Shown piece after piece: positions 1 to 64,000 of a DNA stretch of 64,000 nucleotides. The DNA is taken from assembly GCF_000022325.1 (NCBI RefSeq), contig NC_012034.1:2293501-2357500 (forward strand). The letters are read 5' to 3'. This stretch comes from Caldicellulosiruptor bescii DSM 6725. Its GTDB lineage: Bacteria > Bacillota > Thermoanaerobacteria > Caldicellulosiruptorales > Caldicellulosiruptoraceae. The notes under the pieces were generated by a model, which was not told where the DNA came from, searched no databases, and saw only the letters and a program-made list of their open reading frames with translations. Position 1 is the first letter of the stretch; every line of letters starts with the position of its first letter. A program made the position numbers and the translations under genes.

Positions 1-1238
1 ATTCGCTGAAGTCCTGCAGGGTTTGCAAATGTTGCAATCGCAATCTGACCAATTAGCTGGTTCAAACCATTTGAATATACACCTGTTATCTTACCTGATG
101 CATCAACGTTAAATCCTTGAAGACTTCCTGCACTGTACCCTGTCATCTGCGCAACTCTTATTGAACTTTCCATATTACCAAATTGAGTTATATTCTTCAA
201 GAAAAAGGCAATGTTTGTGGCATCATTCACATCAAACTGAGAACTATTAACTTTTAATGTAACAGGATTCACAACATTGTTCTTGAAATTAATTGTAAAT
301 GTACCGTTTTGTGTATTAATAAACCTTCCACCCGTTATAGCAATTCCTTCTACATCAGGTGTATTTTCATCATCAAGCACCTTTCCTGCTTGTCCAAATG
401 TTATTGTTCCTCTTGCAATAAAGTTGTCATAGTCATTGTTTGCCTCTATCATATCATCAACATATACATATGCTTCTTGTGGATTTTGGGCAGTACCTAT
501 ATTCTTCTTTACCCTCGGAGCATCCACAAACCATTCCCATGTGTTATCGCCTGTTTTTATAAAAGTGAGCTGTAACGTGTGTTCTTTGCCCTGTGAATCG
601 AAAATCTTAAAACTTGTTGAATATTTGCTATCGGCAGGCACGTTCAATAAATCTTCAAATTTTGTTATTTGACCTGAATATATTTTTGTATCCGCGCTTA
701 GGTTCCCGTCAAAACTAATCTTATCTGTTGCCTTTGGAGGTAAAGTTGGAAATGCAAGTATGTTGATCTTTGAAGGCGATTTTGTTGTATCAATTTGATT
801 GTTTACAGGATCATACATCCATCCCAGAACATTTAATCCTGTTGCGGTCACTAAATTCCCCATCTTGTCTAAACTGAAATTCCCCGCTCTGGTGAATCGC
901 GGAGCTTTTCCGTCCCCTCCCACAACAAAAAATCCATCACCTTCAATTGCAAGGTCTGTTGGATTATCTGTTCTCTGAAGGCTTCCTCTTGTCATGTTCA
1001 TATCAACAGAGGCAACCGACACACCAAGACCAATCTGCATAGGGTTTGACCCGCCTCGACCTGACGCTGTATCTGGTGCTGACGCTGACTTTAAAACAGA
1101 AGCAAATACAGAGGCAAATGTCACTCTGCTTGACTTAAACCCCACTGTATTTACATTGGCGATGTTATCACCAATAACGTCCATTCTTGTCTGGTGAGCG
1201 CGGAGAGCAGAGATAGATGAAAACATTGACCTCATCAT
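1..1238 (-). CDS. flgE: Flagellar hook protein FlgE (C-terminus beyond window)
   Basis: FlgE polymerises outside the cell into the hook joining the flagellar rod to the filament. The frame starts at ATG 1238 (a second ATG follows directly) and is still open at the window start, so about 412 residues are visible. The N-terminus (SALRAHQTRMDVIGDNIANV, then NTVGFKSS) is the conserved rod/hook family segment, and the last visible residues (QIAIATFANPAGLQR) are the conserved segment that precedes the FlgE C-terminus. A GGGGGA run lies about 13 nt upstream of the start, a slightly long spacing. It is the last visible gene of the flagellar operon and is separated from the preceding gene by about 125 nt that hold two hairpins. 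Confidence 0.93.
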   Translation of the reverse strand, partial: MMRSMFSSISALRAHQTRMDVIGDNIANVNTVGFKSSRVTFASVFASVLKSASAPDTASGRGGSNPMQIGLGVSVASVDMNMTRGSLQRTDNPTDLAIEGDGFFVVGGDGKAPRFTRAGNFSLDKMGNLVTATGLNVLGWMYDPVNNQIDTTKSPSKINILAFPTLPPKATDKISFDGNLSADTKIYSGQITKFEDLLNVPADSKYSTSFKIFDSQGKEHTLQLTFIKTGDNTWEWFVDAPRVKKNIGTAQNPQEAYVYVDDMIEANNDYDNFIARGTITFGQAGKVLDDENTPDVEGIAITGGRFINTQNGTFTINFKNNVVNPVTLKVNSSQFDVNDATNIAFFLKNITQFGNMESSIRVAQMTGYSAGSLQGFNVDASGKITGVYSNGLNQLIGQIAIATFANPAGLQR

Positions 1239-1285
1239 GGCTTTAATAAAATCCCCCTTTTCATCTGAAATTGCATCCTTTTTGT

Positions 1286-1353
1286 GGGCCTTCCTTCTGT
1301 CAGTCAGAAAGGCCCTTTAATTGGGGGACCTCCTATTTTCAGGTCCATCCCCC
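1286..1353 (-). other. Two consecutive hairpins between TIGR02530 gene and flgE
   Basis: Read on the minus strand, the first hairpin (1323-1353) pairs GGACCT with AGGTCC and can be extended by GGG/CCC. The second (1286-1315) pairs GGGCCTT with AAGGCCC, with an inner TCTG/CAGA stem. Neither is followed by a clear U-run, so neither looks like a standard terminator. They sit in the only long gap of an otherwise tight operon. A role in mRNA processing or differential expression of flgE is inference. Confidence 0.5.
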
Positions 1354-1363
1354 ATTGTCAATT

Positions 1364-1735
1364 TTAAATCATCAGCACACCATCAATATTTGTGAATATG
1401 TTATCTTTCAAGCCTGACATATCTTTTACAGTTACAACAACCTTGTTTTTAATATTTACTATATACGCCTTGTTCCCATCTAAAACCAGTACATCATTTT
1501 TAAGACCTTTTTGCTCAGCCTTCTTCACAGCCTCTTCAATCTTGCTTAAGGTAACCTCATCCAAATTTATATTCTGAAATTTTAACCTTTCGCTTGCATG
1601 TTTTGAGATTTTAAGCGTTTGAGAAAAAATACTTGCAAAACTTTCTGTTGCTTTCTTTGGATTAGTTGAAACAAAACCTTCAAGTTTCCCACCAGTAATA
1701 CCTTTTATATTATTATTTACTGTCATCCTTCTCAT
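1364..1735 (-). CDS. Flagellar operon protein, TIGR02530 type
   Basis: A 123-residue protein of the small family regularly found between flgD and flgE in Firmicutes flagellar operons (TIGR02530). The visible signature is KHASERL near residue 46, followed by an alternating charged helix and a short beta-rich end (VLVLDGNKAYIVNIKNKVV). The role is not established; position suggests hook assembly. The start ATG overlaps the flgD stop by 4 nt (ATGA), and GGGAGA lies just upstream, indicating translational coupling. Confidence 0.85.
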   Translation of the reverse strand: MRRMTVNNNIKGITGGKLEGFVSTNPKKATESFASIFSQTLKISKHASERLKFQNINLDEVTLSKIEEAVKKAEQKGLKNDVLVLDGNKAYIVNIKNKVVVTVKDMSGLKDNIFTNIDGVLMI

Positions 1736-2226
1736 TCTCCCTTTTGCAAGGAGCTTAGTATCTCAAGCAGGTCTTCCTTTGAAGGTACTTTACTTAGAAG
1801 ACTTGATATAACCTCCTCAAAATAAGAATGATAAACCTCTTTTACATTATCAAAAAGTACTTCGGTGCCGTTTACTTTTAAATATACCTTGCTACCATCT
1901 ACTCTTATACTGTCAATTCTCCCCTCTATGGTCTTTGATGTGTCTGCCGGATTTGTCGCTACAACATATCTTCCTATCATGCTCTGAGCTTTCAAAAATT
2001 CAAATGACTCATTCAAGTTTTGCATCTGTTCAAGCGCAGAAAACTGAGCAAGCTGAGCAACAAATTCTTTGTCCTCCATTGGTTTTAATGGGTCCTGATA
2101 CCTTAGTTGTGTGACTAAAAGATTTAAAAACTCCTGTTTGCCAAGAACATTTTTACCCAATGATGTAGCTGAACCTTGAGTTGAATTTGATATATTTGTA
2201 TTATTACTTACAATTAAGTTGGACAT
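1732..2226 (-). CDS. flgD: Flagellar hook-capping protein FlgD
   Basis: FlgD is the temporary cap on which FlgE subunits assemble. The diagnostic segment is at residues 29-60: KQEFLNLLVTQLRYQDPLKP followed by EDKEFVAQLAQFSALEQM. At 164 residues it is shorter than enterobacterial FlgD (about 230) and keeps the N-terminal conserved part plus a short beta-rich tail, as is usual in Clostridia. It lies 12 nt after fliK and overlaps the next gene by 4 nt. Confidence 0.94.
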   Translation of the reverse strand: MSNLIVSNNTNISNSTQGSATSLGKNVLGKQEFLNLLVTQLRYQDPLKPMEDKEFVAQLAQFSALEQMQNLNESFEFLKAQSMIGRYVVATNPADTSKTIEGRIDSIRVDGSKVYLKVNGTEVLFDNVKEVYHSYFEEVISSLLSKVPSKEDLLEILSSLQKGE

Positions 2227-2238
2227 CTCTTTTTCACC

Positions 2239-3777
2239 TCAAGCTTTCAAGTTAAGAATACTTTCATTTATCTCATAAATCAAACTCTCTATACTTCTGA
2301 TACTCTCCTCATTACCTTGAACAATCAAATTTTTTCTTTGAGAAAACCTCTGCTGTTCTTGATTCTGCTGACCAGTAAAATTTCCTCCCAAGCTTACATT
2401 AAGTTGTGATATATTTATTCCCTGGTCTTTGAGTATAGTAAGAAGAGTATTCAGTGACCCTTCTATGATTTCTTTAACATGCGGCGTTGTTACAATGAGA
2501 TTCCCAAAAATCTTTCCGCTACTATCTTTGCTCAGTTCAATCACAACACTTCCAAGCCACTCAGGTTTTATGCTCACCTGCAATGTAGTCAAATTCTGTC
2601 TACTGACTACAGAAATTTTTTCTGCAAGCTGATTAATTATAGACATTCTGAGATCTTTTATTATTCTGTCATTTTGGGAAGGTGTTGTGTTCTCTATATT
2701 CTCTACCTTGTTCTGAAAAGCAAAAACATGCTGTCTCAAATCTAAGGTTTTAACTTCTCCTTTTTGGTCATTTATGCTACTGCCTTCATCTTTTTTCAAC
2801 AAGGTTGAAAAAACTTTGTTAAAATCACCATCATTTGAACCTATACCATTAAAATTGCTGTTCCCTTTTTCGGCTATTTGTACTCTCTCTGGACTCTCCA
2901 TATTAAAACTATCTACTATTTTTTGCACATTTAATCTTTTAGCAATATTCTCAAGCTCATTTAAAACATTCTTTAAAATCTCTTTTCCACCACTTGCTTC
3001 AGACAAAACTTTGAAGCTTTGACCTTCCTGTGCAAAAAGATTTATAAAACTTTTAACCCATGAACTATCATCCGATTTAACATCAAATATCTGTTTTTCC
3101 CCTTCTTTTTCAAGCAAGACCTCTTTTAACAACTCAAAAATATTTTCTCGATTAACTTCACTTCCTTGCACATAGATAAAATTTTGAACTTGCTGATTTT
3201 GAGTATCTTTAACCATTTTTTGCAATATATTGTGTAAAATTTTCGTAATTGTTGTTTTATTGCTTTGATTAATGTTTAAATTTAAATATTGATCTAAATC
3301 CACATCCATCTTTAGTGATTGCAGCTGCGAATTTAAAAAGTTTGTCTCTTGGATGCTACTATTCTGAAAAAGCTTGTCTAAATTAAACTTGTCCAAGCTT
3401 TCACCGCTTTGTATCAAATTAAAAATTAGCTGTAAAAATTCCATCACCTGAGCTTGCAATGATTGAATTTCAGCCCTGTTTTCTAAGTCTGAGTTTGTAC
3501 CGTCTGGCAATTCTTTAGAAAAAGGTGTATCTACGTGCAAGTTTTGGTTCTCATTTTGAAATTGTCTTTTAGAAGTTACAATAGCTGCTCTGTAGCTTTC
3601 TTCTGCATTTTTTTGTAAACTATTACTTTTATTGTCTGTATCTTTTGCAATGTCAGATGCCTTTTTGAAAACATCTTTAAATGATATACTGTTTTCCTGC
3701 CTATCTTTTGTCTTTGATGTCGCAGAGAATGTTTTTAAAAACAGCATATTAGTGTTAACAATGTTCTGTGTGCCCAC
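2239..3777 (-). CDS. fliK: Flagellar hook-length control protein FliK
   Basis: FliK measures hook length and switches export specificity from hook to filament subunits. The long N-terminal two thirds are low-complexity and rich in N, Q, S and K. The conserved C-terminal Flg_hook domain is at about residues 390-465 (LQVSIKPEWLGSVVIEL, then LKDQGINISQLNVSLGG), followed by a Q-rich stretch. 512 residues is within the family's variable range. The start is GTG 3777 behind an AAGGAGGGAG region. The place between the ylxF/motE-like gene and flgD matches B. subtilis. Confidence 0.92.
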   Translation of the reverse strand: MGTQNIVNTNMLFLKTFSATSKTKDRQENSISFKDVFKKASDIAKDTDNKSNSLQKNAEESYRAAIVTSKRQFQNENQNLHVDTPFSKELPDGTNSDLENRAEIQSLQAQVMEFLQLIFNLIQSGESLDKFNLDKLFQNSSIQETNFLNSQLQSLKMDVDLDQYLNLNINQSNKTTITKILHNILQKMVKDTQNQQVQNFIYVQGSEVNRENIFELLKEVLLEKEGEKQIFDVKSDDSSWVKSFINLFAQEGQSFKVLSEASGGKEILKNVLNELENIAKRLNVQKIVDSFNMESPERVQIAEKGNSNFNGIGSNDGDFNKVFSTLLKKDEGSSINDQKGEVKTLDLRQHVFAFQNKVENIENTTPSQNDRIIKDLRMSIINQLAEKISVVSRQNLTTLQVSIKPEWLGSVVIELSKDSSGKIFGNLIVTTPHVKEIIEGSLNTLLTILKDQGINISQLNVSLGGNFTGQQNQEQQRFSQRKNLIVQGNEESIRSIESLIYEINESILNLKA

Positions 3778-3822
3778 CTTATTTTTCTCCCTCCTTTCTT
3801 ATTAAAATTTCAAATTTTAAGA

Positions 3823-4653
3823 TTATCTAAACGCTGAAAGGCTGGACGTAACCTTTGCAGCATTTTCAGCGCTCATATTACTAATTATCTGCGAAGATGT
3901 CTTTGTATCAAGTGACTTTAATATTCTTACCACTAATGTGTATTTTGTATTATCACTCATCATATTTTCAAATATTGACGCTGCAACTTTCGGGTCAATG
4001 TTTTTATAGATGTTTGTCAAAATAGAGATATCTTCAGAATTTGTCTTTTGATTTGAGTTTGAAATCCCTAATAATTTTATCGTCTTCTCAGGTGCAATAT
4101 TTGATAGTATCTCCGATGCAGTCTCAGACGGTATAGCTGAAAGCACATCATTTGCCATCTGACTATTTGTGTCTAACAAGTTCTCAACTATCTTTGCAGC
4201 TTTTTTTGAGTCCATATTTTGAAGTAAACTTGCAAAATATTTTGTCCTGTTTTGAATATCTTGCTGCTTTGAAGTAAGGTCTGTGATTTTCATAGTCAAA
4301 TCTTCTATTCTCTTTTGCAAATCAGCATTTTGTTTTTCCAGCAAAGAAAGTTTTGATTGCAGAGCCTCTTTCTGTTTTTGAAGGTCAGCAATCTGCTTTT
4401 TATAAACCTTTTGCATATCTACAGTCTGTGTCTTATTTGTACTTTTTGCAAAAGGAGTCTTCTTTAAAATCCCATCTAAAGCGGTCTTTGCACCAAAAAG
4501 ATTAAAATGCACTGTGGCAAATGACGCTCCAGCAAAAATTAGAAAAATTGCCAAGAATACTAATAAGCCCTTTCTCTTTTTCTTCTCTTTCTTTTTTGGC
4601 TTATTTTCAGCTGTCAAATCCTCTACAACTTTAGTCTCTGCCACTTCTATCAC
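3823..4653 (-). CDS. MotE/YlxF-like flagellar protein
   Basis: Lysine-rich cytoplasmic N-terminus, one membrane helix at about residues 27-47 (GLLVFLAIFLIFAGASFATV), a coiled coil at about 85-145 (QKEALQSKLSLLEKQNADLQ), then an MgtE-N/FliG-like helical domain at about 150-276 with DSKKAAKIVENLL, ASEILSNI and DPKVAASIFENMM. This is the architecture of MotE and of B. subtilis YlxF, which lies at the same place between fliJ and fliK. A stator-associated role is family inference. The 5' end overlaps fliJ by 23 nt. GTG 4653 is annotated; GTG 4644 has an equally good GGTGAT site. Confidence 0.82.
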   Translation of the reverse strand: MIEVAETKVVEDLTAENKPKKKEKKKRKGLLVFLAIFLIFAGASFATVHFNLFGAKTALDGILKKTPFAKSTNKTQTVDMQKVYKKQIADLQKQKEALQSKLSLLEKQNADLQKRIEDLTMKITDLTSKQQDIQNRTKYFASLLQNMDSKKAAKIVENLLDTNSQMANDVLSAIPSETASEILSNIAPEKTIKLLGISNSNQKTNSEDISILTNIYKNIDPKVAASIFENMMSDNTKYTLVVRILKSLDTKTSSQIISNMSAENAAKVTSSLSAFR

Positions 4654-5089
4654 CTATACCTTTGTAGATTTTGTATGATACCACTCTATCAAGTTCCTTG
4701 TTCTCAAGCTGTTTTATCTCATTCATCAAATTTATCAAATACTTTTCCTTTAACTTTTCGAACCTTTTCTTTTCAATCATGCTTTCTATTACCTCTTTTT
4801 TCTTCTCCTCAACTCTAATTTGCTGATAGTAAATTAACTGGTTTTGAACATCCATCCTCTTTTTTAGCATGCTGAGAAACTGGGAATAGACTTTCATCTG
4901 CTGTGGCGAAAAACCATTCAAACAAAGACTTTTTAGATCTTCTCTTGCCTTTTTTATATTTTCCTCCAGTTCAAGTTTTTTTTCAATGTATTCATTCAAA
5001 ATCTGATTTTGCTTGGCAAGCTCATTCTTTTTTATTTCTTCAAACTGCGTTTTTATTCTCAAAAGCTGGTCAAATCTAAACTTTTCCAT
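4631..5089 (-). CDS. fliJ: Flagellar export protein FliJ
   Basis: FliJ is the coiled-coil stalk protein of the flagellar type III export ATPase. The 152-residue product is almost wholly predicted coiled coil, begins MEKFRFDQLLRIKTQFEE and has the family size of about 147. Its place directly after fliI supports the call, since sequence conservation in this family is weak. It overlaps the next gene by 23 nt. Confidence 0.85.
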   Translation of the reverse strand: MEKFRFDQLLRIKTQFEEIKKNELAKQNQILNEYIEKKLELEENIKKAREDLKSLCLNGFSPQQMKVYSQFLSMLKKRMDVQNQLIYYQQIRVEEKKKEVIESMIEKKRFEKLKEKYLINLMNEIKQLENKELDRVVSYKIYKGIGDRSGRD

Positions 5090-5116
5090 TTTCTTTTCAA
5101 CCCTTCAAAAAGTGTG

Positions 5117-6412
5117 TTAGGAAATTATAGCCTTTAGCATATCAATCTCCTCTTCAAACTCGAACCTCTCGTCAACATCCTGCCTTAAAAACTGGTTTAT
5201 CCGTGGCACAAGTTCAATTGCTCTATCAATCTCCGGATTTGAACCTTTTGTATACGCACCAATGTTTATCAAATCCTCTGCTTCCCTGTACACAGCTAAA
5301 ACTCGTTTTGTCTCGTTCGCAAGCTCCCTGTGAGAAGGCTCAACAATGTCGTTCATCACCCTGCTAATGCTTGCAAGCACATCAATTGCTGGATAATGGT
5401 TTTTATTAGCTATCGCTCTTGACAGCACAATGTGACCATCCAAAATACCCCGTGCTGTGTCAGTAATAGGTTCGTTAAAATCATCACCGTCAACAAGGAC
5501 AGTAAAAAGAGCTGTGATGGATCCTTTCTGGTTCTTTCCTGCACGCTCCAAAAGTTTTGGCATGATGGAAAACACAGATGGTGTATACCCTCTTGACACT
5601 GGTGGCTCACCAATTGCAAGACCAATCTCCCTTTGGGCCATTGCAAACCTTGTAAGTGAATCCATCAAAAAAAGAACGTCCAGTCCTTGGTCGCGAAAAT
5701 ACTCTGCAATTGCCATTGCAACATATGCTGCCTTAACTCTTTTGAGTGCCGACTCGTCAGAGGTTGCAACTACTACAACAGACCTTTTAAGCCCTTCTTC
5801 TTTCAAATCCTTTTCCAAAAACTCTTTTAGCTCTCTTCCTCTTTCACCAATCAAAGCAAGAACATTGACGTCTGCCTTTGCATTTCGGGCAATCATGCCA
5901 AGAAGGGTACTTTTGCCAACACCGCTTCCTGCAAATATCCCAACTCTCTGTCCCTTGCCAATGGTCAAAAGAGTATCTATTGCCTTTATCCCAAGGGGCA
6001 TTATGGTGTCTATTCTGGGTCTTTCAAGGGGGTTTGGCGCCCTGTTTTCAACAGGGTATTTTATCTTAGATTTTATCTCGCCTTTGCCATCGATTGGTTG
6101 ACCCAAACCGTCAAGGATTCTTCCCAAAAGTTCTTTCCCCACCTTCACCTCAAACATGCTGTCCTGTGCAATCACCTTGCAGCCAGGAAAAACACCTACA
6201 AGGTCAGAGTACGGCATCAAAAGCACTTTATTTTCTTTAAACCCTACAACCTCTGCCAAGGTCTCTGTCTTTGCAGCTTTTATGCGGCACAGAGTCCCTA
6301 TACTAACAGCCGGACCCTGTGATTCTATTGTAAGACCTATAACCTGATTAACAAACCCTGTGAACTGGTAAAAGTTTGTATTTTCAATCTTTGATTTTAG
6401 TTTTTCAATCAT
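5117..6412 (-). CDS. fliI: Flagellum-specific ATP synthase FliI
   Basis: FliI is the hexameric ATPase that energises flagellar protein export at the inner membrane. Walker A is GSGVGKST at about residue 163 and Walker B is VLFLMDSLTRFA. The conserved ERGRELKEF and PPVSRGYTPSVF segments mark the FliI/F1-beta family. I place the start at ATG 6412 with a GGTGAT site, just after the fliH stop; a TTG 12 nt upstream also opens the frame. FliH, FliI and FliJ are encoded consecutively. Confidence 0.97.
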   Translation of the reverse strand: MIEKLKSKIENTNFYQFTGFVNQVIGLTIESQGPAVSIGTLCRIKAAKTETLAEVVGFKENKVLLMPYSDLVGVFPGCKVIAQDSMFEVKVGKELLGRILDGLGQPIDGKGEIKSKIKYPVENRAPNPLERPRIDTIMPLGIKAIDTLLTIGKGQRVGIFAGSGVGKSTLLGMIARNAKADVNVLALIGERGRELKEFLEKDLKEEGLKRSVVVVATSDESALKRVKAAYVAMAIAEYFRDQGLDVLFLMDSLTRFAMAQREIGLAIGEPPVSRGYTPSVFSIMPKLLERAGKNQKGSITALFTVLVDGDDFNEPITDTARGILDGHIVLSRAIANKNHYPAIDVLASISRVMNDIVEPSHRELANETKRVLAVYREAEDLINIGAYTKGSNPEIDRAIELVPRINQFLRQDVDERFEFEEEIDMLKAIIS

Positions 6413-6413
6413 C

Positions 6414-7169
6414 TCAATCACCAATCAAAGATAAAACTATTTCCTGTATCTTTTCAAGTCTCATCTTTACACCTGTTTCGACAAAACCATATGGAGTTTC
6501 AACCACTACATCACCACTTCTCAAGGCTTTGTCAACTTTCACATCTACTTTGTCAATCCCGTCAATCCTCCGTAAAATCTCATCAAGTTTACTATTTACG
6601 TATTCAAAATCTTCCTCGCTAACTCTTAAAGTTAAATTATTTCGAATAGAAAGTTGTAAAATAGCATTTTTAATATACTGCTGTAAAAAGCTTTTATCTT
6701 TTATCTCCCTTTCCAATACCTTTTCTAAAATCTGAGGTACAAGGAGCAAAACCTTGGTCTCAAGGTCTTTGAGTATATTCTCTCTTTCTTTTAATATCAT
6801 TGCCTTTTGAATTTCTATATCCTCAAGCATCTTTTCATACTCTTTTTGAGCATCAAGTAAACCCTTTTCAAACCCTTCTCTGTAACCATCTTCCTGTGCC
6901 TGCTGCAAAATTAGCTGTGCACGAACATTTGCTTCATCTACTATTCTCTGTGCTTCTTCCTTTGCTTTTTTTAAAACCTCTTCAGCTTCTTTTTGAAGAA
7001 CCTCGGCTCTATTTTTTTGCTTTTCAAACTCTTCTTCCTGCTCTTTTAATCTTCTTTCATAGTGCTCAATCTCAGCCTTTGCCTTTATAAGCTTTTCGAG
7101 AAGCACTTTGTAGTTTGTTTCAACTGGATTTTGAATCAGTACCTGGTTATTTCTGATAACATTAGACAA
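6414..7169 (-). CDS. fliH: Flagellar assembly protein FliH
   Basis: FliH binds FliI and links it to the export gate. The 251-residue protein has a long Glu/Lys/Ala-rich coiled coil at about residues 25-130, containing EDGYREGFEKGLLDAQKEYE (the GxxxG-type segment of the family), then a C-terminal domain ending in GDVVVETPYGFVETGVKMRL, a hallmark of FliH. It overlaps fliG by 8 nt. Confidence 0.92.
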   Translation of the reverse strand: MSNVIRNNQVLIQNPVETNYKVLLEKLIKAKAEIEHYERRLKEQEEEFEKQKNRAEVLQKEAEEVLKKAKEEAQRIVDEANVRAQLILQQAQEDGYREGFEKGLLDAQKEYEKMLEDIEIQKAMILKERENILKDLETKVLLLVPQILEKVLEREIKDKSFLQQYIKNAILQLSIRNNLTLRVSEEDFEYVNSKLDEILRRIDGIDKVDVKVDKALRSGDVVVETPYGFVETGVKMRLEKIQEIVLSLIGD

Positions 7170-8169
7170 TTATCTCATCTCCCCCGCCACGAGAAATTAC
7201 AATCTCGCCGGCATCTTCAAGCTTTCTTATAATATTGACAATCTTCTGCTGAGCTTCTTCAACATCACGTATTCTAACAGGTCCCATATACTCCATATCT
7301 TCTTGAATCATCTCTGCCATACGTTTTGACATATTACTAAAGATAACCTTTCGAACCTCTTCAGTCGTGCCTTTTAGTGCAATTGCCAATGTATTGTTCT
7401 CAACCTCTCGCAAAATCCTCTGGATAGACCTGTTGTCAAGTTTAACAATGTCTTCAAATACAAACATGCGTTTTCTAATCTCCTCAACAAGCTCAACATC
7501 TTCAAGTTCTAAAGCTTCCAAAATCCTCTTTTCTGTGCCTCTGTCAACAGCATTCAATATGTCAACAATAGCCTGAATACCACCAACAACTGTGTAATCC
7601 TGCATTACAACAGATGAAAGTTTTTTTTCAAGCACCTTTTCAACCTCGCGTATTACATCAGGCGAGGTTCTGTCCATAAGCGCAATCCTTCGCGCAACAT
7701 CAGCCTGTTTTTCCTGAGGCAGAGAGGCCAACACCTGAGCAGCCTGTTGAGGCTTTAAATACGAAATGACAAGTGCTATTGTCTGCGGATGTTCGTTTTG
7801 AATAAAGTTGAGTATCTGTGATGCATCAGCTTTTCTTATAAAGTCAAAAGGTCTTACCTGCAGCGAGACTGTAAGTTTCTCTATAACCTCTCTTGCCTTT
7901 TCAGGACCAAGTGCCTTTTCTAAAACCTCTTTTGCGTAGTCAATTCCACCTTCGGCAATATATTCCTGCGCAAGACAAAGGTTATAAAATTCTTCTAAGA
8001 TGGCCTGTTTTTGCTCAGGCGATACTGTCCTTATATTGGCTATCTCTAATGTCAGTTCTTCAATCTCTTCTTCTTTTAAGTGCTTAAAAATCTTTGCTGA
8101 CCTCTCAGGTCCAAGCGCAATTAATAGCATAGCTGCCTTTTGCTTTCCTGAAATATTACTTTTTGCCAT
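7162..8169 (-). CDS. fliG: Flagellar motor switch protein FliG
   Basis: FliG forms the torque ring of the switch complex. Its 335 residues carry the N-terminal domain (SGKQKAAMLLIALGPERSA), the middle EHPQTIALVISYL motif (about residue 125, MS-ring/FliM contact) and the C-terminal charged torque helix (about 270-310: RMAEMIQEDMEYMGPVRIRD). Length and domain order are normal. It lies 9 nt after fliF. Confidence 0.97.
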   Translation of the reverse strand: MAKSNISGKQKAAMLLIALGPERSAKIFKHLKEEEIEELTLEIANIRTVSPEQKQAILEEFYNLCLAQEYIAEGGIDYAKEVLEKALGPEKAREVIEKLTVSLQVRPFDFIRKADASQILNFIQNEHPQTIALVISYLKPQQAAQVLASLPQEKQADVARRIALMDRTSPDVIREVEKVLEKKLSSVVMQDYTVVGGIQAIVDILNAVDRGTEKRILEALELEDVELVEEIRKRMFVFEDIVKLDNRSIQRILREVENNTLAIALKGTTEEVRKVIFSNMSKRMAEMIQEDMEYMGPVRIRDVEEAQQKIVNIIRKLEDAGEIVISRGGGDEIIV

Positions 8170-8178
8170 TAAGATTCA

Positions 8179-9861
8179 TCACTCCCAATCTTCGTTGAGC
8201 CAGTTTCTGAGAAGTTGTGCAACTATTTCAGGTTTTTCTTTTAAGAGTTTGTCAATCTGTTTTTCATACTGGCTAACACCAAACTCTTCAACATTTATCT
8301 CTTCAACTTCTGGTTCTTTTCTTTTTTCAGCTTCGTGTAAAATTTCCTCAGCTGTTGGTTTTCCCTCTGAAATCTCTAAAGGCCCAACTCCTGCAAGTTC
8401 CACAGTTTTAGACTTGCTCCTTGATGCCTTTATTAAGACGCTTGCCGCAAACACCATCAAAAGCAAAAACGCAAGCGCAACGTAAATGTAATCAACAGGA
8501 ATTTGTCTTTGAGGCTTGTCAACAAAGGTTGGAATTTCATACCCTTCTACTGTAACGTTTTGTATACCTGTTGCACTCTTTATAAGATTTATAATTGTTT
8601 CCACTTCTTTCTGGTCTGTCAAAAATGACCTTTTATTGTTCTGATTCTGGAGTTTGAACTGTGCCCAGCTCATATTTTTTGCTTGCTCAGACTTTTCAAA
8701 ATCTTCCTGAGTATATGTAACGTATCTGTAAAGCACAACTGCTATTGAAGATTTGTCATAGTTAATAGTGCCAGGTGCTTTTATAGTCTCAATTTTTTTT
8801 TCATTATTTTGATAATTCACAGTCTCATCAGTCTTTGTATATGTAGACTGCCCTCCTTGAGAAGTTATAGGATACTGTGGTGCATTTTGTGTGGGATTAG
8901 TATCAGTCCCAGGAACACCGCTGGATGAAGAATTTGTGCTCTGAGCTTCCTCTTTTGTTGTTTTTTTTGATACAACTATACCACTGTCTTCTAAAACAGG
9001 TGAGTACTTTGTTTCGCTTATTTTTTGCATATCAAAATTCATATCTAAATTCACTGACACCTTCACATCTTCAGGGGAACTTACATAGCTTCCTAAAAGC
9101 TCTTTTATCTTTTTCTCAATCTCATTTTTAGTTGCAATCTTGAGTTGAAGCTGCTTGCTTGAAAGTCCTTCGGTTGTATCTGACGAATTGTCTGAAAGAT
9201 AATTTCCTTTGTTGTCTATTATCACTACATTTTCTGGCAAAAGTCCTTCAACTGAAGCTGCAACAAACCTCTGAATACCCTCTATTTGGTCCGAGCTCAA
9301 ACTCTTTTTCAAAGTGAGCTTTACACTTGCAGTAGGTTTTTCTGCTTCACTTTTAAGCGCAAAAGTGTAGTCCTCAGGTATGCTCAAATTTACAACCGCG
9401 TCCTCTATGTAATCTGACATTTGTTTTAGAGCTTGTTGAATTTCACTTTCTTTAAGTTTTATAAATGTTCTTCTTTTATCGGCTTCTGTTGCCGTCATAG
9501 AGCTTGAAAGTTTTAACGCATCTTCAAATGTGATACTGCTATTTTTAGGATATCCTGCTTGAGCTGCTGCCATCTTTGCCCTGTCAACATCTGTATCTCT
9601 TACCAATATAGTTGTACCACCGTTTGCAGCTTTTGAATCAATCTTTTGGTCGCTTAAAATGTTTTGAATCTCTGCTGCTTCTTTCGGGTCAAGCCCAGAA
9701 AAGATTGTGATATAGTGAGGCCTTGTAGTAATGTAAATGGCTACAATGACCGATAATAGTATTATAGAAGAAGATACAACAAACATTATCTTCTGTGATT
9801 TGGAGAAGCTACTCCATTTTTCTTTTATACTTTTCAAATAATCATTTAAAAATTGAGGCAA
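8179..9861 (-). CDS. fliF: Flagellar MS-ring protein FliF
   Basis: FliF builds the MS ring in the membrane. It has two membrane helices (about residues 22-45 and about 445-465), RBM domains between them (ITIFSGLDPKEAAEIQNILS is typical), a low-complexity Ser/Thr/Gln/Pro periplasmic-side insert at about 305-350, and a C-terminal cytoplasmic tail that binds FliG (ending RNWLNEDWE). The start is TTG 9861, chosen because GGGGAGG lies 8 nt upstream. Size (560) is normal. Confidence 0.96.
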   Translation of the reverse strand: MPQFLNDYLKSIKEKWSSFSKSQKIMFVVSSSIILLSVIVAIYITTRPHYITIFSGLDPKEAAEIQNILSDQKIDSKAANGGTTILVRDTDVDRAKMAAAQAGYPKNSSITFEDALKLSSSMTATEADKRRTFIKLKESEIQQALKQMSDYIEDAVVNLSIPEDYTFALKSEAEKPTASVKLTLKKSLSSDQIEGIQRFVAASVEGLLPENVVIIDNKGNYLSDNSSDTTEGLSSKQLQLKIATKNEIEKKIKELLGSYVSSPEDVKVSVNLDMNFDMQKISETKYSPVLEDSGIVVSKKTTKEEAQSTNSSSSGVPGTDTNPTQNAPQYPITSQGGQSTYTKTDETVNYQNNEKKIETIKAPGTINYDKSSIAVVLYRYVTYTQEDFEKSEQAKNMSWAQFKLQNQNNKRSFLTDQKEVETIINLIKSATGIQNVTVEGYEIPTFVDKPQRQIPVDYIYVALAFLLLMVFAASVLIKASRSKSKTVELAGVGPLEISEGKPTAEEILHEAEKRKEPEVEEINVEEFGVSQYEKQIDKLLKEKPEIVAQLLRNWLNEDWE

Positions 9862-9893
9862 CTATAATACCTCCCCGCAAAGAAATAAAAGGG

Positions 9894-10208
9894 TTACACC
9901 TGCATACGCATAATCTCATTGTATGCATCCAAAATCTTGTTTCGAATCTGCAAGGTAAGCTGCAATGCTATTGAAGCTTTTTCAGAGGCTACTATTGCAT
10001 CCTGCGGATTTGTAGAAAGCCCCAGCAAAAATAGGTTGTTCTGATAATCTGCTTCTTTTTGAAGCCCATCCACGCCTTCTAACGCTTTGTAGAGAAAATC
10101 AACAAACGAAACCTGGGAATTTTGAGTACTTGCGCTGTTTGTATTTATGCTCGAAAACTGCTTTTCAAAAGCTTTTGTAATGCTATCAAAGTTTATGTTC
10201 CCCACCAT
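9894..10208 (-). CDS. fliE: Flagellar hook-basal body protein FliE
   Basis: FliE connects the MS ring to the rod. The C-terminal conserved region is clear: VASEKASIALQLTLQIRNKI followed by LDAYNEIMRMQV. I favour ATG 10208 (MVGNINFDS, about 104 residues); two tandem TTG codons (10217 and 10214) lie closer to the GGGGGA site and could also be used. It lies between flgC and fliF, as in B. subtilis. Confidence 0.93.
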   Translation of the reverse strand: MVGNINFDSITKAFEKQFSSINTNSASTQNSQVSFVDFLYKALEGVDGLQKEADYQNNLFLLGLSTNPQDAIVASEKASIALQLTLQIRNKILDAYNEIMRMQV

Positions 10209-10228
10209 TGTCAACAAATCCCCCTTAA

Positions 10229-10672
10229 TTATTTGCCTATTTCAAACGTTCTTGTTATCATCGACTTTGTGATGTTAAGAGCAGTGACATTTGCCTCATA
10301 CGAACGCGATGCTTCAATCATATTAACCATCTCTGTGACAATGTCTACATTTGGATAATTTACATAACCGTTTTGGTCAGCATCTGGGTGTGTAGGGTCA
10401 TATACCTTCTTAAACGGGCTTGGGTCTTCTAAAATAGCCTTTACTCTAACACCACCATAAAATGAAGTTGTGCCTTCACCAATCTTCTGACTTAATATGT
10501 TAGCAAAGCTTAGTTTTCTTTCCTCAAAAACAACAACCTTTCTTCTGTACGGCTGACCATTTTCTGTTCTTGTTGTGTTTGCGTTTGCAATATTTTGGGC
10601 AATTACATCCATTCTAACACGCTGTGCACTCAAAGCCGACGAAGAAATATTTATTGCATCAAACATTCCCAT
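10229..10672 (-). CDS. flgC: Flagellar basal-body rod protein FlgC
   Basis: Proximal rod subunit. The N-terminus AINISSSALSAQRVRMDVIA, then QNIANANTTRT, is the flg_bb_rod motif, and the C-terminus MIEASRSYEANVTALN is the matching rod C-terminal helix. At 147 residues it has the family's size. It lies 6 nt after flgB. Confidence 0.96.
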   Translation of the reverse strand: MGMFDAINISSSALSAQRVRMDVIAQNIANANTTRTENGQPYRRKVVVFEERKLSFANILSQKIGEGTTSFYGGVRVKAILEDPSPFKKVYDPTHPDADQNGYVNYPNVDIVTEMVNMIEASRSYEANVTALNITKSMITRTFEIGK

Positions 10673-10678
10673 TCCTTA

Positions 10679-11080
10679 TCACCTTCCTTCCTTGATAACC
10701 GTCTTCCACTTGTTTATCTCCCTTGAAAGCTGAAGTGACACACCATCAAAATACAGAGAATTTTGCAAAAGTTTCCCCATCTCCTGTTCTATGTCCACAG
10801 TGTTCTGGTCAAGTCTCATCTGCAGACTGCTGTCAAGCACTTCTAAGGAATTGTCTGGATTACTACTGCTTTCTTTTATATGTCTTTCATTGGTTGTTAC
10901 AAGTTCTAAACTTTCTTCTTGGTTCAAACTTCTCTGCAAGAACGCTCTAAAATTCAAGTCTTTTGCCTTATAGCCAGGCGTATCCGCATTTGCTATGTTG
11001 TTTGAGATTATTTTGTTTCTCTCCCACGCCCAGTCAAGTGCCTTTTTGTAAAGGTCAATTTTATCAAACATATTTATCAT
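10679..11080 (-). CDS. flgB: Flagellar basal-body rod protein FlgB
   Basis: Rod subunit and first gene of the flagellar operon. The motif IISNNIANADTPGYKAKDLN is at residues 24-43, with a C-terminal LSREINKWKTVIKEGR helix. ATG 11080 has AGAGGGAT 6 nt upstream; ATG 11071 is an alternative. The operon starts here, since a strong terminator closes codY about 95 nt upstream, so a promoter should lie in 11081-11175, but I see no convincing -35/-10 pair there. Confidence 0.95.
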   Translation of the reverse strand: MINMFDKIDLYKKALDWAWERNKIISNNIANADTPGYKAKDLNFRAFLQRSLNQEESLELVTTNERHIKESSSNPDNSLEVLDSSLQMRLDQNTVDIEQEMGKLLQNSLYFDGVSLQLSREINKWKTVIKEGR

Positions 11081-11173
11081 TCTTTATCCCTCTATTTTTC
11101 GACAATCTTTTATTTTATTTTACAAAATTTTTGATAAAAATACCATACAAAATTTTTTAGACTGAAAATTACA

Positions 11174-11228
11174 TAAAAAAAGAGGATAGCAAGAGGCACT
11201 TAATTTACAAATCCCCTTACTATCCTCA
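11174..11228 (-). terminator. Terminator of the codY operon
   Basis: On the minus strand GAGGATAG (11220-11227) pairs with CTATCCTC (11182-11189), followed by a run of seven T. It closes codY and insulates the flagellar operon. Confidence 0.85.
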
Positions 11229-11237
11229 TCTTTCCCC

Positions 11238-12038
11238 TCACTTTAACTTTAGGTTTTCTTTTTGTTTTTCTATCTCATCCCTTATCATTTCATTTAACAC
11301 CTTTATATACGTGCCCTTAAGTCCAAGCGACCTTGTCTCTATAAGACCTGCACTCTCAAATTTTCTTAGAGCATTTACAATGACAGAACGTGTAATTCCA
11401 ACTTTATCAGCAATTCTGCTTGCAACCAAAAGCCCTTCGTTTCCTTTTAACTCATCAAAAATATGCACAAGTGCTTCAAGCTCAGACATAGAAAGTGTCT
11501 CAATTGCAGATTTTATCATCTCTCTTTTTTTCTTTTCTTCTTCATCTTCTTCTTTGGAAAGATTCAAAAGTTCAAGCCCAAGCACAGTAGAGGCATATTC
11601 AAGAACAATTATATCCTCTTCTGTAAAAGATGAAAAACTTTTGAACGCCAAAACTGTGCCGAATCTCCTGCCCCCGCCAATCACAGGGACAGATGTACAC
11701 AGCAGGTCGTTTTCGCTACCAACTTTGCTCTCAATTTCAGCAATCTTGGTGATGTCTGAAAACTTCATATTGGCTCTTGTATCCACAAACCACCAGAAAA
11801 ATTTTTGAAGATTATCACCTATCTTTTTTTCTTCAGAAAGCTTTATATCCACATTCACAAAAGGCATGATGTATTTGCAAATGACTTTGCCATCCTTGTC
11901 TATAAAAAATACACTCGAATCTGTCACATCACCAACAACAGAGCACAGCTTTTCAAAATCCAAGACTTCTTTGTCCTTACTTTGGATAACTCTGTTGAGT
12001 TTCCGAACTTTTTCAAGAAGACTCTGTTGCATTGGCAC
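11238..12038 (-). CDS. codY: GTP-sensing transcriptional regulator CodY
   Basis: CodY is the global nutrient regulator of Firmicutes and responds to branched-chain amino acids and GTP. It has an N-terminal GAF domain (about residues 1-155; SSVFFIDKDGKVICKYIMP) and a C-terminal winged HTH (about 200-245; ASRIADKVGITRSVIVNALR). Length (266) is close to B. subtilis CodY (259). It is the last gene of the hslVU operon and is directly followed by the flagellar operon, an arrangement conserved in Bacillus. CodY-like boxes near 11156 and 41611 in this window may be its targets. Confidence 0.96.
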   Translation of the reverse strand: MPMQQSLLEKVRKLNRVIQSKDKEVLDFEKLCSVVGDVTDSSVFFIDKDGKVICKYIMPFVNVDIKLSEEKKIGDNLQKFFWWFVDTRANMKFSDITKIAEIESKVGSENDLLCTSVPVIGGGRRFGTVLAFKSFSSFTEEDIIVLEYASTVLGLELLNLSKEEDEEEKKKREMIKSAIETLSMSELEALVHIFDELKGNEGLLVASRIADKVGITRSVIVNALRKFESAGLIETRSLGLKGTYIKVLNEMIRDEIEKQKENLKLK

Positions 12039-12078
12039 ATTTATCTCCCTTCACCAATTCCTATGGAAGATACTTGGC

Positions 12079-13476
12079 TTATATTATGAACCTGCTCAAA
12101 TCTTTGTCCTTTATAATATCCGAAACTTTTGAATATACATAATCCTTGTCAATCACAAGGTCTACTGGTTTTTCAACATTTGCATATTCAAACGAAATGT
12201 CTTCCATTATTTTTTCAACAACAGTGTGAAGTCTTCGCGCACCGATATTTTCGCTCTGCTCATTTATCTTCACAGCAACCTTTGCAATTGCCTCTATTGC
12301 ATCATCTGTAAAGGTAATATTTACACCTTCTGTTTTCATAAGCTCAATATATTGCTTTATAATTGCATTCTTTGGCTGTGTTAATATCTTTTTGAAATCC
12401 TCTTCTGTCAAAGGACTTAGTTCTACAACAACTGGAAACCTTCCCTGAAGTTCTGGTATCAAGTCAGAAACCTTTGCAACATGAAAAGCTCCAGCTGCAA
12501 TAAACAGAATATGGTCTGTCTTTACAGGACCATATTTTGTCATAACAGTGCTTCCCTCAACAATGGGAAGAATGTCTCTTTGCACACCTTCTCTTGACAC
12601 ATCAGGACCAACACTTGAACCTTTTCCGGCAATCTTGTCTATCTCATCAATAAAGATGATTCCATGTTGCTCGGCTCTTTGGATAGCCTCCTTTATAACC
12701 TCATCCATGTCAATAAGTTTGTTGTACTCTTCCTGTTCTAAAACCTCTCGTGCTTCCCTTATTGTCATCTTTTTCTTTTTTTTCTTCTTTGGGAAGAGCG
12801 ACCCAATAACATCCTGGAAAGAAATCCCCATCTCATCAGAAATTGTCCCCATAATCATTTCAAAAGGAGGTTTTACAGTATCTTCAACCTCAACCTCAAT
12901 CACCTTGTCCTCAAGCTCACCAGATCGAAGTTTTTCACGCAAAATCTCTCTTTGCGTTCTAATGTAATCATCTGTTGTCTGATAACTTTGCTCCATCTCT
13001 TGTGAGGTGGCACCAAAAAGTGCTTCAAACGGATTTTTAAATCCTGCTTTTCTTGCCTGAGGTTCAGGAATTAATATCTCCAAAATTCTGTCCTCAACAA
13101 GAGCTTTTGCTCTTTCTTTCATTTTTTCCATGTACTCGCTTTTAACTAAGGATATTGCATTTTCAACAAGGTCTCGAACCATTGAATCTACATCTCTTCC
13201 AACATATCCAACCTCAGTAAACTTTGTTGCTTCAACTTTCACAAACGGAGCATTTACAAGCTTTGCAAGCCTTCTTGCAATCTCTGTCTTACCAACACCT
13301 GTTGGCCCTACCATCAAGATGTTCTTTGGCGTTATCTCATCCTGAAGCTCCTTAGGAAGCTTTGCGCGCCTGTACCTATTTCGAAGGGCAATGGCAACAC
13401 ACTTTTTTGCCCTATCTTGCCCAACTATATACTTGTCAAGTTCTCTTACAATCTCCTGAGGAGTTAATTCCATCAT
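12079..13476 (-). CDS. hslU: ATP-dependent protease ATPase subunit HslU (ClpY)
   Basis: AAA+ unfoldase that feeds HslV. Walker A is GPTGVGKT at about residue 53 and Walker B is IIFIDEID at about 272. The I domain (about 110-240) has a lysine-rich stretch ([17 protein letters not shown]). The sensor region and the LSRFII C-terminus, which inserts into HslV, are intact. 465 residues is normal. It lies 10 nt after hslV. Confidence 0.97.
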
Positions 13477-13486
13477 ATCTTATCAC

Positions 13487-14017
13487 CTACAATTCCAAAA
13501 CTGTAATATTGTTGTTTGTATACACACAAATGGATGCCGCAATCTCCAAAGCTTTTCTGGCAATTTCAGCGGCAGAAAGGTCAGTGCTCTGCAAAAGTGC
13601 TCTTGCAGCTGCCAAGGCATATGGCCCACCAGAACCAATCGCAGCAATGTTGTCATCCGGCTCGACAACCTCGCCGCTTCCTGATACCACAAAAAGGTGA
13701 TCTTTGTCTGCTACAACCATAAGGGCTTCTAAGCGTCTTAGGACTTTGTCCTGCCGCCACTCCTTTGCAAGCTCAACAACGCTCTTTTGCAAATTGCCGC
13801 TATTTTGTTCAAGCTTTTCTTCAAACTTTTCACACAGGGTTATTGCGTCTGCAACAGACCCTGCAAAACCAACCAAAACCTTGCCATTGTAAAGTTTTCT
13901 GACCTTCTTAGCTGTAGATTTCATTATCATATTCTGGGAAAATGTGACCTGACCATCACCAGCGATGGCAACACTTTCGCCTTTTTTTACAGCCACTATT
14001 GTTGTTGCATGAAACAT
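13487..14017 (-). CDS. hslV: ATP-dependent protease subunit HslV (ClpQ)
   Basis: Proteasome-like peptidase of the HslUV complex. The start [13 protein letters not shown] implies removal of four residues to expose a catalytic threonine (TTIVAV), as in most HslV proteins and unlike B. subtilis ClpQ, which uses serine. GDGQVTF, the Lys-rich [20 protein letters not shown] and [14 protein letters not shown] are family signatures. 176 residues is normal. Confidence 0.97.
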
Positions 14018-14040
14018 AGCAAACCTCCATAAACTCTAAA

Positions 14041-15351
14041 TTATTCAAAGATTTTGTTGGCTAATTCTCTGCAAATGTTTAAAGATTTTTGAGCAATCAA
14101 AAGTTTTCTTTTCTCTTTGTCTTTAATCTTTGAAATTTCATCATCAATTGATATTATACCATAGTTAGCGTTCATGGGCTGAAAATCTTTTTTGGGTGTT
14201 GTAATATACTCTATAAGAGCTCCAATGCAAGTGTTTGGTGGCAAACTTATAGGCTCTTTCCCTAAAATCTGTCTTGCTGCATTAATCCCTGCAATGATAC
14301 CAGTTGATGCAGACTCCAAATACCCTTCAACACCTGTTATTTGACCTGCAAAGAATATGTTTGGATATTTTTTGAGAAAAAGGTATTTAGTCAGCACTTC
14401 AGGTGAGTTAATATAAGAATTTTTGTGCATCACACCATATCTCACAAACTCAGCATTCTCAAGGCCGGGAATTAGCCTGAAAACCCTTTTTTGTTCACTC
14501 CATTTAAGTCTTGTCTGAAACCCTACCATGTTATAAAGTTTTCCATCCTGGGTGTCTTTTCTCAGCTGTACAACAGCGTAAGGCATCTTACCAGTTCTTG
14601 GGTCAATAATTCCAACTGGCTTTAGCGGACCATACCTCATTGTATCAATACCACGTCTTGCCATCTCTTCAATCGGCATACAGCCTTCAAACAGCAGGTC
14701 CTTTTCAAAATCTTTAACTTCTATAACTTCAGCATTTACAAGTTCCCAGTAAAACCTTTCATATTCTTCTTTGGTCATTGGACAGTTTATATAGTCATTT
14801 GAACCTTTGTTATAGCGTGAGGCAAAAAACGCTTTTGAAAAGTCTATGGAGTCTTTGAGCACAATTGGTGCTGCAGCATCAAAAAAATAAAGATTTTTGC
14901 TATTACATAGCTTTGAAATATCAGAAAGAAGACTTTCTGTTGTAAGAGGTCCTGTGCTGACCACTACAACCTTGTCCCTTGGAACTTCTGTCACCTCTTC
15001 ATGAATTATGCTAATTAGCCCATTATGTTTTATTCTTTGGGTTATATACTCTGAAAACTTGTACCTGTCAACTGCCAAAGCCTGTCCTGCCTCAACTGAA
15101 GTTGCCTCTGCTGCTTCCATCACAAGCGAACCGAACACCTTCATCTCTTCCTTTAAAAGCCCAGATGCATTTGTCAAAAGTTTAGATTTTAAAGAGTTGC
15201 TGCATACAAGCTCTGCAAAGTTATCTATTTTGTGCGCAGGCGAAAACTTTTTGGGTTTCATCTCAAAAAGTTTTACCTTTATTCCAAACTTTGAGATTAC
15301 ATTCGCTGCTTCAACACCTGCAAGCCCAGCTCCAATAACTACAATTTCCAT
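14041..15351 (-). CDS. trmFO: Methylenetetrahydrofolate-tRNA-(uracil-5-)-methyltransferase TrmFO
   Basis: FAD- and folate-dependent enzyme making m5U54 in the tRNA T-loop. FAD-binding [10 protein letters not shown] is at residues 7-16, with the GID family CSNSLKS (about 50) and the C-terminal [20 protein letters not shown]. 436 residues is normal. It lies 5 nt after topA and 23 nt before hslV in the operon. Confidence 0.96.
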
Positions 15352-15356
15352 ATCAA

Positions 15357-17438
15357 TTACTCACCTTTTTCCCCCGTTTTTTCTTGGTAAGCACAGTTTT
15401 CATTTGAACATACAAGCTTTTTATTCCCTTTCTTGCCCTTTTCAAACATGAGACTGCCACACTTCGGACAGTTTTTGACTGGTTTTTCCCACAAAATTAG
15501 GTCACAGTCAGGATACCCCTCGCACGTGTAATATCTCTTGCCCTTCTTGGACTTCTTTTCTATTATCCTCTTGCCGCACTTTGGACACAACACATCAAGG
15601 TAATCGTAATAAGGTTTTGTGTTTTTGCATTCAGGATATCCTGGACATGCCAAGAACTTTCCGTATCTACCTTTTTTTATCACCATTTTTCTTCCACAGT
15701 TTTCGCATACAATGTCTGTCTCCTCATCCTCAACCTTAACCTTTAGCAAAGTAGCTCGTGCTATCTCAAGTTCTTTTTCAAGTGGCTGGTAGTATTTTTT
15801 TACCACCTCTGTCCACTCAAGTTTTCCTTCCTCAATTTTGTCAAGGTTGCTCTCAAGCTCTGCAGTAAATTCAATGTCTATTATGTCTTTGAAATATTCT
15901 TTAAGTATATTTGTTACAATTCTGCCCAATTCGGTTGGTTTTAAAAACCTATCTTCTTTGGCAACATATCCTCTCTCCAGAATTGTCTGGATTGTTGGAG
16001 CGTATGTGCTGGGTCTTCCTATCCCATTTTCTTCTAAAGCCTTTATTAAGGTTGCTTCAGTATAGCGAGAAGGCGGTTGAGTAAAATGCTGTTTGCTCTC
16101 AAGTTTTATGGGCTTTAAAGCCTCTCCTTCTCTAATTTCTGGAAGCTGATTTTCCTCCTCTTCATCTTCTGTATCCTTACCTTCAACATATACTTCCATA
16201 AACCCTGCAAACTTGAGCTTTGAACCTGTGAGTTTAAAAATATAACCCTCAACTTCAAGCTCGGCTGAAAGAACCTCATATACGCTGCTTTCCATCTGCG
16301 ACGCTAAAAATCTGTCATAAATGAGTTTGTACAGCTTGTACTGATCAAGAGTCAGAGAATCTTTTATACTCTCAGGGTCCATATCCAAATAAGTAGGTCT
16401 TATAGCCTCATGAGCGTCCTGCGCATCTTTTTTTGTCTTGTAAACCCTCGGCTTTTCAGGAAGATATTCTTTGCCAAACTTCTGTACGATAAGACTTCTT
16501 GCTGCCTGCTGTGCCTCTTCAGAAACCCTTGTTGAATCTGTTCTCATATATGTTATAAGTCCAACACTTCCCTCACCTTTTATCTCAACACCTTCATACA
16601 GCATCTGCGCAACTGCCATTGTCTTTGCAGGAGTAAATCTCAGTTTTCTTGATGCCTCCTGCTGAAGTGTGCTTGTTATAAAAGGTGGGGGCGGATTTTT
16701 CTTCTTCTCTGACACCTTTATCTTTACAACCTTGAATTCTTTATTTTTTATCTTTTCTTCAATTTTTTGAACGTGATCTTGATTTTTTAGCTCTATCTTC
16801 CCTTTCTTATCTCCATAGAACTTTGCCTTAAACTCTTGGACATCTTTTTTAAATACAGCTTCTAAGGTCCAGTACTCTTCAGGCTTAAAATTTTCTATCT
16901 CTTCTTCTCTTTCAACCACAAGCCTTGTTGCAACAGACTGAACTCTTCCTGCAGAAAGTCCACCCTTGACCTTTTCCCACAAAAATGGACTTAGCTTGTA
17001 GCCGACAAGTCTGTCTAAAATTCTTCTGGCTTGCTGGGCATTAACTAAGTTCTGGTCAATTGGCCTTGCATTTTTCAAAGATTCCTGTACAGCCTTTTTT
17101 GTTATCTCATTGAATGTAATTCTCACATTATCGTTTGTATCAAGCCCTAAAATAGTTGCTAAATGCCATGAGATTGCCTCGCCTTCCCTGTCGGGGTCTG
17201 TTGCAAGGTATACCTTCTCTGCTTCTTGTGCATATTTTTTTAGCTTGTTTATTACATCTGCCTTACCTCTGATGTTTATATACTTAGGGACAAAACCATT
17301 TTCTATATCAACGCCCAAATCACTCTTGGGAAGGTCCCTTACATGCCCCATTGAAGCTTCTACTTTAAACTCTTTACCAAGATACTTTGCAATTGTTTTT
17401 GCCTTTGCAGGTGACTCTACAATGACAAGTTTTTTCAA
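15357..17438 (-). CDS. topA: DNA topoisomerase I
   Basis: Type IA topoisomerase relaxing negative supercoils. It has a TOPRIM domain (residues 1-115; [28 protein letters not shown]), the active-site tyrosine in [14 protein letters not shown] (about 300), and three C-terminal zinc fingers of the CxxC type (CENCGRKM with [15 protein letters not shown] with [15 protein letters not shown] with CSNENC). 693 residues matches Firmicutes TopA. Confidence 0.97.
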
Positions 17439-17469
17439 CAGAATTTTACCCCCTGTAAACAGAATTCTT

Positions 17470-18567
17470 TTAAAGTTTAGAAATTATGTTTCCTCGTCCT
17501 CTTACAACCTTGGACTTTATCTCAAGCGAAGTAATTAAACTTGCAAGCTTGCCAGGTTCCCATCCTGTTAGCGCAATCAAACTTTCTACGTGCATCTCAC
17601 CATTTTCATCTAAAAGCTTTATCAATCTTTTCTCATCATCTGTCAGCTCTTCTTCATCTTCATTTGCATCAAAGCTTATCTGGGCAGGTTTTAAAGTATA
17701 AATCTCCTTTATGTCCTCAAGAAAATCCTCATATGAACATATAATCCTTGCACCCTCTTTTATGAGCCTGTTTGTACCACTACTCTTTTGCGAAAATATG
17801 TTGCCAGGCACAGCAAATACCTCTTTCCCCTGCTCCAAAGCAAAGTCAACTGTCGAAAAAGTGCCACTTTTGGTTGATGCTTCAATTACAACCAAGCAAG
17901 GTGAAAACATCGCAACAATTCTGTTTCTCTGGGGAAAGTTCATTTTCTCCGGCAGAGTACCTGGCAAAAACTCAGACACAACACATCCATTTTCTATAAT
18001 CTGACGGTAAAGCTTTAAATTTTCTTTTGGATATACAATATCAACTCCACAACCCAAAACAGCTACTGTCTTCCCATTTTCAAGTGCCCCTGTATGGCAA
18101 AAACTGTCAATCCCCCTTGCCATTCCGCTAACAACCAAAATTCCTAAGGAAGCCAGCAGACTTGCCAGCTCTTTTGCAACTCTTTTGCCATAATAAGTAG
18201 GTTCTCGTGTTCCAACCATTGATATTTTACGCGGAAATTTAAGAAGCTTTGCATCCCCTTTTACAAAGAGCATAACTGGTGCATGGTCAAAAACTTTGAA
18301 CTCATCTGGATACAGCTCATCGTCTTCAAGTATTATATTTATACTATTTTTCTCACAAAATTCAAGAATTTTTTCAGCCCTCTGCAAGTCAGAATTTTTT
18401 ATTTCATCTTTTACTGCGCCAATAATACCTTCGACTTCCAACTCTTTTTTATTAAGATAAGCATCTTTTAGACTTTTATACTTATTCTTTATCTGCCTGA
18501 ACTTTTTAGGGCCTATCCCTTTTATGCTGTAAAGCCACAAAGAATAAATGAGTTCTTCTCTGTTCAT
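17470..18567 (-). CDS. dprA: DNA-processing protein DprA (Smf)
   Basis: DprA protects incoming single-stranded DNA and loads RecA during transformation. It has an N-terminal helix-hairpin-helix-like part (SIKGIGPKKFRQIKNKY), a central Rossmann DprA domain (SMVGTREPTYYGKRVAKELA, VVSGMARGIDSFCHTGAL, NRIVAMFSPCLVVIEA), and a C-terminal winged helix (about 300-365). It heads topA, trmFO and hslVU as in many Firmicutes. It lies 31 nt after rtcB and may be cotranscribed with it. Confidence 0.96.
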   Translation of the reverse strand: MNREELIYSLWLYSIKGIGPKKFRQIKNKYKSLKDAYLNKKELEVEGIIGAVKDEIKNSDLQRAEKILEFCEKNSINIILEDDELYPDEFKVFDHAPVMLFVKGDAKLLKFPRKISMVGTREPTYYGKRVAKELASLLASLGILVVSGMARGIDSFCHTGALENGKTVAVLGCGVDIVYPKENLKLYRQIIENGCVVSEFLPGTLPEKMNFPQRNRIVAMFSPCLVVIEASTKSGTFSTVDFALEQGKEVFAVPGNIFSQKSSGTNRLIKEGARIICSYEDFLEDIKEIYTLKPAQISFDANEDEEELTDDEKRLIKLLDENGEMHVESLIALTGWEPGKLASLITSLEIKSKVVRGRGNIISKL

Positions 18568-18598
18568 TTTCTACCTCATCCTACACCATGTAATATTA

Positions 18599-19954
18599 TT
18601 AATCTTTTCCTTTTATGACCCCAAGCGGCTCCATTTTGGCAACAGGAGTAGCAAGCCTGGATGTAATTACTGAATTTATCACAAGTTCAATGTCTTTATA
18701 ACTCTGTGGACTTTCATCTAAAAAATCTTTTAGGTTTTTAGTGTTTATAAGAATCTCTCCGCTTTGCCCCTGTTTTAAAGCTTTTGAAAATTCTTCAATG
18801 GAAATTGTCTTTTTTGCCTTTGTTCGTGATAAAACCCTGCCTGCTCCATGGTTGACTGTATGATAACTTATTATATTGTCCTCAATTCCCCTCATAAGAT
18901 ATGAACTTGAACCCATACTGCCAGGTAAAATCACAGGATGTCCTGTCTCAGCAAATTTAGGATTCGGAATCAAATAGTGGTTTGGCGGTAATGCTCTTGT
19001 TGCCCCTTTTCTTATAACAAGCTTTTCTCTGTTTGCAAATCTTTCCATGTATGCAATGTTATGTGCAACGTCATATAAAACCCAAGCGTCAATTGAGTGT
19101 TTTTCTAAGACTGATATTATAAAGTTGCTCATATAATGTCTATTTATTTTTGCATAAATAGCTGCTGACTGCATAGCTTTAATATAATCTTTTGCAACCT
19201 TGTTGTCAATTGGCAAAAAGGTAAGCTGCGGGTCTGGCGTAGTGATACCCTTGGATTTCATAACGTCTTTAAATTTCTTTTGATAATAATCGCCAATGAC
19301 CGCTCCAAACCTTCTCGAACCAGAATGTATCATCACAACAAACTGCCCATCGAAAAGTCCCCATTTTTCTGCAATAATTTTATCTATGACATGAAGTTTT
19401 TGAAACTCTATAAAGTGGTTGCCTCCACCCAAGGTTGCAAATTGCTCTTTACCAATCTCATGAGCCTCATCCGGTATTGTGTCAAGGTCAAACTCATGAA
19501 TGAGAACCATCTTGTCTGAAATGTCCTTATCAATCTCTGTATTTTGAAGATACTCTTCATACTTTGTCTTGGAAAGAGCTATCTTTTTGTTTTTCTTACC
19601 AACACCTGTTGGAATCAAATCTTCTACCTCATCCATTATTTTCTTCAAAAGTGCTTTATCTATATCATCTGCAAACTTGTCTGTCAGAATCAGTCTCATA
19701 CCACAACCTATGTCAACACCAACAATTGTTGGTGAAATCCACGCCTTTGACATGTCCCAAACGATTATTGTGCCAATTGAAGTACCTTTGCCTATGTGTG
19801 CATCTGGTGTATAGCCCAAAAATTCTACATTTGGAATTTGGGATGCGTTTTTTGCCTGCTGGAGCACCCCTTCGTCAAGGTCCTTTAAAATTTCTTCTGT
19901 CATGAAGAATATGGCATAATCGTTTGTATAAACACCGTCTCTTATCTTTTTCAT
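18599..19954 (-). CDS. rtcB: RNA-splicing ligase RtcB
   Basis: RtcB joins 2',3'-cyclic phosphate and 5'-OH RNA ends with GTP and Mn2+. Metal-site motifs are visible: VGVDIGCGM (catalytic Cys), GGGNHFIEFQ, HSGSRRFG, and the guanylylated His in TVNHGAGRVLSR. 451 residues is longer than E. coli RtcB (408). GGTGGTGAAG precedes the ATG. No RtcA or archease gene adjoins. Confidence 0.95.
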   Translation of the reverse strand: MKKIRDGVYTNDYAIFFMTEEILKDLDEGVLQQAKNASQIPNVEFLGYTPDAHIGKGTSIGTIIVWDMSKAWISPTIVGVDIGCGMRLILTDKFADDIDKALLKKIMDEVEDLIPTGVGKKNKKIALSKTKYEEYLQNTEIDKDISDKMVLIHEFDLDTIPDEAHEIGKEQFATLGGGNHFIEFQKLHVIDKIIAEKWGLFDGQFVVMIHSGSRRFGAVIGDYYQKKFKDVMKSKGITTPDPQLTFLPIDNKVAKDYIKAMQSAAIYAKINRHYMSNFIISVLEKHSIDAWVLYDVAHNIAYMERFANREKLVIRKGATRALPPNHYLIPNPKFAETGHPVILPGSMGSSSYLMRGIEDNIISYHTVNHGAGRVLSRTKAKKTISIEEFSKALKQGQSGEILINTKNLKDFLDESPQSYKDIELVINSVITSRLATPVAKMEPLGVIKGKD

Positions 19955-20053
19955 AAAAACTTCACCACCGGTTTTGGTTTTTAATCTTTATAGATAACTC
20001 AAAATACATTAAAATATTATTAAATACTATTGTGGGAAAACCAATTTTTGAAA

Positions 20054-20677
20054 ATGAAAGAGTTTGTTTTTTACTTCTTTGCTTTTTTGATAGGAAGTAT
20101 TCCTTTTTCGTATATTATCACAAAGAAATTTTTTAATAAAGACATTACCCATTTTTATGATAATAATCCTGGTGCCACAAATGCATTCAGAGTGGCAGGA
20201 ATAAAAGCAGGTATCCCATCTTTGATATTGGATATCTCAAAAGGTTACTTTACCATATACATCGCAAATACAATCTTTTATCCCCAAAAATTACCGGTGT
20301 ACGTATGTGCTTTCATGGTGGTGTTAGGGCATGCTTACTCAATTTTTCTTAAACTAAAAGGGGGAAAATCAATCGCGAGCACGATGGGAATCCTGCTATT
20401 TTTGTATGGAGTTTTGCCTGTGATATTCTTCTGTCTGGGCACTTTTTTTGGACTTTTGGTGTTCAGAAAAGACAACATAGGAACAGTCCTGGGAATATGG
20501 TCTGTAATACTTTTTGCAGTGCTTTTTAATACCAATGCAAATGACATAATATTTCTAAGTATGCTTTGCCTCTTCTTAACATATCGTCAATTGAGGACTC
20601 GGTCTATTCCTATTGATATCATAAAGGCAATAAAAAATACGATAAAAAAAGCAAGCCATTCCTTTCTGGGGAAATAG
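20054..20677 (+). CDS. plsY: Glycerol-3-phosphate acyltransferase PlsY
   Basis: Polytopic membrane enzyme transferring acyl groups from acyl-phosphate to glycerol-3-phosphate, the first step of phospholipid synthesis. Family motifs are GSIPFSYIITKKF, NPGATNAFRVAG and LGHAYSIFLKLKGGKSIAST. About five membrane helices fit the roughly 207-residue product. Start uncertain: ATG 20054 is taken, TTG 20048 is better spaced from GGGA, and TTG 20030 also opens the frame. It is divergent from rtcB, and its last codons form part of a terminator for the convergent gene. Confidence 0.93.
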   Translation: MKEFVFYFFAFLIGSIPFSYIITKKFFNKDITHFYDNNPGATNAFRVAGIKAGIPSLILDISKGYFTIYIANTIFYPQKLPVYVCAFMVVLGHAYSIFLKLKGGKSIASTMGILLFLYGVLPVIFFCLGTFFGLLVFRKDNIGTVLGIWSVILFAVLFNTNANDIIFLSMLCLFLTYRQLRTRSIPIDIIKAIKNTIKKASHSFLGK

Positions 20678-20684
20678 CTTGCTT
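20643..20684 (-). terminator. Terminator of the radical-SAM gene, overlapping the plsY 3' end
   Basis: On the minus strand AAGCAAGC (20677-20684) pairs with GCTTGCTT (20649-20656), followed by seven T. The hairpin includes the plsY stop codon, so the two convergent genes share it. Confidence 0.8.
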
Positions 20685-20708
20685 TAACTAAAATTTCTTT
20701 CACCAATT

Positions 20709-22106
20709 TCATCTTTTAATCTCTTCAATAACAGACAAATCAACCTTATTCTGAGGAACACCTTGTTTTCTCTGCTCCCAAAGCTTATCTGCAACCCTGC
20801 CCCAAGCCTCTGAATATTCAATAAGTTTGTTTGCAAGTTCTTCAGCTGTCTCTGTCTCACCACCAATTTGTGTTGGGTGCGCACCAGATTCTTCAACAAT
20901 CTGTTTGAGCTTGAGTGGATTGTCTATCATAGGACATGGTCGCAGATGGTTCTCATTAAATGGAATATTCTTTCTGTATGCCATAAACAGTGGAGATTTT
21001 AAAGCATCCAAAAGCGAACATTCTTTTATATTGACGTTTGAAAAATGGATAAATGCGCAAGGTTCAACATCACCGTTTGCGTTGATATGAAGATATCTTC
21101 TACCGCCTGCAATACACCCACCAGCAGGCTCACCATCGTTCCAGAAATCAAGCACAAATATCGGTTTTGACCATCTTATTTCTTCTATTCTTCTATACAT
21201 GTAAGCTCTTTGCTCTGGTGTTGCCATGTATGATATATCCGCATCCTTGCCAACAGGAACATATGTGAAGTACCAGCCAAACTTTGCTCCTTTTTCTATC
21301 AAGAAGTCTATATATTCATCAGAGGATACCTCTTCAACGTTATACCTGTGATACGTGGTTGAAAATCCAAACACAACGCCTGCTTCTTTGAGCTTTTCCA
21401 TTGCAGTTACAACCTTCTTGAATACACCTTGGCCACGTCTTTCATCTGTTGACTTTTCAAATCCGTCTATGCTAATTGCAAATGCCAAGTTGCCCACTTT
21501 TGCAACCTTGTCGATGAAATCATCGTCAATCAAAGTAGCATTTGTAAATGACAGGAATACTGTGTCTTCGTACTTTTCACAAAGCTTTAAGATATCATCT
21601 TTTCTCAGAAGTGGCTCTCCACCTGAGAAGATTATAAAGTAAATTCCAAGCTCCTGAGCCTCTTTTACAACCCTGTCAAGTATTTCATAGTCAAGTTTTG
21701 CAGCTTTGTGGTACTCTCCTGCCCAGCATCCTTTGCAGTGCAGGTTACAAGCAGCTGTCGGGTCAATCAAAATTGCATATGGAATATTTATGTCATATTT
21801 CTTAATGAGTTCAAGTTGTTTTGGAACACCAATAAAACCAGCATTCAGGAAGAAATTGATAAGAATCCTCTCTCGAACTCTTGGATTTGTCTCCTTAATA
21901 ATCCTCATTGCATAGTGATGCCAAGAGCTGTTTGGGTCAAGCAGATACTTTTTAGCATTCTGTATATACCATTTGTCTCTATCACGTCTTACTATCTTTT
22001 CTGTAAGGTCTAAAATCTTGCCTATGTTTTCTTCAGGATTGTTCGCAAGATATCTTATTACCTGCTTTAATACAGCTTCACCTATTATCTTCTTTGGAAG
22101 TTCCAT
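20709..22106 (-). CDS. Radical SAM protein with SPASM-like C-terminus
   Basis: The radical-SAM cluster motif CNLHCKGC is at about residue 120, followed by FIIFSGGEPLLRK. A cysteine-rich C-terminal part (GGCIAGGRRYLHINANGDVE, PCAFIHFSNVNIKEC, RPCPMIDNP) suggests auxiliary iron-sulfur ligands. The helical N-terminus (about 1-100) is of unknown function. The substrate is unknown; it resembles MoaA/heme-type uncharacterised radical-SAM proteins of Clostridia. It is divergent from an ArsR-type regulator and has a near-consensus sigma-A promoter. Confidence 0.85.
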   Translation of the reverse strand: MELPKKIIGEAVLKQVIRYLANNPEENIGKILDLTEKIVRRDRDKWYIQNAKKYLLDPNSSWHHYAMRIIKETNPRVRERILINFFLNAGFIGVPKQLELIKKYDINIPYAILIDPTAACNLHCKGCWAGEYHKAAKLDYEILDRVVKEAQELGIYFIIFSGGEPLLRKDDILKLCEKYEDTVFLSFTNATLIDDDFIDKVAKVGNLAFAISIDGFEKSTDERRGQGVFKKVVTAMEKLKEAGVVFGFSTTYHRYNVEEVSSDEYIDFLIEKGAKFGWYFTYVPVGKDADISYMATPEQRAYMYRRIEEIRWSKPIFVLDFWNDGEPAGGCIAGGRRYLHINANGDVEPCAFIHFSNVNIKECSLLDALKSPLFMAYRKNIPFNENHLRPCPMIDNPLKLKQIVEESGAHPTQIGGETETAEELANKLIEYSEAWGRVADKLWEQRKQGVPQNKVDLSVIEEIKR

Positions 22107-22140
22107 ATACTTATCACCCCTTTTTTCTTGCTCGACTTTA

Positions 22141-22170
22141 ATTATAACTCTCTTGTTTCTAATGTGTCAA
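22141..22170 (-). promoter_or_regulatory. Sigma-A promoter of the radical-SAM gene
   Basis: TTGACA (22165-22170) and TATAAT (22141-22146), both perfect, with an 18-nt spacer, about 35 nt upstream of the start codon. Confidence 0.85.
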
Positions 22171-22206
22171 TAGTTATATATGCATATGTGTATATAAATA
22201 TGTTTA
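22171..22206. promoter_or_regulatory. AT-rich palindromic tract, possible ArsR-type operator
   Basis: Between the divergent radical-SAM and arsR-type genes is a run of alternating TATATGCATATGTGTATATA. ArsR-family operators are often such ATAT-rich imperfect palindromes, so self-regulation and control of the divergent gene is a reasonable inference. The composition alone could also be chance. Confidence 0.35.
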
Positions 22207-22273
22207 TTTTTTTTCAAAAACGTGATATAATGATACTTGTCATAACTACAACTTAAACGAAGGGGAGCAAAAA

Positions 22274-22591
22274 ATGACAAGGCTGAATGAAATACTGTAT
22301 GCTCTTTCAGACACAACAAGGCTCAGAATTTTAAATATATTGGCCCACCGCGAACAAAATGTAAGCAGTCTTGTTCAGTTGATTCAGGAAAGTCAGCCAA
22401 AAGTGTCTCGCCACCTTGCTTATCTTAAAAATGTTGGGCTTATAGAAGCCAGAAACCATGCGCAAAAAAGAATCTATTCAATAAAAGAGGATGTGTTTGA
22501 AAAATACCCATTTTTAAAAGCTCTCATTCAAGACCTTGCAAAGGTAGATATGTTTGCGAATGATTTAAAGTTACTTTATTCTGCAACTTAG
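22274..22591 (+). CDS. ArsR-family winged-helix regulator
   Basis: 105-residue DNA-binding protein. LSDTTRLRILNILAHRE (residues 11-27) and SQPKVSRHLAYLKNVGLIEA (recognition helix, about 40-59) are typical of the ArsR family. No Cys or metal-ligand motif is visible, so a non-metal signal is likely. AAGGGGAG precedes the ATG. The divergent radical-SAM gene is the obvious candidate target. Confidence 0.88.
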   Translation: MTRLNEILYALSDTTRLRILNILAHREQNVSSLVQLIQESQPKVSRHLAYLKNVGLIEARNHAQKRIYSIKEDVFEKYPFLKALIQDLAKVDMFANDLKLLYSAT

Positions 22592-22640
22592 TTTTTTATT
22601 TATTATTATTTGAAAATCGAGTTTTAAAATTAAAAAGAAA

Positions 22641-22679
22641 AAGGGACTGTCCAATAAGATGTTGGGTAGTCCCTTCTTT
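22641..22679. terminator. Bidirectional terminator with CTGTCCAA arm
   Basis: AAGGGACT (22641-22648) pairs with AGTCCCTT (22668-22675), with T-rich runs on both sides. It serves the convergent arsR-type gene and vanZ. Its arms resemble those of the terminator at 56990-57026. Confidence 0.75.
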
Positions 22680-22739
22680 ATAATATTTGTTTGAATATAA
22701 TTAATAATAAGCACTCAAAATATTTTTAGTCAGCTACTT

Positions 22740-23324
22740 TTATCTAAATATTTTTTGCCCCAAAATATAGTTAATAAACTTGTCATTTTTCAAATTCGAT
22801 TTTTTTGTAATTGCTTTTAAAATAACGGTAAACAGTTTCCATAAAATAAAGCCCATAAAAACACCAAAGGTATTTAAGACAATATCATTTATATCACATG
22901 TTCTGTACGGGAATTTTATCAAAAAAGAAATAAGCAGTTGAAGTAATTCAACACTTATTGAAAAAGTTATACCTTTCAATAATACCTTTTTTATTGATTT
23001 ATTTCTTAATAGTGGCAATAAAAAACCAAAAGGAATTGTAAGCAAAATGTTATAATAAAATTGTCTATTTAAAGTAATATTAGCAAATGGTTTTATATTT
23101 ATTGTTGAGAGAATATCTATTTTTGAAGATATTTCTCTAATGGTTGGTGAAAAGATAGGAATTGGGAATATAGTAAATCTTAATACCTGTAAGATATATA
23201 TAAAGAACAAAGCATTGAAAAAAACAGAGATGAACTCCTCATTTCTTTTTTTTCTCAAATAAACACAGTACATTATCAACAAGAGTATTCCTAATAGCCA
23301 TATAGAAATATCAAAGTCTAACAT
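22740..23324 (-). CDS. VanZ-family membrane protein
   Basis: 194-residue protein with about five membrane helices. The VanZ signature is NIKPFANI (about 76), YYNILLTIPFGFLLPLL, VELLQLL and DINDIVLNTFGVFMGFILW. The VanZ founder gives low-level teicoplanin resistance, but most members have unknown roles. It lies 29 nt after the restored stop of the frameshifted gene at 23354-23787, so the two probably form an operon. Confidence 0.85.
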   Translation of the reverse strand: MLDFDISIWLLGILLLIMYCVYLRKKRNEEFISVFFNALFFIYILQVLRFTIFPIPIFSPTIREISSKIDILSTINIKPFANITLNRQFYYNILLTIPFGFLLPLLRNKSIKKVLLKGITFSISVELLQLLISFLIKFPYRTCDINDIVLNTFGVFMGFILWKLFTVILKAITKKSNLKNDKFINYILGQKIFR

Positions 23325-23353
23325 CCTGTACCACCACTTTCACCAACAATAGT

Positions 23354-23787
23354 TTATTCTGTCTTCAAAATTCCACTACCTTTTATATTGTATCCATCAT
23401 TTTCTATTTTGTAAAATACAAGATAATATTGTCCTGACTTTTGTTCTCCAAAAGATTTGGAAAATTCGACTTTTGTTCCTTCAGGTAATTGTGGTATAAC
23501 ATCTCCCTTTCAACATTTTCATCAAGTCCAAAACTTGATTTCCAAACTTCATACTTAATTCTATTTGGAGTTTCACCAAACCAGCTATCTTTAGAATAAA
23601 TCCATATTTTCCCACTTATGCTCATTTCCCCAGCATCCATTTTATGATATATACCATTTTCAGCTCCATTTACGTATCGATAATCCATTGTAAAACTCCA
23701 GCTACTTGTATTTGCAAATGAAGGTAGTAAACATACACAACATACAATCAAAATTATTATAACTGATAAATACCTCTTTTGCACCAT
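23354..23787 (-). pseudogene. Exported protein gene with a frameshift
   Basis: The frame starts at ATG 23787 (MVQKRYLSVIIILIV) behind AGAGGTGAT, with a signal peptide of about 25 residues ending near SFANTSS, then DYRYVNGAENGIYHKMDAG. As written it ends at 23404. A switch to the neighbouring frame near 23515 (after DENVERE) continues with VIPQLPEGTKVEFSKSFG, then GQYYLVFYKI and ends GSGILKTE at 23354. The recovered tail has good composition and restores tight spacing to vanZ. This is either a recent mutation or a sequencing error. Function unknown; it resembles small secreted Clostridia proteins. Confidence 0.65.
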
Positions 23788-23890
23788 ATCACCTCTTATT
23801 GGATATATTTGCGATATTACTATTATAAGCTTTTGTTCTTCATTTGTCAAATATATTTTTAAACTTTGCTTTCTTTCTCTTAGTCAACTC

Positions 23891-23918
23891 TTGTTTTTCT
23901 TAAAATATTATGTATAAT
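23891..23918 (+). promoter_or_regulatory. Promoter of the zur-znu operon
   Basis: TTGTTT (23891-23896) and TATAAT (23913-23918) with a 16-nt spacer. The expected transcription start falls at the inverted repeat at 23927-23943. Confidence 0.65.
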
Positions 23919-23926
23919 ATATTTAG

Positions 23927-23943
23927 TTGCAAACTATTTGCAA
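23927..23943 (+). promoter_or_regulatory. Zur-box-like inverted repeat
   Basis: TTGCAAA-CTA-TTTGCAA, a perfect 7-3-7 inverted repeat just downstream of the -10 and ending about 14 nt before the Fur-family start codon. Its place at the start site and the zinc-uptake genes that follow make it the probable Zur operator, an autoregulatory site. Confidence 0.65.
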
Positions 23944-23956
23944 GTAGGTGGAAGGA

Positions 23957-24379
23957 ATGATAAACCAGGACATTAAGTCTATTTTAAATTTACGCAATAT
24001 CAAAGCTACCTGGCAAAGGATTGAAATATACAAGGTTTTAAATAGTTCAAATCAATGTTTATCAGCTGATGAAATACTCAATATGCTAAAAAACAAAAAT
24101 TTCAAAATTAACCTCGCAACTGTATATAGAAATCTTGAACTTTTTGTTCAAAATGGAATTGCAGTGAAATCTACTATAAATAGAAAACATTTTTTTGAGA
24201 TAAAGAAAAGTAGCCATCATCACTATTTTGTATGTATAAAGTGCAATGCAAAAGCCGAAATTGTAGACTGTAAGATAAATCTAATTGAAGAGGAACTAAA
24301 TAAAAGGAACTTCAAAATTCTGGATCACAATTTGGAAGTGTATGGGATATGCGATAAATGTTGTGGGAGGAAAGAATAA
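23957..24379 (+). CDS. zur: Fur-family regulator, probable zinc-uptake regulator Zur
   Basis: Fur fold with an N-terminal winged helix (ATWQRIEIYKVLNSSNQCLS, INLATVYRNLELFVQNGI), the metal site HHHYFVCIKCNAKAE and a second CxxC (CDKCC) near the end. These two CxxC pairs form the structural zinc site. The following ABC transporter for zinc or manganese and the operator make Zur the best call; PerR or Mur cannot be excluded. I start at ATG 23957 with AGGTGG 6 nt upstream. It overlaps znuA by 1 nt. Confidence 0.82.
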   Translation: MINQDIKSILNLRNIKATWQRIEIYKVLNSSNQCLSADEILNMLKNKNFKINLATVYRNLELFVQNGIAVKSTINRKHFFEIKKSSHHHYFVCIKCNAKAEIVDCKINLIEEELNKRNFKILDHNLEVYGICDKCCGRKE

Positions 24380-25242
24380 TGAAGAAGATAAAGCTGCTAA
24401 CTATACCCCTTCTTATTAGCTTCATGGTTTTCTTAAGTAGCTGCAAAAATGAATCTTTAACTACCACCAAAGGCACAGTCTACACTACTATCTATCCTTT
24501 GTATTCTATTACAAAACTTATAGCAGGGCAGAAACTGACAGTTGAAAAGCTTGTAAAGGACGGTGCGGAAATTCACTCATTTGAACCATCTTCACGTGAC
24601 ATTGCCAAAATCACATCAGCAAAGGCGGTGATATATCTCGGGCTTGTTGACGAATGGGTTAAAAAACCTCTTGAGGGAACAAAGGTCAAAATCTTTAGAG
24701 CATCTGAAGGTATAGGATTTGTAGATAATGACCCGCACATATGGACATCACCGAGGCTTTTAAAGAAAATAGCAAGAAACATTGAAAATTTCTTGACAAG
24801 CTTAGATCCAAAAAACAAAAGTTATTACCAAGAAAATGCTTCAAAGCTAATTGCAAGTCTTGATAAACTTAATAAGGAATTTTCTTCTGTTGTGAAAAAC
24901 TCAAAAAGAAAAGAATTTCTAATTGCCCATCCCTCTTTTGGATATTTAGCAAGAGACTACAGCCTCAAGCAGTATTCAATTACAGGTGTGAATGAAGAAG
25001 AAGAGCCCTCGGCTCAAAAAATGAAAGAGATTGTTCAGCTTATAAAGGAAAAGAACATAAAGTACATTCTTGTTGACCCAAATGAAAATTTGCCTGCTGT
25101 AAAGACAATCGCAAAAGACACTGGTATCAAAATTGTAAACATCTATGGAATGGGAATTGTAAACTCATTTCAAGCAAAAAATGAGACAATACTCAGCCTT
25201 ATGGAAAAGAACATAAAAGCATTTGAGATGGTTTTAAAATAA
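24379..25242 (+). CDS. znuA: Zinc ABC transporter substrate-binding lipoprotein (ZnuA-like)
   Basis: Cluster 9 (TroA/ZnuA) binding protein. The lipoprotein signal ends at LSSC (about residue 21). Metal-ligand candidates are His in GAEIHSFEPSSRD and DPHIWTSP, and IAHPSFGYLARDY. No long His-rich loop is present. About 287 residues. The start ATG 24379 overlaps the zur stop region, so the genes are coupled. Confidence 0.88.
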   Translation: MKKIKLLTIPLLISFMVFLSSCKNESLTTTKGTVYTTIYPLYSITKLIAGQKLTVEKLVKDGAEIHSFEPSSRDIAKITSAKAVIYLGLVDEWVKKPLEGTKVKIFRASEGIGFVDNDPHIWTSPRLLKKIARNIENFLTSLDPKNKSYYQENASKLIASLDKLNKEFSSVVKNSKRKEFLIAHPSFGYLARDYSLKQYSITGVNEEEEPSAQKMKEIVQLIKEKNIKYILVDPNENLPAVKTIAKDTGIKIVNIYGMGIVNSFQAKNETILSLMEKNIKAFEMVLK

Positions 25243-25265
25243 ATGTTGTGGGAGAGAAAACCAGA

Positions 25266-26015
25266 ATGATTGAACTTATAGATGTAAACTTTTATATTGA
25301 TCAGAAAAGAATCCTAAAAGACATAAACCTCAAAGTTCAAAAAGGTGAGTTTGCTGCCATAGTCGGACCAAACGGTTCTGGTAAGTCAACACTTTTGAAT
25401 ATAATCTCAGGGATTTACACCCCTACAAGTGGGAAAATACTAATATTTGGCAAACAGCATCTTACGCTGCAGGATAGGCAGAAAATATCCTTTGTTCCTC
25501 AAAAGGTCACAAATTTTAACCAGAGCTTTCCTTTGAGCGTTTTTGAAACTGTACTTTTGGGACTTGTGCCAAAAAAGGGATTGCTCCAGAGATTTTCAAA
25601 ACAGGACTTAGAAAAAGCCGAAAGCATTTTAGAAAAGCTTCAAATAAAGCAGCTCAAAAACAGGCTCATTGGTGAGCTTTCTGGCGGACAGCAGCAAAGA
25701 GTATTTTTAGCCCGCGCGCTCATATCCGACCCACAAATACTTCTTTTAGATGAGCCAACTGTCGGGATAGACAGTCTCTCTGAGCAGCTTCTTTTTGAAA
25801 TTCTTGGAGAGAAAAAGAAAGAAGGAACCACAATATTGATGGTAACACACGATGTGTATGCTGTAACTCAACATGCTGATACTATAATTTGTATGGGTGA
25901 TGGTATGATTTACACTGCTTGCAGAGCAAAAGAGTTTTCCCCCTCAAAGTTTGAAAGTGTGTACAAATATAAGATAAAGAAAATTGAGCACAGGCACTCT
26001 TATATTAAAAAATAA
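25266..26015 (+). CDS. znuC: Zinc ABC transporter ATP-binding protein (ZnuC-like)
   Basis: ABC ATPase. Walker A is GPNGSGKST, the Q-loop is VPQKVTN, the signature is LSGGQQQRVFLARAL, Walker B is ILLLDEPTVG, and the H-loop is MVTHDVY. ATG 25266 is the probable start, 23 nt after znuA; a GTG 18 nt upstream is also in frame. About 249 residues. Confidence 0.92.
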   Translation: MIELIDVNFYIDQKRILKDINLKVQKGEFAAIVGPNGSGKSTLLNIISGIYTPTSGKILIFGKQHLTLQDRQKISFVPQKVTNFNQSFPLSVFETVLLGLVPKKGLLQRFSKQDLEKAESILEKLQIKQLKNRLIGELSGGQQQRVFLARALISDPQILLLDEPTVGIDSLSEQLLFEILGEKKKEGTTILMVTHDVYAVTQHADTIICMGDGMIYTACRAKEFSPSKFESVYKYKIKKIEHRHSYIKK

Positions 26016-26037
26016 CAAAATAACAGGATGTGATATT

Positions 26038-26853
26038 ATGCTTCAATATGAATTTATGCAAAGGGCTTTTTTAGCAGGTGTGCTGGTTAGCATTATGACT
26101 TCACTTGCAGGAAACTTTCTTGTTTTAAAGAGACTTTCACAGATAGGAGACTCTCTTTCACATACAGCAATTGTTGGTGTTGCAGCAGCATTGTTATTTA
26201 ATTTTAGTCCAACCATTGGAGCAATTATCTCAACAGTTGTATTTGCTTTGGCTATGGAGTATTTCAAATCAAGATTTAAAAGGTTTGAGGAAATATCCCT
26301 TGCTCTTACTTCAATAACCGCCCTTGGCCTTGCCTCAGTTCTGTTTGGAATTTTAAAAAGCAGTAGCAATTTAATGAGCTTTCTTTTTGGAAGCATAGTA
26401 ACAATTGGGAATGAAGATGTATGGATTATCTTTGCAGTATGCCTTGTAACAGTCACTTTTATAGCAATGTTCAGAAAAAGACTTATTCTTGCTACATTTG
26501 ATGAAGTTAGCGCAATGGTCTCAGGAATAAACACAAAACTACTTGATTTTTTGCTGGGTATAATTTCAGCAACAATAATTGCTGTTTCGGTCAAGATTGT
26601 GGGCGGTCTTTTAATCTCAAGCTTGATTGTTTTCCCAACAGCAATTGCGATAAGATTTTCAAAAAATTTTAGAATGCTTCAAGTAGTTTCACTTTTAGTA
26701 TCTTTAATTGCTATAATAAGTGGTTTGACTTCTTCTTATTACTTTGACATTCCTCCCGGTGGATCAACAGTTTTGATATTTGTATTAATTTTCTTTATAG
26801 TTGAAATTACTAACATCGCAAGAAAAAGAAGGCTTGTTAAAACTTTCAAATAA
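26038..26853 (+). CDS. znuB: Zinc ABC transporter permease (ZnuB-like)
   Basis: ABC-3 permease with about eight membrane helices. Typical segments are FLAGVLVSIMTSLAGNFLVL, GDSLSHTAIVGVAA and KIVGGLLISSLIVFPTAIA. I start at ATG 26038 (MLQYEFMQRAF) after AGGATGTGAT. It overlaps the convergent yifB gene by 8 nt at its 3' end. Confidence 0.92.
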   Translation: MLQYEFMQRAFLAGVLVSIMTSLAGNFLVLKRLSQIGDSLSHTAIVGVAAALLFNFSPTIGAIISTVVFALAMEYFKSRFKRFEEISLALTSITALGLASVLFGILKSSSNLMSFLFGSIVTIGNEDVWIIFAVCLVTVTFIAMFRKRLILATFDEVSAMVSGINTKLLDFLLGIISATIIAVSVKIVGGLLISSLIVFPTAIAIRFSKNFRMLQVVSLLVSLIAIISGLTSSYYFDIPPGGSTVLIFVLIFFIVEITNIARKRRLVKTFK

Positions 26854-26859
26854 GCCTTC
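26825..26859. terminator. Terminator spanning the overlapping ends of znuB and yifB
   Basis: GAAGGCTT (26828-26835) pairs with AAGCCTTC (26852-26859), with a 16-nt loop that contains coding ends of both genes. On the minus strand it is followed by TTTTTCTT, a good terminator for yifB; on the plus strand the T-tract is short. Confidence 0.7.
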
Positions 26860-28378
26860 TTTCCAACAGCCTGTAAGAGATTGCCTCTTGCAGGTGCTCT
26901 GCCTTTATCTCTTCGCTTCCTTCCAAATCAGCAATTGTTCTTGCAACCTTCAAAATTTTGGTATATCCTCTAAGTGATAGCCCCAAAGTAGTAAATGCTC
27001 TTTCAAGCAGCTGCTTTTCTTTTTTCGAAAGTTTACAGAATTTATTCACAAGCGACCCTTTCATCTGAGAATTATAAAATATGCCAAGCCCTTTGAACCT
27101 TTCAAGCTGAATTTGTCTTGCTCTTTCTACCTCTTTTCTCATAGCTGCTGAATCTTTGCAAATTGAGGAATTGAAGTTTTCAAGCTTGACAAGCTTTACT
27201 TCAACCTGAACATCAATCCTGTCCAAAATAGGACCAGAAATCCTGCCCAGATACTGCTTAATTTGAGCAGGTGTGCATGTACACTCCCTTTCATCTGACA
27301 AAAAATAACCACATTTGCAAGGGTTCATGCTACATACAAGCATAAACCTTGCAGGATATTCAATTGATGCGTTGACCCTCGAAATTGTTACATATCCATC
27401 TTCAAGGGGCTGACGAAGAACCTCTATTGTCTTTTTATCAAATTCGGGAAACTCATCCAAAAACAAAACTCCATTGTGTGCAAGAGAAACCTCGCCAGGT
27501 TTTGGAACTCTACCGCCACCAATTATTGCAATCGAAGAAGAGGTGTGATGAGGACTTCTAAAAGGTCTTGCAGTGATAAGCGCCTGACCATCTTTCAAAA
27601 GTCCTGCACAGCTGTAAATCTTTGTCACTTCTAAGCTCTCTTCAAAGGTCATTGGAGGCAGGATTGTGGGTATGCGCTGAGCAATCATGGTTTTGCCGTT
27701 TCCTGGTGGACCAATCAAAAGTAGGTTGTGCATTCCTGCCACTGCTACCTCAACTGCTCTTTTGACATATTCTTGACCTTTTACCTCTGAAAAATCAACG
27801 TCATATGTAAATGTATCAAGAAGATTCATCTCATCTATTTCAACCTTATAAGGTGTAGTATTTTGAGGATTATCTAAAATCTCAGCAGCTTCTTTTAAAG
27901 TTTTTACAGGGAAAACATCAATTCCTTTCACAATGCTACATTCTGCCCTGTTCTCATAAGGAACAATAATCTTTTTGATACCATTTTCCAAAGCTGAGAT
28001 TGTCATAAGTAAAGCCCCATCTACCCTTTTGACACTTCCATCAAGAGATAGCTCTCCAATTATAGCAATTTCATAAGGGCTAATTTTAGGGTTTATCTGT
28101 TCTGACGACTTTAGCACAGAAATAGCTACAGGCAGGTCAAAAGATGACCCCTCTTTTTTAGTGTTTGCAGGTGCAAGGTTTACAATTATTTTTCTGTTTG
28201 GAAAGTCGAAGCCACTGTTCTTTATTGCTACTCTTATTCTTTCTTTTGCCTCTTTAATAGTCACATCAGGAAGGCCGACTATATCAAAACTTGGAAGGCC
28301 ATTTGACATGTCTGTTTCAACTGTAACAATATAACCTTTTATGCCAAGGTAAGAAGATGTCAAAACTTTTGCAAGCAT
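26846..28378 (-). CDS. YifB/ComM-family Mg-chelatase-like AAA+ ATPase
   Basis: 510-residue protein with an N-terminal Lon-protease-like domain (GLPSFDIVGLPDVTIKEAKE), an Mg_chelatase AAA+ core with Walker A GPPGNGKT (about residue 217) and Walker B LFLDEFPEF, and the C-terminal Mg_chelatase_C part (SLRGYTKILKVARTIADLEG). A cysteine cluster (CSMNPCKCGYFLSDERECTC) is typical. In some bacteria ComM acts as a branch-migration helicase in transformation; here the role is inferred only. Confidence 0.92.
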   Translation of the reverse strand: MLAKVLTSSYLGIKGYIVTVETDMSNGLPSFDIVGLPDVTIKEAKERIRVAIKNSGFDFPNRKIIVNLAPANTKKEGSSFDLPVAISVLKSSEQINPKISPYEIAIIGELSLDGSVKRVDGALLMTISALENGIKKIIVPYENRAECSIVKGIDVFPVKTLKEAAEILDNPQNTTPYKVEIDEMNLLDTFTYDVDFSEVKGQEYVKRAVEVAVAGMHNLLLIGPPGNGKTMIAQRIPTILPPMTFEESLEVTKIYSCAGLLKDGQALITARPFRSPHHTSSSIAIIGGGRVPKPGEVSLAHNGVLFLDEFPEFDKKTIEVLRQPLEDGYVTISRVNASIEYPARFMLVCSMNPCKCGYFLSDERECTCTPAQIKQYLGRISGPILDRIDVQVEVKLVKLENFNSSICKDSAAMRKEVERARQIQLERFKGLGIFYNSQMKGSLVNKFCKLSKKEKQLLERAFTTLGLSLRGYTKILKVARTIADLEGSEEIKAEHLQEAISYRLLERRLI

Positions 28379-28451
28379 TTTTTATATAGCTTTTCCTTTC
28401 CCTTTTTTATTAAAACTTTATCACAGCTTAATTTCTTTTTCAATAATAAAC

Positions 28452-28475
28452 AAAAAAGCCCTTTTTCAAGGGCTT
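28452..28475 (-). terminator. Terminator of tRNA-Lys
   Basis: On the minus strand AAGCCCTT pairs with AAGGGCTT (28456-28475), followed by a T-run, 14 nt after the tRNA 3' end. Confidence 0.8.
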
Positions 28476-28488
28476 ATGTTTTTGAAAA

Positions 28489-28564
28489 TGGTGAGCCATC
28501 CGCGACTCGAACGCGGGACACCCAGCTTAAAAGGCTGGTGCTCTGCCTACTGAGCTAATGGCCC
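28489..28564 (-). tRNA. tRNA-Lys (TTT)
   Basis: 76 nt including an encoded CCA. The acceptor stem is GGGCCAT/ATGGCTC, the anticodon stem-loop is CCAGC-CTTTTAA-GCTGG (anticodon TTT), and the T-arm is CCGCG-TTCGAGT-CGCGG. It has its own promoter and terminator. Confidence 0.97.
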
Positions 28565-28583
28565 ATATTTAAGGTGCATTGTT

Positions 28584-28612
28584 ATTATAGCTGATGTCTG
28601 CTAACTCTACAA
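28584..28612 (-). promoter_or_regulatory. Promoter of tRNA-Lys
   Basis: TTGTAG (28607-28612) and TATAAT (28584-28589) with a 17-nt spacer. An inverted repeat TTGTTCG-N7-CGAACAA (28623-28643) lies just upstream. Confidence 0.7.
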
Positions 28613-28683
28613 TACCAAACTTTTGTTCGCAATATACGAACAATTAACTTAAAATGATTATGCTGTAAAGTTTACAATAAATA

Positions 28684-29115
28684 TCAATTATTTTGGAGAT
28701 ACTTTTTTATACAACAAATATATTCTTCAAAATCTTGCATATTTTCTTTTATAAACCTATAAACCAAACTATCATCAATTTCCCAATAAAGATGGACCAG
28801 TTTGTTTCTAAACCTTGCTATTTGAGAAAGCCTTCTGCTAAATTCGTCATTAATAATATCTAATTGAGCCAATGTTAAAAATATATCTGCATACGTTTCA
28901 GGTGCTTTTATGTTTTTTCCTTTTGTTTGTTCTATTGAAATTATTCGATTACCAATGTTGATACATGTTTCAATTACAATTTGCAAATACCTTTGCACTG
29001 CACCTTTTAAGATTTCATTTGCCATATATTCTTCAAAATCAACTTTTGATATGTCTTTCAACAACTCTGTATATTTTTTCAAGAGCTTTAAATGAAATAA
29101 TATTTTTTCGTCCAT
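28684..29115 (-). CDS. hepT: HepT-like ribonuclease toxin (DUF86)
   Basis: All-helical 143-residue protein. The HepT/HEPN catalytic motif RNKLVHLYW (R-x4-H followed by Y) is at about residue 108-116. In the known pair, MntA adenylylates a HepT tyrosine near this motif and silences the RNase. The gene lies 31 nt downstream of the nucleotidyltransferase gene, so the two form a MntA-HepT toxin-antitoxin module, with antitoxin first. Confidence 0.85.
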   Translation of the reverse strand: MDEKILFHLKLLKKYTELLKDISKVDFEEYMANEILKGAVQRYLQIVIETCINIGNRIISIEQTKGKNIKAPETYADIFLTLAQLDIINDEFSRRLSQIARFRNKLVHLYWEIDDSLVYRFIKENMQDFEEYICCIKKYLQNN

Positions 29116-29146
29116 ATCCTAAAAACAAACTCCTTTCAATAAATCT

Positions 29147-29584
29147 TTACAAAGATTTTAAAAATTCCCTATAAAATTCTTCCCTGTAAGGCTTTATATC
29201 AAGATACTTTGAAATGACCTCTGTTTGAAAGTCAACCGTTTTTTCTGTATTGCTACAGTAAACTATCTTACCAGTTTTTAATACTCCGTATCTAACAGAC
29301 AAAGGTGCGCTATTGAGAACAACAAGATCAATTTCATCAGTTTTAAATATTTTCATAAGCCCATCAAGAATCTCATTTTCAAGTTCTTCCACTATTGTTT
29401 TGGAAAGTTCCTTGTCAAATAAAATTGCTATGTCTATATCAGAAAGTGGAGTATATGTGCCCATTGCAAATGAACCAAAAAGATAAGCAGCAACAACCTT
29501 GTTCCCAAACCTGCTGAAAAATTCCTCCAAATCTTCAATAGCTTTTTTAGCATGATCAATATCAATTTTATTTCTTCTTATCAC
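29147..29584 (-). CDS. mntA: MntA-like nucleotidyltransferase antitoxin
   Basis: 145-residue minimal nucleotidyltransferase. GSFAMGTYTPLSDIDIAIL (about residues 37-55) is the GS-x10-DxD metal-binding motif, with a third acidic residue in EIDLVVLNSAP. It is the partner of the downstream HepT-like protein. The start ATG is followed by a short charged helix; a shorter start is possible but no better ribosome-binding site is seen. Confidence 0.85.
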   Translation of the reverse strand: MIRRNKIDIDHAKKAIEDLEEFFSRFGNKVVAAYLFGSFAMGTYTPLSDIDIAILFDKELSKTIVEELENEILDGLMKIFKTDEIDLVVLNSAPLSVRYGVLKTGKIVYCSNTEKTVDFQTEVISKYLDIKPYREEFYREFLKSL

Positions 29585-29692
29585 TTTCTAAGCACCTTCT
29601 ATTACTAAATTTTAATCCTACTTAAACTTTATTTTACCCTCATCTTACCTCTAAGTTTAGTTTAGAAAAATTGTAATACAATAACTTACCAA

Positions 29693-29869
29693 CTAATCTT
29701 CGAACGAAAATATACTCTTGCAGATATAATGTGCAACCAACAAAGACAACAAAAAATCTGTTCCAAGACTGTTAGAATGCTGAAATACAAACACAATTAC
29801 AAACATAAGTAAAAATGAGATAATAAGAACTCCCAGTAGATAAGAGAGTGCTCCTTTTTTGAGTTTCAC
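29693..29869 (-). CDS. Small membrane protein, 58 codons, unrecognised
   Basis: A GTG-initiated frame (29867-29869) with GGAGAGAG about 9 nt upstream. The predicted product begins KLKKGALSYLLGVLIISFLL after the start, has a membrane segment at about residues 8-30 (LLMFVIVFVF), a polar bend (QHSNSLGT) and a second hydrophobic stretch ending SIFSFED. Positive-inside charge and the ribosome-binding site argue for a real small protein. Family unknown. Confidence 0.5.
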   Translation of the reverse strand: MKLKKGALSYLLGVLIISFLLMFVIVFVFQHSNSLGTDFLLSLLVAHYICKSIFSFED

Positions 29870-30214
29870 TTTTTATCAACTCTCTCCTATAGTGATTCAA
29901 AGTATCTTTGAATTATTTTATCAAAAATTCCTAAACTGCGCAATAAAAGAGAATCTTTTTTCTCAACAAAATTCTCTTTTCAATATTTCTTAGGGAAAGT
30001 AGATTATTTTTGTATATTTCTTGCATTCTAATTATTTACTACTATAACAGCCATAAATCTAAGGAAAAATATGTGAAATGCAATTAATGAATTGACACAA
30101 AGAAAGTTTTTTAAACAACCTAAATTTTTGGATTTTAAACTTCTTCTAAACTCTCAAATAACCTAAATTCTCATATGTTTTCTCTGCACATTGAAAGATA
30201 ACTTATTGGACATA
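29870..30214. other. Gene-free AT-rich spacer with one hairpin
   Basis: No convincing reading frame on either strand. The only structure is AAAAGAGAAT (29945-29954) pairing with ATTCTCTTTT (29971-29980) around a 16-nt loop, possibly a weak terminator. Confidence 0.5.
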
Positions 30215-30251
30215 GTAAAACCACCTCACGCACTCATTTGCGTTCGGTGGC
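30215..30251 (-). terminator. Terminator of the tRNA-His/tRNA-Gln transcript
   Basis: On the minus strand CCACC-GA-ACGCA pairs with TGCGT-GA-GGTGG (30221-30250), followed by TTTT. It lies about 120 nt after tRNA-Gln. Confidence 0.75.
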
Positions 30252-30369
30252 TTTGATATCATTTTGTAAGTTCTGCTCCTTTAAAACATTGCTGGACTTG
30301 ATGATTTAATTACCAATTTACATTTTTAACAATGCGTTGTAACCCATGATACTTCTCTAAAAACAAAAA

Positions 30370-30445
30370 TGGCTGGGGTGGGTGGATTCGAACCACCGGA
30401 ATGCAGGAGTCAAAGTCCTGTGCCTTACCGCTTGGCGACACCCCA
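30370..30445 (-). tRNA. tRNA-Gln (TTG)
   Basis: 76 nt with encoded CCA. The acceptor stem is TGGGGTG/CACCCCA, the anticodon arm is CAGGA-CTTTGAC-TCCTG (anticodon TTG), and the T-arm is CCGGTGG-TTCGAAT with CCACC pairing. It is cotranscribed after tRNA-His. Confidence 0.96.
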
Positions 30446-30457
30446 ACATAATTTAAA

Positions 30458-30535
30458 TGGGGTGGATAATGGGACTCGAACCCATGACCTCCAGGGCCAC
30501 AACCTGGCGCTCTAACCAACTGAGCTATATCCACC
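30458..30535 (-). tRNA. tRNA-His (GTG)
   Basis: 78 nt including encoded CCA and the extra 5' G(-1) facing C73. The acceptor stem is GTGGATA/TATCCAC, and the anticodon arm is CCAGG-TTGTGGC-CCTGG (anticodon GTG). It is the first gene of a two-tRNA transcript. Confidence 0.96.
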
Positions 30536-30557
30536 ACCTCTTTAACAAGCAAATCAT

Positions 30558-30586
30558 ATTATAAAGGCAACAGTCCAGTTAGTCAA
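30558..30586 (-). promoter_or_regulatory. Promoter of tRNA-His/tRNA-Gln
   Basis: TTGACT (30581-30586) and TATAAT (30558-30563) with a 17-nt spacer, about 23 nt before the tRNA-His 5' end. Confidence 0.85.
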
Positions 30587-30649
30587 TAGCGATTATATGT
30601 TCGAAATTATATGGAAATGTGCATTTTTACACCTCTCTCTTCTTTCTTG

Positions 30650-31063
30650 TTAAATATCTATTGAAAATACCTCTATATCATCCCTCTTCTGAAAACCCAT
30701 TTTTGACCAAAAATTTTTCCCTTTTTCATTATTTTTCATTACAAAAATATGACATTTATGTATTCCTTGGTTTTTAAGTTCTTCTAAAGCTTTCTCAACC
30801 AAACGTTTCCCTATGCCTTGTAATCTAAAATTTTCAGCAACCGTCAAATGATATATAAAGCCTCGCCGGCCATCATGTCCACACATAATGGTAGCTATTA
30901 TTTTACCGTCAATTTCACACACAAAGCTCATTCCTTTATTCCTATTGAGGAATTTTTCTAAACCTTCTTTTGTATCACTTCTACCAATGCCAATACCTTC
31001 TGTGTTTTGCCACAAAGATATGACTTTTGACCAATCATTTGGATTCATTTCGCGAATTATCAT
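30650..31063 (-). CDS. GNAT-family N-acetyltransferase
   Basis: 137-residue acetyltransferase. The acetyl-CoA loop is at LTVAENFRLQGIGKRLVEKA (about 72-91), with the C-terminal NFWSKMGFQKRDD typical of GNAT. N-terminal MIIREMNPNDWSKVISLW is the usual first strand and helix. Substrate unknown; YpeA/RimI-like. It lies 32 nt after truD on the same strand. Confidence 0.88.
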   Translation of the reverse strand: MIIREMNPNDWSKVISLWQNTEGIGIGRSDTKEGLEKFLNRNKGMSFVCEIDGKIIATIMCGHDGRRGFIYHLTVAENFRLQGIGKRLVEKALEELKNQGIHKCHIFVMKNNEKGKNFWSKMGFQKRDDIEVFSIDI

Positions 31064-31095
31064 TTATAATCACCTCACAAATAACTTTTCAAATT

Positions 31096-32256
31096 TTAAA
31101 CAGTTAAACTTTTCATAAGCATGGTCGCAAAAGAACCTGCAGGAAGATAGAATTTTATCCTAAGCTTATAATACCCTTCATAAAAGTCATCTTCTTCAAA
31201 GTCGAACACTTCAAGCTTTTCTGGAAAGACTATGGCAGGTCTTAAAAACGATTTAAAATACCAGCTCCTGATCTTTTTGGTATCAAAATCAGAAGGCTTT
31301 ACTCCTCTTTCATTTAAAATCTCTAAAATAGCGTTATTTACAATATCACTCACATATGGTATTTTTGATGAGACGGTTGGAATCTGAAGGTTTTTTAAGT
31401 TATTTAAAGACTTTGTTGAAAGTATAGGGTAAATTAAATAGTCCATAATTTTCCCCTTTACAGGTTTTAACAAATCAACATAATAGGGCAAAACTGCAAT
31501 CAATGTCCTGTTCCATATATAGCTCTGATAAGCAGAAAGAAAAATAGACATCTCTTCTTTGGAAATAAGATTGAGCGCTCTAATTAAATAGTGTCTGCTC
31601 TTGCCTTTAAGGAGAGTTTTTATAATATTCTTTTCTACCTTCGTTTTACAAAGAGGCAGTATCTTTTCGAAATCTCCCCAAAGCTCAGAAATTTTTTTCT
31701 TCCTCTCCTTTTCTTCTTTTTTATCTTCAGGATGAATGGTTGTAAAATAAAGTTTGAGAGCACCGTTGTAATGTTTTTTAACAATCTTTTCGCCTATGAA
31801 CTCATCTTCATTTTGGATGCTTCCAAACCGCTGGTCATCAAAGTAGTTGGGAAAACCAAACTGCTGTACTTCGTTCAGTCTTTGTAAAATTTTTTCATCC
31901 TTATTTTTTAATTTTCTTATTGTTATTTCAAAAAAATTTCCTTCGAGAATTAAAGGAGATACAAAATCATCTGAATACCCTATGAACTGAGCCTTTACAT
32001 TTTCTTTGTTAAAATTTATGGTATATTCTCTTGGCACAGAAATATACTGAAAAGTGAGTGCGTGTCTATCTTTTCTCCCAGCACAGCCAATCTTCTCAAG
32101 TGGAATCTTGTTTTCTTTTGAAATGAACCTGAGAGCATCAACAGTGTTCCAGTGCCTTTTTGTTAAAAGATAAATTTTGTATTTGCCCGACGGTTTTATT
32201 TCAATCTTAAGTTTTTCTCTCACAACAAAATCCTCTGGTAAAACCTTAATCTTCAA
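31096..32256 (-). CDS. truD: tRNA pseudouridine synthase D
   Basis: TruD isomerises U13 of tRNA-Glu. The catalytic motif GCAGRKDRHALTFQ (Asp in KDRHA) and FPNYFDDQRFGS are present. The TRUD insertion domain (about 150-290) is lysine-rich. I choose TTG 32256 as the start because AAGGGTGAT lies 6 nt upstream; a TTG at 32283 would add nine residues without a good site. The product is about 386 residues. TruD is less common in Firmicutes than in Proteobacteria. Confidence 0.9.
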   Translation of the reverse strand: MKIKVLPEDFVVREKLKIEIKPSGKYKIYLLTKRHWNTVDALRFISKENKIPLEKIGCAGRKDRHALTFQYISVPREYTINFNKENVKAQFIGYSDDFVSPLILEGNFFEITIRKLKNKDEKILQRLNEVQQFGFPNYFDDQRFGSIQNEDEFIGEKIVKKHYNGALKLYFTTIHPEDKKEEKERKKKISELWGDFEKILPLCKTKVEKNIIKTLLKGKSRHYLIRALNLISKEEMSIFLSAYQSYIWNRTLIAVLPYYVDLLKPVKGKIMDYLIYPILSTKSLNNLKNLQIPTVSSKIPYVSDIVNNAILEILNERGVKPSDFDTKKIRSWYFKSFLRPAIVFPEKLEVFDFEEDDFYEGYYKLRIKFYLPAGSFATMLMKSLTV

Positions 32257-32400
32257 ACTACTATCACCCTTTAAAATCCACAATTTTTCAAAACTCTTAT
32301 TGACACCTTATTTTATTATGATATCATTATATATTGTTGTCAACAAACTATTTTACTGAAAAAATCGGGTAACAATAAATATTATGAGGAGGTGGTAGAA

Positions 32401-33468
32401 GTGGATGTATTAAAAGGTGCTGTTGATTTTGTACAGAACAAGACAAAGGTTGAAGTAAACCAAAGAGATATAGAAAAAATATTGTCGGCGCTGAACTCCA
32501 CAAACCATTTTTGGGAAGTTATTTTCCTTTCACAAAAACCATTTGCTGTGGTAAGAGAAACAATCAACTATCTTATTTCAATAGATTTTGTTAAGACGGA
32601 TGAATCGGGTAACTTGATATTAACAGAAAAAGGAAAAGAATTTATAAGCGCTAACAATATTCCCGTTGTAAAAAATTACACTTGTTCCTACTGTGAAGGA
32701 AGAGGAATAGTCTTTTCTGAAATCAAGGATGCTTATGAAAAGTTTAAAGAGATTGTCAAGACAAGACCTGATGCAATAGTTGAATATGACCAAGGTTATG
32801 TAACAGAAGAGACAGCTTTCTCAAGAATTGCTCTTATGATTAAGAAGGGCGATTTAGTAGGAAAAAGGCTAATAGTATTTGGTGACGATGACCTTGTGTC
32901 AATCGCAGCAGCACTAACAAAACTTCCAAAAGAGGTCATAGTTTTAGAGATAGATAAGCGTCTTGTTGAGTTTATAAATCAGGCTGCAAAAGAACACAAT
33001 TTAAACCTCAAAGCTATTGAATATGACTTTAGAAACAAACTTCCTGATGATTTTGTAAAAAGCTTTGACACATTTACAATAGATCCACCTGAGACAATTG
33101 AAGCTTTGGACCTTTGCTTTACAAGGACAATTTCAAGCTTAAAAGGTGCAGGCTGTGCAGGCTACTTTGGTCTTACAAACATCGAAGCTTCACTTTCAAA
33201 ATGGCATGAATTTCAAAAACTTCTTTTGAACAAGTTCAATGCGGTTATTACAGACATCATTGAGAATTTCAATCATTATGTAAACTGGAACTATCTCTTG
33301 CCATCGCTTGAGAGTAGCCTTACTTTTGTAAATGTTCAACCAAAGCTCAACTGGTACACATCAAGTATGTACAGGATTGAGCTTGTAAAGGATGTAGACA
33401 TTAAAAATGAATTTATTAATTGTGAACTTTATATAGACAACGAAGCTATACTTTATAAGGAAAATTAA
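32401..33468 (+). CDS. bpsA: N4-bis(aminopropyl)spermidine synthase (branched polyamine synthase)
   Basis: DUF43/BpsA aminopropyltransferase, which adds two aminopropyl groups to the same spermidine nitrogen in thermophiles. It has an N-terminal winged-helix-like part (about 1-85), a zinc-ligand-like CSYCEGRG, then a Rossmann domain with GKRLIVFGDDDLVSIAAALT (acidic GDDD active-site motif) and TFTIDPPETIEAL. I start at GTG 32401 because AGGAGG lies 8 nt upstream; GTG 32392 also opens the frame. About 355 residues, normal for the family. Confidence 0.9.
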   Translation: MDVLKGAVDFVQNKTKVEVNQRDIEKILSALNSTNHFWEVIFLSQKPFAVVRETINYLISIDFVKTDESGNLILTEKGKEFISANNIPVVKNYTCSYCEGRGIVFSEIKDAYEKFKEIVKTRPDAIVEYDQGYVTEETAFSRIALMIKKGDLVGKRLIVFGDDDLVSIAAALTKLPKEVIVLEIDKRLVEFINQAAKEHNLNLKAIEYDFRNKLPDDFVKSFDTFTIDPPETIEALDLCFTRTISSLKGAGCAGYFGLTNIEASLSKWHEFQKLLLNKFNAVITDIIENFNHYVNWNYLLPSLESSLTFVNVQPKLNWYTSSMYRIELVKDVDIKNEFINCELYIDNEAILYKEN

Positions 33469-33549
33469 TCCTTGCTCTTTTTCTCTTTTTTATGTTAAAA
33501 TATCTTGTGGTTTTTAAGCTTCTGTTGGAAAAAGGGAGGGAAATCAGAG

Positions 33550-33738
33550 ATGGCAATGTGCGAAGTTTGCGGTAAAAAAGTTGCTTTTGGAAATAAAGTA
33601 AGCCACTCAAACAAGAAATCAAGAAGAACATGGAAGCCAAATGTAAAGAAAATAAAAGTTCTTCTGCAGAATGGTCAGAGAAAGAGAATATATGTGTGCA
33701 CAAGTTGTATAAAGGCTGGCAAGGTTGTCCGTGCTTAA
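33550..33738 (+). CDS. rpmB: Ribosomal protein bL28
   Basis: 62-residue large-subunit protein of the zinc-binding (C+) type: CEVCGKK near the N-terminus and CTSCIKAG near the C-terminus, with SHSNKKSRRTWKPN between. GGGAGG is 12-15 nt upstream of ATG 33550. It is convergent with a spoVM-like gene and shares its terminator. Confidence 0.96.
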   Translation: MAMCEVCGKKVAFGNKVSHSNKKSRRTWKPNVKKIKVLLQNGQRKRIYVCTSCIKAGKVVRA

Positions 33739-33746
33739 AAATAGAA

Positions 33747-33787
33747 AAGTTCAAGATAAGCAATCAAAGTTTATCTTGAACTTTTTT
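33747..33787. terminator. Bidirectional terminator of rpmB and the spoVM-like gene
   Basis: A 13-bp perfect stem, AAGTTCAAGATAA (33747-33759) with TTATCTTGAACTT (33771-33783), followed by T-rich runs on both strands. Confidence 0.9.
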
Positions 33788-33789
33788 CT

Positions 33790-33870
33790 TTATTTATCAT
33801 CACTTATTTTAAACAGCTTTTTTATTAACTTGCTCAAAAACCTTGGCATTTTAAACACCATGATTCTCAT
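33790..33870 (-). CDS. spoVM: Probable SpoVM, 26-residue spore coat anchor peptide
   Basis: A 26-codon frame, ATG 33868-33870 to TAA 33790-33792. Residues 6-12 are FKMPRFL, aligning without gaps to IKLPKFL at the same positions of B. subtilis SpoVM, which is also 26 residues long; the rest is an amphipathic Lys/Leu/Ile helix (SKLIKKLFKI). SpoVM embeds in the forespore membrane, senses curvature and anchors SpoIVA. In Bacillus spoVM also lies next to rpmB. The ATG follows the stop of a small membrane-protein gene by one base. The start context is modest, but length, motif and neighbourhood agree. Confidence 0.72.
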   Translation of the reverse strand: MRIMVFKMPRFLSKLIKKLFKISDDK

Positions 33871-33871
33871 T

Positions 33872-34069
33872 TTACTTCCATCTCCCATCTTTCAAAAATA
33901 GATATATTCCTGCACCTATTAACAAGACTGCGATTATAAAGGCTAAAAGCCATGGAGGCATCAGTAGCGATATCAGAATCCCTATACCAATGAGAAGCAG
34001 TGCAAGACCCAACCTTTTTTTGTTTTTGTGCGAAAAATGCTTGCTCATACCATAAATATATTCTTTCAA
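33872..34069 (-). CDS. Small two-helix membrane protein upstream of spoVM
   Basis: Up to 65 residues. A basic N-terminus (HFSHKNKKR) is followed by two membrane helices (LGLALLLIGIGILISLL and AFIIAVLLIGAGIYLFL) joined by MPPWL, with a C-terminal KDGRWK. TTG 34069 opens the frame; ATG 34048 is an alternative and neither has a strong ribosome-binding site. Its stop lies one base before the spoVM-like ATG, so the two are probably translated from one message. Family not recognised. Confidence 0.65.
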   Translation of the reverse strand: MKEYIYGMSKHFSHKNKKRLGLALLLIGIGILISLLMPPWLLAFIIAVLLIGAGIYLFLKDGRWK

Positions 34070-34107
34070 CAGCTGGTTTTATTCTATTATATTCATTAGA
34101 AAACATA

Positions 34108-34660
34108 TGAGTGACAAAAAAGTGGCTGTCCCAAAACAATAATTTTCAATAACCATAATTGGGTATTTAATGTTATTAAATACCAATATTGTACTATATG
34201 GCACACAAAAAGAGGATTGGGCGGCAGTTCATTTTACCCCTAGCCCTCTATTATTATCTTCACTAATTTTTCTATGTTATAGGCAATACAAACCAAGCTA
34301 TACTTTAAGCTTTACATATTCCATACCCCTGAGTAGGAACCTCCTAAATCCTTTATTGTTCTTTATTATCCCAAATAATGTCTCAACTTCTACTTCTTTT
34401 TCTTAAATCTAATTGTCTCCTTTACTCAATAATATTTCTCTTACCTCTTCTTTCAATTCTCTAATCTCGGTCCTAAAGCAAATCTCTTCTTATATCATTT
34501 ACCTTTATGGCATTTTTTCCATGTTCACAACCATTACAAATATCTGCACATTGATATACCTTCTCTCTCAAGATACCTTTGATTTTCTCAAAATATCTCG
34601 CGATTTCTTTAAATTTCGCTATCGAAACAAATAATTTTGTTCTTGATATTGTTATTATTG
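34108..34660 (-). pseudogene. IS1182-family transposase C-terminal relic
   Basis: Minus-strand translation in broken frames shows ICNGCEHGKNA (the Cys-rich segment of these transposases), then ELKEEVREILLSKG, two stop codons, and VETLFGIIKNNKGFRRFLLR with GMEYVKLKV, the conserved C-terminal end of IS1182-type DDE transposases. At 34108-34125 is GTGGCTGTCCCAAAA, like an IS end. The N-terminal two thirds are absent, lost or replaced by the IS110-type element to the right. Confidence 0.7.
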
Positions 34661-34791
34661 CTTTATTCTACCATACCCAGCTTGTATAATTATTTTCGTA
34701 AGACACATCAAAAAAATTCCAATAAAATAACAACCAAAGTTTCGGTTAACATAAGATTTTGAGTATCATTATTAAAATAACATTTCCAATA

Positions 34792-35120
34792 CTTCCTCTT
34801 TGAGAGGAAAGCAGCGCAAAATCACTTCTCGCTGCTTGTGGCTTCTAATCTTTAGCCACTTTTTAAAACACTATCTTTAACGCTGGCCTCTTGCCAGCCT
34901 TGCTATCTTTGAATAATTCTTTCTTTCTGGGCATGGAATTTAATGTCCTTACCCCCCTGGGTGCGGATTTTTAAATCCCGCTTACCCGCAAACGAGACTA
35001 TTATTCCATTCCAGGTAAGTCTAAACTATTTAGCTGGTTGAGGCCAGCTTAAATCTTAGTTTAAGCTGGTTCCTCGTTCTACTGCCCAAGGTTGTATACT
35101 TACCTTGGCTCGGAATGGAA
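34792..35120 (+). ncRNA. Candidate IS110 bridge RNA / structured non-coding left end
   Basis: About 330 nt upstream of the IS110-type transposase are dense in stems: TTCCTC/GAGGAA (34792), GCAGCG/CGCTGC (34811-34835), GTGGCT/AGCCAC (34838-34859), CTGGC/GCCAG (34883-34897), GCGGATTT/AAATCCCGC (34963-34981), and a long-range pair in which CCATTCC and AGGTAAGT (35006-35020) face ACTTACCT and GGAATGG (35098-35118), enclosing two further hairpins (35032-35067). IS110 elements encode a bridge RNA in a long non-coding left end that guides target and donor recognition. Position and structure fit; RNA ends and loop guides are not resolved. Confidence 0.5.
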
Positions 35121-35171
35121 AACTCAAGCCCTAATTCGATTTTAAAACTACTTACGAGGAGGTCTTATGCT

Positions 35172-36465
35172 ATGAACTTAAAACCTATTGCCGGGATTGA
35201 TGTCTCCAAATATTTCAGCGAAATGGTGGTTATCTCTCCTGCAAATGAAATACTTGCACGCTTGACTATCCATCACAATAATCCCGCTGACTTTGAGAGG
35301 GCTATTGAAATCCTTAAAAAAGTTGAAGAGGATTTCGCGGCTCGCCCTATCATCGTCATGGAAGCCACAGGGCATTACCACAAAATCCTCTCCCGCTTCT
35401 TTACTTGTCGGGGGTGGGATGTTTCTATTATAAACCCCTACAATCTAATTCTATCAAAAATGCGGGAGAAAGTAAAAGTAAAAAATGATAAAAATGATGC
35501 CCTGTGGATTGCCTTAACCTTCAGGCTTACTAACTCTGCTATAGCACAACCTTCATCTGAAACCCTCGATTGCTTGAAAAACCTATGCCGTCAGTACTAC
35601 AACCTCAGCGATGAGTTGACCTCTTACAAATACAGACTTACTTCTGTCGTCGACCAAATTATGCTCAACTTCAAAGAGGTCTTCCCTGACATTTGCTCTA
35701 AAACATCTTTGGCTATACTTGAAAACTACCCTACTCCAAACGATATCCTAAGCGCTGACAGTGAAAAACTTATTTCCATCATTCAGCAAACTTCTAAAAA
35801 AAGCTACCAATGGGCTAAAGAAAAATATGATCTACTCATCGCGAAAGCTAAAGAATTTAAGCCTTTTTCTATCTCCAACTTGGCAAATGTTACTATGCTT
35901 AAAGTCTACATTAACATGGTCTTGACTTTGCAACAAAACATCGACAAAATTTTTGAAGCCATAAATCAGCTTGTTCAGCAGTCTTCACAGACTCAACCTT
36001 CAATATCCGAAAATATTAACCTTCTTCAATCTATCCCCGGCATAGGTTTTCTCACTGCTGCAACTATCCTTGCTGAAATAGGTGACTTCGAAAAATTTTC
36101 AAAACCTAATAAACTTGTTGCCTTCTTTGGCATTGATCCTTCCGTAAATCAATCCGGGCAATTTGTCTCTACATCAAACAAAATGTCTAAACGTGGCTCT
36201 AAAATCTTGCGAAGAATCTTATTTACAATTGCTCTTGCCAATATCAGAACCAAAAGAGATTCTAAGCCTTGTAATCCTGTACTATTCGAATACTATCAGA
36301 AAAAGTGCCAACAAAAGCCCAAAAAAGTTGCTATTTTTCGCTGTTATGAGAAAGCTCATATGCATTATCTTTGCTGTTATGCGTGATAAAAAGCCTTTTG
36401 AACTTAGAACTCCTGAAGAACATATTCAAAGATGCTTTAATAAGACTGCTGTTTATTGCGTATAA
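35172..36465 (+). pseudogene. IS110-family DEDD transposase, frameshifted near its 3' end
   Basis: RuvC-like N-terminal domain (IAGIDVSKYFSEMVVIS, then VMEATGHYHKI and KVKNDKNDALWIALT give the acidic residues) and C-terminal Transposase_20 domain (LLQSIPGIGFLTAATILAEI, SKRGSKILRRILF with the catalytic Ser). ATG 35172 follows AGGAGG. The written frame ends at 36386 with an abnormal tail. From the T5 run at 36334-36338 the neighbouring frame reads FAVMRKLICIIFAVMRDKKP, then FELRTPEEHIQ, and ends at 36465, which is the normal IS110 C-terminus. One extra T therefore breaks the gene. Confidence 0.85.
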
Positions 36466-36622
36466 ATAATTGTTTTATTAATGAAACATTGGTTAACCAT
36501 AATATGTGTCTAGCCTCCATATGTTATGTCAACTTCTAATGGATGGCTTACCTTCTTATACCCTTTTAAAAGAATTTTTTACCATAAAATGTTATCAAAA
36601 ATTTTTTAAAAAACTCTTGACT

Positions 36623-37480
36623 TTAATTAGCTGGTCTCTTTATATTAACATTAGTTGTGTTTCCACCAACGTAATTAATTATATTTGTCAATAATTTTAC
36701 AAACTCTTTCTGAGGTTTTGAAATACTCTTACATACATTTACATTTTTGTCTCCACTATTTATCCAAAAAACCTTCCCCTCCCCAACATTCCTGTAAACA
36801 AAAAGCGGTACATCCTTAGAATTTGAGTTTCTACCTTTACATAACACAAAAACATCTTCATTCCATTCTCCCCAACATATTTCTTCGTCATCTAGATAAA
36901 AAGTATCTTCCAAATTTGATAACAATGGATGATTTCTATATTCAGGATTTATCTCATATCTTACGGCTTCTTTGCATCTCTCAAAATTAGTAATTGTACA
37001 TCCAAATATCGCTTCTAATTCATTATTTCGGGTTCGCCTATAAATTATGTCATGTGTCCCTAAAAGAAATCCTCCTTTTTTTACATAATCGCATAATTTG
37101 TTTTGTATAATATTTCTTTCATTTTCGTTTTCTGATAATTTTGTAACATCAGTTACAATTAAAATTACAATATGTAATACTTTAGGATTTAATGGAAAAC
37201 AGAGGATTTCTCTAGGATGCCTTAATAAATAATAATTATAATTTGGACAACTCGTTTCTAAAGATGTTATTATATTCTTAGCAATATTATTACTGTCATC
37301 AATCCAAACTAATACGTACTTTTTTTTCTTTAGTTGATATAGAAGTATTCTTTTTATTTTACTAAACCAAATTTTAAAATTTTTATTGTTAAAAAATATA
37401 AACATTAATATAGTGACTATTACTTGCGATACTATGTTTATCAAATACTCTTTAAAAATTGTATAAAAAAACCTTAGCAT
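36623..37480 (-). CDS. Membrane-anchored protein with ThuA/GATase-like domain
   Basis: About 285 residues. An N-terminal membrane segment (IVSQVIVTILMFIFF) and basic region precede a soluble alpha/beta domain. KVLHIVILIVTDVTKL, then LCDYVKKGGFLLGTHDIIY and later VPLFVYRNVGEGKVFWINSG resemble class-I glutamine-amidotransferase-like/ThuA proteins, but no catalytic Cys-His pair is evident. I start at ATG 37480 because AAGGAGGTG precedes it. A hairpin also found before the SLH gene at 62721 lies about 45 nt upstream. Function unknown; it sits between two transposase relics. Confidence 0.6.
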   Translation of the reverse strand: MLRFFYTIFKEYLINIVSQVIVTILMFIFFNNKNFKIWFSKIKRILLYQLKKKKYVLVWIDDSNNIAKNIITSLETSCPNYNYYLLRHPREILCFPLNPKVLHIVILIVTDVTKLSENENERNIIQNKLCDYVKKGGFLLGTHDIIYRRTRNNELEAIFGCTITNFERCKEAVRYEINPEYRNHPLLSNLEDTFYLDDEEICWGEWNEDVFVLCKGRNSNSKDVPLFVYRNVGEGKVFWINSGDKNVNVCKSISKPQKEFVKLLTNIINYVGGNTTNVNIKRPAN

Positions 37481-37502
37481 CCTGCACCTCCTTAAACTTT
37501 TC

Positions 37503-37552
37503 AAATTTATTAGCCTTTTGCAGAAACGCTCAAGATGAGCGTTATCAAGCTT
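37503..37552 (-). promoter_or_regulatory. Conserved 5'-leader hairpin, copy A
   Basis: AACGCTCA-TCT-TGAGCGTT is a perfect 8-bp hairpin on the minus strand, within about 48 nt matching copy B at 62755-62801 at roughly three quarters of positions. Both copies lie at the same distance from a downstream start codon. Confidence 0.5.
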
Positions 37553-37646
37553 TACATAGAATCAAAAAAGTCTGGTCACCTTCCTTATAATTGTAGTAAA
37601 ATATGATTATATAAAACAAATCTTCTACTATGAGGAGGGTTCCAAA

Positions 37647-39080
37647 ATGTTCAACACCAAACCTAAACAACTTTCATTTTTAGACTTATTTTCCCACCTA
37701 AAGGCTTTGGTTTCTTAACAACTCTTGATACCCTCTTGGGCTTGTTCAATAGATTTATCGACTTGTCACATTATATACCTTCTTCTTTCTACAAATGCTT
37801 ACTATAAACACTTTGGCAAGCATAGATACTTCTCCTTAGAATCTATGCTTCTGTGCTTCCTTGTCCAAAAATTACTCAAACTAAATACCCTAACACCGCT
37901 TCGCGCTGTTCTTCTTAACTCTTATGAACTCCGTTTATTTTGTAACTTAAATGGCAATGTCCCCTCTATTTCTACTTTCTCTCGCTTCAGAAAACTATTT
38001 AACAGTGAAATCCACAAACTCTTTCAAAATATCTCTATCCACGCACACAATATTTCTCTCCAACAATGCCCTCAAGCTTCTTCAATCTTAATCTTTGATA
38101 CAACTGGTATTGTCCCACAGGTCCGTGAAAATAACCCAAAATTCATTCATCTACTGCTGAAAAATACATCAAAAGCTAATCCTGAGCTGTCTTCTGATAA
38201 AATCTACTTCTGCTGTTTATTCTTCTTTGCCTAAAAGTGCTAACGCTAATCCTAACATCCGCCTTATGTTCACAAATGACCATTTCTGCTGGGCTTTGAA
38301 ATTTGCTGTCATCATAAGCGCTCTCGGTATTCCTTTAGCATTAGTTCCTCTGTTTAACTCTGATTCTACTTTTTCTGACCCACATCAAGAAAAAGCTATC
38401 TCCGACTTCTGCCGCTTTAATTCCTTCGCTCGAAACTTTATTCTCTTATATTCCCAAAAATTTTTCTACTTTCATCGCTGATAGCGCCTTGGATTCACAT
38501 AACATCTACTCCACTTTAATAAATTCTTTCAACTTCTCTAAAATAGTTATTCCTCTAAATACAAGAGCCTCTAAAAATACTATACCTACTTCAGATCCTA
38601 ATATCGTTATATCTGAAGATATGGTATCCCTATCTGCAAAAAGTTCAATAAACCTTTTAAACCCAAAGGCAAATGTCAGGGTAAAAATCGCTCTTTGCGC
38701 CTTAAATGGACTTGCCCTATGTCGCAATACAAAGATGGCAAACGTGTCTGCTCTTGCCCTCAACCTTGTACTACCTCTAAATCGGGGGCAATAGTTTATA
38801 TATCCTGACGATTTTCGCTCTTTCCCAGGTCTGAGCAGAAATTCTCAAGAGTTTTTAGACCTCTACAAAAAAGTGTCGCTGTAGAGCAGACTATTTTCCA
38901 CTTAAAATCCTACATGGGCTCTGATACTATTCTGTCCTTATGACCATATTTCTATTTTCTCTGATTTCTTGCTATCTGCCATTACTTTTTCGCTCTTGTT
39001 TATTCTCGCTCACAATATCAAACTCTATTGATTCTTTATTGACTATCAAAAAGCTTAACAAACTCAAAAAACTTATCGCT
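37647..39080 (+). pseudogene. Decayed DDE transposase of an IS4/IS1182-like element
   Basis: ATG 37647 has a good GAGGAGG site and reads KPKQLSFLDLFSHLKAL before the first stop near 37717. The same protein continues in other frames: LDTLLGLFNRFIDLSHYIPS (37730), YKHFGKHRYFSLESMLLCFL (37804), ILIFDTTGIVPQVRENNPKF (38088), then PKSANANPNIRLMFTNDHFC (38228) and further pieces to about 39080. At least five frameshifts or stops make it inactive. A hairpin CCTTCTAA/TTAGAAGG at 39145-39169 may mark its 3' end. Confidence 0.75.
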
Positions 39081-39420
39081 TAAAACTACTATTTTTTAAG
39101 TCTATTTCTTACAAAAAATTTATGGTTTTGTTTTTACTGAAACCTTCTAAGCTCAGAGTTTAGAAGGCTTAGGATACTATTGTCTTTTTCAAAGTTGTTA
39201 ATTTTTATCATATGTTTTTACTGATTATTTTTGTTTGTATTGATAATATTTGGTTATCATTTTGCTTTTCTTTTTGTATCTTGATTGTATTTCATGTTAG
39301 TATTGGCATCTCTTACCTTCAATCACCACCCATTTTGCAAACGCCTACTTTTCGAATTTATATGAATCTATAATGTTTAATGTTTTAAAAATCGCATTTA
39401 ATTTAAATAATTAGAATAAT
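39081..39420. other. Spacer without recognisable genes
   Basis: AT-rich, with a hairpin at 39145-39169 probably belonging to the decayed insertion sequence. No supported gene on either strand. Confidence 0.5.
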
Positions 39421-40161
39421 TTAGGGCATGTACCCTTCGAAAATGATATTATCACAGTATTTTCTCGCAAATTTTTCTTCCTCTTTGTTCTTTACTGTCC
39501 AACCCAAAATTATAAATCCCTTTTCTTTGAATTTTATAATTCTTTTATTAGGCATATCATGAATATTATATGCAATAAAATCAGGGGAAATAAATTTATT
39601 TAGATACATATTTTTTAGAATCATTTTTTTCACCCACACCATGTCTTCTTCTGTAAAACTACATGAGAGAATTCCACAAACAAGGTGTGGAGCTTTTCTC
39701 TTAAACCATAATATAGTAAAAGGATTAAAAGATTGAATAGCATACTGACCTTCATAGTCTCTTAACACTTCCCATAAATTTTTCTCCAATCTGCCAGGAT
39801 ATTTTTCATTTTTTATTTCAATTAACAAAGGAACCCTATTATTTACAATTTCTAATACTTCAGTTAAAAGCGGTATTTTTTGGTCAGAATCGTACAGATT
39901 ATACTTTCTTATTTCACTATATTCGCAATCTGAAATTCTCTTTCTAACACCTGTCATCCTTTCTAACGAGCTATCATGAAATACAATTATCTTTTCATCT
40001 CTACTTAAACGAACATCAAGCTCAATAGGAAAACCATACTCTATTGCTCTTTTAAAAGCTTTTATAGAGTTTTCAGGACACTTGCCATTATTGCTATGAA
40101 GTCCTCTATGTGCAATTGGTTTCTCAAGCAACCATTTTAATTTTTCATTTAAGACAGGCAT
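39421..40161 (-). CDS. Glycerophosphodiester phosphodiesterase (GDPD family)
   Basis: 246-residue cytoplasmic protein (no signal peptide). GDPD signatures are IAHRGLHSN (residues 16-24), PENSIKAFKRAIEYG, IELDVRLSRDEKIIVFHDSS (metal ligands E and D, and the catalytic His) and PLLIEIKNE. It hydrolyses glycerophosphodiesters to glycerol-3-phosphate and an alcohol. It stands alone between a transposase relic and a gene-poor spacer. Confidence 0.92.
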   Translation of the reverse strand: MPVLNEKLKWLLEKPIAHRGLHSNNGKCPENSIKAFKRAIEYGFPIELDVRLSRDEKIIVFHDSSLERMTGVRKRISDCEYSEIRKYNLYDSDQKIPLLTEVLEIVNNRVPLLIEIKNEKYPGRLEKNLWEVLRDYEGQYAIQSFNPFTILWFKRKAPHLVCGILSCSFTEEDMVWVKKMILKNMYLNKFISPDFIAYNIHDMPNKRIIKFKEKGFIILGWTVKNKEEEKFARKYCDNIIFEGYMP

Positions 40162-40534
40162 GTAATCTCCCCCTCTTCTTCAATACATCCTTTTTATCCT
40201 AATATTTATATCCACATTTTAATTTTGATATTGTAGCAAATATTAGCATCAATTCTATTTATTGATCAATTTGTTTTATCAACTTAAACTAACTTACATT
40301 GTTTACTTTTCTTTATTTTATAGTAAAGCTTAATTCTATTAACTTTATTATATGTGCTGCTTCTCTTGACAGTTATATAATTCCTTTACATTACATAATA
40401 GTAAACTATAGGCTCTCTTATCTAAGTAAATTTCCTTATAAATAAATTTACGGGTTGCTAATAATTTAATAAATAGAAAATATACTCGCCAATTAATTTA
40501 CTTTAATTGTATCAAATTCAAATAAATTTTCTTC
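40162..40534. other. AT-rich spacer, no gene seen
   Basis: No reading frame with a credible start, and no clear terminator. A short palindrome ATTGATCAAT lies near 40260. It presumably carries the GDPD gene promoter on the minus strand, but no box is convincing. Confidence 0.4.
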
Positions 40535-41548
40535 TTATATTGCTCTGCAGGTTTCCCCCTTAACAATTGAGTGCTCAACAATTAGTCTCTTGTATGTCTT
40601 GTAAGGCTCCTCAAGTTCTTTTATTAGCATCTCAGCTGCATAATATCCTAAATAAAATATATTGGTATTTACAGTTGTCAATCTTGGCGAAGATAGCTTA
40701 GAAAAAATTGATTCGTTAAACCCTATGACAGACACGTCATACCCTACTTTCAAATCAAGCTCCCTGCACGCTCTTATTGCTGCATATGCAACAACCTCGT
40801 CAATACACACAATAGCCGTTGGCCTGTTGGGTAATTGCAACATCTGTTTTGCCTTTTCATACGAGCTTTGCTCATCAAACTCAGTAAACATAATATATTG
40901 GTTCTCAACTGGAATTTTGTATTTGGCAAGAGCACTTTTGTAACCCGAAAGCCTATCTTGAGTCAGAACAAGATTTTCCATTCCACCCAGAAAACCTATT
41001 TGAGTATGTCCAAGTCGAATTAGATACTCTGTTGCATCAAACGCAGCTTTTTTGTTGTCGTTGTCAACCCAGTTTACATAGTCTTTATCCTTGTCAGGCG
41101 ACCCTATCAGCACAAAAGGAAATTTTAGATTTCGCAAGTATTTTATTGCATAGTCGTTTATACGTGACGTCAGAAGTATAAACCCATCAACTTTCTTGCT
41201 TTTAATAAGCCTCTCCAAACTCTCTTTTTCCTTTTCTGGAGGCACAATCGAAAGCACTATTTCATATTCAGTATTGTTTATATAGCTGCAGATTCCAGAT
41301 ACAACTTGGTCGAAAAACGTAGAAGTCAGAGTTTGCTCAAGCCTTCTTGGCATGAAAATGCCCACCGAATAAGCCTTTTTCATAACAAGACTTTTCGCAC
41401 TTGCATTTGGGATATATCCAAGTTTTTTTATCGCTTCCATCACTCTTTTTGTTGTCTCGGGAGAAATTTTTGCTTTGCCAGATAACACTCTTGACACTGT
41501 GGAAGGTGAAACACCTGCTTCCCTTGCTATGTCTTTAATAGTTACCAT
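40535..41548 (-). CDS. LacI-family transcriptional regulator
   Basis: Starts MVTIKDIAREAGVSPSTVSR at ATG 41548, the LacI helix-turn-helix and hinge (AKSLVMKKAYSVGIFMP), followed by a periplasmic-binding-protein-like effector domain to residue 337. Effectors are usually sugars. Its promoter contains a CodY-like box in the spacer. No sugar transporter or glycosidase is adjacent, so the target is unknown. Confidence 0.93.
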   Translation of the reverse strand: MVTIKDIAREAGVSPSTVSRVLSGKAKISPETTKRVMEAIKKLGYIPNASAKSLVMKKAYSVGIFMPRRLEQTLTSTFFDQVVSGICSYINNTEYEIVLSIVPPEKEKESLERLIKSKKVDGFILLTSRINDYAIKYLRNLKFPFVLIGSPDKDKDYVNWVDNDNKKAAFDATEYLIRLGHTQIGFLGGMENLVLTQDRLSGYKSALAKYKIPVENQYIMFTEFDEQSSYEKAKQMLQLPNRPTAIVCIDEVVAYAAIRACRELDLKVGYDVSVIGFNESIFSKLSSPRLTTVNTNIFYLGYYAAEMLIKELEEPYKTYKRLIVEHSIVKGETCRAI

Positions 41549-41601
41549 CTTAATCTCATCCCAACTCTTTCTTACCTTTATTCTCTTAAAGTTTAATTTC
41601 A

Positions 41602-41630
41602 ATAATACCAAATATTCTGAAAAATTGCAA
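41602..41630 (-). promoter_or_regulatory. Promoter of the LacI-type gene with embedded CodY-like box
   Basis: TTGCAA (41625-41630) and TATTAT (41602-41607), 17-nt spacer. The spacer holds ATTTTTCAGAATATT (41611-41625), matching 13 of 15 positions of the CodY consensus AATTTTCWGAAAATT. Binding there would block RNA polymerase. Confidence 0.6.
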
Positions 41631-41655
41631 ATTATACTGAAAAGCTTGATTGCCT

Positions 41656-42570
41656 TTAGCTCTCAGAAGATTTTATTTCTGGCAATGTCATCTCAATCAC
41701 AAAATGATTATCACCAGTTGAATATTTTATCAGATATGAACCCTCAGGATAATATAGCGCAAACTTGTTTTTGAGAATATTCATCACTTCTTCAATCTTC
41801 TCACGGTTTTTTACGACATCATTGTAATATATTCTTATATTCAACATTCCTGATAATTCAAATATTGAAAGCTGAATTACACTTTTAATTGGAAGCTGTC
41901 TTTCTGAACAACTGGTAAAAAGCTTTGCGATAAAACTCAGTGTCCCATGAAGTATAAATCTTTCTTTCAGACTATCGTCGTGGAAGTTTACAACTATTTC
42001 AAAATTGTTCTTGAGTGAATAAACACAACCAGAAAGAATTGTTTGAAATAACGTAACCTCATACCACATCGGGACAAATATGCGGTTTGAATACACGCTT
42101 GTTTCTAAGGTGTCTAAAAGTGACTTTGCTAACCCTTCAATTTCCTTTTGTCCTTTTTCAACTGCTATTCCATATATAATCTGAATATTTCTTATTATCA
42201 TTTCCTTGTAATCAAAAATAAATTGGTTTTCAGCCCCACTTTCTTCTTTTACTAAATGAAATTTATTCTTTAATGTTTGCACAGCACTTTCAAATTTTTT
42301 ATCATCTTCATTGAAAAACTCAAAGTTACTCTCCATTAACTTTAAAACATCCTCTATCTTCTTAACTCGTCCACCAAATTCATTTACAATAGGTAAAATC
42401 CCAAAAACATATCCTGCAGCTACAATCAAGCTTAAACTTGTACAGATCAAAATCCAGGAAACTATGCTATATGTATGAGTTTGAAGCTGAATATATAAAA
42501 CAAGTCCAAAAAATAACAGAAGTTCTGTAAATGTGACTATCCCATACGCTCTTGTAAACTTTTCTTTCAT
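41656..42570 (-). CDS. Membrane protein resembling a degenerate Spo0B-type sensor kinase
   Basis: About 304 residues. Two membrane helices (about 10-30 and 35-60) are followed by a coiled region and a cytoplasmic domain. KEMIIRNIQIIYGIAVEKGQ lines up with the RHDFLNHLQVIYGL type dimerisation helix of Spo0B-like kinases, but the acceptor His is Glu. The end (SYLIKYSTGDNHFVIEMTLP) resembles the last strands of a HATPase domain, without N- and G-boxes. I start at ATG 42570 with GGTGAG upstream. The family assignment is weak inference. Confidence 0.5.
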   Translation of the reverse strand: MKEKFTRAYGIVTFTELLLFFGLVLYIQLQTHTYSIVSWILICTSLSLIVAAGYVFGILPIVNEFGGRVKKIEDVLKLMESNFEFFNEDDKKFESAVQTLKNKFHLVKEESGAENQFIFDYKEMIIRNIQIIYGIAVEKGQKEIEGLAKSLLDTLETSVYSNRIFVPMWYEVTLFQTILSGCVYSLKNNFEIVVNFHDDSLKERFILHGTLSFIAKLFTSCSERQLPIKSVIQLSIFELSGMLNIRIYYNDVVKNREKIEEVMNILKNKFALYYPEGSYLIKYSTGDNHFVIEMTLPEIKSSES

Positions 42571-42740
42571 AAACTTCTCACCAACTGCCAATCCCTTTCT
42601 TGTATTCTTTTAAATATATACCCATATTTTTGAGATATATGCACAAAAAGTTTAGTACTTCTTTGTCAAAATACCTGTATGTTAATTCAATTTTAATATT
42701 ATTTAAACGGTATTAGCAACTACTTTTTGATTGTAAAATT

Positions 42741-43958
42741 TCACAAAAATTTAAACACAACCTTTATACTCTTTTCTCTACCCTTAGATGACGCAACTTC
42801 AATGGCTTTTTGATAATCCTCAAGTCTAAAATAATGGGTAATAAGCTTTTCATACGGAATTCCGTGCTGCTGAATAAGGCTCAGTGCAAGCTGATACGTA
42901 GACATCTTGTATTCATTTATATTTTCTGTGCTGTAACAGTAAGCACCTTTGACATTCAGTTCTTTAAACCAAATAGGGGTCAAATCCAAATCTTTTACAA
43001 GTGATGCAAGCCCCACAAGAATATAGCTTCCTCGGTGTTTTGTAAGCCACATACCATCCCTAATGGTCTTTCTTGACCCTACACAGTCAAAGACCTTGTC
43101 AAACCCCCCAAGCAAGACTTTATCACCAATCATTGGTTTAAATATTTTAGCATCAGATATCTTGGCAAGTTCATCTAAATATCCTTCTTTTGACTTTACC
43201 ACTCTGTTTGCACCAAACTCTTTTGCCAAATCTGCTTGAAAATCATATTTTGCTATAGCCGTAATATCTGCTGAGCTTCCAAGCTTTCTCAAGCTCCAAA
43301 TAATTAAAAGTCCAATTATTCCGGCTCCATAAACCAAAACCTTTTCGCTATCTTTTGGAAAATTTCTCATAACAGGATGAAGAGCTGATGCTAATGGGTC
43401 GACCAGTATCGCCTCTTGGTCCTTGACAGTAGCAGGTACTTTTATAACCTGCGACTTGTGTGCAACAAAATATTCTCCCCACGACCCACCTGTTGTGCTG
43501 CACGCTCCCATAATTGTACCAGGTGAAAGCTTCCCTTCTGTTATATTAAGACAGGTTGAAAATTCCTCTTCCTGACAAGAGCTGCATCTTGGAAGTTCTC
43601 GTGCGTCACAGTCAAGCACCGGGTCAACAATGACTCTCTCACCTATTTCAAACTCCGAAACAGCTTTGCCCTTTTCAACTATCACTCCAAGATTCTCGTG
43701 CCCTATGACGAAAGGAAATGAAGCAAAAGGTGAGGTTGAGGGTGAATCGTGTAAAAATATGAGATTTAAGTCAGAACCACAAATTCCTGCGTATGTGGTT
43801 TTTATTTTAACATAGTTCTCTGATGGAAGCTCAGGTTCAGGAATGTCTTTAAGTTGAATACATGAAAATCTATTGTAAAAAAACTTCTTGGAAATTTTAC
43901 CAAGCAAAAGAGTTCTTATGTACTTTGCAACATTTGCATCAAACACAACTGCTTTCAT
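42741..43958 (-). CDS. Zinc-dependent alcohol dehydrogenase family protein
   Basis: Medium-chain dehydrogenase/reductase, 405 residues. The catalytic zinc site is at AGICGSDLN and GHENLGVIVEKGK, with a structural zinc cluster CDARELPRCSSCQ...C (about 129-148) and nucleotide fold VLVYGAGIIGLLIIW. It resembles threonine/sorbitol dehydrogenases but the substrate cannot be read off. It lies 92 nt after an alpha-oxoamine synthase gene; if the pair acts like Tdh-Kbl it would turn threonine into glycine and acetyl-CoA, a hypothesis only. Confidence 0.85.
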   Translation of the reverse strand: MKAVVFDANVAKYIRTLLLGKISKKFFYNRFSCIQLKDIPEPELPSENYVKIKTTYAGICGSDLNLIFLHDSPSTSPFASFPFVIGHENLGVIVEKGKAVSEFEIGERVIVDPVLDCDARELPRCSSCQEEEFSTCLNITEGKLSPGTIMGACSTTGGSWGEYFVAHKSQVIKVPATVKDQEAILVDPLASALHPVMRNFPKDSEKVLVYGAGIIGLLIIWSLRKLGSSADITAIAKYDFQADLAKEFGANRVVKSKEGYLDELAKISDAKIFKPMIGDKVLLGGFDKVFDCVGSRKTIRDGMWLTKHRGSYILVGLASLVKDLDLTPIWFKELNVKGAYCYSTENINEYKMSTYQLALSLIQQHGIPYEKLITHYFRLEDYQKAIEVASSKGREKSIKVVFKFL

Positions 43959-43991
43959 TCTTTATATCTCCTTTCTCTCAAAAATTCTGCC

Positions 43992-44031
43992 AAAAACTCT
44001 AAGAGGCTGCACACTCCCCTTGCAGCCTCTT
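43992..44031 (-). terminator. Terminator after the alpha-oxoamine synthase gene
   Basis: An 11-bp perfect stem, AAGAGGCTGCA (44021-44031 on the minus strand) with TGCAGCCTCTT (44001-44011), a 9-nt loop and TTTTT shortly after. It lies 34 nt before the dehydrogenase start, so it could attenuate rather than end transcription. Confidence 0.75.
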
Positions 44032-44050
44032 GTAATTTAAAAGCTCATAT

Positions 44051-45301
44051 TTAAATTATACCGTATTTCTTACCCAAGTGTTCAAGGACATCTAATGTTC
44101 TGTCAAGATGCTCTTTTGTATGCCCAGCTGTAATAGACATTCTAATTCGCGAAAGTCTTCTTGGCACAGCAGGATAAAACACAGGATTTACATATATCCC
44201 TGCTTCATGAAGCTCTCTGCACATCTCTTTTACTTTGTAATCATCCCCTATAATTATTGGAAAAATAGCAGTTTGCTGATTACCAAGATTAAACCCAAGC
44301 TTTAGAAGGTTTTCTCTAAAATACCTGATATTGTCCCAAAGTCTTTGGCGAAGCTCTGGTTCTTCTTCAATAACATTCAACGCTTCAATTAAAGAAGCTG
44401 TTGCCTGTGGTGTTGGTGCTGTTGAGAACATGTATGCTCTTGAATAAAAGTGCAGATAGTTTACAAGCTCTTTGTTTGTTGCGATAAATCCACCAACAGC
44501 ACCAAGCGCTTTTGATAAAGTTCCTGCAACTATATCAACCTTTCCTTCCACATTGCAATGTTCAGGTGTTCCTCTGCCATTTTTACCAATTACACCTGTA
44601 GCATGAGCTTCATCAACCATGACAAATGCGCCATAAGCATGTGCTATTTCAACAATCTGGTCAAGCGGGGCAATGTCACCGTCCATAGAATACACACCAT
44701 CAACAATGACAAGTTTTGTGTTGTACTTATCCTTAACCTTTTTCAATACCTTTTCCAAAGAATCCATATTGTTGTGTCTGAAAAACTCTACATTTGTGTT
44801 TCTACAACCATCAATTATGCTTGCGTGCACATACATGTCAAGTATAGCAACGTCCTTTTCGTGCAGAATTGCTGAAATTGTCCCCAGATTGGATCCATAA
44901 CCGCTTGTGTAAATTAGAGCATCTTCACAGCCTTTGAACTTTGCAAGCTTCTTTTCAAGCTCTACATGAATGTCAAGTGTTCCACCAAGAAGTGGCACAG
45001 ACCCAGCCCCTGTACCATACTTTTTGACAGCTTCAATCCCTGCTTTAATTGTTCTTGGATGTTTTGTTAGATTGAGATAATCGTTTGATGCAAGATTTAT
45101 CATCTCTTTGACCTGTCCTGTGTAATGGTCGATAATCTTCATTGTTGGTCCTGACCCTGTTATTGAAATTCTTCTGTATTGATAATGTCTTCTTCTTACA
45201 TAATCTTCCTTGTACTCCCAAAACTCCTTTGCAAGCTCCATAATGTTTTTATCTTCACTCTTCATAAAATCAGCAAGTGAAAATTTTGTGGTATCAATCA
45301 T
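44051..45301 (-). CDS. Alpha-oxoamine synthase family enzyme (Kbl/BioF/SPT-like)
   Basis: PLP enzyme condensing an acyl-CoA with an amino acid, or the reverse. Fold type I motifs are LASNDYLNLTKHPR, YGTGAGSVPLLGGTLDIH, VDEAHATGVIGKNGRG and the PLP lysine in GTLSKALGAVGG. 416 residues with an N-terminal extension of about 50 (FWEYKEDYVRRRHYQYRR) make it longer than E. coli Kbl (398). Kbl, BioF and serine palmitoyltransferase-like activities cannot be separated by eye; no biotin genes adjoin. AGGAGG precedes the ATG. Confidence 0.85.
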   Translation of the reverse strand: MIDTTKFSLADFMKSEDKNIMELAKEFWEYKEDYVRRRHYQYRRISITGSGPTMKIIDHYTGQVKEMINLASNDYLNLTKHPRTIKAGIEAVKKYGTGAGSVPLLGGTLDIHVELEKKLAKFKGCEDALIYTSGYGSNLGTISAILHEKDVAILDMYVHASIIDGCRNTNVEFFRHNNMDSLEKVLKKVKDKYNTKLVIVDGVYSMDGDIAPLDQIVEIAHAYGAFVMVDEAHATGVIGKNGRGTPEHCNVEGKVDIVAGTLSKALGAVGGFIATNKELVNYLHFYSRAYMFSTAPTPQATASLIEALNVIEEEPELRQRLWDNIRYFRENLLKLGFNLGNQQTAIFPIIIGDDYKVKEMCRELHEAGIYVNPVFYPAVPRRLSRIRMSITAGHTKEHLDRTLDVLEHLGKKYGII

Positions 45302-45357
45302 GTTTTTTTCAACCTCCTTCTGAACACATTTTTGTGTACATATATAACTTAAAAAAA

Positions 45358-47016
45358 TTATTTAAAAATGGGATTTCCGCTACTGTCGATGTCAAGATGA
45401 AGAGCTGCAAAGTCTTTTCCAAGCCCTGGCATTGCAATTATATCACCGCACATGACAACTATAAATCCAGCCCCATTTTTTATTTCTATGTCTGTAACAT
45501 TTAATATAAAATCTTTTGGTTTTCCAAGTAATTTCGGGTCATCAGAAAGCGAATACTGAGTTTTTGACATACAAATGGGAAAATGTTCAACCTTGAGGTT
45601 TTTTATAAGTTCAAGTTTTGACAAAGCTGCTTTAGAAAACTTTACATCTTTTGCGCCATAGATGATGGTTGCAACTTTTTTAATTTTCTCCTCGATAAAA
45701 TCACTGTCTTGGTAAACAAAGTTTATTCTTTTTCTTTTATCGCTCAACCTTATAACCTTTTCAGCAAGCTCAAGCACACCTTCTGACCCGTGAGTATATG
45801 CACTTGATACTGAAAATTCTACACCCATTTCCTCACAAAAAGACCTGATAAGCTCAATCTCTTCATCTTTATCGTCCGGAAACTTATTTAAAGCCACCAC
45901 TGTCTCAAGCCCCATGACTTTGAGATTTTCAATGTGTTTTTCTAAATTCTCAAGTCCTTGTTGAATAGAATTTACACCACTTTGTAAACCACTATTTTCT
46001 TCAATCTTCGCATGATGTTTTAATGCTTTAACTGTCACAACAAGAACAGCAGCTTGTGGATATATTCCAGATTTTCTTGCAACAATATTTATAAACTTCT
46101 CTGCTCCTAAATCCGACCCAAAACCTGCCTCAACAACTACATATTCAGAAAGTTTTTGAGCAATTTTTGTTGCAACAATGCTATTTGTCCCGTGTGCAAT
46201 ATTTGCAAAAGGACCACCATGAACAATTGCAGCGGTATTTTCAGAAGTTTGAACAAGGTTTGGTTTTAGTGCATCTTTTAATAAAAGAGCCATACTCCCA
46301 TGGACATTCAAATCCTTGGCATACACAGGTTTTTTGTCATAGGTAAAACCTACTAATATATTTCCAAGTTTTTCTTTTAGATCGTCATAGCTCATTGAAA
46401 GACACAAAACTGCCATCACTTCAGAGGCAACAGAGATAACAAACCCATCTTCTCTTATAGCACCTTTCTGGTCATTTGAAAGTCCAACTATAATGTGCCG
46501 AAGACTTCTATCATTCATATCCATTGCTCTTTTTATGGTTATAGACTTTGGATTTATTCCAAGTCTATTTCCATGATAAATGTGGTTGTCAACAGCAGCG
46601 CAAAGAAGATTGTTTGCAGAGGTCACTGCATGAATGTCTCCTGTAAAGTGAAGATTTATATCAATTGAGGGCAAAATCTGAGAAGCGCCGCCACCTGTTG
46701 CCCCACCTTTTAAACCCAAAAACGGTCCTAAGGAAGGTTCTCTTAAAGTAACGATAGATTTAAACCCCAGCCTGTTTATTGCCATAGAAAGACCAATCGC
46801 AGTTGTCGTCTTCCCCTCTCCAAAAGGTGTTGGGTTAATAGATGTCACTAAAATAACCTTGCCCTCTTGTAATTGTGCTTTTTTCTTAAGAATATCCAAA
46901 CTTATCTTTGCCTTGTATTTTCCATAAAGCTCAATTTCATCTTCGTCAAGTCCTATTTTTTCTGCAATCTTGGATATGGGTTCGAGTACTTCTTCTACTT
47001 TTGAGATGCTCTTCAT
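45358..47016 (-). CDS. fhs: Formate-tetrahydrofolate ligase
   Basis: Makes 10-formyl-THF from formate, THF and ATP. Signatures are NPTPFGEGKTTTAIGLSMAI (P-loop-like), LREPSLGPFLGLKGGATGGG and HFTGDIHAVTSANN. About 552 residues, normal. ATG 47016 follows AGGTGAG by 8 nt; TTG 47022 is also in frame. It follows a thioesterase gene almost without gap and precedes the oxoamine synthase gene by 56 nt. Confidence 0.97.
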   Translation of the reverse strand: MKSISKVEEVLEPISKIAEKIGLDEDEIELYGKYKAKISLDILKKKAQLQEGKVILVTSINPTPFGEGKTTTAIGLSMAINRLGFKSIVTLREPSLGPFLGLKGGATGGGASQILPSIDINLHFTGDIHAVTSANNLLCAAVDNHIYHGNRLGINPKSITIKRAMDMNDRSLRHIIVGLSNDQKGAIREDGFVISVASEVMAVLCLSMSYDDLKEKLGNILVGFTYDKKPVYAKDLNVHGSMALLLKDALKPNLVQTSENTAAIVHGGPFANIAHGTNSIVATKIAQKLSEYVVVEAGFGSDLGAEKFINIVARKSGIYPQAAVLVVTVKALKHHAKIEENSGLQSGVNSIQQGLENLEKHIENLKVMGLETVVALNKFPDDKDEEIELIRSFCEEMGVEFSVSSAYTHGSEGVLELAEKVIRLSDKRKRINFVYQDSDFIEEKIKKVATIIYGAKDVKFSKAALSKLELIKNLKVEHFPICMSKTQYSLSDDPKLLGKPKDFILNVTDIEIKNGAGFIVVMCGDIIAMPGLGKDFAALHLDIDSSGNPIFK

Positions 47017-47025
47017 AAGCAAATC

Positions 47026-47424
47026 TCACCTTACCTTTTGATATGCTTTGTTTAAAAATCTCTCGCGATTTACAATAAACCTTTCGTGAAACCCTTCTCC
47101 AATCTTCTCAAAGCTGTCATACGCCTCAACTTTAAATGTGAGTTTTCTGTCTTCAATGGCAATCAGCTGGGCAACTGCTTTTACTTTCATTCCCTTTGGT
47201 GTTGGTGCTAAGTGCAAAACATCTACTTTGCTTCCAACTGTGGTATAACCTTCTTCTAAATAATTTTCGACACAAAGAAGTGCCGCATTTTCCATCAGCG
47301 CTATCATTGAAGGAGTTGCAAAGACATCCAAAAATCCGCTTTGAAAATGAGAAGCAAGCATGTTATCGCTCACTACTTCCTCAATTTTAAATTTAAGTCC
47401 AACTTGAAGTTCTGGTTTTTTCAA
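47026..47424 (-). CDS. Hotdog-fold thioesterase, FlK-like
   Basis: 132-residue hotdog protein. GLKFKIEEVVSDNMLASHF, TPSMIALMENAALLCVENYL (active-site helix with Glu) and GSKVDVLHLAPTPKG resemble the fluoroacetyl-CoA-specific thioesterase FlK and related predicted thioesterases. The start is TTG 47424 after AAAGGAGG. It probably cleaves a small acyl-CoA; the substrate is unknown. It is directly followed by fhs, an operon-like arrangement. Confidence 0.85.
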   Translation of the reverse strand: MKKPELQVGLKFKIEEVVSDNMLASHFQSGFLDVFATPSMIALMENAALLCVENYLEEGYTTVGSKVDVLHLAPTPKGMKVKAVAQLIAIEDRKLTFKVEAYDSFEKIGEGFHERFIVNRERFLNKAYQKVR

Positions 47425-47576
47425 TTTGAATGCGCCTCCTTTGAATGCTGCTGTGCATTTGGAATACTATTTAAAACATTCTTATATAGTGCACAATTTT
47501 GTTCACAATATACGCTTTAATAAATATATTACTTCTATTTTGTGGAATTGTCAATTATAATATGAAAAAGTTTGAC

Positions 47577-47605
47577 TTGAAAATGCTGATAAGATGAATT
47601 ATAAT
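47577..47605 (+). promoter_or_regulatory. Promoter of tRNA-Ser
   Basis: TTGAAA (47577-47582) and TATAAT (47600-47605), 17-nt spacer, 23 nt before the tRNA. Confidence 0.75.
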
Positions 47606-47628
47606 TGTTTTTGCAAAATGAAAAAGGC

Positions 47629-47721
47629 GGAGAGATGGCCGAGTGGTCGAAGGCACACGACTCGAAATCGTGCGTACCGCCAAAAGCGGTACCGTGGGTT
47701 CGAATCCCACTCTCTCCGCCA
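47629..47721 (+). tRNA. tRNA-Ser (CGA)
   Basis: 93 nt, class II, with encoded CCA. The acceptor stem is GGAGAGA/TCTCTCC, the anticodon arm is CACGA-CTCGAAA-TCGTG (anticodon CGA), the long variable arm is TACCGC-CAAAA-GCGGTA, and the T-arm is GTGGG-TTCGAAT-CCCAC. Confidence 0.97.
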
Positions 47722-47864
47722 TTTTCTATTTTTTGGGGCGTGCAATCTTCACTTCTCAAAATATATGCATTGGTAACAGAAAGATTGTCTAAGATTTGTG
47801 GTATAATAATATTTAAATATTCTATAGCCAAAAGTTCTACCTAATGACAAAGGAGCTGAATACA

Positions 47865-48695
47865 GTGATTGCCGAAATATTCGCTGTATCAATAATTGCA
47901 GGTTTTGTAGGCTCACTTCTGGGAATTGGTGGGGGGCTTATTGTCATCCCTTTTTTGTCAATTGTATTCAAGTTCAATATGCACCAGGCTGCTGCAGCCG
48001 GGCTTGTGTCAGTCATTGCAACATCGTCTGGAGCTGCGTCTGCATATGTCAAAGATAAACTTACCCATCTCAGAATAGGAATGTTCTTGCAGCTTGCAAC
48101 AGTCATCGGAGGTGTACTTGGAGCAATCTTGAGCGGTATTCTGCCTGCAAAAGTTTTGTCACTTATATTTGGAATTTTGCTTTTATACAACTCGTTTTTG
48201 ATGATAAAAAATAGAAAGTCTGATGAAAAGCCACAACCATCAAGCCTTCAAATCTCCAAATGGGCAAAGAAGCTTAAACTTTACGGAAGCTACTTTGACA
48301 AAATCCAAAACAGAGAAATAGAATACAGTGCACAAAATATTGCAGGTGGCTTTTCGATGATGATTTTTGCAGGAATACTTTCTGGACTTTTGGGTATTGG
48401 TAGTGGGATTTTCAAGGTTTTAGCACTTGACACTATAATGAAACTGCCTTTTAAAGTATCAACTGCAACAAGCAACTTCATGATGGGCGTGACTGCACTG
48501 GCCAGTATTAGCATATATCTTGCAAGAGGCGATATTGTATACGATGCATGTGGAGCTGTTGCAGTAGGTGTGCTTTTCGGTTCATTGCTGGGAGCAAAGG
48601 TTATGCCTTACATAAAATCAAAGTATCTGCGTGTTGCATTTGCTTTAGTTCTAATCTATACCTCAATTGAGATGATAAAAAAGGGGTTGTTTTAG
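47865..48695 (+). CDS. TauE/SafE-family sulfite/sulfonate exporter-like permease
   Basis: Membrane protein with about eight helices in two repeats. GFVGSLLGIGGGLIVIPFLS and the second-half GILSGLLGIGSGIFKVLALD are the paired GIGGG-type motifs of the family. I start at GTG 47865 because AAAGGAG lies 9 nt upstream; an ATG at 47844 has no site. The substrate is unknown; relatives move sulfite, sulfonates or other organic anions. It forms an operon with the next gene, which begins right after its stop. Confidence 0.88.
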   Translation: MIAEIFAVSIIAGFVGSLLGIGGGLIVIPFLSIVFKFNMHQAAAAGLVSVIATSSGAASAYVKDKLTHLRIGMFLQLATVIGGVLGAILSGILPAKVLSLIFGILLLYNSFLMIKNRKSDEKPQPSSLQISKWAKKLKLYGSYFDKIQNREIEYSAQNIAGGFSMMIFAGILSGLLGIGSGIFKVLALDTIMKLPFKVSTATSNFMMGVTALASISIYLARGDIVYDACGAVAVGVLFGSLLGAKVMPYIKSKYLRVAFALVLIYTSIEMIKKGLF

Positions 48696-48995
48696 ATGGA
48701 AAATAAAAAAATAACCACAATGGAAGACACAATAAGTATTGTTTTGAGAGCTGGAGTGCTGCTGAGTATAATTGTTATCTGTGCAGGACTTTTTCTGCAT
48801 ATTGTGCTAAAACTTTCTGCAGGAAGCCTGATTATAAAAACAGGGCTTTATATTCTTTTTCTTACTCCCTTCGCAAGACTCGTTGTGTCTTTATTGATGT
48901 TCTTGATTGAAAAAGATTTGATATACTTTGCTATAACACTTTCTATAATTCTAATTATAATAGGAAGCAATTTACTTGTATCAATTAATTTCTAA
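48696..48995 (+). CDS. DUF1634 membrane protein
   Basis: 99 residues with three membrane helices (about 15-38, 48-70 and 78-97). The segment LYILFLTPFARLVVSLLMFL is typical of DUF1634, a family encoded next to TauE/SafE permeases and presumed to be a partner subunit. It starts at the base after the permease stop. Confidence 0.88.
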   Translation: MENKKITTMEDTISIVLRAGVLLSIIVICAGLFLHIVLKLSAGSLIIKTGLYILFLTPFARLVVSLLMFLIEKDLIYFAITLSIILIIIGSNLLVSINF

Positions 48996-49017
48996 AATAT
49001 TTGCTAAGAGTATAAAT

Positions 49018-49060
49018 AGCCACAGGGCTCAAATCTTCCCCTGTGGCTCTAATTATTTTC
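49018..49060. terminator. Terminator between convergent TauE operon and TDT transporter
   Basis: AGCCACAGGG (49018-49027) pairs perfectly with CCCTGTGGCT (49039-49048), loop 11 nt, followed by a T-rich stretch on the plus strand. Confidence 0.75.
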
Positions 49061-49084
49061 TGTATAAGATTCAGTATACTATTT

Positions 49085-50128
49085 TTATCTTACTAAAAGT
49101 TTCTTGTTAAATACATTTTTGAGAGTCAGCAAAATGTTATATACCCAGACAACAAACAAAATCCAGACAAAAGACTTTACAAAAAGATTTAACAACAAAA
49201 AATTGTAACTTGAATTAACTTTAAAAGTTGCAAGAACAAATATACCAACAGGGAAAATATATGCCCAGTATGCAAGGCTAAATGGAATTTTTGTTTTTAG
49301 ATTTTTCAGCAGTAAAACAACCAATGCCATTAATATCCAAAATCCAAATCCCCAGAGTATTGTTGTCAGTACGTTAATCAAAGCTGGTAAAGCTGCATTA
49401 TCAATTATCCCTGCAAGTTTGAGGCTCTGCACAAAGCCCTTTAGAGCAACAATTGAGGCACCAACAGGTGCAAGAAGAATAAACATTGTTGGAAAATGAC
49501 CTTTTTCAATAGGTTCTTGTAAAATAAACCTTCCTTTGATAATCGGCAAATAACTTAAAAATAGCATAAATCCTATTCCAAACATAGTCAAATTTATGAA
49601 GGTTATTATGCTTTTTTCATTGCCATCAACTACACTTCTGTTTATGATTTCATTGCCAAGTATAGGTACTATTATATTTCCAACAGGTGGCATAAAATAC
49701 GCAAAGTTTAAGAGTGAACCTGGTATTTCTCTGTGAGAAAGATGAACTAAAAATGTTGTTATTGAAAATATTATCATAAGAAAACTTCCTAAATAGAATG
49801 AATACCTTGCAAAAGCGGCTGAAAAAATTTTCCCAAAGAACTGCTGGTTAATTAAAATATTTAATCCTACAATCAAAAGGGAAATTGGCATTGTAGCAAA
49901 ATAGTTTGATAAAAGAGGATTTTCTATATCCTTTTTTACACTTTCAAATCCTATAAACCATCTTAGAAACCAGATTAAAAAGATTATTGCAAAAAATACA
50001 ATGTTAATCAAGGCAAAAGTAATAGACAAAAAGTTATAGCCAACAGCTTTGAAAAGATTTGTAATAATTCCAGTTCCCATACAAACAACAAACCATGACG
50101 GATAAAAGTTTTTGATGATACTTTTCAT
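49085..50128 (-). CDS. TDT/SLAC1-family transporter (TehA-like)
   Basis: About 347 residues and ten membrane helices. FYPSWFVVCMGTGIITNLFK at the N-terminus and the helix pattern match the tellurite-resistance/dicarboxylate transporter family (TehA, Mae1, SLAC1), which includes anion channels and malate or sulfite exporters. I start at ATG 50128 with AAAGGTGGAG upstream; a longer frame to 50209 has no site. With the adjacent TauE-type gene, export of an inorganic or organic anion is plausible. Confidence 0.85.
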   Translation of the reverse strand: MKSIIKNFYPSWFVVCMGTGIITNLFKAVGYNFLSITFALINIVFFAIIFLIWFLRWFIGFESVKKDIENPLLSNYFATMPISLLIVGLNILINQQFFGKIFSAAFARYSFYLGSFLMIIFSITTFLVHLSHREIPGSLLNFAYFMPPVGNIIVPILGNEIINRSVVDGNEKSIITFINLTMFGIGFMLFLSYLPIIKGRFILQEPIEKGHFPTMFILLAPVGASIVALKGFVQSLKLAGIIDNAALPALINVLTTILWGFGFWILMALVVLLLKNLKTKIPFSLAYWAYIFPVGIFVLATFKVNSSYNFLLLNLFVKSFVWILFVVWVYNILLTLKNVFNKKLLVR

Positions 50129-50293
50129 TTTTCTCCACCTTTCATAATTGTATAAGAATATAATTATATTATAATGAATAAGTTCTTTAATTTCAATCAA
50201 AATTTTCAAACAGAGAAAATAGTATTATAATTTTCTCATGAGCAATACATTAATTTGTGTTTTGAAATATCTTTATATGAAAGGATGATTAAT

Positions 50294-51097
50294 ATGATTC
50301 CTCTTTGGGAAAACCAAGATGATATTCCTTTTTTCGATCCTGAAAACCCGTTTGTTCCTCATCTTGTACCTTATACACTTGAAAGCAGTAACAAACTCTC
50401 GTGTATAATTGTATTTCCGGGAGGTGGATACACCCACAGAGCCCAGCATGAGGGCGAACCTGTCTGCAAATGGTTAAACTCCATAGGAATTTCAGCTTTT
50501 TTGCTAAATTATAGAGTCTTGCCCTACAAACACCCTGCTCCTCTTTTGGATGCCAAAAGATCAATTAGACTTGTAAGATACTTTTCAAAAAAATGGAATA
50601 TTGACCCAAATAGAATTGGTGTTTTGGGCTTTTCTGCAGGCGGGCACTTGGCATCCTTGGTTGGTACACATTTTGACAGTGGCGACAAGAAAAACAACGA
50701 CCCTGTTGAAAGAGTTTCCAGCAGACCCGACTGTATGGTTCTGTGCTATCCTGTTATAAGCCTTGCTGAGTATGCCCACGAAGGCAGTAAAAAAGCTCTG
50801 CTTGGTGAAAACCCCGACCCAGTTTTGGTATGGACACTTTCATCCCACAACATGGTTTCAAGCAAAACACCGCCAACATTTTTGTGGCATACAAGCGATG
50901 ATAGTAGCGTCCCTGTAGAAAACTCTCTTTTGTTTGCAATGGCTCTAAAAAAACACGGGGTACCGTTTGAGCTTCACATTTTCCCTCACGGAAGACACGG
51001 ACTTGGTCTTGCCAGCGAGACTTTATATGTCAAAGAGTGGACAAACCTCTGCGAAAAATGGTTTGAAAGCATAGAGTTTATAGGATATAATGTTTGA
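50294..51097 (+). CDS. Alpha/beta-hydrolase, acetyl (xylan) esterase-like
   Basis: About 267 residues. The nucleophile elbow is GFSAGGHLAS, the acid is in HTSDDSSVPVENSL, the His is in FPHGRHGLGL, and the oxyanion-side motif is FPGGGYTHRA. This matches the BD-FAE/acetyl esterase family active on acetylated xylo-oligosaccharides, but no signal peptide is present, so it acts in the cytoplasm. I start at ATG 50294 after GAAAGGATGAT. It overlaps no other gene; a TetR gene follows 41 nt later. Confidence 0.87.
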   Translation: MIPLWENQDDIPFFDPENPFVPHLVPYTLESSNKLSCIIVFPGGGYTHRAQHEGEPVCKWLNSIGISAFLLNYRVLPYKHPAPLLDAKRSIRLVRYFSKKWNIDPNRIGVLGFSAGGHLASLVGTHFDSGDKKNNDPVERVSSRPDCMVLCYPVISLAEYAHEGSKKALLGENPDPVLVWTLSSHNMVSSKTPPTFLWHTSDDSSVPVENSLLFAMALKKHGVPFELHIFPHGRHGLGLASETLYVKEWTNLCEKWFESIEFIGYNV

Positions 51098-51138
51098 TAG
51101 TAAAACGCATTTTCAACTTTAAAAGAAAGGGATTGCAA

Positions 51139-51744
51139 ATGCTTCTTAGAAAAGAAGGAAGAAAAAGAGAACAGAAAAAGATAATAAAAGAAAACAGGCT
51201 TTTAGAGGCTGCATACAATCTTTTTATTGAAAAAGGAATCACAGCTACTGCAATAGATGAAATAGTTAAGAAAGCTGGCGTTGCAAAGGGAACTTTTTAT
51301 CTTTATTTTAAAGATAAAGAGGATATCCTGGAAAAGTTAATCCTCAAAAAAAGTAGTGAGATTGTCAAAAAAGCATTGCAAGAGGTATCTACAAGAGAAT
51401 TTTCGTCTTCTGTTGACAAATTTCTTTATTTTCTTGAGTATATTATTGACTATTTAAGTAGAAACAGAGTTCTTTTTAAATTCTTAAAAAAGGATTTTTC
51501 ATGGGTGTTTTATAAAAAGATTACCGAAAATGAACAGTTTGCAGAATTGAAAAGAGCAAAAGAAATGTTCCTAAAAAATTTTAATACAAACTATACCCAA
51601 GAAGAACTTGAGATAGTTGTTTTTATGATACTTGAACTTGTCAGCTCACTCACCTATTCAAGTATTGTAAATGACGAGCCTGCTCCAATCGAAAAGGTAA
51701 AACCTCTTCTTTTGTCCACAATTCGAAAAATTCTTGAAAATTGA
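51139..51744 (+). CDS. TetR-family transcriptional regulator
   Basis: About 201 residues. The N-terminal TetR helix-turn-helix is LLEAAYNLFIEKGITATAID, then GVAKGTFYLYFKDKEDILEK, with a helical ligand domain to the end. I start at ATG 51139 after AAAGGGAT. The ligand and targets are unknown; the upstream esterase and downstream apbE are candidates. Confidence 0.9.
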   Translation: MLLRKEGRKREQKKIIKENRLLEAAYNLFIEKGITATAIDEIVKKAGVAKGTFYLYFKDKEDILEKLILKKSSEIVKKALQEVSTREFSSSVDKFLYFLEYIIDYLSRNRVLFKFLKKDFSWVFYKKITENEQFAELKRAKEMFLKNFNTNYTQEELEIVVFMILELVSSLTYSSIVNDEPAPIEKVKPLLLSTIRKILEN

Positions 51745-51746
51745 AT

Positions 51747-51821
51747 TTCACAATTTCTTAATCTCCTTTCACAATCTTTTCACAATTTGTTCACACACCA
51801 TCTCTTTTTTTGCCTTATAAT
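51747..51821 (+). promoter_or_regulatory. Phased TTCACA repeats and -10 box before apbE
   Basis: TTCACA occurs at 51747, 51768, 51779 and 51790, that is at 21, 11 and 11 nt steps, on one face of the helix. TATAAT is at 51816-51821, 20 nt after the last repeat, with no good -35. This is the layout of OmpR/PhoP-type response-regulator sites, such as the TTNACA repeats at 11-nt period of the B. subtilis Pho regulon. Confidence 0.55.
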
Positions 51822-51863
51822 AGATATTACAAAAACTGCACAGAAGGAGCTTAAAAAACTGCG

Positions 51864-52856
51864 ATGGACACAGCCTTGATTTCAAATGAGACAAAGATTA
51901 TAAAATCAATGTTTGCACTCGGCACAGACATTCATTTTATTTTTTACCAATCAAACTTTGAAAGTGCACTTGACAGGGCCCACAGTCTCATTTTAGATAT
52001 GGAAAATAAATTGTCGGTTTTCAAGCCAAAAAGTTTAGTAGCAAAATTAAATAGATACGGAAATTACATCCCCATAAAGGTTTGCCCGGAGGTTTATGAG
52101 CTTATAAAAAAGTCGGTTGAGTACAGCCTATTTTCAGAAGGTTATTTTGATATAACGGTAAAAAGACTTATAGATATGTGGAAAGAAGCAAAACAAAAAA
52201 ATAAGATGCCGTCAAAAGAAGAAATAGAACTTGCTCTCACTTTTTCAGGCTCAGAAAACATACAGCTTTTATCAAACTATAGAGTAAAGCTCAAAAACAA
52301 AGTCAAACTTGACTTTGGAGCTATTGCCAAAGGCTTTCTTGCAGACAAAATACGTGAGATTTTTGAACAGGAAGGTATAAATTCAGCAATTGTCGACCTT
52401 GGCGGGCATATACTGACAGTTGGGAAAAAACATGATGAGAGCCTTTGGAAGGTGGGAATTCGGCATCCTTTTAAAACAAGAGAAGATGTGCTGGGTTTTT
52501 TAGAGCTTGGTAGTACTTCAGTTGTAACATCCGCAAGTTATGAAAGGTATTTTACAATTGATGGCAAAAAACTTTCACACATAATCAATCCAAAAACAGG
52601 ATTTCCTGTAAAAGATGACATTGCAAGTATAACCGTTGTTGACACAAACTCAACATTTGCAGATGCGATGTCAACTGCCCTTTTTGCAATGGGATTTAAA
52701 AAGGCCATAAATTTCATACAGGACAGCAAGACTATTGAAGCAGTGGTTGCTACTTCTTTTCGAGAAATATATATAACACCAGGGCTTGCACAAAGGTTTA
52801 CCCTGTGTGATAGCTCTTTCAGAATTATTAAGACAAATGAGGTGATTGTTCTGTGA
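51864..52856 (+). CDS. apbE: FAD:protein FMN transferase ApbE
   Basis: ApbE attaches FMN covalently to threonine in partner flavoproteins such as Rnf or Nqr subunits. Signatures are KLDFGAIAKGFLAD, VDLGGHILTVGKK, HIINPKTGFPV and TFADAMSTALFAMG (metal-binding Asp and Thr). 330 residues. No lipoprotein signal is seen, so the enzyme is cytoplasmic or uses another route. No target flavoprotein is encoded nearby. Confidence 0.93.
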   Translation: MDTALISNETKIIKSMFALGTDIHFIFYQSNFESALDRAHSLILDMENKLSVFKPKSLVAKLNRYGNYIPIKVCPEVYELIKKSVEYSLFSEGYFDITVKRLIDMWKEAKQKNKMPSKEEIELALTFSGSENIQLLSNYRVKLKNKVKLDFGAIAKGFLADKIREIFEQEGINSAIVDLGGHILTVGKKHDESLWKVGIRHPFKTREDVLGFLELGSTSVVTSASYERYFTIDGKKLSHIINPKTGFPVKDDIASITVVDTNSTFADAMSTALFAMGFKKAINFIQDSKTIEAVVATSFREIYITPGLAQRFTLCDSSFRIIKTNEVIVL

Positions 52857-52949
52857 CAAAAAGAAACCTTTGTGGGCACAAAATTAAAAGTACACGGGCT
52901 GCTCAAAATTAAGAAAGTTTAGCAGCCCATTTTTGTTGTTTTTTATCTT

Positions 52950-53702
52950 TTAGCACACCCATGGACGGTTAAATTTATCCATGCTCAGTAAATACTCTGC
53001 AAAACCTCGCTGTTTAAACTCTATATCTTCAATCCGCAAAACAGGGAAAATACCTGCTATGCTGCTTGTAATAAAACACTCATCCATATCTTTGATATCA
53101 TCTACTTTCAAAAAAGCTTTTCTTACTATATATCCTAATTTTTCAGATACCCTTATCACATGTTTTCTTACAATGCCAGGAAGCAGTCCGCACAAAATGT
53201 GAGGTGTGTAAATAACATTATTTTTTCTAAAAAAGATATTGGCAAACGCTGCCTCGCATATAAAACCATCTTGATTGAGAAAAAGACAGCTGTCAAATCC
53301 TTTCTTTTTGGCACTTTTTTCTTCTATCAAATTCACACCTATATTGGTAGTTTTTATGTAGTTAAGTATATTGGCTTTATCCTTTCTTGTGCGTGCGATT
53401 TTCAGCTCAAATCCCTTTTGGAAAAGAGCTCTGCTATATCTTATTTCCTTTTGCTTCAAAATCAAATTGCCATCAAAATATAAAACCCTTATCCCACCAT
53501 AATCTCTACCACAAAAAACCATATACCTTTCTATAGCTTCCTTGAACTTTTCAAACTCCAAATCAAACTCAACTCCAAGTATCCAGAAGGCTCTTTTAAA
53601 TCTTTTAAAGTGTTCAAACAAAAAATGCACACCTTTTTTGTCAAAATAAACCGTCTCAAAAGGAATCAATCCAAAGCTATACGACCGAAAAAACTCTTCC
53701 AA
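52950..53702 (-). CDS. pabC: Aminodeoxychorismate lyase PabC (class IV aminotransferase)
   Basis: PLP fold type IV enzyme releasing p-aminobenzoate and pyruvate from aminodeoxychorismate. ETVYFDKKGVHFLFEHFKRF at the N-terminus, the CLFLNQDGFICEAAFANIFF segment and the LLPGIVRKHVIRV motif fit the family. 250 residues. The start is TTG 53702 with AGGAGG 9 nt upstream. The position after pabB supports PabC over D-alanine or branched-chain aminotransferase. Confidence 0.88.
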   Translation of the reverse strand: MEEFFRSYSFGLIPFETVYFDKKGVHFLFEHFKRFKRAFWILGVEFDLEFEKFKEAIERYMVFCGRDYGGIRVLYFDGNLILKQKEIRYSRALFQKGFELKIARTRKDKANILNYIKTTNIGVNLIEEKSAKKKGFDSCLFLNQDGFICEAAFANIFFRKNNVIYTPHILCGLLPGIVRKHVIRVSEKLGYIVRKAFLKVDDIKDMDECFITSSIAGIFPVLRIEDIEFKQRGFAEYLLSMDKFNRPWVC

Positions 53703-53718
53703 AATTTTTGCCTCCTTT

Positions 53719-55038
53719 TTACATAAATGTAAAATAATTAATTCCTAAAATTTCTATAAATGGTCTTCCTTTGTGGATTGTCTCCCACCACTCTTCCTCT
53801 TCTTGAGAGTCCCAAACAATTCCGCCCCCAACACTAAAGTATACTGTGTCCTCTTCTATAACAAGCGTTCTGATTGCAATGTTAAAATCCATGTTGAAAT
53901 TGTTTGAGATATAACCAATAGAACCACAGTATATCCCCCGCGGACACTTTTCAAGCTCCTCTATAATCTTTATAGCATTCAGTTTTGGTGCACCTGTTAT
54001 TGACCCGCCAGGAAAGGTTGCTTCAATTATCCTTTTTAAATCCATACCATTTAGAAGCTTTCCCTTTATAGTTGAAACAAGATGAAAAACTGTTGAGTAT
54101 TCTTCAACATCAAAAAGTTTTTCAACCTCAATGGACTCTGGCAAACATATCTTTGCAAAATCGTTTCTCTCAAGGTCAACAATCATCAAAAGCTCTGACC
54201 TGCACTTTATATCGTTATATAACTGCTTTTTTAAAATTCTATCTTCTTCTGGGGTTTTTCCACGTTTAGATGTACCTTTTATTGGTTTGGTTATGAGGAT
54301 ATCCCCTCTTTTTCTTAAAAAAAGTTCGGGCGATGTTGATATTACAGATGCTTTTGGAAGCTTTATATATGCATGGTAACAGCCATAGTTTCTTTTTCTG
54401 AGGTTAAAATACAAAAAGTCAGAGTCAAATACTCCTTTTACAAAAAAGCGCTGTGAAAGATTTACTTGGTAAACATCACCTTCAAAAATATAATTCTTTA
54501 TTCTTTTCACCGCTTGCATGTATTCTGACTTTTCAAAGTTGCACCAAGCTCTTTCAATGCAAGTTCTTTTAAAGCTTGGCAGAGCAAGGTTTTCACTTAT
54601 TAGGATCATTTCGAATTCTTGTGCTAAAGCTTTAGATGTAAAAGAAGCATATGTCTTTTTTTCAAAGTGGTCAATAACAACAAAATCTTCAAAATATCCA
54701 AAATACGCTTTGGGAATAGGAGAAGTATCTTTTTTCCTTTCAATTTCAAAAAGGTCAACACCAAAGTTGTAAGAAAAATATCCTGCAAACCCACCATTAA
54801 AAACAAAATCAGAAGTGTCTTTATTTTTTTCTACTTTGTCTGAAAGTTGCTTTAAATATTCAAAAACATCATCATCTTCATTGCAGATAAAAACTTCTTT
54901 GGGCTTTAAAAACAAAAAAGAATATCTTCCATACCTCTTGCTCAGCATACTGCTCTCAAGCAAAACTGAAAAATCACTTTTCAAATGACAAAAAATCAAA
55001 AATGGGTCAGGTACTATGTTATAAACTAAAATCTGCAC
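53719..55038 (-). CDS. pabB: Aminodeoxychorismate synthase component I PabB
   Basis: Chorismate-binding enzyme that aminates chorismate with ammonia from PabA. The conserved C-terminal half has FLRKRGDILITKPIKGTSKR, the PIKGT motif of PabB (as distinct from PIAGT of TrpE), SELLMIVDLERNDFAKIC and FPGGSITGAPKLNAIKIIEE. 439 residues. The start is GTG 55038 after GGGTGAG. It lies 9 nt after pabA. Confidence 0.93.
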   Translation of the reverse strand: MQILVYNIVPDPFLIFCHLKSDFSVLLESSMLSKRYGRYSFLFLKPKEVFICNEDDDVFEYLKQLSDKVEKNKDTSDFVFNGGFAGYFSYNFGVDLFEIERKKDTSPIPKAYFGYFEDFVVIDHFEKKTYASFTSKALAQEFEMILISENLALPSFKRTCIERAWCNFEKSEYMQAVKRIKNYIFEGDVYQVNLSQRFFVKGVFDSDFLYFNLRKRNYGCYHAYIKLPKASVISTSPELFLRKRGDILITKPIKGTSKRGKTPEEDRILKKQLYNDIKCRSELLMIVDLERNDFAKICLPESIEVEKLFDVEEYSTVFHLVSTIKGKLLNGMDLKRIIEATFPGGSITGAPKLNAIKIIEELEKCPRGIYCGSIGYISNNFNMDFNIAIRTLVIEEDTVYFSVGGGIVWDSQEEEEWWETIHKGRPFIEILGINYFTFM

Positions 55039-55047
55039 TTTAAATTC

Positions 55048-55611
55048 TCACCCTTTTAAAAAGTTTGCAAGCATCAAAAGTCCATGCTGAGTTGCAATTG
55101 ACTCAGGATGAAACTGCACACCTTCTATTTTAAACCTTTTGTGTCTTATACCCATAACCTCTCCCTCTTTTGATACTGCTGTGATGGTAAGCTGCGTGCT
55201 GTCAACATCATCTATCACAAGAGAGTGGTATCGCACAACGCGCAGAGGGTTTTTGAGGTTTTCAAATACTCCTTTTTGGTTATGAAATACTGTGTCTACT
55301 ATCCCGTGCATAGGTCTTTTTGCCTTTTTAAGTTTTGCCCCAAAGAACATGCCAATTGCCTGATGTCCAAGACATACACCAAGAATACTTTTTGTATCTT
55401 TAAACTTTTCTATGATCTCAAACAAAATCTTATCGTCGGAAGGCCGCCCTGGTCCAGGAGAAAGAACAATGTGAGTCGGGTTTAGCTTGTAAATATCTTC
55501 TATGGTAAGCTTGTCGCGGTTTATCACAGTGGTAGACACCTTGAGTCTTAAAAAATAGTTGTAGAGATTATACGTAAACGAATCAAAATTGTCAACAATC
55601 AGCACTTTCAT
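55048..55611 (-). CDS. pabA: Aminodeoxychorismate synthase component II PabA (glutamine amidotransferase)
   Basis: Class I glutamine amidotransferase, 187 residues. Catalytic Cys is in GVCLGHQAIG (about 79), His-Glu in VQFHPESIAT (about 168), with LSPGPGRPSD. It could serve both PabB and TrpE, as in Bacillus, since no trp genes are in view. It is the first gene of the pabABC operon that feeds folate synthesis. Confidence 0.92.
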   Translation of the reverse strand: MKVLIVDNFDSFTYNLYNYFLRLKVSTTVINRDKLTIEDIYKLNPTHIVLSPGPGRPSDDKILFEIIEKFKDTKSILGVCLGHQAIGMFFGAKLKKAKRPMHGIVDTVFHNQKGVFENLKNPLRVVRYHSLVIDDVDSTQLTITAVSKEGEVMGIRHKRFKIEGVQFHPESIATQHGLLMLANFLKG

Positions 55612-55773
55612 TGTAACCCCTTCTTTTTTAAAAAGACCTCATTTTGCACAGTATCCTTTTTGATACTTTATATCATAAAAGTGCATTCTTGTACTCTTCT
55701 ACTTTTCACTATTATACTATAACTTGCAAAGGCACACATCAATATTTTGCAACCTTCTGCCAAATTAAAGCTA

Positions 55774-55801
55774 TTCACAAATTTCAAAAAAGGATTATAA
55801 T
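55774..55801 (+). promoter_or_regulatory. Promoter of the DUF362 gene
   Basis: TTCACA (55774-55779) and TATAAT (55796-55801), 16-nt spacer, about 36 nt before the start codon. Confidence 0.65.
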
Positions 55802-55836
55802 TTTACTTACCTGAAAATTTTGAAAGGAGTTGAAAA

Positions 55837-56964
55837 TTGAAAATGGCAAAATCAAAGGTATATTTCACAGATTTTAAAACCAAACCGGGGTACAATATGC
55901 TTGACAAGCTTGAAAACCTTGTGAAAAAAGCAGGAATTGAAACAATAGATTTTAAAAACAAGTTTGTTGCTATCAAGGTCCACTTTGGAGAACCAGGCAA
56001 TCTTGCGTATATAAGACCAAACTACGTTGCAAGGATTGTAAAACTTATCAAAAGTCTTGGTGGTAAGCCTTTTGTAACAGATGCAAACACACTTTACACA
56101 GGAAGAAGGAGCAATGCTTTAGACCATTTACAAGCAGCTTACGAAAATGGGTTTAACCCGCTTGTGCTTGGCTGTCATGTAATAATTGCAGATGGGCTAA
56201 AAGGTACAGAGTACAGAGAGATTGAGGTGAATCTCAAGCACACCCAAAAAGCAAAGATAGGTTCTGCCATCGCAGATGCTGATATTATAATTTCAATGAA
56301 CCACTTCAAAGGTCATGAGATGACAGGATTTGGAGGTGCAATCAAGAACATTGGAATGGGCTCAGGCTCTCGCGGTGGAAAGCTTTTTATGCACTCATCC
56401 TCAAAGCCGGTTATAAAGACATCAAAATGTGTTGGCTGCGGAATGTGCGTCAAAAGCTGTGCTCAGCTTGCTATAACTTTGAATGAGAAGAAAAAAGCTG
56501 TCATTGACTATGAAAAATGTGTTGGATGTGGTCAGTGCGTTGCAGTTTGTCAGTTTGGCGCAGCAACTGTAAGATGGGATGAGGCAGCATCAATCGCAAG
56601 TGAAAAGATTGCTGAGTATACCTATGCAGTTTTAAAAGACAAACCCAATTTTCATATAAACTTTATAATGAACATTTCACCTGATTGCGACTGCTGGTCA
56701 CATAATGATATTCCTATTGCACCAGACATTGGCATTGCAGCATCATTTGACCCTGTTGCACTTGACAAAGCATGTGTTGACCTTGTAAATAGTTCTGCAT
56801 TCACACCAGCTGGGTCTGCATTTGAAACGGCAAAACATATTGAGATTGACGGTAAAATTGACAGATTCAAGAGTATTCATCCTGACACAGACTGGCAAGT
56901 AGCACTAAAACATGCTCAGGAGATTGGACTTGGAAGTTTAGAATATGAGCTGGTACATGTTTAA
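55837..56964 (+). CDS. DUF362 protein with two 4Fe-4S ferredoxin motifs
   Basis: 375 residues. The DUF362 domain (about 1-180; FVAIKVHFGEPGNLAYIRPN, ISMNHFKGHEMTGFGGAIKN) is followed by two CxxCxxCxxxC clusters (CVGCGMCVKSC at about 194 and CVGCGQCVAVC at about 224) and a C-terminal DUF362 part (HNDIPIAPDIGIAASFDPVA). An electron-transfer or maturation role is inferred. TTG 55837 is 7 nt after GAAAGGAG; ATG 55843 is an alternative. Confidence 0.9.
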   Translation: MKMAKSKVYFTDFKTKPGYNMLDKLENLVKKAGIETIDFKNKFVAIKVHFGEPGNLAYIRPNYVARIVKLIKSLGGKPFVTDANTLYTGRRSNALDHLQAAYENGFNPLVLGCHVIIADGLKGTEYREIEVNLKHTQKAKIGSAIADADIIISMNHFKGHEMTGFGGAIKNIGMGSGSRGGKLFMHSSSKPVIKTSKCVGCGMCVKSCAQLAITLNEKKKAVIDYEKCVGCGQCVAVCQFGAATVRWDEAASIASEKIAEYTYAVLKDKPNFHINFIMNISPDCDCWSHNDIPIAPDIGIAASFDPVALDKACVDLVNSSAFTPAGSAFETAKHIEIDGKIDRFKSIHPDTDWQVALKHAQEIGLGSLEYELVHV

Positions 56965-56989
56965 CTAACATATTAAAATAGGTTAAAAT

Positions 56990-57026
56990 AGGGGCTGTCC
57001 AAAAAATGAATGGATAGCCCCTTTTT
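56990..57026 (+). terminator. Terminator of the DUF362 gene with CTGTCCAA arm
   Basis: AGGGGCT (56990-56996) pairs with AGCCCCT (57016-57022), extended inside by TCCA/TGGA, followed by TTTT. Its layout matches the terminator at 22641-22679. Confidence 0.85.
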
Positions 57027-57157
57027 AACAAAATATATAGCTTTTTAATTTGTAGAGTTTCACGTGTATATTATTTAACCACTTTATTGAAGAAAGATTC
57101 ATAAATACTTTTGAACATAGCAGCTGAAAATAAAATATGGATGCATTCTCAATTATT

Positions 57158-57715
57158 TTAATTTGCCAGACATTTATTTTTAAGTGATAGAGAATGTATA
57201 TCAATACTATTTAACGGACTGGCATCACCTGTTCCAAAACAAATAAGATGAATATAATATTCTTTACCAGCTTGCCAAATACTTACGGCTACGTTTTCAG
57301 GAATTTGACCTGGCAAAAACTCTATACGCTTTATGGCATTATTGCCATAATAAATTTTGTGATACTCAGCTTCAAAAAGATGATCCTCATCAGCCTTAAA
57401 TCGTCTCACAGCACTCCATCTCATCCATCCAATAACTGCTAATTTATTAGAAGAAGATGGTGTAAAATATCCAACCTTCCAAAACCCAAATTTGTTTTTA
57501 ACTAAATAAACAAGCACAATATCACTCCTTTTCGAATTTGTTTTTATGATTTTAATTTCATTGCCATTATCATCAAAACTCCTCGCTAATGTTTGTATGT
57601 TAGCAGAACTGAACCCTGCTCTCCAAAGCGTAATTGAAAAACTTCCCTTTATGATAGTAATAAACACAAACACCAAAATCAATATCGCCAATATCACCAA
57701 ATGAATTTTTTTCAT
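57158..57715 (-). CDS. Membrane-anchored protein of unknown function
   Basis: 185 residues. It has an N-terminal signal anchor (residues 5-24, LVILAILILVFVFITIIK), then an extracytoplasmic domain rich in aromatic residues (NKFGFWKVGYFTPSS, IGWMRWSAVRRFK, VAVSIWQAGKEYYIHLICFG). No family recognised. It starts 17 nt after the end of the partly IS-disrupted gene at 57733, with which it may form an operon. Confidence 0.65.
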   Translation of the reverse strand: MKKIHLVILAILILVFVFITIIKGSFSITLWRAGFSSANIQTLARSFDDNGNEIKIIKTNSKRSDIVLVYLVKNKFGFWKVGYFTPSSSNKLAVIGWMRWSAVRRFKADEDHLFEAEYHKIYYGNNAIKRIEFLPGQIPENVAVSIWQAGKEYYIHLICFGTGDASPLNSIDIHSLSLKNKCLAN

Positions 57716-57732
57716 TTTTGTTTGCCACCCTT

Positions 57733-58000
57733 CTATTCACAATGAAGAGGGAACTGTGGATTGCATGGATAGATAGTTTGAACAACTTTGCTTTCTGGAC
57801 CGGATATGCGAATTCCATCTACCGTAGCGCGTTGAGGAACAGAATAACCTCTACAATATGCTTCAACAGCACCACTAATACTATCGTATCCAGAAGGAAT
57901 AATATCAATTGTTCTCTTACCCTGGATAACATCTGGTGCAGCAACCCATACTCCATTTTTGTTTTTATATGATAACTTTGGTATTTGATAACCTATAACG
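57733..58000 (-). pseudogene. C-terminal part of an exported or surface protein cut by an insertion sequence
   Basis: From 58000 down to the stop at 57733 the frame reads GYQIPKLSYKNKNGVWVAAP, then YDSISGAVEAYCRGYSVPQR and ends NPQFPLHCE. The open frame continues upstream to 58098 only through the end of the insertion sequence (hydrophobic residues FFFICYYVYFIWLFLL come from IS DNA). The original 5' end should lie right of 60668, where I see no clear matching coding sequence. Function unknown. Confidence 0.55.
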
Positions 58001-58121
58001 AGGTTGTTGAATAAAAGAAATAACCATATAAAGTAAACATAGTAACAAATGAAAAAAAACCTTGTATTATAATTTAATTTAAGAGAAAACCACAACAAAA
58101 CACAAGGGGGAAAAGATACAT

Positions 58122-59072
58122 ATGAATATTAAAGCACAAAATAAGAAATTTTTAAAGCTACTTTTTGTAGTGAAAAAGGTTGCTGAAGCTCTGTCAAGGA
58201 GAATAAAGCACAATAGAAGAGGACGCTCAAGGAAATTTAATTTGTTTCAAATAATAGCTTGTCTGGTTTACAAAGTTAAGAAGGGGATAAAAAGTTTCAG
58301 AGAATTAGAATATCGAATAAATCAAGACATAGAGTTTAAAAGAGCAATAGGTATAGAAGAAAGTCCAAACTATTCATATTTTGCAAAGTTGTTAAGAAAA
58401 ATAGAAGAAAAATACATGCAAGATATAAGAGAGATACTAATAGCTGAAATAGAACCTGATATTAGTATAGCGATAGTAGATTCTACGCCGCTGAGAAGTG
58501 CCAAAAATGATTCAGAAGCAAAAATAGATATACATATTACAATAGGATTTTTCAGGGGATACAAATTACATCTTTTGTGTGCAGGTAAAGAAGAAGTAAT
58601 ACCACTTTTCTGGATTTTAACAGGGGCAAATGAACATGACTCAAGACAAGAAGAGCTTTTGTATAGGGCATGGGGCTTTGGCTGTGAGATTGTATTAGCA
58701 GATGCAGGATACGACTGTAGCAGATGGTTTAATATAGCAAATGAGCTTAAAGTTAAGTTTGTTGCTGGGATAAACAAAAGAAATATGAAAGACAAAAACA
58801 ATGTGAGCAATAGTTTTAGAAGCAAGAATATAAGATTTTTAGAAACTGAAGAAGGTAAGAAGCTATACAGGCACAGAACAAAGATTGAAAGGTTATTTAG
58901 CAAATTAAAAGGTGAATATAATCTTGAGAATGTGAGGCTCAAGGGATTTAGAAATTATAAAAGGTATATTGATTGGATACTAATTACTTTTCTATTTGAA
59001 CAACCTCTCAGAAAGTTAGAAGGCAAGAAGTTTTCTTCCGCTTATGAAGAGACTATAAATAATTTTGTGTAA
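58122..59072 (+). CDS. DDE transposase of the outer insertion sequence
   Basis: 316 residues as read. The DDE residues are likely in IVDSTPLRSAKND, VLADAGYDCSRWF and KIERLFSKLKGEYNLENVRL (DDE_Tnp_1). The last seven residues (ETINNFV) and the stop codon come from the terminal repeat of the inserted IS256-type element. Rejoining the two target copies gives SSAYE followed by TGA, an original length of 309. The enzyme is therefore nearly intact. Confidence 0.85.
   Translation: MNIKAQNKKFLKLLFVVKKVAEALSRRIKHNRRGRSRKFNLFQIIACLVYKVKKGIKSFRELEYRINQDIEFKRAIGIEESPNYSYFAKLLRKIEEKYMQDIREILIAEIEPDISIAIVDSTPLRSAKNDSEAKIDIHITIGFFRGYKLHLLCAGKEEVIPLFWILTGANEHDSRQEELLYRAWGFGCEIVLADAGYDCSRWFNIANELKVKFVAGINKRNMKDKNNVSNSFRSKNIRFLETEEGKKLYRHRTKIERLFSKLKGEYNLENVRLKGFRNYKRYIDWILITFLFEQPLRKLEGKKFSSAYEETINNFV
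59041..59048 (+). repeat. Target duplication of the IS256-type element, left copy
   Basis: CTTATGAA, repeated at 60600-60607. Confidence 0.85.
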
Positions 59073-59080
59073 AGTATAAG

Positions 59081-59138
59081 AACCTCCTTCTTGGTAAGAA
59101 TCAGAATATAACAAAAATATCCAAGAAGGAGGTTTTTT
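59081..59138 (+). terminator. Leader hairpin with U-run that covers the IS256 transposase ribosome-binding site
   Basis: AACCTCCTTCTTGG (59081-59094) pairs perfectly over 14 bp with CCAAGAAGGAGGTT (59121-59134), followed by six T. The 3' arm contains AAGGAGG, the ribosome-binding site for ATG 59142. In read-through RNA this would both terminate transcription and hide the site. Confidence 0.75.
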
Positions 59139-59141
59139 GTT

Positions 59142-60365
59142 ATGGAGAATGTTTTAACAAAAGAGCAGCTCTTAGAGTTTATAAGAAAAAATAATATTCA
59201 GAGCGTAAGTGATATTTACGAAAGTTTAAAAGACCTGTTCAAAGATGTACTTCAAAGCTTTTTAGAAGCAGAAATTGAAGAAACTCTGGGTTATGAAAAA
59301 TATGATATTAAAAACAAACAAACTACTAACTCTCGAAACGGATATACTCAGAAAACCGTAAAAACAAAATTTGGAGAGATGGAAATTGATATTCCAAGAG
59401 ACAGAGAAGGTGAATTTGAACCCAAGATAATTCCCAAATATAAAAGAGATATCTCTGAAATTGAAGATAAAATAATAGCTTTATATTCCAGAGGGATGAC
59501 AACAAGAGATATTCATGAACAAATAAAAGATATCTATGGTATTGAAGTATCTGCTGAGATGGTAAGCAAAATTACAGAAAAATAGTACCATAGAATAAGA
59601 GAATGGCAAAACAGACCATTGGAAAAGATATATCCGTTTATTTTCATGGACGCGATCCACTACAAGATAAAAGATGAGGGTAAAATTGTGAATAAAGCTA
59701 CCTATGTTGTTTTAGGGATTAACATTGAGGGATATAAGGATGTTTTAGGAATATGGATAGGAGAAAGTGAAAGTTCTAAATTCTGGCAAGGTCGATTGAA
59801 TGATTTAAAGACAAGAGGAGTAGAAGAAGTCCTGCTGTTTTGTGTTGATGGTCTTACTGGTTTGAAAGAAGCAATAGAAGCAGTGTTTCCGAAGAGTGAT
59901 ATTCAAAGATGTATAATCCACCAGTTGAGAAATTCATTTAAGTATGTTTCGTATAGACACATAAAAGAATTTTCAAAAGATTTCAAGAGAATATACCAGG
60001 CAACAAATGAAGAAGAGGCATTTGAGAATTTTTGTCAAATAAAAGAGAAATGGGGGAAACAATATCCTTATGCATTTAGAAGCTGGGAAAGCAACTGGGA
60101 AATGCTGACCTCGTTTTTTAAGTTTCCCCCAGAGATTAGAAGAATAATTTATACAACAAACATTATAGAAGGTGTTCACAGACAGTTTAGGAAAGTTACA
60201 AAGTCAAAATCAGTATTTCCAAATGATATAGCTTTAGAAAAGATGCTTTATCTTGCGACTAAAAATGTTGTAAGAAAATGGACGCAAAGATACAGAAACT
60301 GGGATATGATATTAAACCAGCTTTTAATAATGTATCCTGAGCGGTTGAGAGAATATATAAAGTAG
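59142..60365 (+). pseudogene. IS256-family transposase interrupted by an in-frame amber codon
   Basis: 407 codons, the normal length for the family. The mutator-type DDE residues are visible: FMDAIHYKIKDEG, VDGLTGLKEAIEAVFPKSDI with CIIHQLRNS, and NIIEGVHRQFRK. TAG at 59583-59585 interrupts the frame between VSKITEK and YHRIREWQNRPLE, which are adjacent in the family. All the rest is undamaged, so the loss is recent, or the codon is read through, or it is a sequencing error. Confidence 0.85.
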
Positions 60366-60599
60366 AAGCAATCATTTGTTCGTGTTTTTTTAACTGCTTC
60401 TATAGAAGCAGTTAAAAAAACAAATAAAAAAAAAGATAATATAACCCAGTATTAAATTTTCTCCATGAAGTTAAAAATTTATGCATAAAAAATATTAAAA
60501 TGGAAATACTAAAAAATAGAAAGTTGGCAATTAAATTTTGAATGATTACTTACCAAGAAGGACGGCTTATCTTAAATACACAAAATTATTTACACACCC

Positions 60600-60607
60600 C
60601 TTATGAA
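60600..60607 (+). repeat. Target duplication of the IS256-type element, right copy
   Basis: CTTATGAA, identical to 59041-59048. Confidence 0.85.
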
Positions 60608-60668
60608 TGAAATCAATAATTTGTGTTTGTTTTATGTATTGTTGGTAATATTTTTTATTCAACAACCT

Positions 60669-60942
60669 AATTTATAATATTTAACTTTACTCTTCTTTTT
60701 TATATTTATATCCCTCTAGTGCCCTTTAATTTAACTCAACAAAGAGGTATCAAAAACAATTAAAATGCTCGTCACCCTTGGAGTCCTGCAACTATTTTTC
60801 TGGTATATCACGATAACATAGGTAGCACCAACCACTGCGGTTAGTGTTACCTGAAAAAAATTTTTATTATTTTTTTCTGTCTACTTGACAGGGGTTAATT
60901 CAAAAAAATTTTATACTTGCGGCCCTTGTTTTAGCAGTAATA
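60669..60942. other. Spacer with a long hairpin
   Basis: A 13-bp stem with one mismatch and a G-T pair lies at 60821-60851 (GGTAGCACCAACC facing GGTTAGTGTTACC). On the minus strand it follows the SLH/WG gene, but no U-run follows. No supported gene. Confidence 0.45.
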
Positions 60943-62721
60943 TTATTTTAAAACTTGCTTTCCATTTATAGGATTGTAATAATATTGCATGAGTGTTTTA
61001 GTATCTGTGATTCGAAGAAGACCATTGATAAAATCTACTTTGCAATTTTTAGAAGGAAGCTTGACTTTTGAAAAAATTGTTCCAAATGCATCAACAATGG
61101 TAATAGTATCTTCCGAAGAATAAATAGCTACAACCCCTCCGCCACTTTTGCAATACACCCAATTGTATATATTAGAATTATTACATCGAATTACTACTTT
61201 TTTGGTATTTGTAATGATATATCTTTCATCATTATTTCCCCACACTTGATAAAAACCATTACCCAAATCAATGATTTCTTTTCCATTTGCTACAATATTT
61301 CCATCTGTATCAAAAAGCTTTTTAATCTTCCTACCTGAATTATCTGTTACAATAAACCATCCATCTTCTGTTAACATCGCTTGTGGAGCTTTAAAACAAT
61401 GAGCACCGGTATTTGCATTATATCCGATAAACTGGCTATTGTCTCTGGATGACAGCAACCCACTTTCACCAACAAAATATTTTACATCATATTTCTTGTC
61501 ATCTATTTTGAACAATTTTAATACTTTTCCTGTTTTATCTATCAAATAATATTTACCTTTCTTTTTAACAACAGCTTTACCTTTGTGAAAAGCATAAGCC
61601 ATATCGTAGTAAAAGTCTATAATTTTCTTACCATTAAAAGAATAATATCCATATAGATTTGTTCTGTCATCTTTTACAGGCACTAAAAAGTCACCTTGAG
61701 GGTAAATAATAACATCACTTATCGCATCTATGTTGGAGGATAATCTTTTCTTTTGTGGCAATATATAAATTCCATCATCTACAACAGCAAGATTTCCATA
61801 TAATCTTGCAACGCGCTGAAATTTAAAATATATTTTACCTTGCTTATCTAAAACCATATATGAATCCTTAATAAAATTAGGATCCTGAGCAATGGCGTAT
61901 CCCTGAAAATTAAATCCAGAAGGTTCATAAAATTGTGGTTTTATTTTCCAATCTCCTTTTGAATTTATATATCCCCATACAATATTAGAATCTGTCCTAT
62001 TATTCGCAAAAATATAAGGATAGAGATTTTCTTCTGAAATTGGATTTTTTATTTCACCAGTAGCAGCTCTGTATAATTTTAGTACTGCTTCAATTGCTTT
62101 TTCACGCGTTAATTTCTCATTTGGCTCAATACATCCATTACTATCGGTGTTAAAAACACCTATTCTATAAAGATAGTTAATTGCTTCCCTTGCTGATGGC
62201 AGAATATTAACACCATCATAAAAATCTTCTGGTAAAATTTCTGTCTCGGTGGGACATTTAAGCTGAATCTTGTAATATTGTTTTATTTGCGGTATTCTTT
62301 TACAAAGAGTGACTGTTGAAAAAAGCATTTTTGCAGCTTCTTGTTTTGTAATAGTTTTATTTGGATAGAACATTCCTTTTTCTTCTACATTTACTACTCC
62401 TAAGGTTGCTAATACTCTTACTTTATAATCATTCGTATCAGAAAAAATTGGTATAAAATTTGACTTTAATATCTGGTTTGAATCAAAACCTAAAGAACAT
62501 AAAAGATTCCATAATAAGTAACAAAACTCCAACCGAGTTATAGGTTTTTGGTAATCTCCCCTCAACTCTTGTGGGACAATTCTCAAGGCTATTGATTTGC
62601 TAATTTCATTTTGTGCTGCATTACAATTATAATTTACAACTCCACCATAAAAGAATAACAGAAGAAAAATGGTAAATATTATAGTAAATTTTTCAAATTC
62701 TTTATTAATTATCCTCATCAT
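60943..62721 (-). CDS. S-layer-homology and WG-repeat surface protein
   Basis: 592 residues. Signal peptide (about 1-37; FTIIFTIFLLLFFYGGVVNY), SLH-type repeats at about 50-115 (GDYQKPITRLEFCYLLWNLL, LGVVNVEEKGMFYPNKTITK) and 165-220 (INYLYRIGVF, IEPNEKLTREKAIEAVLKLY), then WG-type beta repeats from about 245 (WGYINSKGDWKIKPQFYEPS, YYSFNGKKIIDFYYDMAYAF). SLH domains hold proteins to the cell wall. The ligand of the WG part is unknown. A conserved leader hairpin lies about 45 nt upstream. Confidence 0.85.
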   Translation of the reverse strand: MMRIINKEFEKFTIIFTIFLLLFFYGGVVNYNCNAAQNEISKSIALRIVPQELRGDYQKPITRLEFCYLLWNLLCSLGFDSNQILKSNFIPIFSDTNDYKVRVLATLGVVNVEEKGMFYPNKTITKQEAAKMLFSTVTLCKRIPQIKQYYKIQLKCPTETEILPEDFYDGVNILPSAREAINYLYRIGVFNTDSNGCIEPNEKLTREKAIEAVLKLYRAATGEIKNPISEENLYPYIFANNRTDSNIVWGYINSKGDWKIKPQFYEPSGFNFQGYAIAQDPNFIKDSYMVLDKQGKIYFKFQRVARLYGNLAVVDDGIYILPQKKRLSSNIDAISDVIIYPQGDFLVPVKDDRTNLYGYYSFNGKKIIDFYYDMAYAFHKGKAVVKKKGKYYLIDKTGKVLKLFKIDDKKYDVKYFVGESGLLSSRDNSQFIGYNANTGAHCFKAPQAMLTEDGWFIVTDNSGRKIKKLFDTDGNIVANGKEIIDLGNGFYQVWGNNDERYIITNTKKVVIRCNNSNIYNWVYCKSGGGVVAIYSSEDTITIVDAFGTIFSKVKLPSKNCKVDFINGLLRITDTKTLMQYYYNPINGKQVLK

Positions 62722-62754
62722 TGTAAATCATCCTTTTTTATGATAAAGCTTAAT

Positions 62755-62801
62755 CTTTTTCAGCAACGCTCAAGATAAGTGCTATAAAACTATATTACTT
62801 C
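62755..62801 (-). promoter_or_regulatory. Conserved 5'-leader hairpin, copy B
   Basis: Contains AACGCTCAAGAT with a weaker partner arm than copy A at 37503-37552. Flanking bases (CTTTT-CAG before, TAT-AA-CT after, plus-strand reading) are shared too. Confidence 0.5.
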
Positions 62802-62835
62802 TCTTTATTTCATTTATTTAACAAATACCTATTTA

Positions 62836-63849
62836 TCACAAAGTTGTTTTAAATGATATTTCTACATCACCATATGATCCACCTGGTAATACAAACCAAA
62901 AAGAATTTCCGCCAATTAACTCAAAGGAAAATGGATTTGATTTTGAGGCTGTAACTGTTTGCCATATTCCATTAATTTTTAGTGTATATTTTTGAGGTAT
63001 ATCTACCTGCTGAGGTGTAACTGTAACATATTTTGCATTAGCTTCAGGATAATAAAAGGTATATACAATTCCATAGTTCCCTAGATTCCCATTATTTGAA
63101 AACGGCAGTGGATATATTGGACTTTCAAACTCACCAATATTATATCTATCCACTACTTGGTTATTTTCGATTTTCCCCATTGCAAAACGCACAGTGTTGT
63201 TCCCAACAGGTAAATCCACATGACGTCTAATGTGTTGATATAATCCCGTTTGAGACAAACTTTTATCATAAGGTTGGCCAGTAGCTGGATCTATTTTTTT
63301 TAAATCTTCCGCGGAAATTAAATTTGTCCAACCTGCATATTTTTCCCAATTAGGTTGATCTTTAACAACATAAACTTTTAAAAACAACTTTTCTCCTGAA
63401 TTTACCTTAAAACGAACTCGTCCATTTACAAGCGTTGTACTAGATACAAGAGTAGATAATAAATCTGTGAATCCTTGGGTAGGATTACTTGTTATTCGAG
63501 GAGGGATATTCAGTGGGATATTGAAATTGCTTTGCATAAAAGCTGTAGTCATTATAGGTCCGCAACCACTACCTGTTCGTACATCTTTTTTAAGAATTGT
63601 AATTGATGCAGGAGTTGTTGTACTTTCGTTTTTAATTCCGACACCAATATGAACTGCTTGTCCACTGTAGTTCCACTCATAAAATTCACATTCATATATT
63701 TTCCCAACTATTAATGGAATAATTGTAAATGCACGCCCATATGCTGCACTATCGAGCAGATTGGCACCAATATTCTCCATACCATTAACGTAGATAAATC
63801 CTTCTATTGGAGTACCATCATATTCTTTAGATTTTGTAAATGTAACCAT
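62836..63849 (-). CDS. Unrecognised beta-rich protein
   Basis: 337 residues, rich in Tyr, Asn, Gly, Val and Pro, predicted mostly beta (GKIYECEFYEWNYSGQAVHI, NGRVRFKVNSGEKLFLKVYV, GGNSFWFVLPGGSYGDVEIS). No signal peptide or membrane helix is visible, unusual for a protein of surface-like composition. ATG 63849 follows AGGAG at about 12 nt and a good promoter, so the start is probably real. It could be a structural or carbohydrate-binding protein; I do not recognise it. Confidence 0.6.
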   Translation of the reverse strand: MVTFTKSKEYDGTPIEGFIYVNGMENIGANLLDSAAYGRAFTIIPLIVGKIYECEFYEWNYSGQAVHIGVGIKNESTTTPASITILKKDVRTGSGCGPIMTTAFMQSNFNIPLNIPPRITSNPTQGFTDLLSTLVSSTTLVNGRVRFKVNSGEKLFLKVYVVKDQPNWEKYAGWTNLISAEDLKKIDPATGQPYDKSLSQTGLYQHIRRHVDLPVGNNTVRFAMGKIENNQVVDRYNIGEFESPIYPLPFSNNGNLGNYGIVYTFYYPEANAKYVTVTPQQVDIPQKYTLKINGIWQTVTASKSNPFSFELIGGNSFWFVLPGGSYGDVEISFKTTL

Positions 63850-63943
63850 TTTATTTCTAATCTCCTCTCACTTTAATGTTTACTTAAATACTTTCATATA
63901 TCTCTTGAATAACAAAAAATAATAACTCATATATCTCTTCTCA

Positions 63944-63971
63944 AGTATAACTCTTATTTTTTTTCTGTCAA
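63944..63971 (-). promoter_or_regulatory. Sigma-A promoter of the unrecognised beta-rich gene
   Basis: TTGACA (63966-63971) and TATACT (63944-63949), 16-nt spacer, about 95 nt upstream of the start codon, leaving a long leader. Confidence 0.7.
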
Positions 63972-64000
63972 CTATATATTTACAGGATAATAGTGTTATT

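What the first reader, a model, noticed from the sequence alone, without database searches (positions are those of the whole stretch)
34792..35120. Highly structured non-coding end of an IS110-type element: candidate bridge RNA
Seven or more stems, including a long-range 15-bp pairing that encloses two hairpins, precede the transposase. IS110-group elements place their bridge RNA here; its loops would specify target and donor DNA. The stated family knowledge is established; the assignment in this copy is inference.
Basis: partly seen in the sequence, partly recalled or inferred. Interest (0 to 1): 0.6.

Follow-up and report, generated by a model that had tools for sequence, protein, structure and literature searches.

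The report
Guide RNA of a jumping gene
The folded stretch in front of this transposase gene is a guide RNA that tells a jumping gene where to insert; its close relatives carry a guide that copies the ribosome's own tail sequence, so they land just in front of genes at ribosome-binding sites.

Summary
Window 34681-36637 is a complete IS110-group element with CT cores at both ends, defined by about 20 copies in the same genus. Its 491-nt left end encodes a bridge RNA, core about 34927-35118. A scan of every left-end position against each copy's own flanks ranks the predicted left target guide (34949-34958) and right target guide (34990-34996) first, in IS621 order and polarity; guides and flanks change together. 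The donor loop has 15 of 26 pairs with two-sided changes (0/500 shuffles), and its right guide tracks the element's first bases in eight lineages.

Three features differ from IS621. (1) In Thermoanaerobacter-like and clostridial relatives the left target guide is AUCACCUCCU, the 16S rRNA anti-Shine-Dalgarno sequence, and insertions lie at ribosome-binding sites (10/13 sites before an ORF; about 15% expected). The window's genus has drifted to C-rich guides but keeps the enrichment (8/18). (2) A second promoter lies directly before the RNA core. (3) Target-loop and donor-loop closing helices compete for one strand. The window copy is decaying (frameshifted transposase, damaged internal -10). 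New variant of a known kind; no expression data.

The parts
34681..36637 (+). complete IS110-group element, CT core at each end (34681-34682 and 36636-36637)
   Evidence: homology of ~18 full copies starts and stops here while flanks differ; empty site of another copy contiguous in 11 species
34685..34690 (+). TATAAT, -10 of the promoter rebuilt when the ends are joined
   Evidence: read from sequence; 17 nt from TTGACT in the joined circle
36617..36622 (+). TTGACT, -35 of the junction promoter
   Evidence: read from sequence
34793..34898 (+). leader with four hairpins (34793-34809, 34810-34836, 34838-34859, 34882-34898)
   Evidence: sequence and fold; hairpin equivalents of the last two seen in some relatives
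34891..34917 (+). internal promoter remnant: TTGCCA, 15 nt, AATAAT; intact copies have TTGCCA-16-TATAAT
34927..35118 (+). bridge RNA core (target loop plus donor loop)
34927..34939 (+). P1, 5' strand closing the target loop
   Evidence: own-versus-swapped duplex test over 11 lineages
34949..34958 (+). left target guide with core, TTACCCCCCT
   Evidence: first of 387 positions in the scan; swap test
34959..34987 (+). inner hairpin of the target loop
   Evidence: complementary arms in each lineage read by eye; automatic alignment failed
34990..34996 (+). right target guide with core complement, AAACGAG
   Evidence: first of 299 positions in the scan; swap test
35003..35015 (+). S, strand shared by the two competing closing helices
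   Evidence: 15 of 26 pairs with two-sided change, 0/500 shuffles
35030..35039 (+). left donor guide TTAGCTGGTT, repeats the right end TTAGCTGGT
35081..35090 (+). right donor guide ACTGCCCAAG, CAAG pairs with the left end CTTG
   Evidence: tracks the left-end start in eight lineages
35172..36386 (+). IS110 transposase frame; shifts near 36330 relative to intact copies and loses the conserved C-terminus

Best explanation
The region is the bridge RNA gene of an IS110-group insertion sequence. The excised circle joins right and left ends and rebuilds a promoter; in intact copies a second promoter sits directly before the RNA core. The RNA's first loop pairs with the genomic target through a left guide (bottom strand) and a right guide (top strand). 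Its second loop pairs with the element's own joined ends, and the transposase exchanges strands at the shared CT core. In this clade the ancestral left target guide is probably the anti-Shine-Dalgarno sequence CACCTCCT, so the element enters just upstream of ribosome-binding sites, on the strand opposite the gene, and leaves the site's sequence intact. The window's genus carries variants of that guide. Shown by sequence statistics: element ends, guide-target correspondence, donor-guide correspondence, donor-loop covariation, position at ribosome-binding sites. Inferred: transcription, RNA-protein binding, recombination, and any role of the competition between the two closing helices. The window copy itself probably no longer moves on its own.
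For: IS110 transposase by Pfam and NCBIfam, related to the solved IS621 and ISCro4 transposases. Ends and CT cores from ~20 copies. Scan of all positions puts both guides first with IS621 polarity. Guide-flank match exceeds swapped pairs. Blind check: two copies whose left end is split by another IS have C-rich CCTCC|CT flanks beyond it. Donor-loop covariation. Right donor guide tracks left-end start, label permutation 0.0036. Ribosome-binding-site position: 10/13 in Thermoanaerobacter-like copies, 8/18 in the window's genus, about 15% expected. 16S 3' end GGATCACCTCCTTTCT found in G014. Empty site contiguous in 11 species.
Against: No expression or binding data. The window copy's own target matches its guides only moderately (5 of 8 left, 3 of 5 right; single-copy p 0.027 and 0.14). 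Three copies (L002, L012, L015) have non-matching left flanks, apparently because another IS110-type element abuts them. The left end is much longer than the 177-nt IS621 RNA. The ribosome-binding-site excess in the remaining lineages alone is weak (3/7, p 0.07). Copies are related, so permutation p-values are optimistic.
Confidence: 0.93

Rival explanations
1. The structured left end is mainly a translational regulator of the transposase: its CCUCC stretch sequesters the transposase's own ribosome-binding site in the same transcript, and the resemblance to insertion sites is secondary.
For: The guide of several relatives (CACCUCCU) is complementary to a strong Shine-Dalgarno site such as the one before the transposase (GAGGAGG, window 35156-35162); small RNAs have been proposed to modulate the recombinase of ISPpu9 (cited in PMC11208160).
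Against: Guides follow the flanks of individual copies, including C-rich guides that no longer match the transposase site; right target guide and donor guides are unexplained by this.
Confidence: 0.04
2. The fold is only a by-product of palindromic transposon ends or a protein-binding DNA structure, with no guide RNA.
For: Insertion-sequence ends often contain inverted repeats; no transcript has been shown.
Against: Pairs covary as RNA helices over distances of 100 nt; unpaired loop stretches match target and donor in a fixed polarity.
Confidence: 0.02
3. Bridge RNA is right, but the ribosome-binding-site preference only reflects that C-rich CT sites in AT-rich genomes happen to be ribosome-binding sites, not selection for an anti-Shine-Dalgarno guide.
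For: In low-GC genomes purine-rich AGGAGG runs are mostly ribosome-binding sites; the window's genus has drifted guides with a weaker preference (8/18).
Against: Ten contiguous guide bases equal the 16S tail in several lineages, beyond what CCTCC alone needs.
Confidence: 0.3

Closest known systems
IS621 bridge RNA and recombinase (PMC11208160, PMC11208158)
   Same: Transposase family, CT core, RNA in the left end, junction promoter, order and polarity of LTG, RTG, LDG, RDG, core inside the guides, right donor guide of similar sequence.
   Different: Left end 491 nt rather than an RNA of about 177 nt starting at the junction promoter; extra leader hairpins; internal promoter; target and donor closing stems share a strand, while in IS621 TBL (34-98) and DBL (110-177) use separate strands; target is a Shine-Dalgarno-like site rather than a REP element.
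ISEc21 and the IS1111/IS110 seekRNAs (PMC11187229)
   Same: Upstream non-coding region giving a short RNA with top- and bottom-strand target matches; natural reprogramming between related elements.
   Different: Different target; much longer upstream region here.
ISCro4 transposase (PDB 9t56)
   Same: Best-scoring solved transposase by sequence.
   Different: Only distantly related; its RNA was not compared.

Membership tests
IS110-group element with bridge RNA (IS621 type) | DEDD RuvC domain plus C-terminal domain with catalytic serine | tested here: met
   PF01548 and PF02371, NF033542 243.7 bits for an intact copy; D, E, D, D, S positions align with ISCro4. Window copy keeps them but loses its C-terminus.
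IS110-group element with bridge RNA (IS621 type) | CT core at both ends, insertion without other duplication | tested here: met
IS110-group element with bridge RNA (IS621 type) | promoter rebuilt across the right-end/left-end junction | tested here: met
   TTGACT-17-TATAAT when ends are joined (read); activity not tested
IS110-group element with bridge RNA (IS621 type) | long structured left end with two guide loops | tested here: met
IS110-group element with bridge RNA (IS621 type) | LTG and RTG match the target and covary with it | tested here: met
IS110-group element with bridge RNA (IS621 type) | LDG and RDG match the element's own ends and covary | tested here: met
   LDG itself is nearly invariant, so only RDG shows covariation
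IS110-group element with bridge RNA (IS621 type) | RNA of about 177 nt starting at the junction promoter (IS621 itself, not all IS110 bridge RNAs) | tested here: not met
   the guide core starts about 240 nt downstream of the junction promoter; IS621 length from PMC11208160
IS110-group element with bridge RNA (IS621 type) | RNA expressed and bound by the transposase | not testable with these tools
   needs RNA sequencing and a binding assay
IS1111 group | RNA in a long right end downstream of the gene | tested here: not met
   left end 491 nt against about 172 nt on the right; guides are in the left end

The most novel reading that the evidence does not exclude
A clade of RNA-guided transposons has taken the ribosome's anti-Shine-Dalgarno sequence as its target guide, so that any bacterial genome using this signal offers many matching sites directly upstream of genes. 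Its bridge RNA carries two mutually exclusive closing helices that make each molecule serve either as target guide or as donor guide.
Probability: 0.35. Interest if true: 0.75.

Novelty: new variant of a known kind. Interest (0 to 1): 0.55.

Why it matters
It is an independent natural test of bridge-RNA targeting in thermophilic Bacillota: guide and target change together across copies. A guide identical to the 16S rRNA tail would explain how an element with a short fixed guide finds acceptable sites in any host, and why insertions cluster before start codons. The shared-strand fold makes a testable claim about how one RNA is assigned to target or donor; in the IS621 synaptic structure the two loops come from two RNA molecules (PMC11208158). 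Thermophilic, naturally reprogrammed systems would also be new parts for genome-writing tools.

Tried and rejected
Rfam gave only tRNAs. Viral contigs held no relative by that scan. The genome-contig scan gave two useful relatives, a Clostridiaceae MAG and Herbivorax. L002 and L024 were first suspected to be transposase-free passenger elements; inspection shows truncated left-end remnants beside unrelated genes. Non-matching flanks of L002/L012/L015 looked like evidence against the guides until a second IS110-type element was found abutting them. Automatic alignment of the inner target-loop hairpin failed, so that hairpin rests on reading single sequences. The 16S 3' end could not be found in the window's genome, so the anti-Shine-Dalgarno of that genus was not checked. 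Paper searches found no report of an IS110 element aimed at Shine-Dalgarno sites, but the library holds only open-licence papers. A covariance model of the donor loop was built but not used further.

Full report
Observation. The stretch 34780-35170 folds far better than shuffled sequence (-120.1 against -87.1 kcal/mol, z -5.7). The 15-bp long-range pairing is present at 35006-35020 with 35098-35118. The region sits directly before a reading frame with both IS110 transposase domains (PF01548, PF02371), named IS110 RNA-guided transposase by NCBIfam and related by sequence to the solved ISCro4 and IS621 transposases.

Element ends. The left end of this element occurs in eight genomes of the same genus, up to six copies each. 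Homology starts at 34681 and stops at 36637 in about 18 full copies while the flanks differ. Both ends carry CT. Joining the ends gives TTGACT-17-TATAAT across the junction (read from the sequence). For one copy (L031) the uninterrupted site is contiguous in 11 other species, and in the four read it is TTTGCCCCCTTAAA or a one-base variant, with a single CT.

Target guides. Every position of the aligned left end was compared, in both senses, with each copy's own flanks. For the left flank the best of 387 positions is the stretch ending at 34958 (TTACCCCCCT in the window), same sense as the target top strand: match 0.64, next best 0.51, mean 0.26. For the right flank the best of 299 positions is 34990-34996 (AAACGAG), reverse complement: match 0.71, next best 0.56. 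By the shuffle z-score alone a few other positions score about as high, so the match fraction carries the argument. Order and polarity are those of IS621. Own guide-flank pairs match better than swapped pairs (left p 4e-4, right p about 1e-3 within the genus; both at the 5e-5 floor when relatives are added). Examples: guide CGCGCCCCCT with flanks GCCCC|CT; guide CACTCCT with flanks ACTC|CT in two copies; right guide ACAAAAG with right flank CT|TTTGT exact; in L077 right guide GTAATAGAG with right flank CTCTATTAT. A blind check came from two copies whose left end is split by a 1.8-kb insertion carrying a DUF772-type transposase: beyond it lie ...AACCTCC|CTTG and ...ATTCCTCC|CTTG. The window copy itself has a mediocre match (5 of 8 left, 3 of 5 right).

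Donor guides. TTAGCTGGTT (35030-35039) repeats the right end TTAGCTGGT|CT. The right donor guide ends in CAAG where elements begin CTTG, CTAG where they begin CTAG, CCAG where they begin CTGG, in eight of eight lineages compared (label permutation 0.0036, not corrected for shared ancestry; one damaged copy, L119, departs). Several copies read ACUUGCAAG, close to AUUUGCAAG as I assemble it from the residues named in the IS621 structure paper (PMC11208158).

Structure. In 19 distinct donor-loop sequences 88.9% of cells pair, 15 of 26 pairs show changes on both sides, 0 of 500 shuffles reach this, and slid versions fall to 32-50% paired. Across 11 lineages the strand S (35003-35015) pairs with P1 upstream (34927-34939; own -14.5, swapped -10.1 kcal/mol) and with the 3' strand (own -17.3, swapped -14.0), p 5e-5 each. 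Both full helices use the same bases, so they compete; shortened versions of both could coexist. Isolated folding mostly prefers the donor-closed form, while the target-closed form would be complete first during transcription. That this is a functional switch is inference.

Promoters. Just before the core, an intact copy carries TTGCCA-16-TATAAT with TG (11 of 12), a Clostridiaceae relative TTGGCC-18-TATAAT (10 of 12), and -10-like hexamers recur at this place in most lineages. The scanner's hit numbers are near chance in single sequences, so the support is conservation of position. The window copy lacks one base there and scores no hit at that place. An integrated element could thus make its guide RNA without first forming a circle (inference).

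Shine-Dalgarno targeting. In Thermoanaerobacter-like genomes and several clostridial relatives the left guide is AUCACCUCCU or close to it. That equals the 3' end of 16S rRNA, found as GGATCACCTCCTTTCT three times in G014. [quoted passage not shown] in the window's genus 8 of 18; in other lineages 3 of 7; about 15% at random CT sites. The insertion keeps the ribosome-binding site. In the window's genus the guides are mostly C-rich variants and targets often read AGGGGG. Whether the guide was selected because it equals the 16S tail is inference.

State of the window copy. Its transposase frame shifts near 36330 and loses a conserved tail that intact copies keep. With the damaged internal -10 it is probably a decaying copy.

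Conclusion. It works like, and by the tested features is, an IS110-group bridge RNA, with an enlarged left end, a second promoter, a shared closing strand and, in the clade, a ribosome-binding-site guide. 'Thermoanaerobacter-like' for genus g4 is my inference from its close match to the former.

Noticed in passing
catalytic Glu codon of the transposase (window about 35356-35364) in copies L012, L021, L015, L022, L034: ATGGAAGCC reads ATCTCAAGCC (ATTTCAAGCC in L034) on different backgrounds in three species, with further mosaic blocks nearby; probably recombination between copies, not explained.
   Followed up: partly
L139 ~1354 and L140 ~1377 with L020, L032: Two copies at different sites carry the same 1.8-kb insertion with a DUF772-type transposase inside the left end (99.8% identical), so the composite may have moved as a unit carrying cargo.
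   Followed up: partly
L016 left and right flanks: This copy sits inside a spacer of a CRISPR array (repeat GTTTACATCCCTCATAGTTCAGATAAAAC).
   Followed up: no
L141, L142, L143: A second, distinct IS110-type element in opposite orientation abuts the left end in L012 and L015, and a remnant of its end does so in L002; all share the junction ACAGGAATG|CTTG, so it may target this element's end.
   Followed up: partly
L028 1482-1960: 479-bp deletion derivative with both ends but no guide loops or full transposase, like a miniature element.
   Followed up: no
window 37725-38800: Fragments of a DUF772 transposase in several frames, a decaying neighbouring insertion sequence.
   Followed up: no
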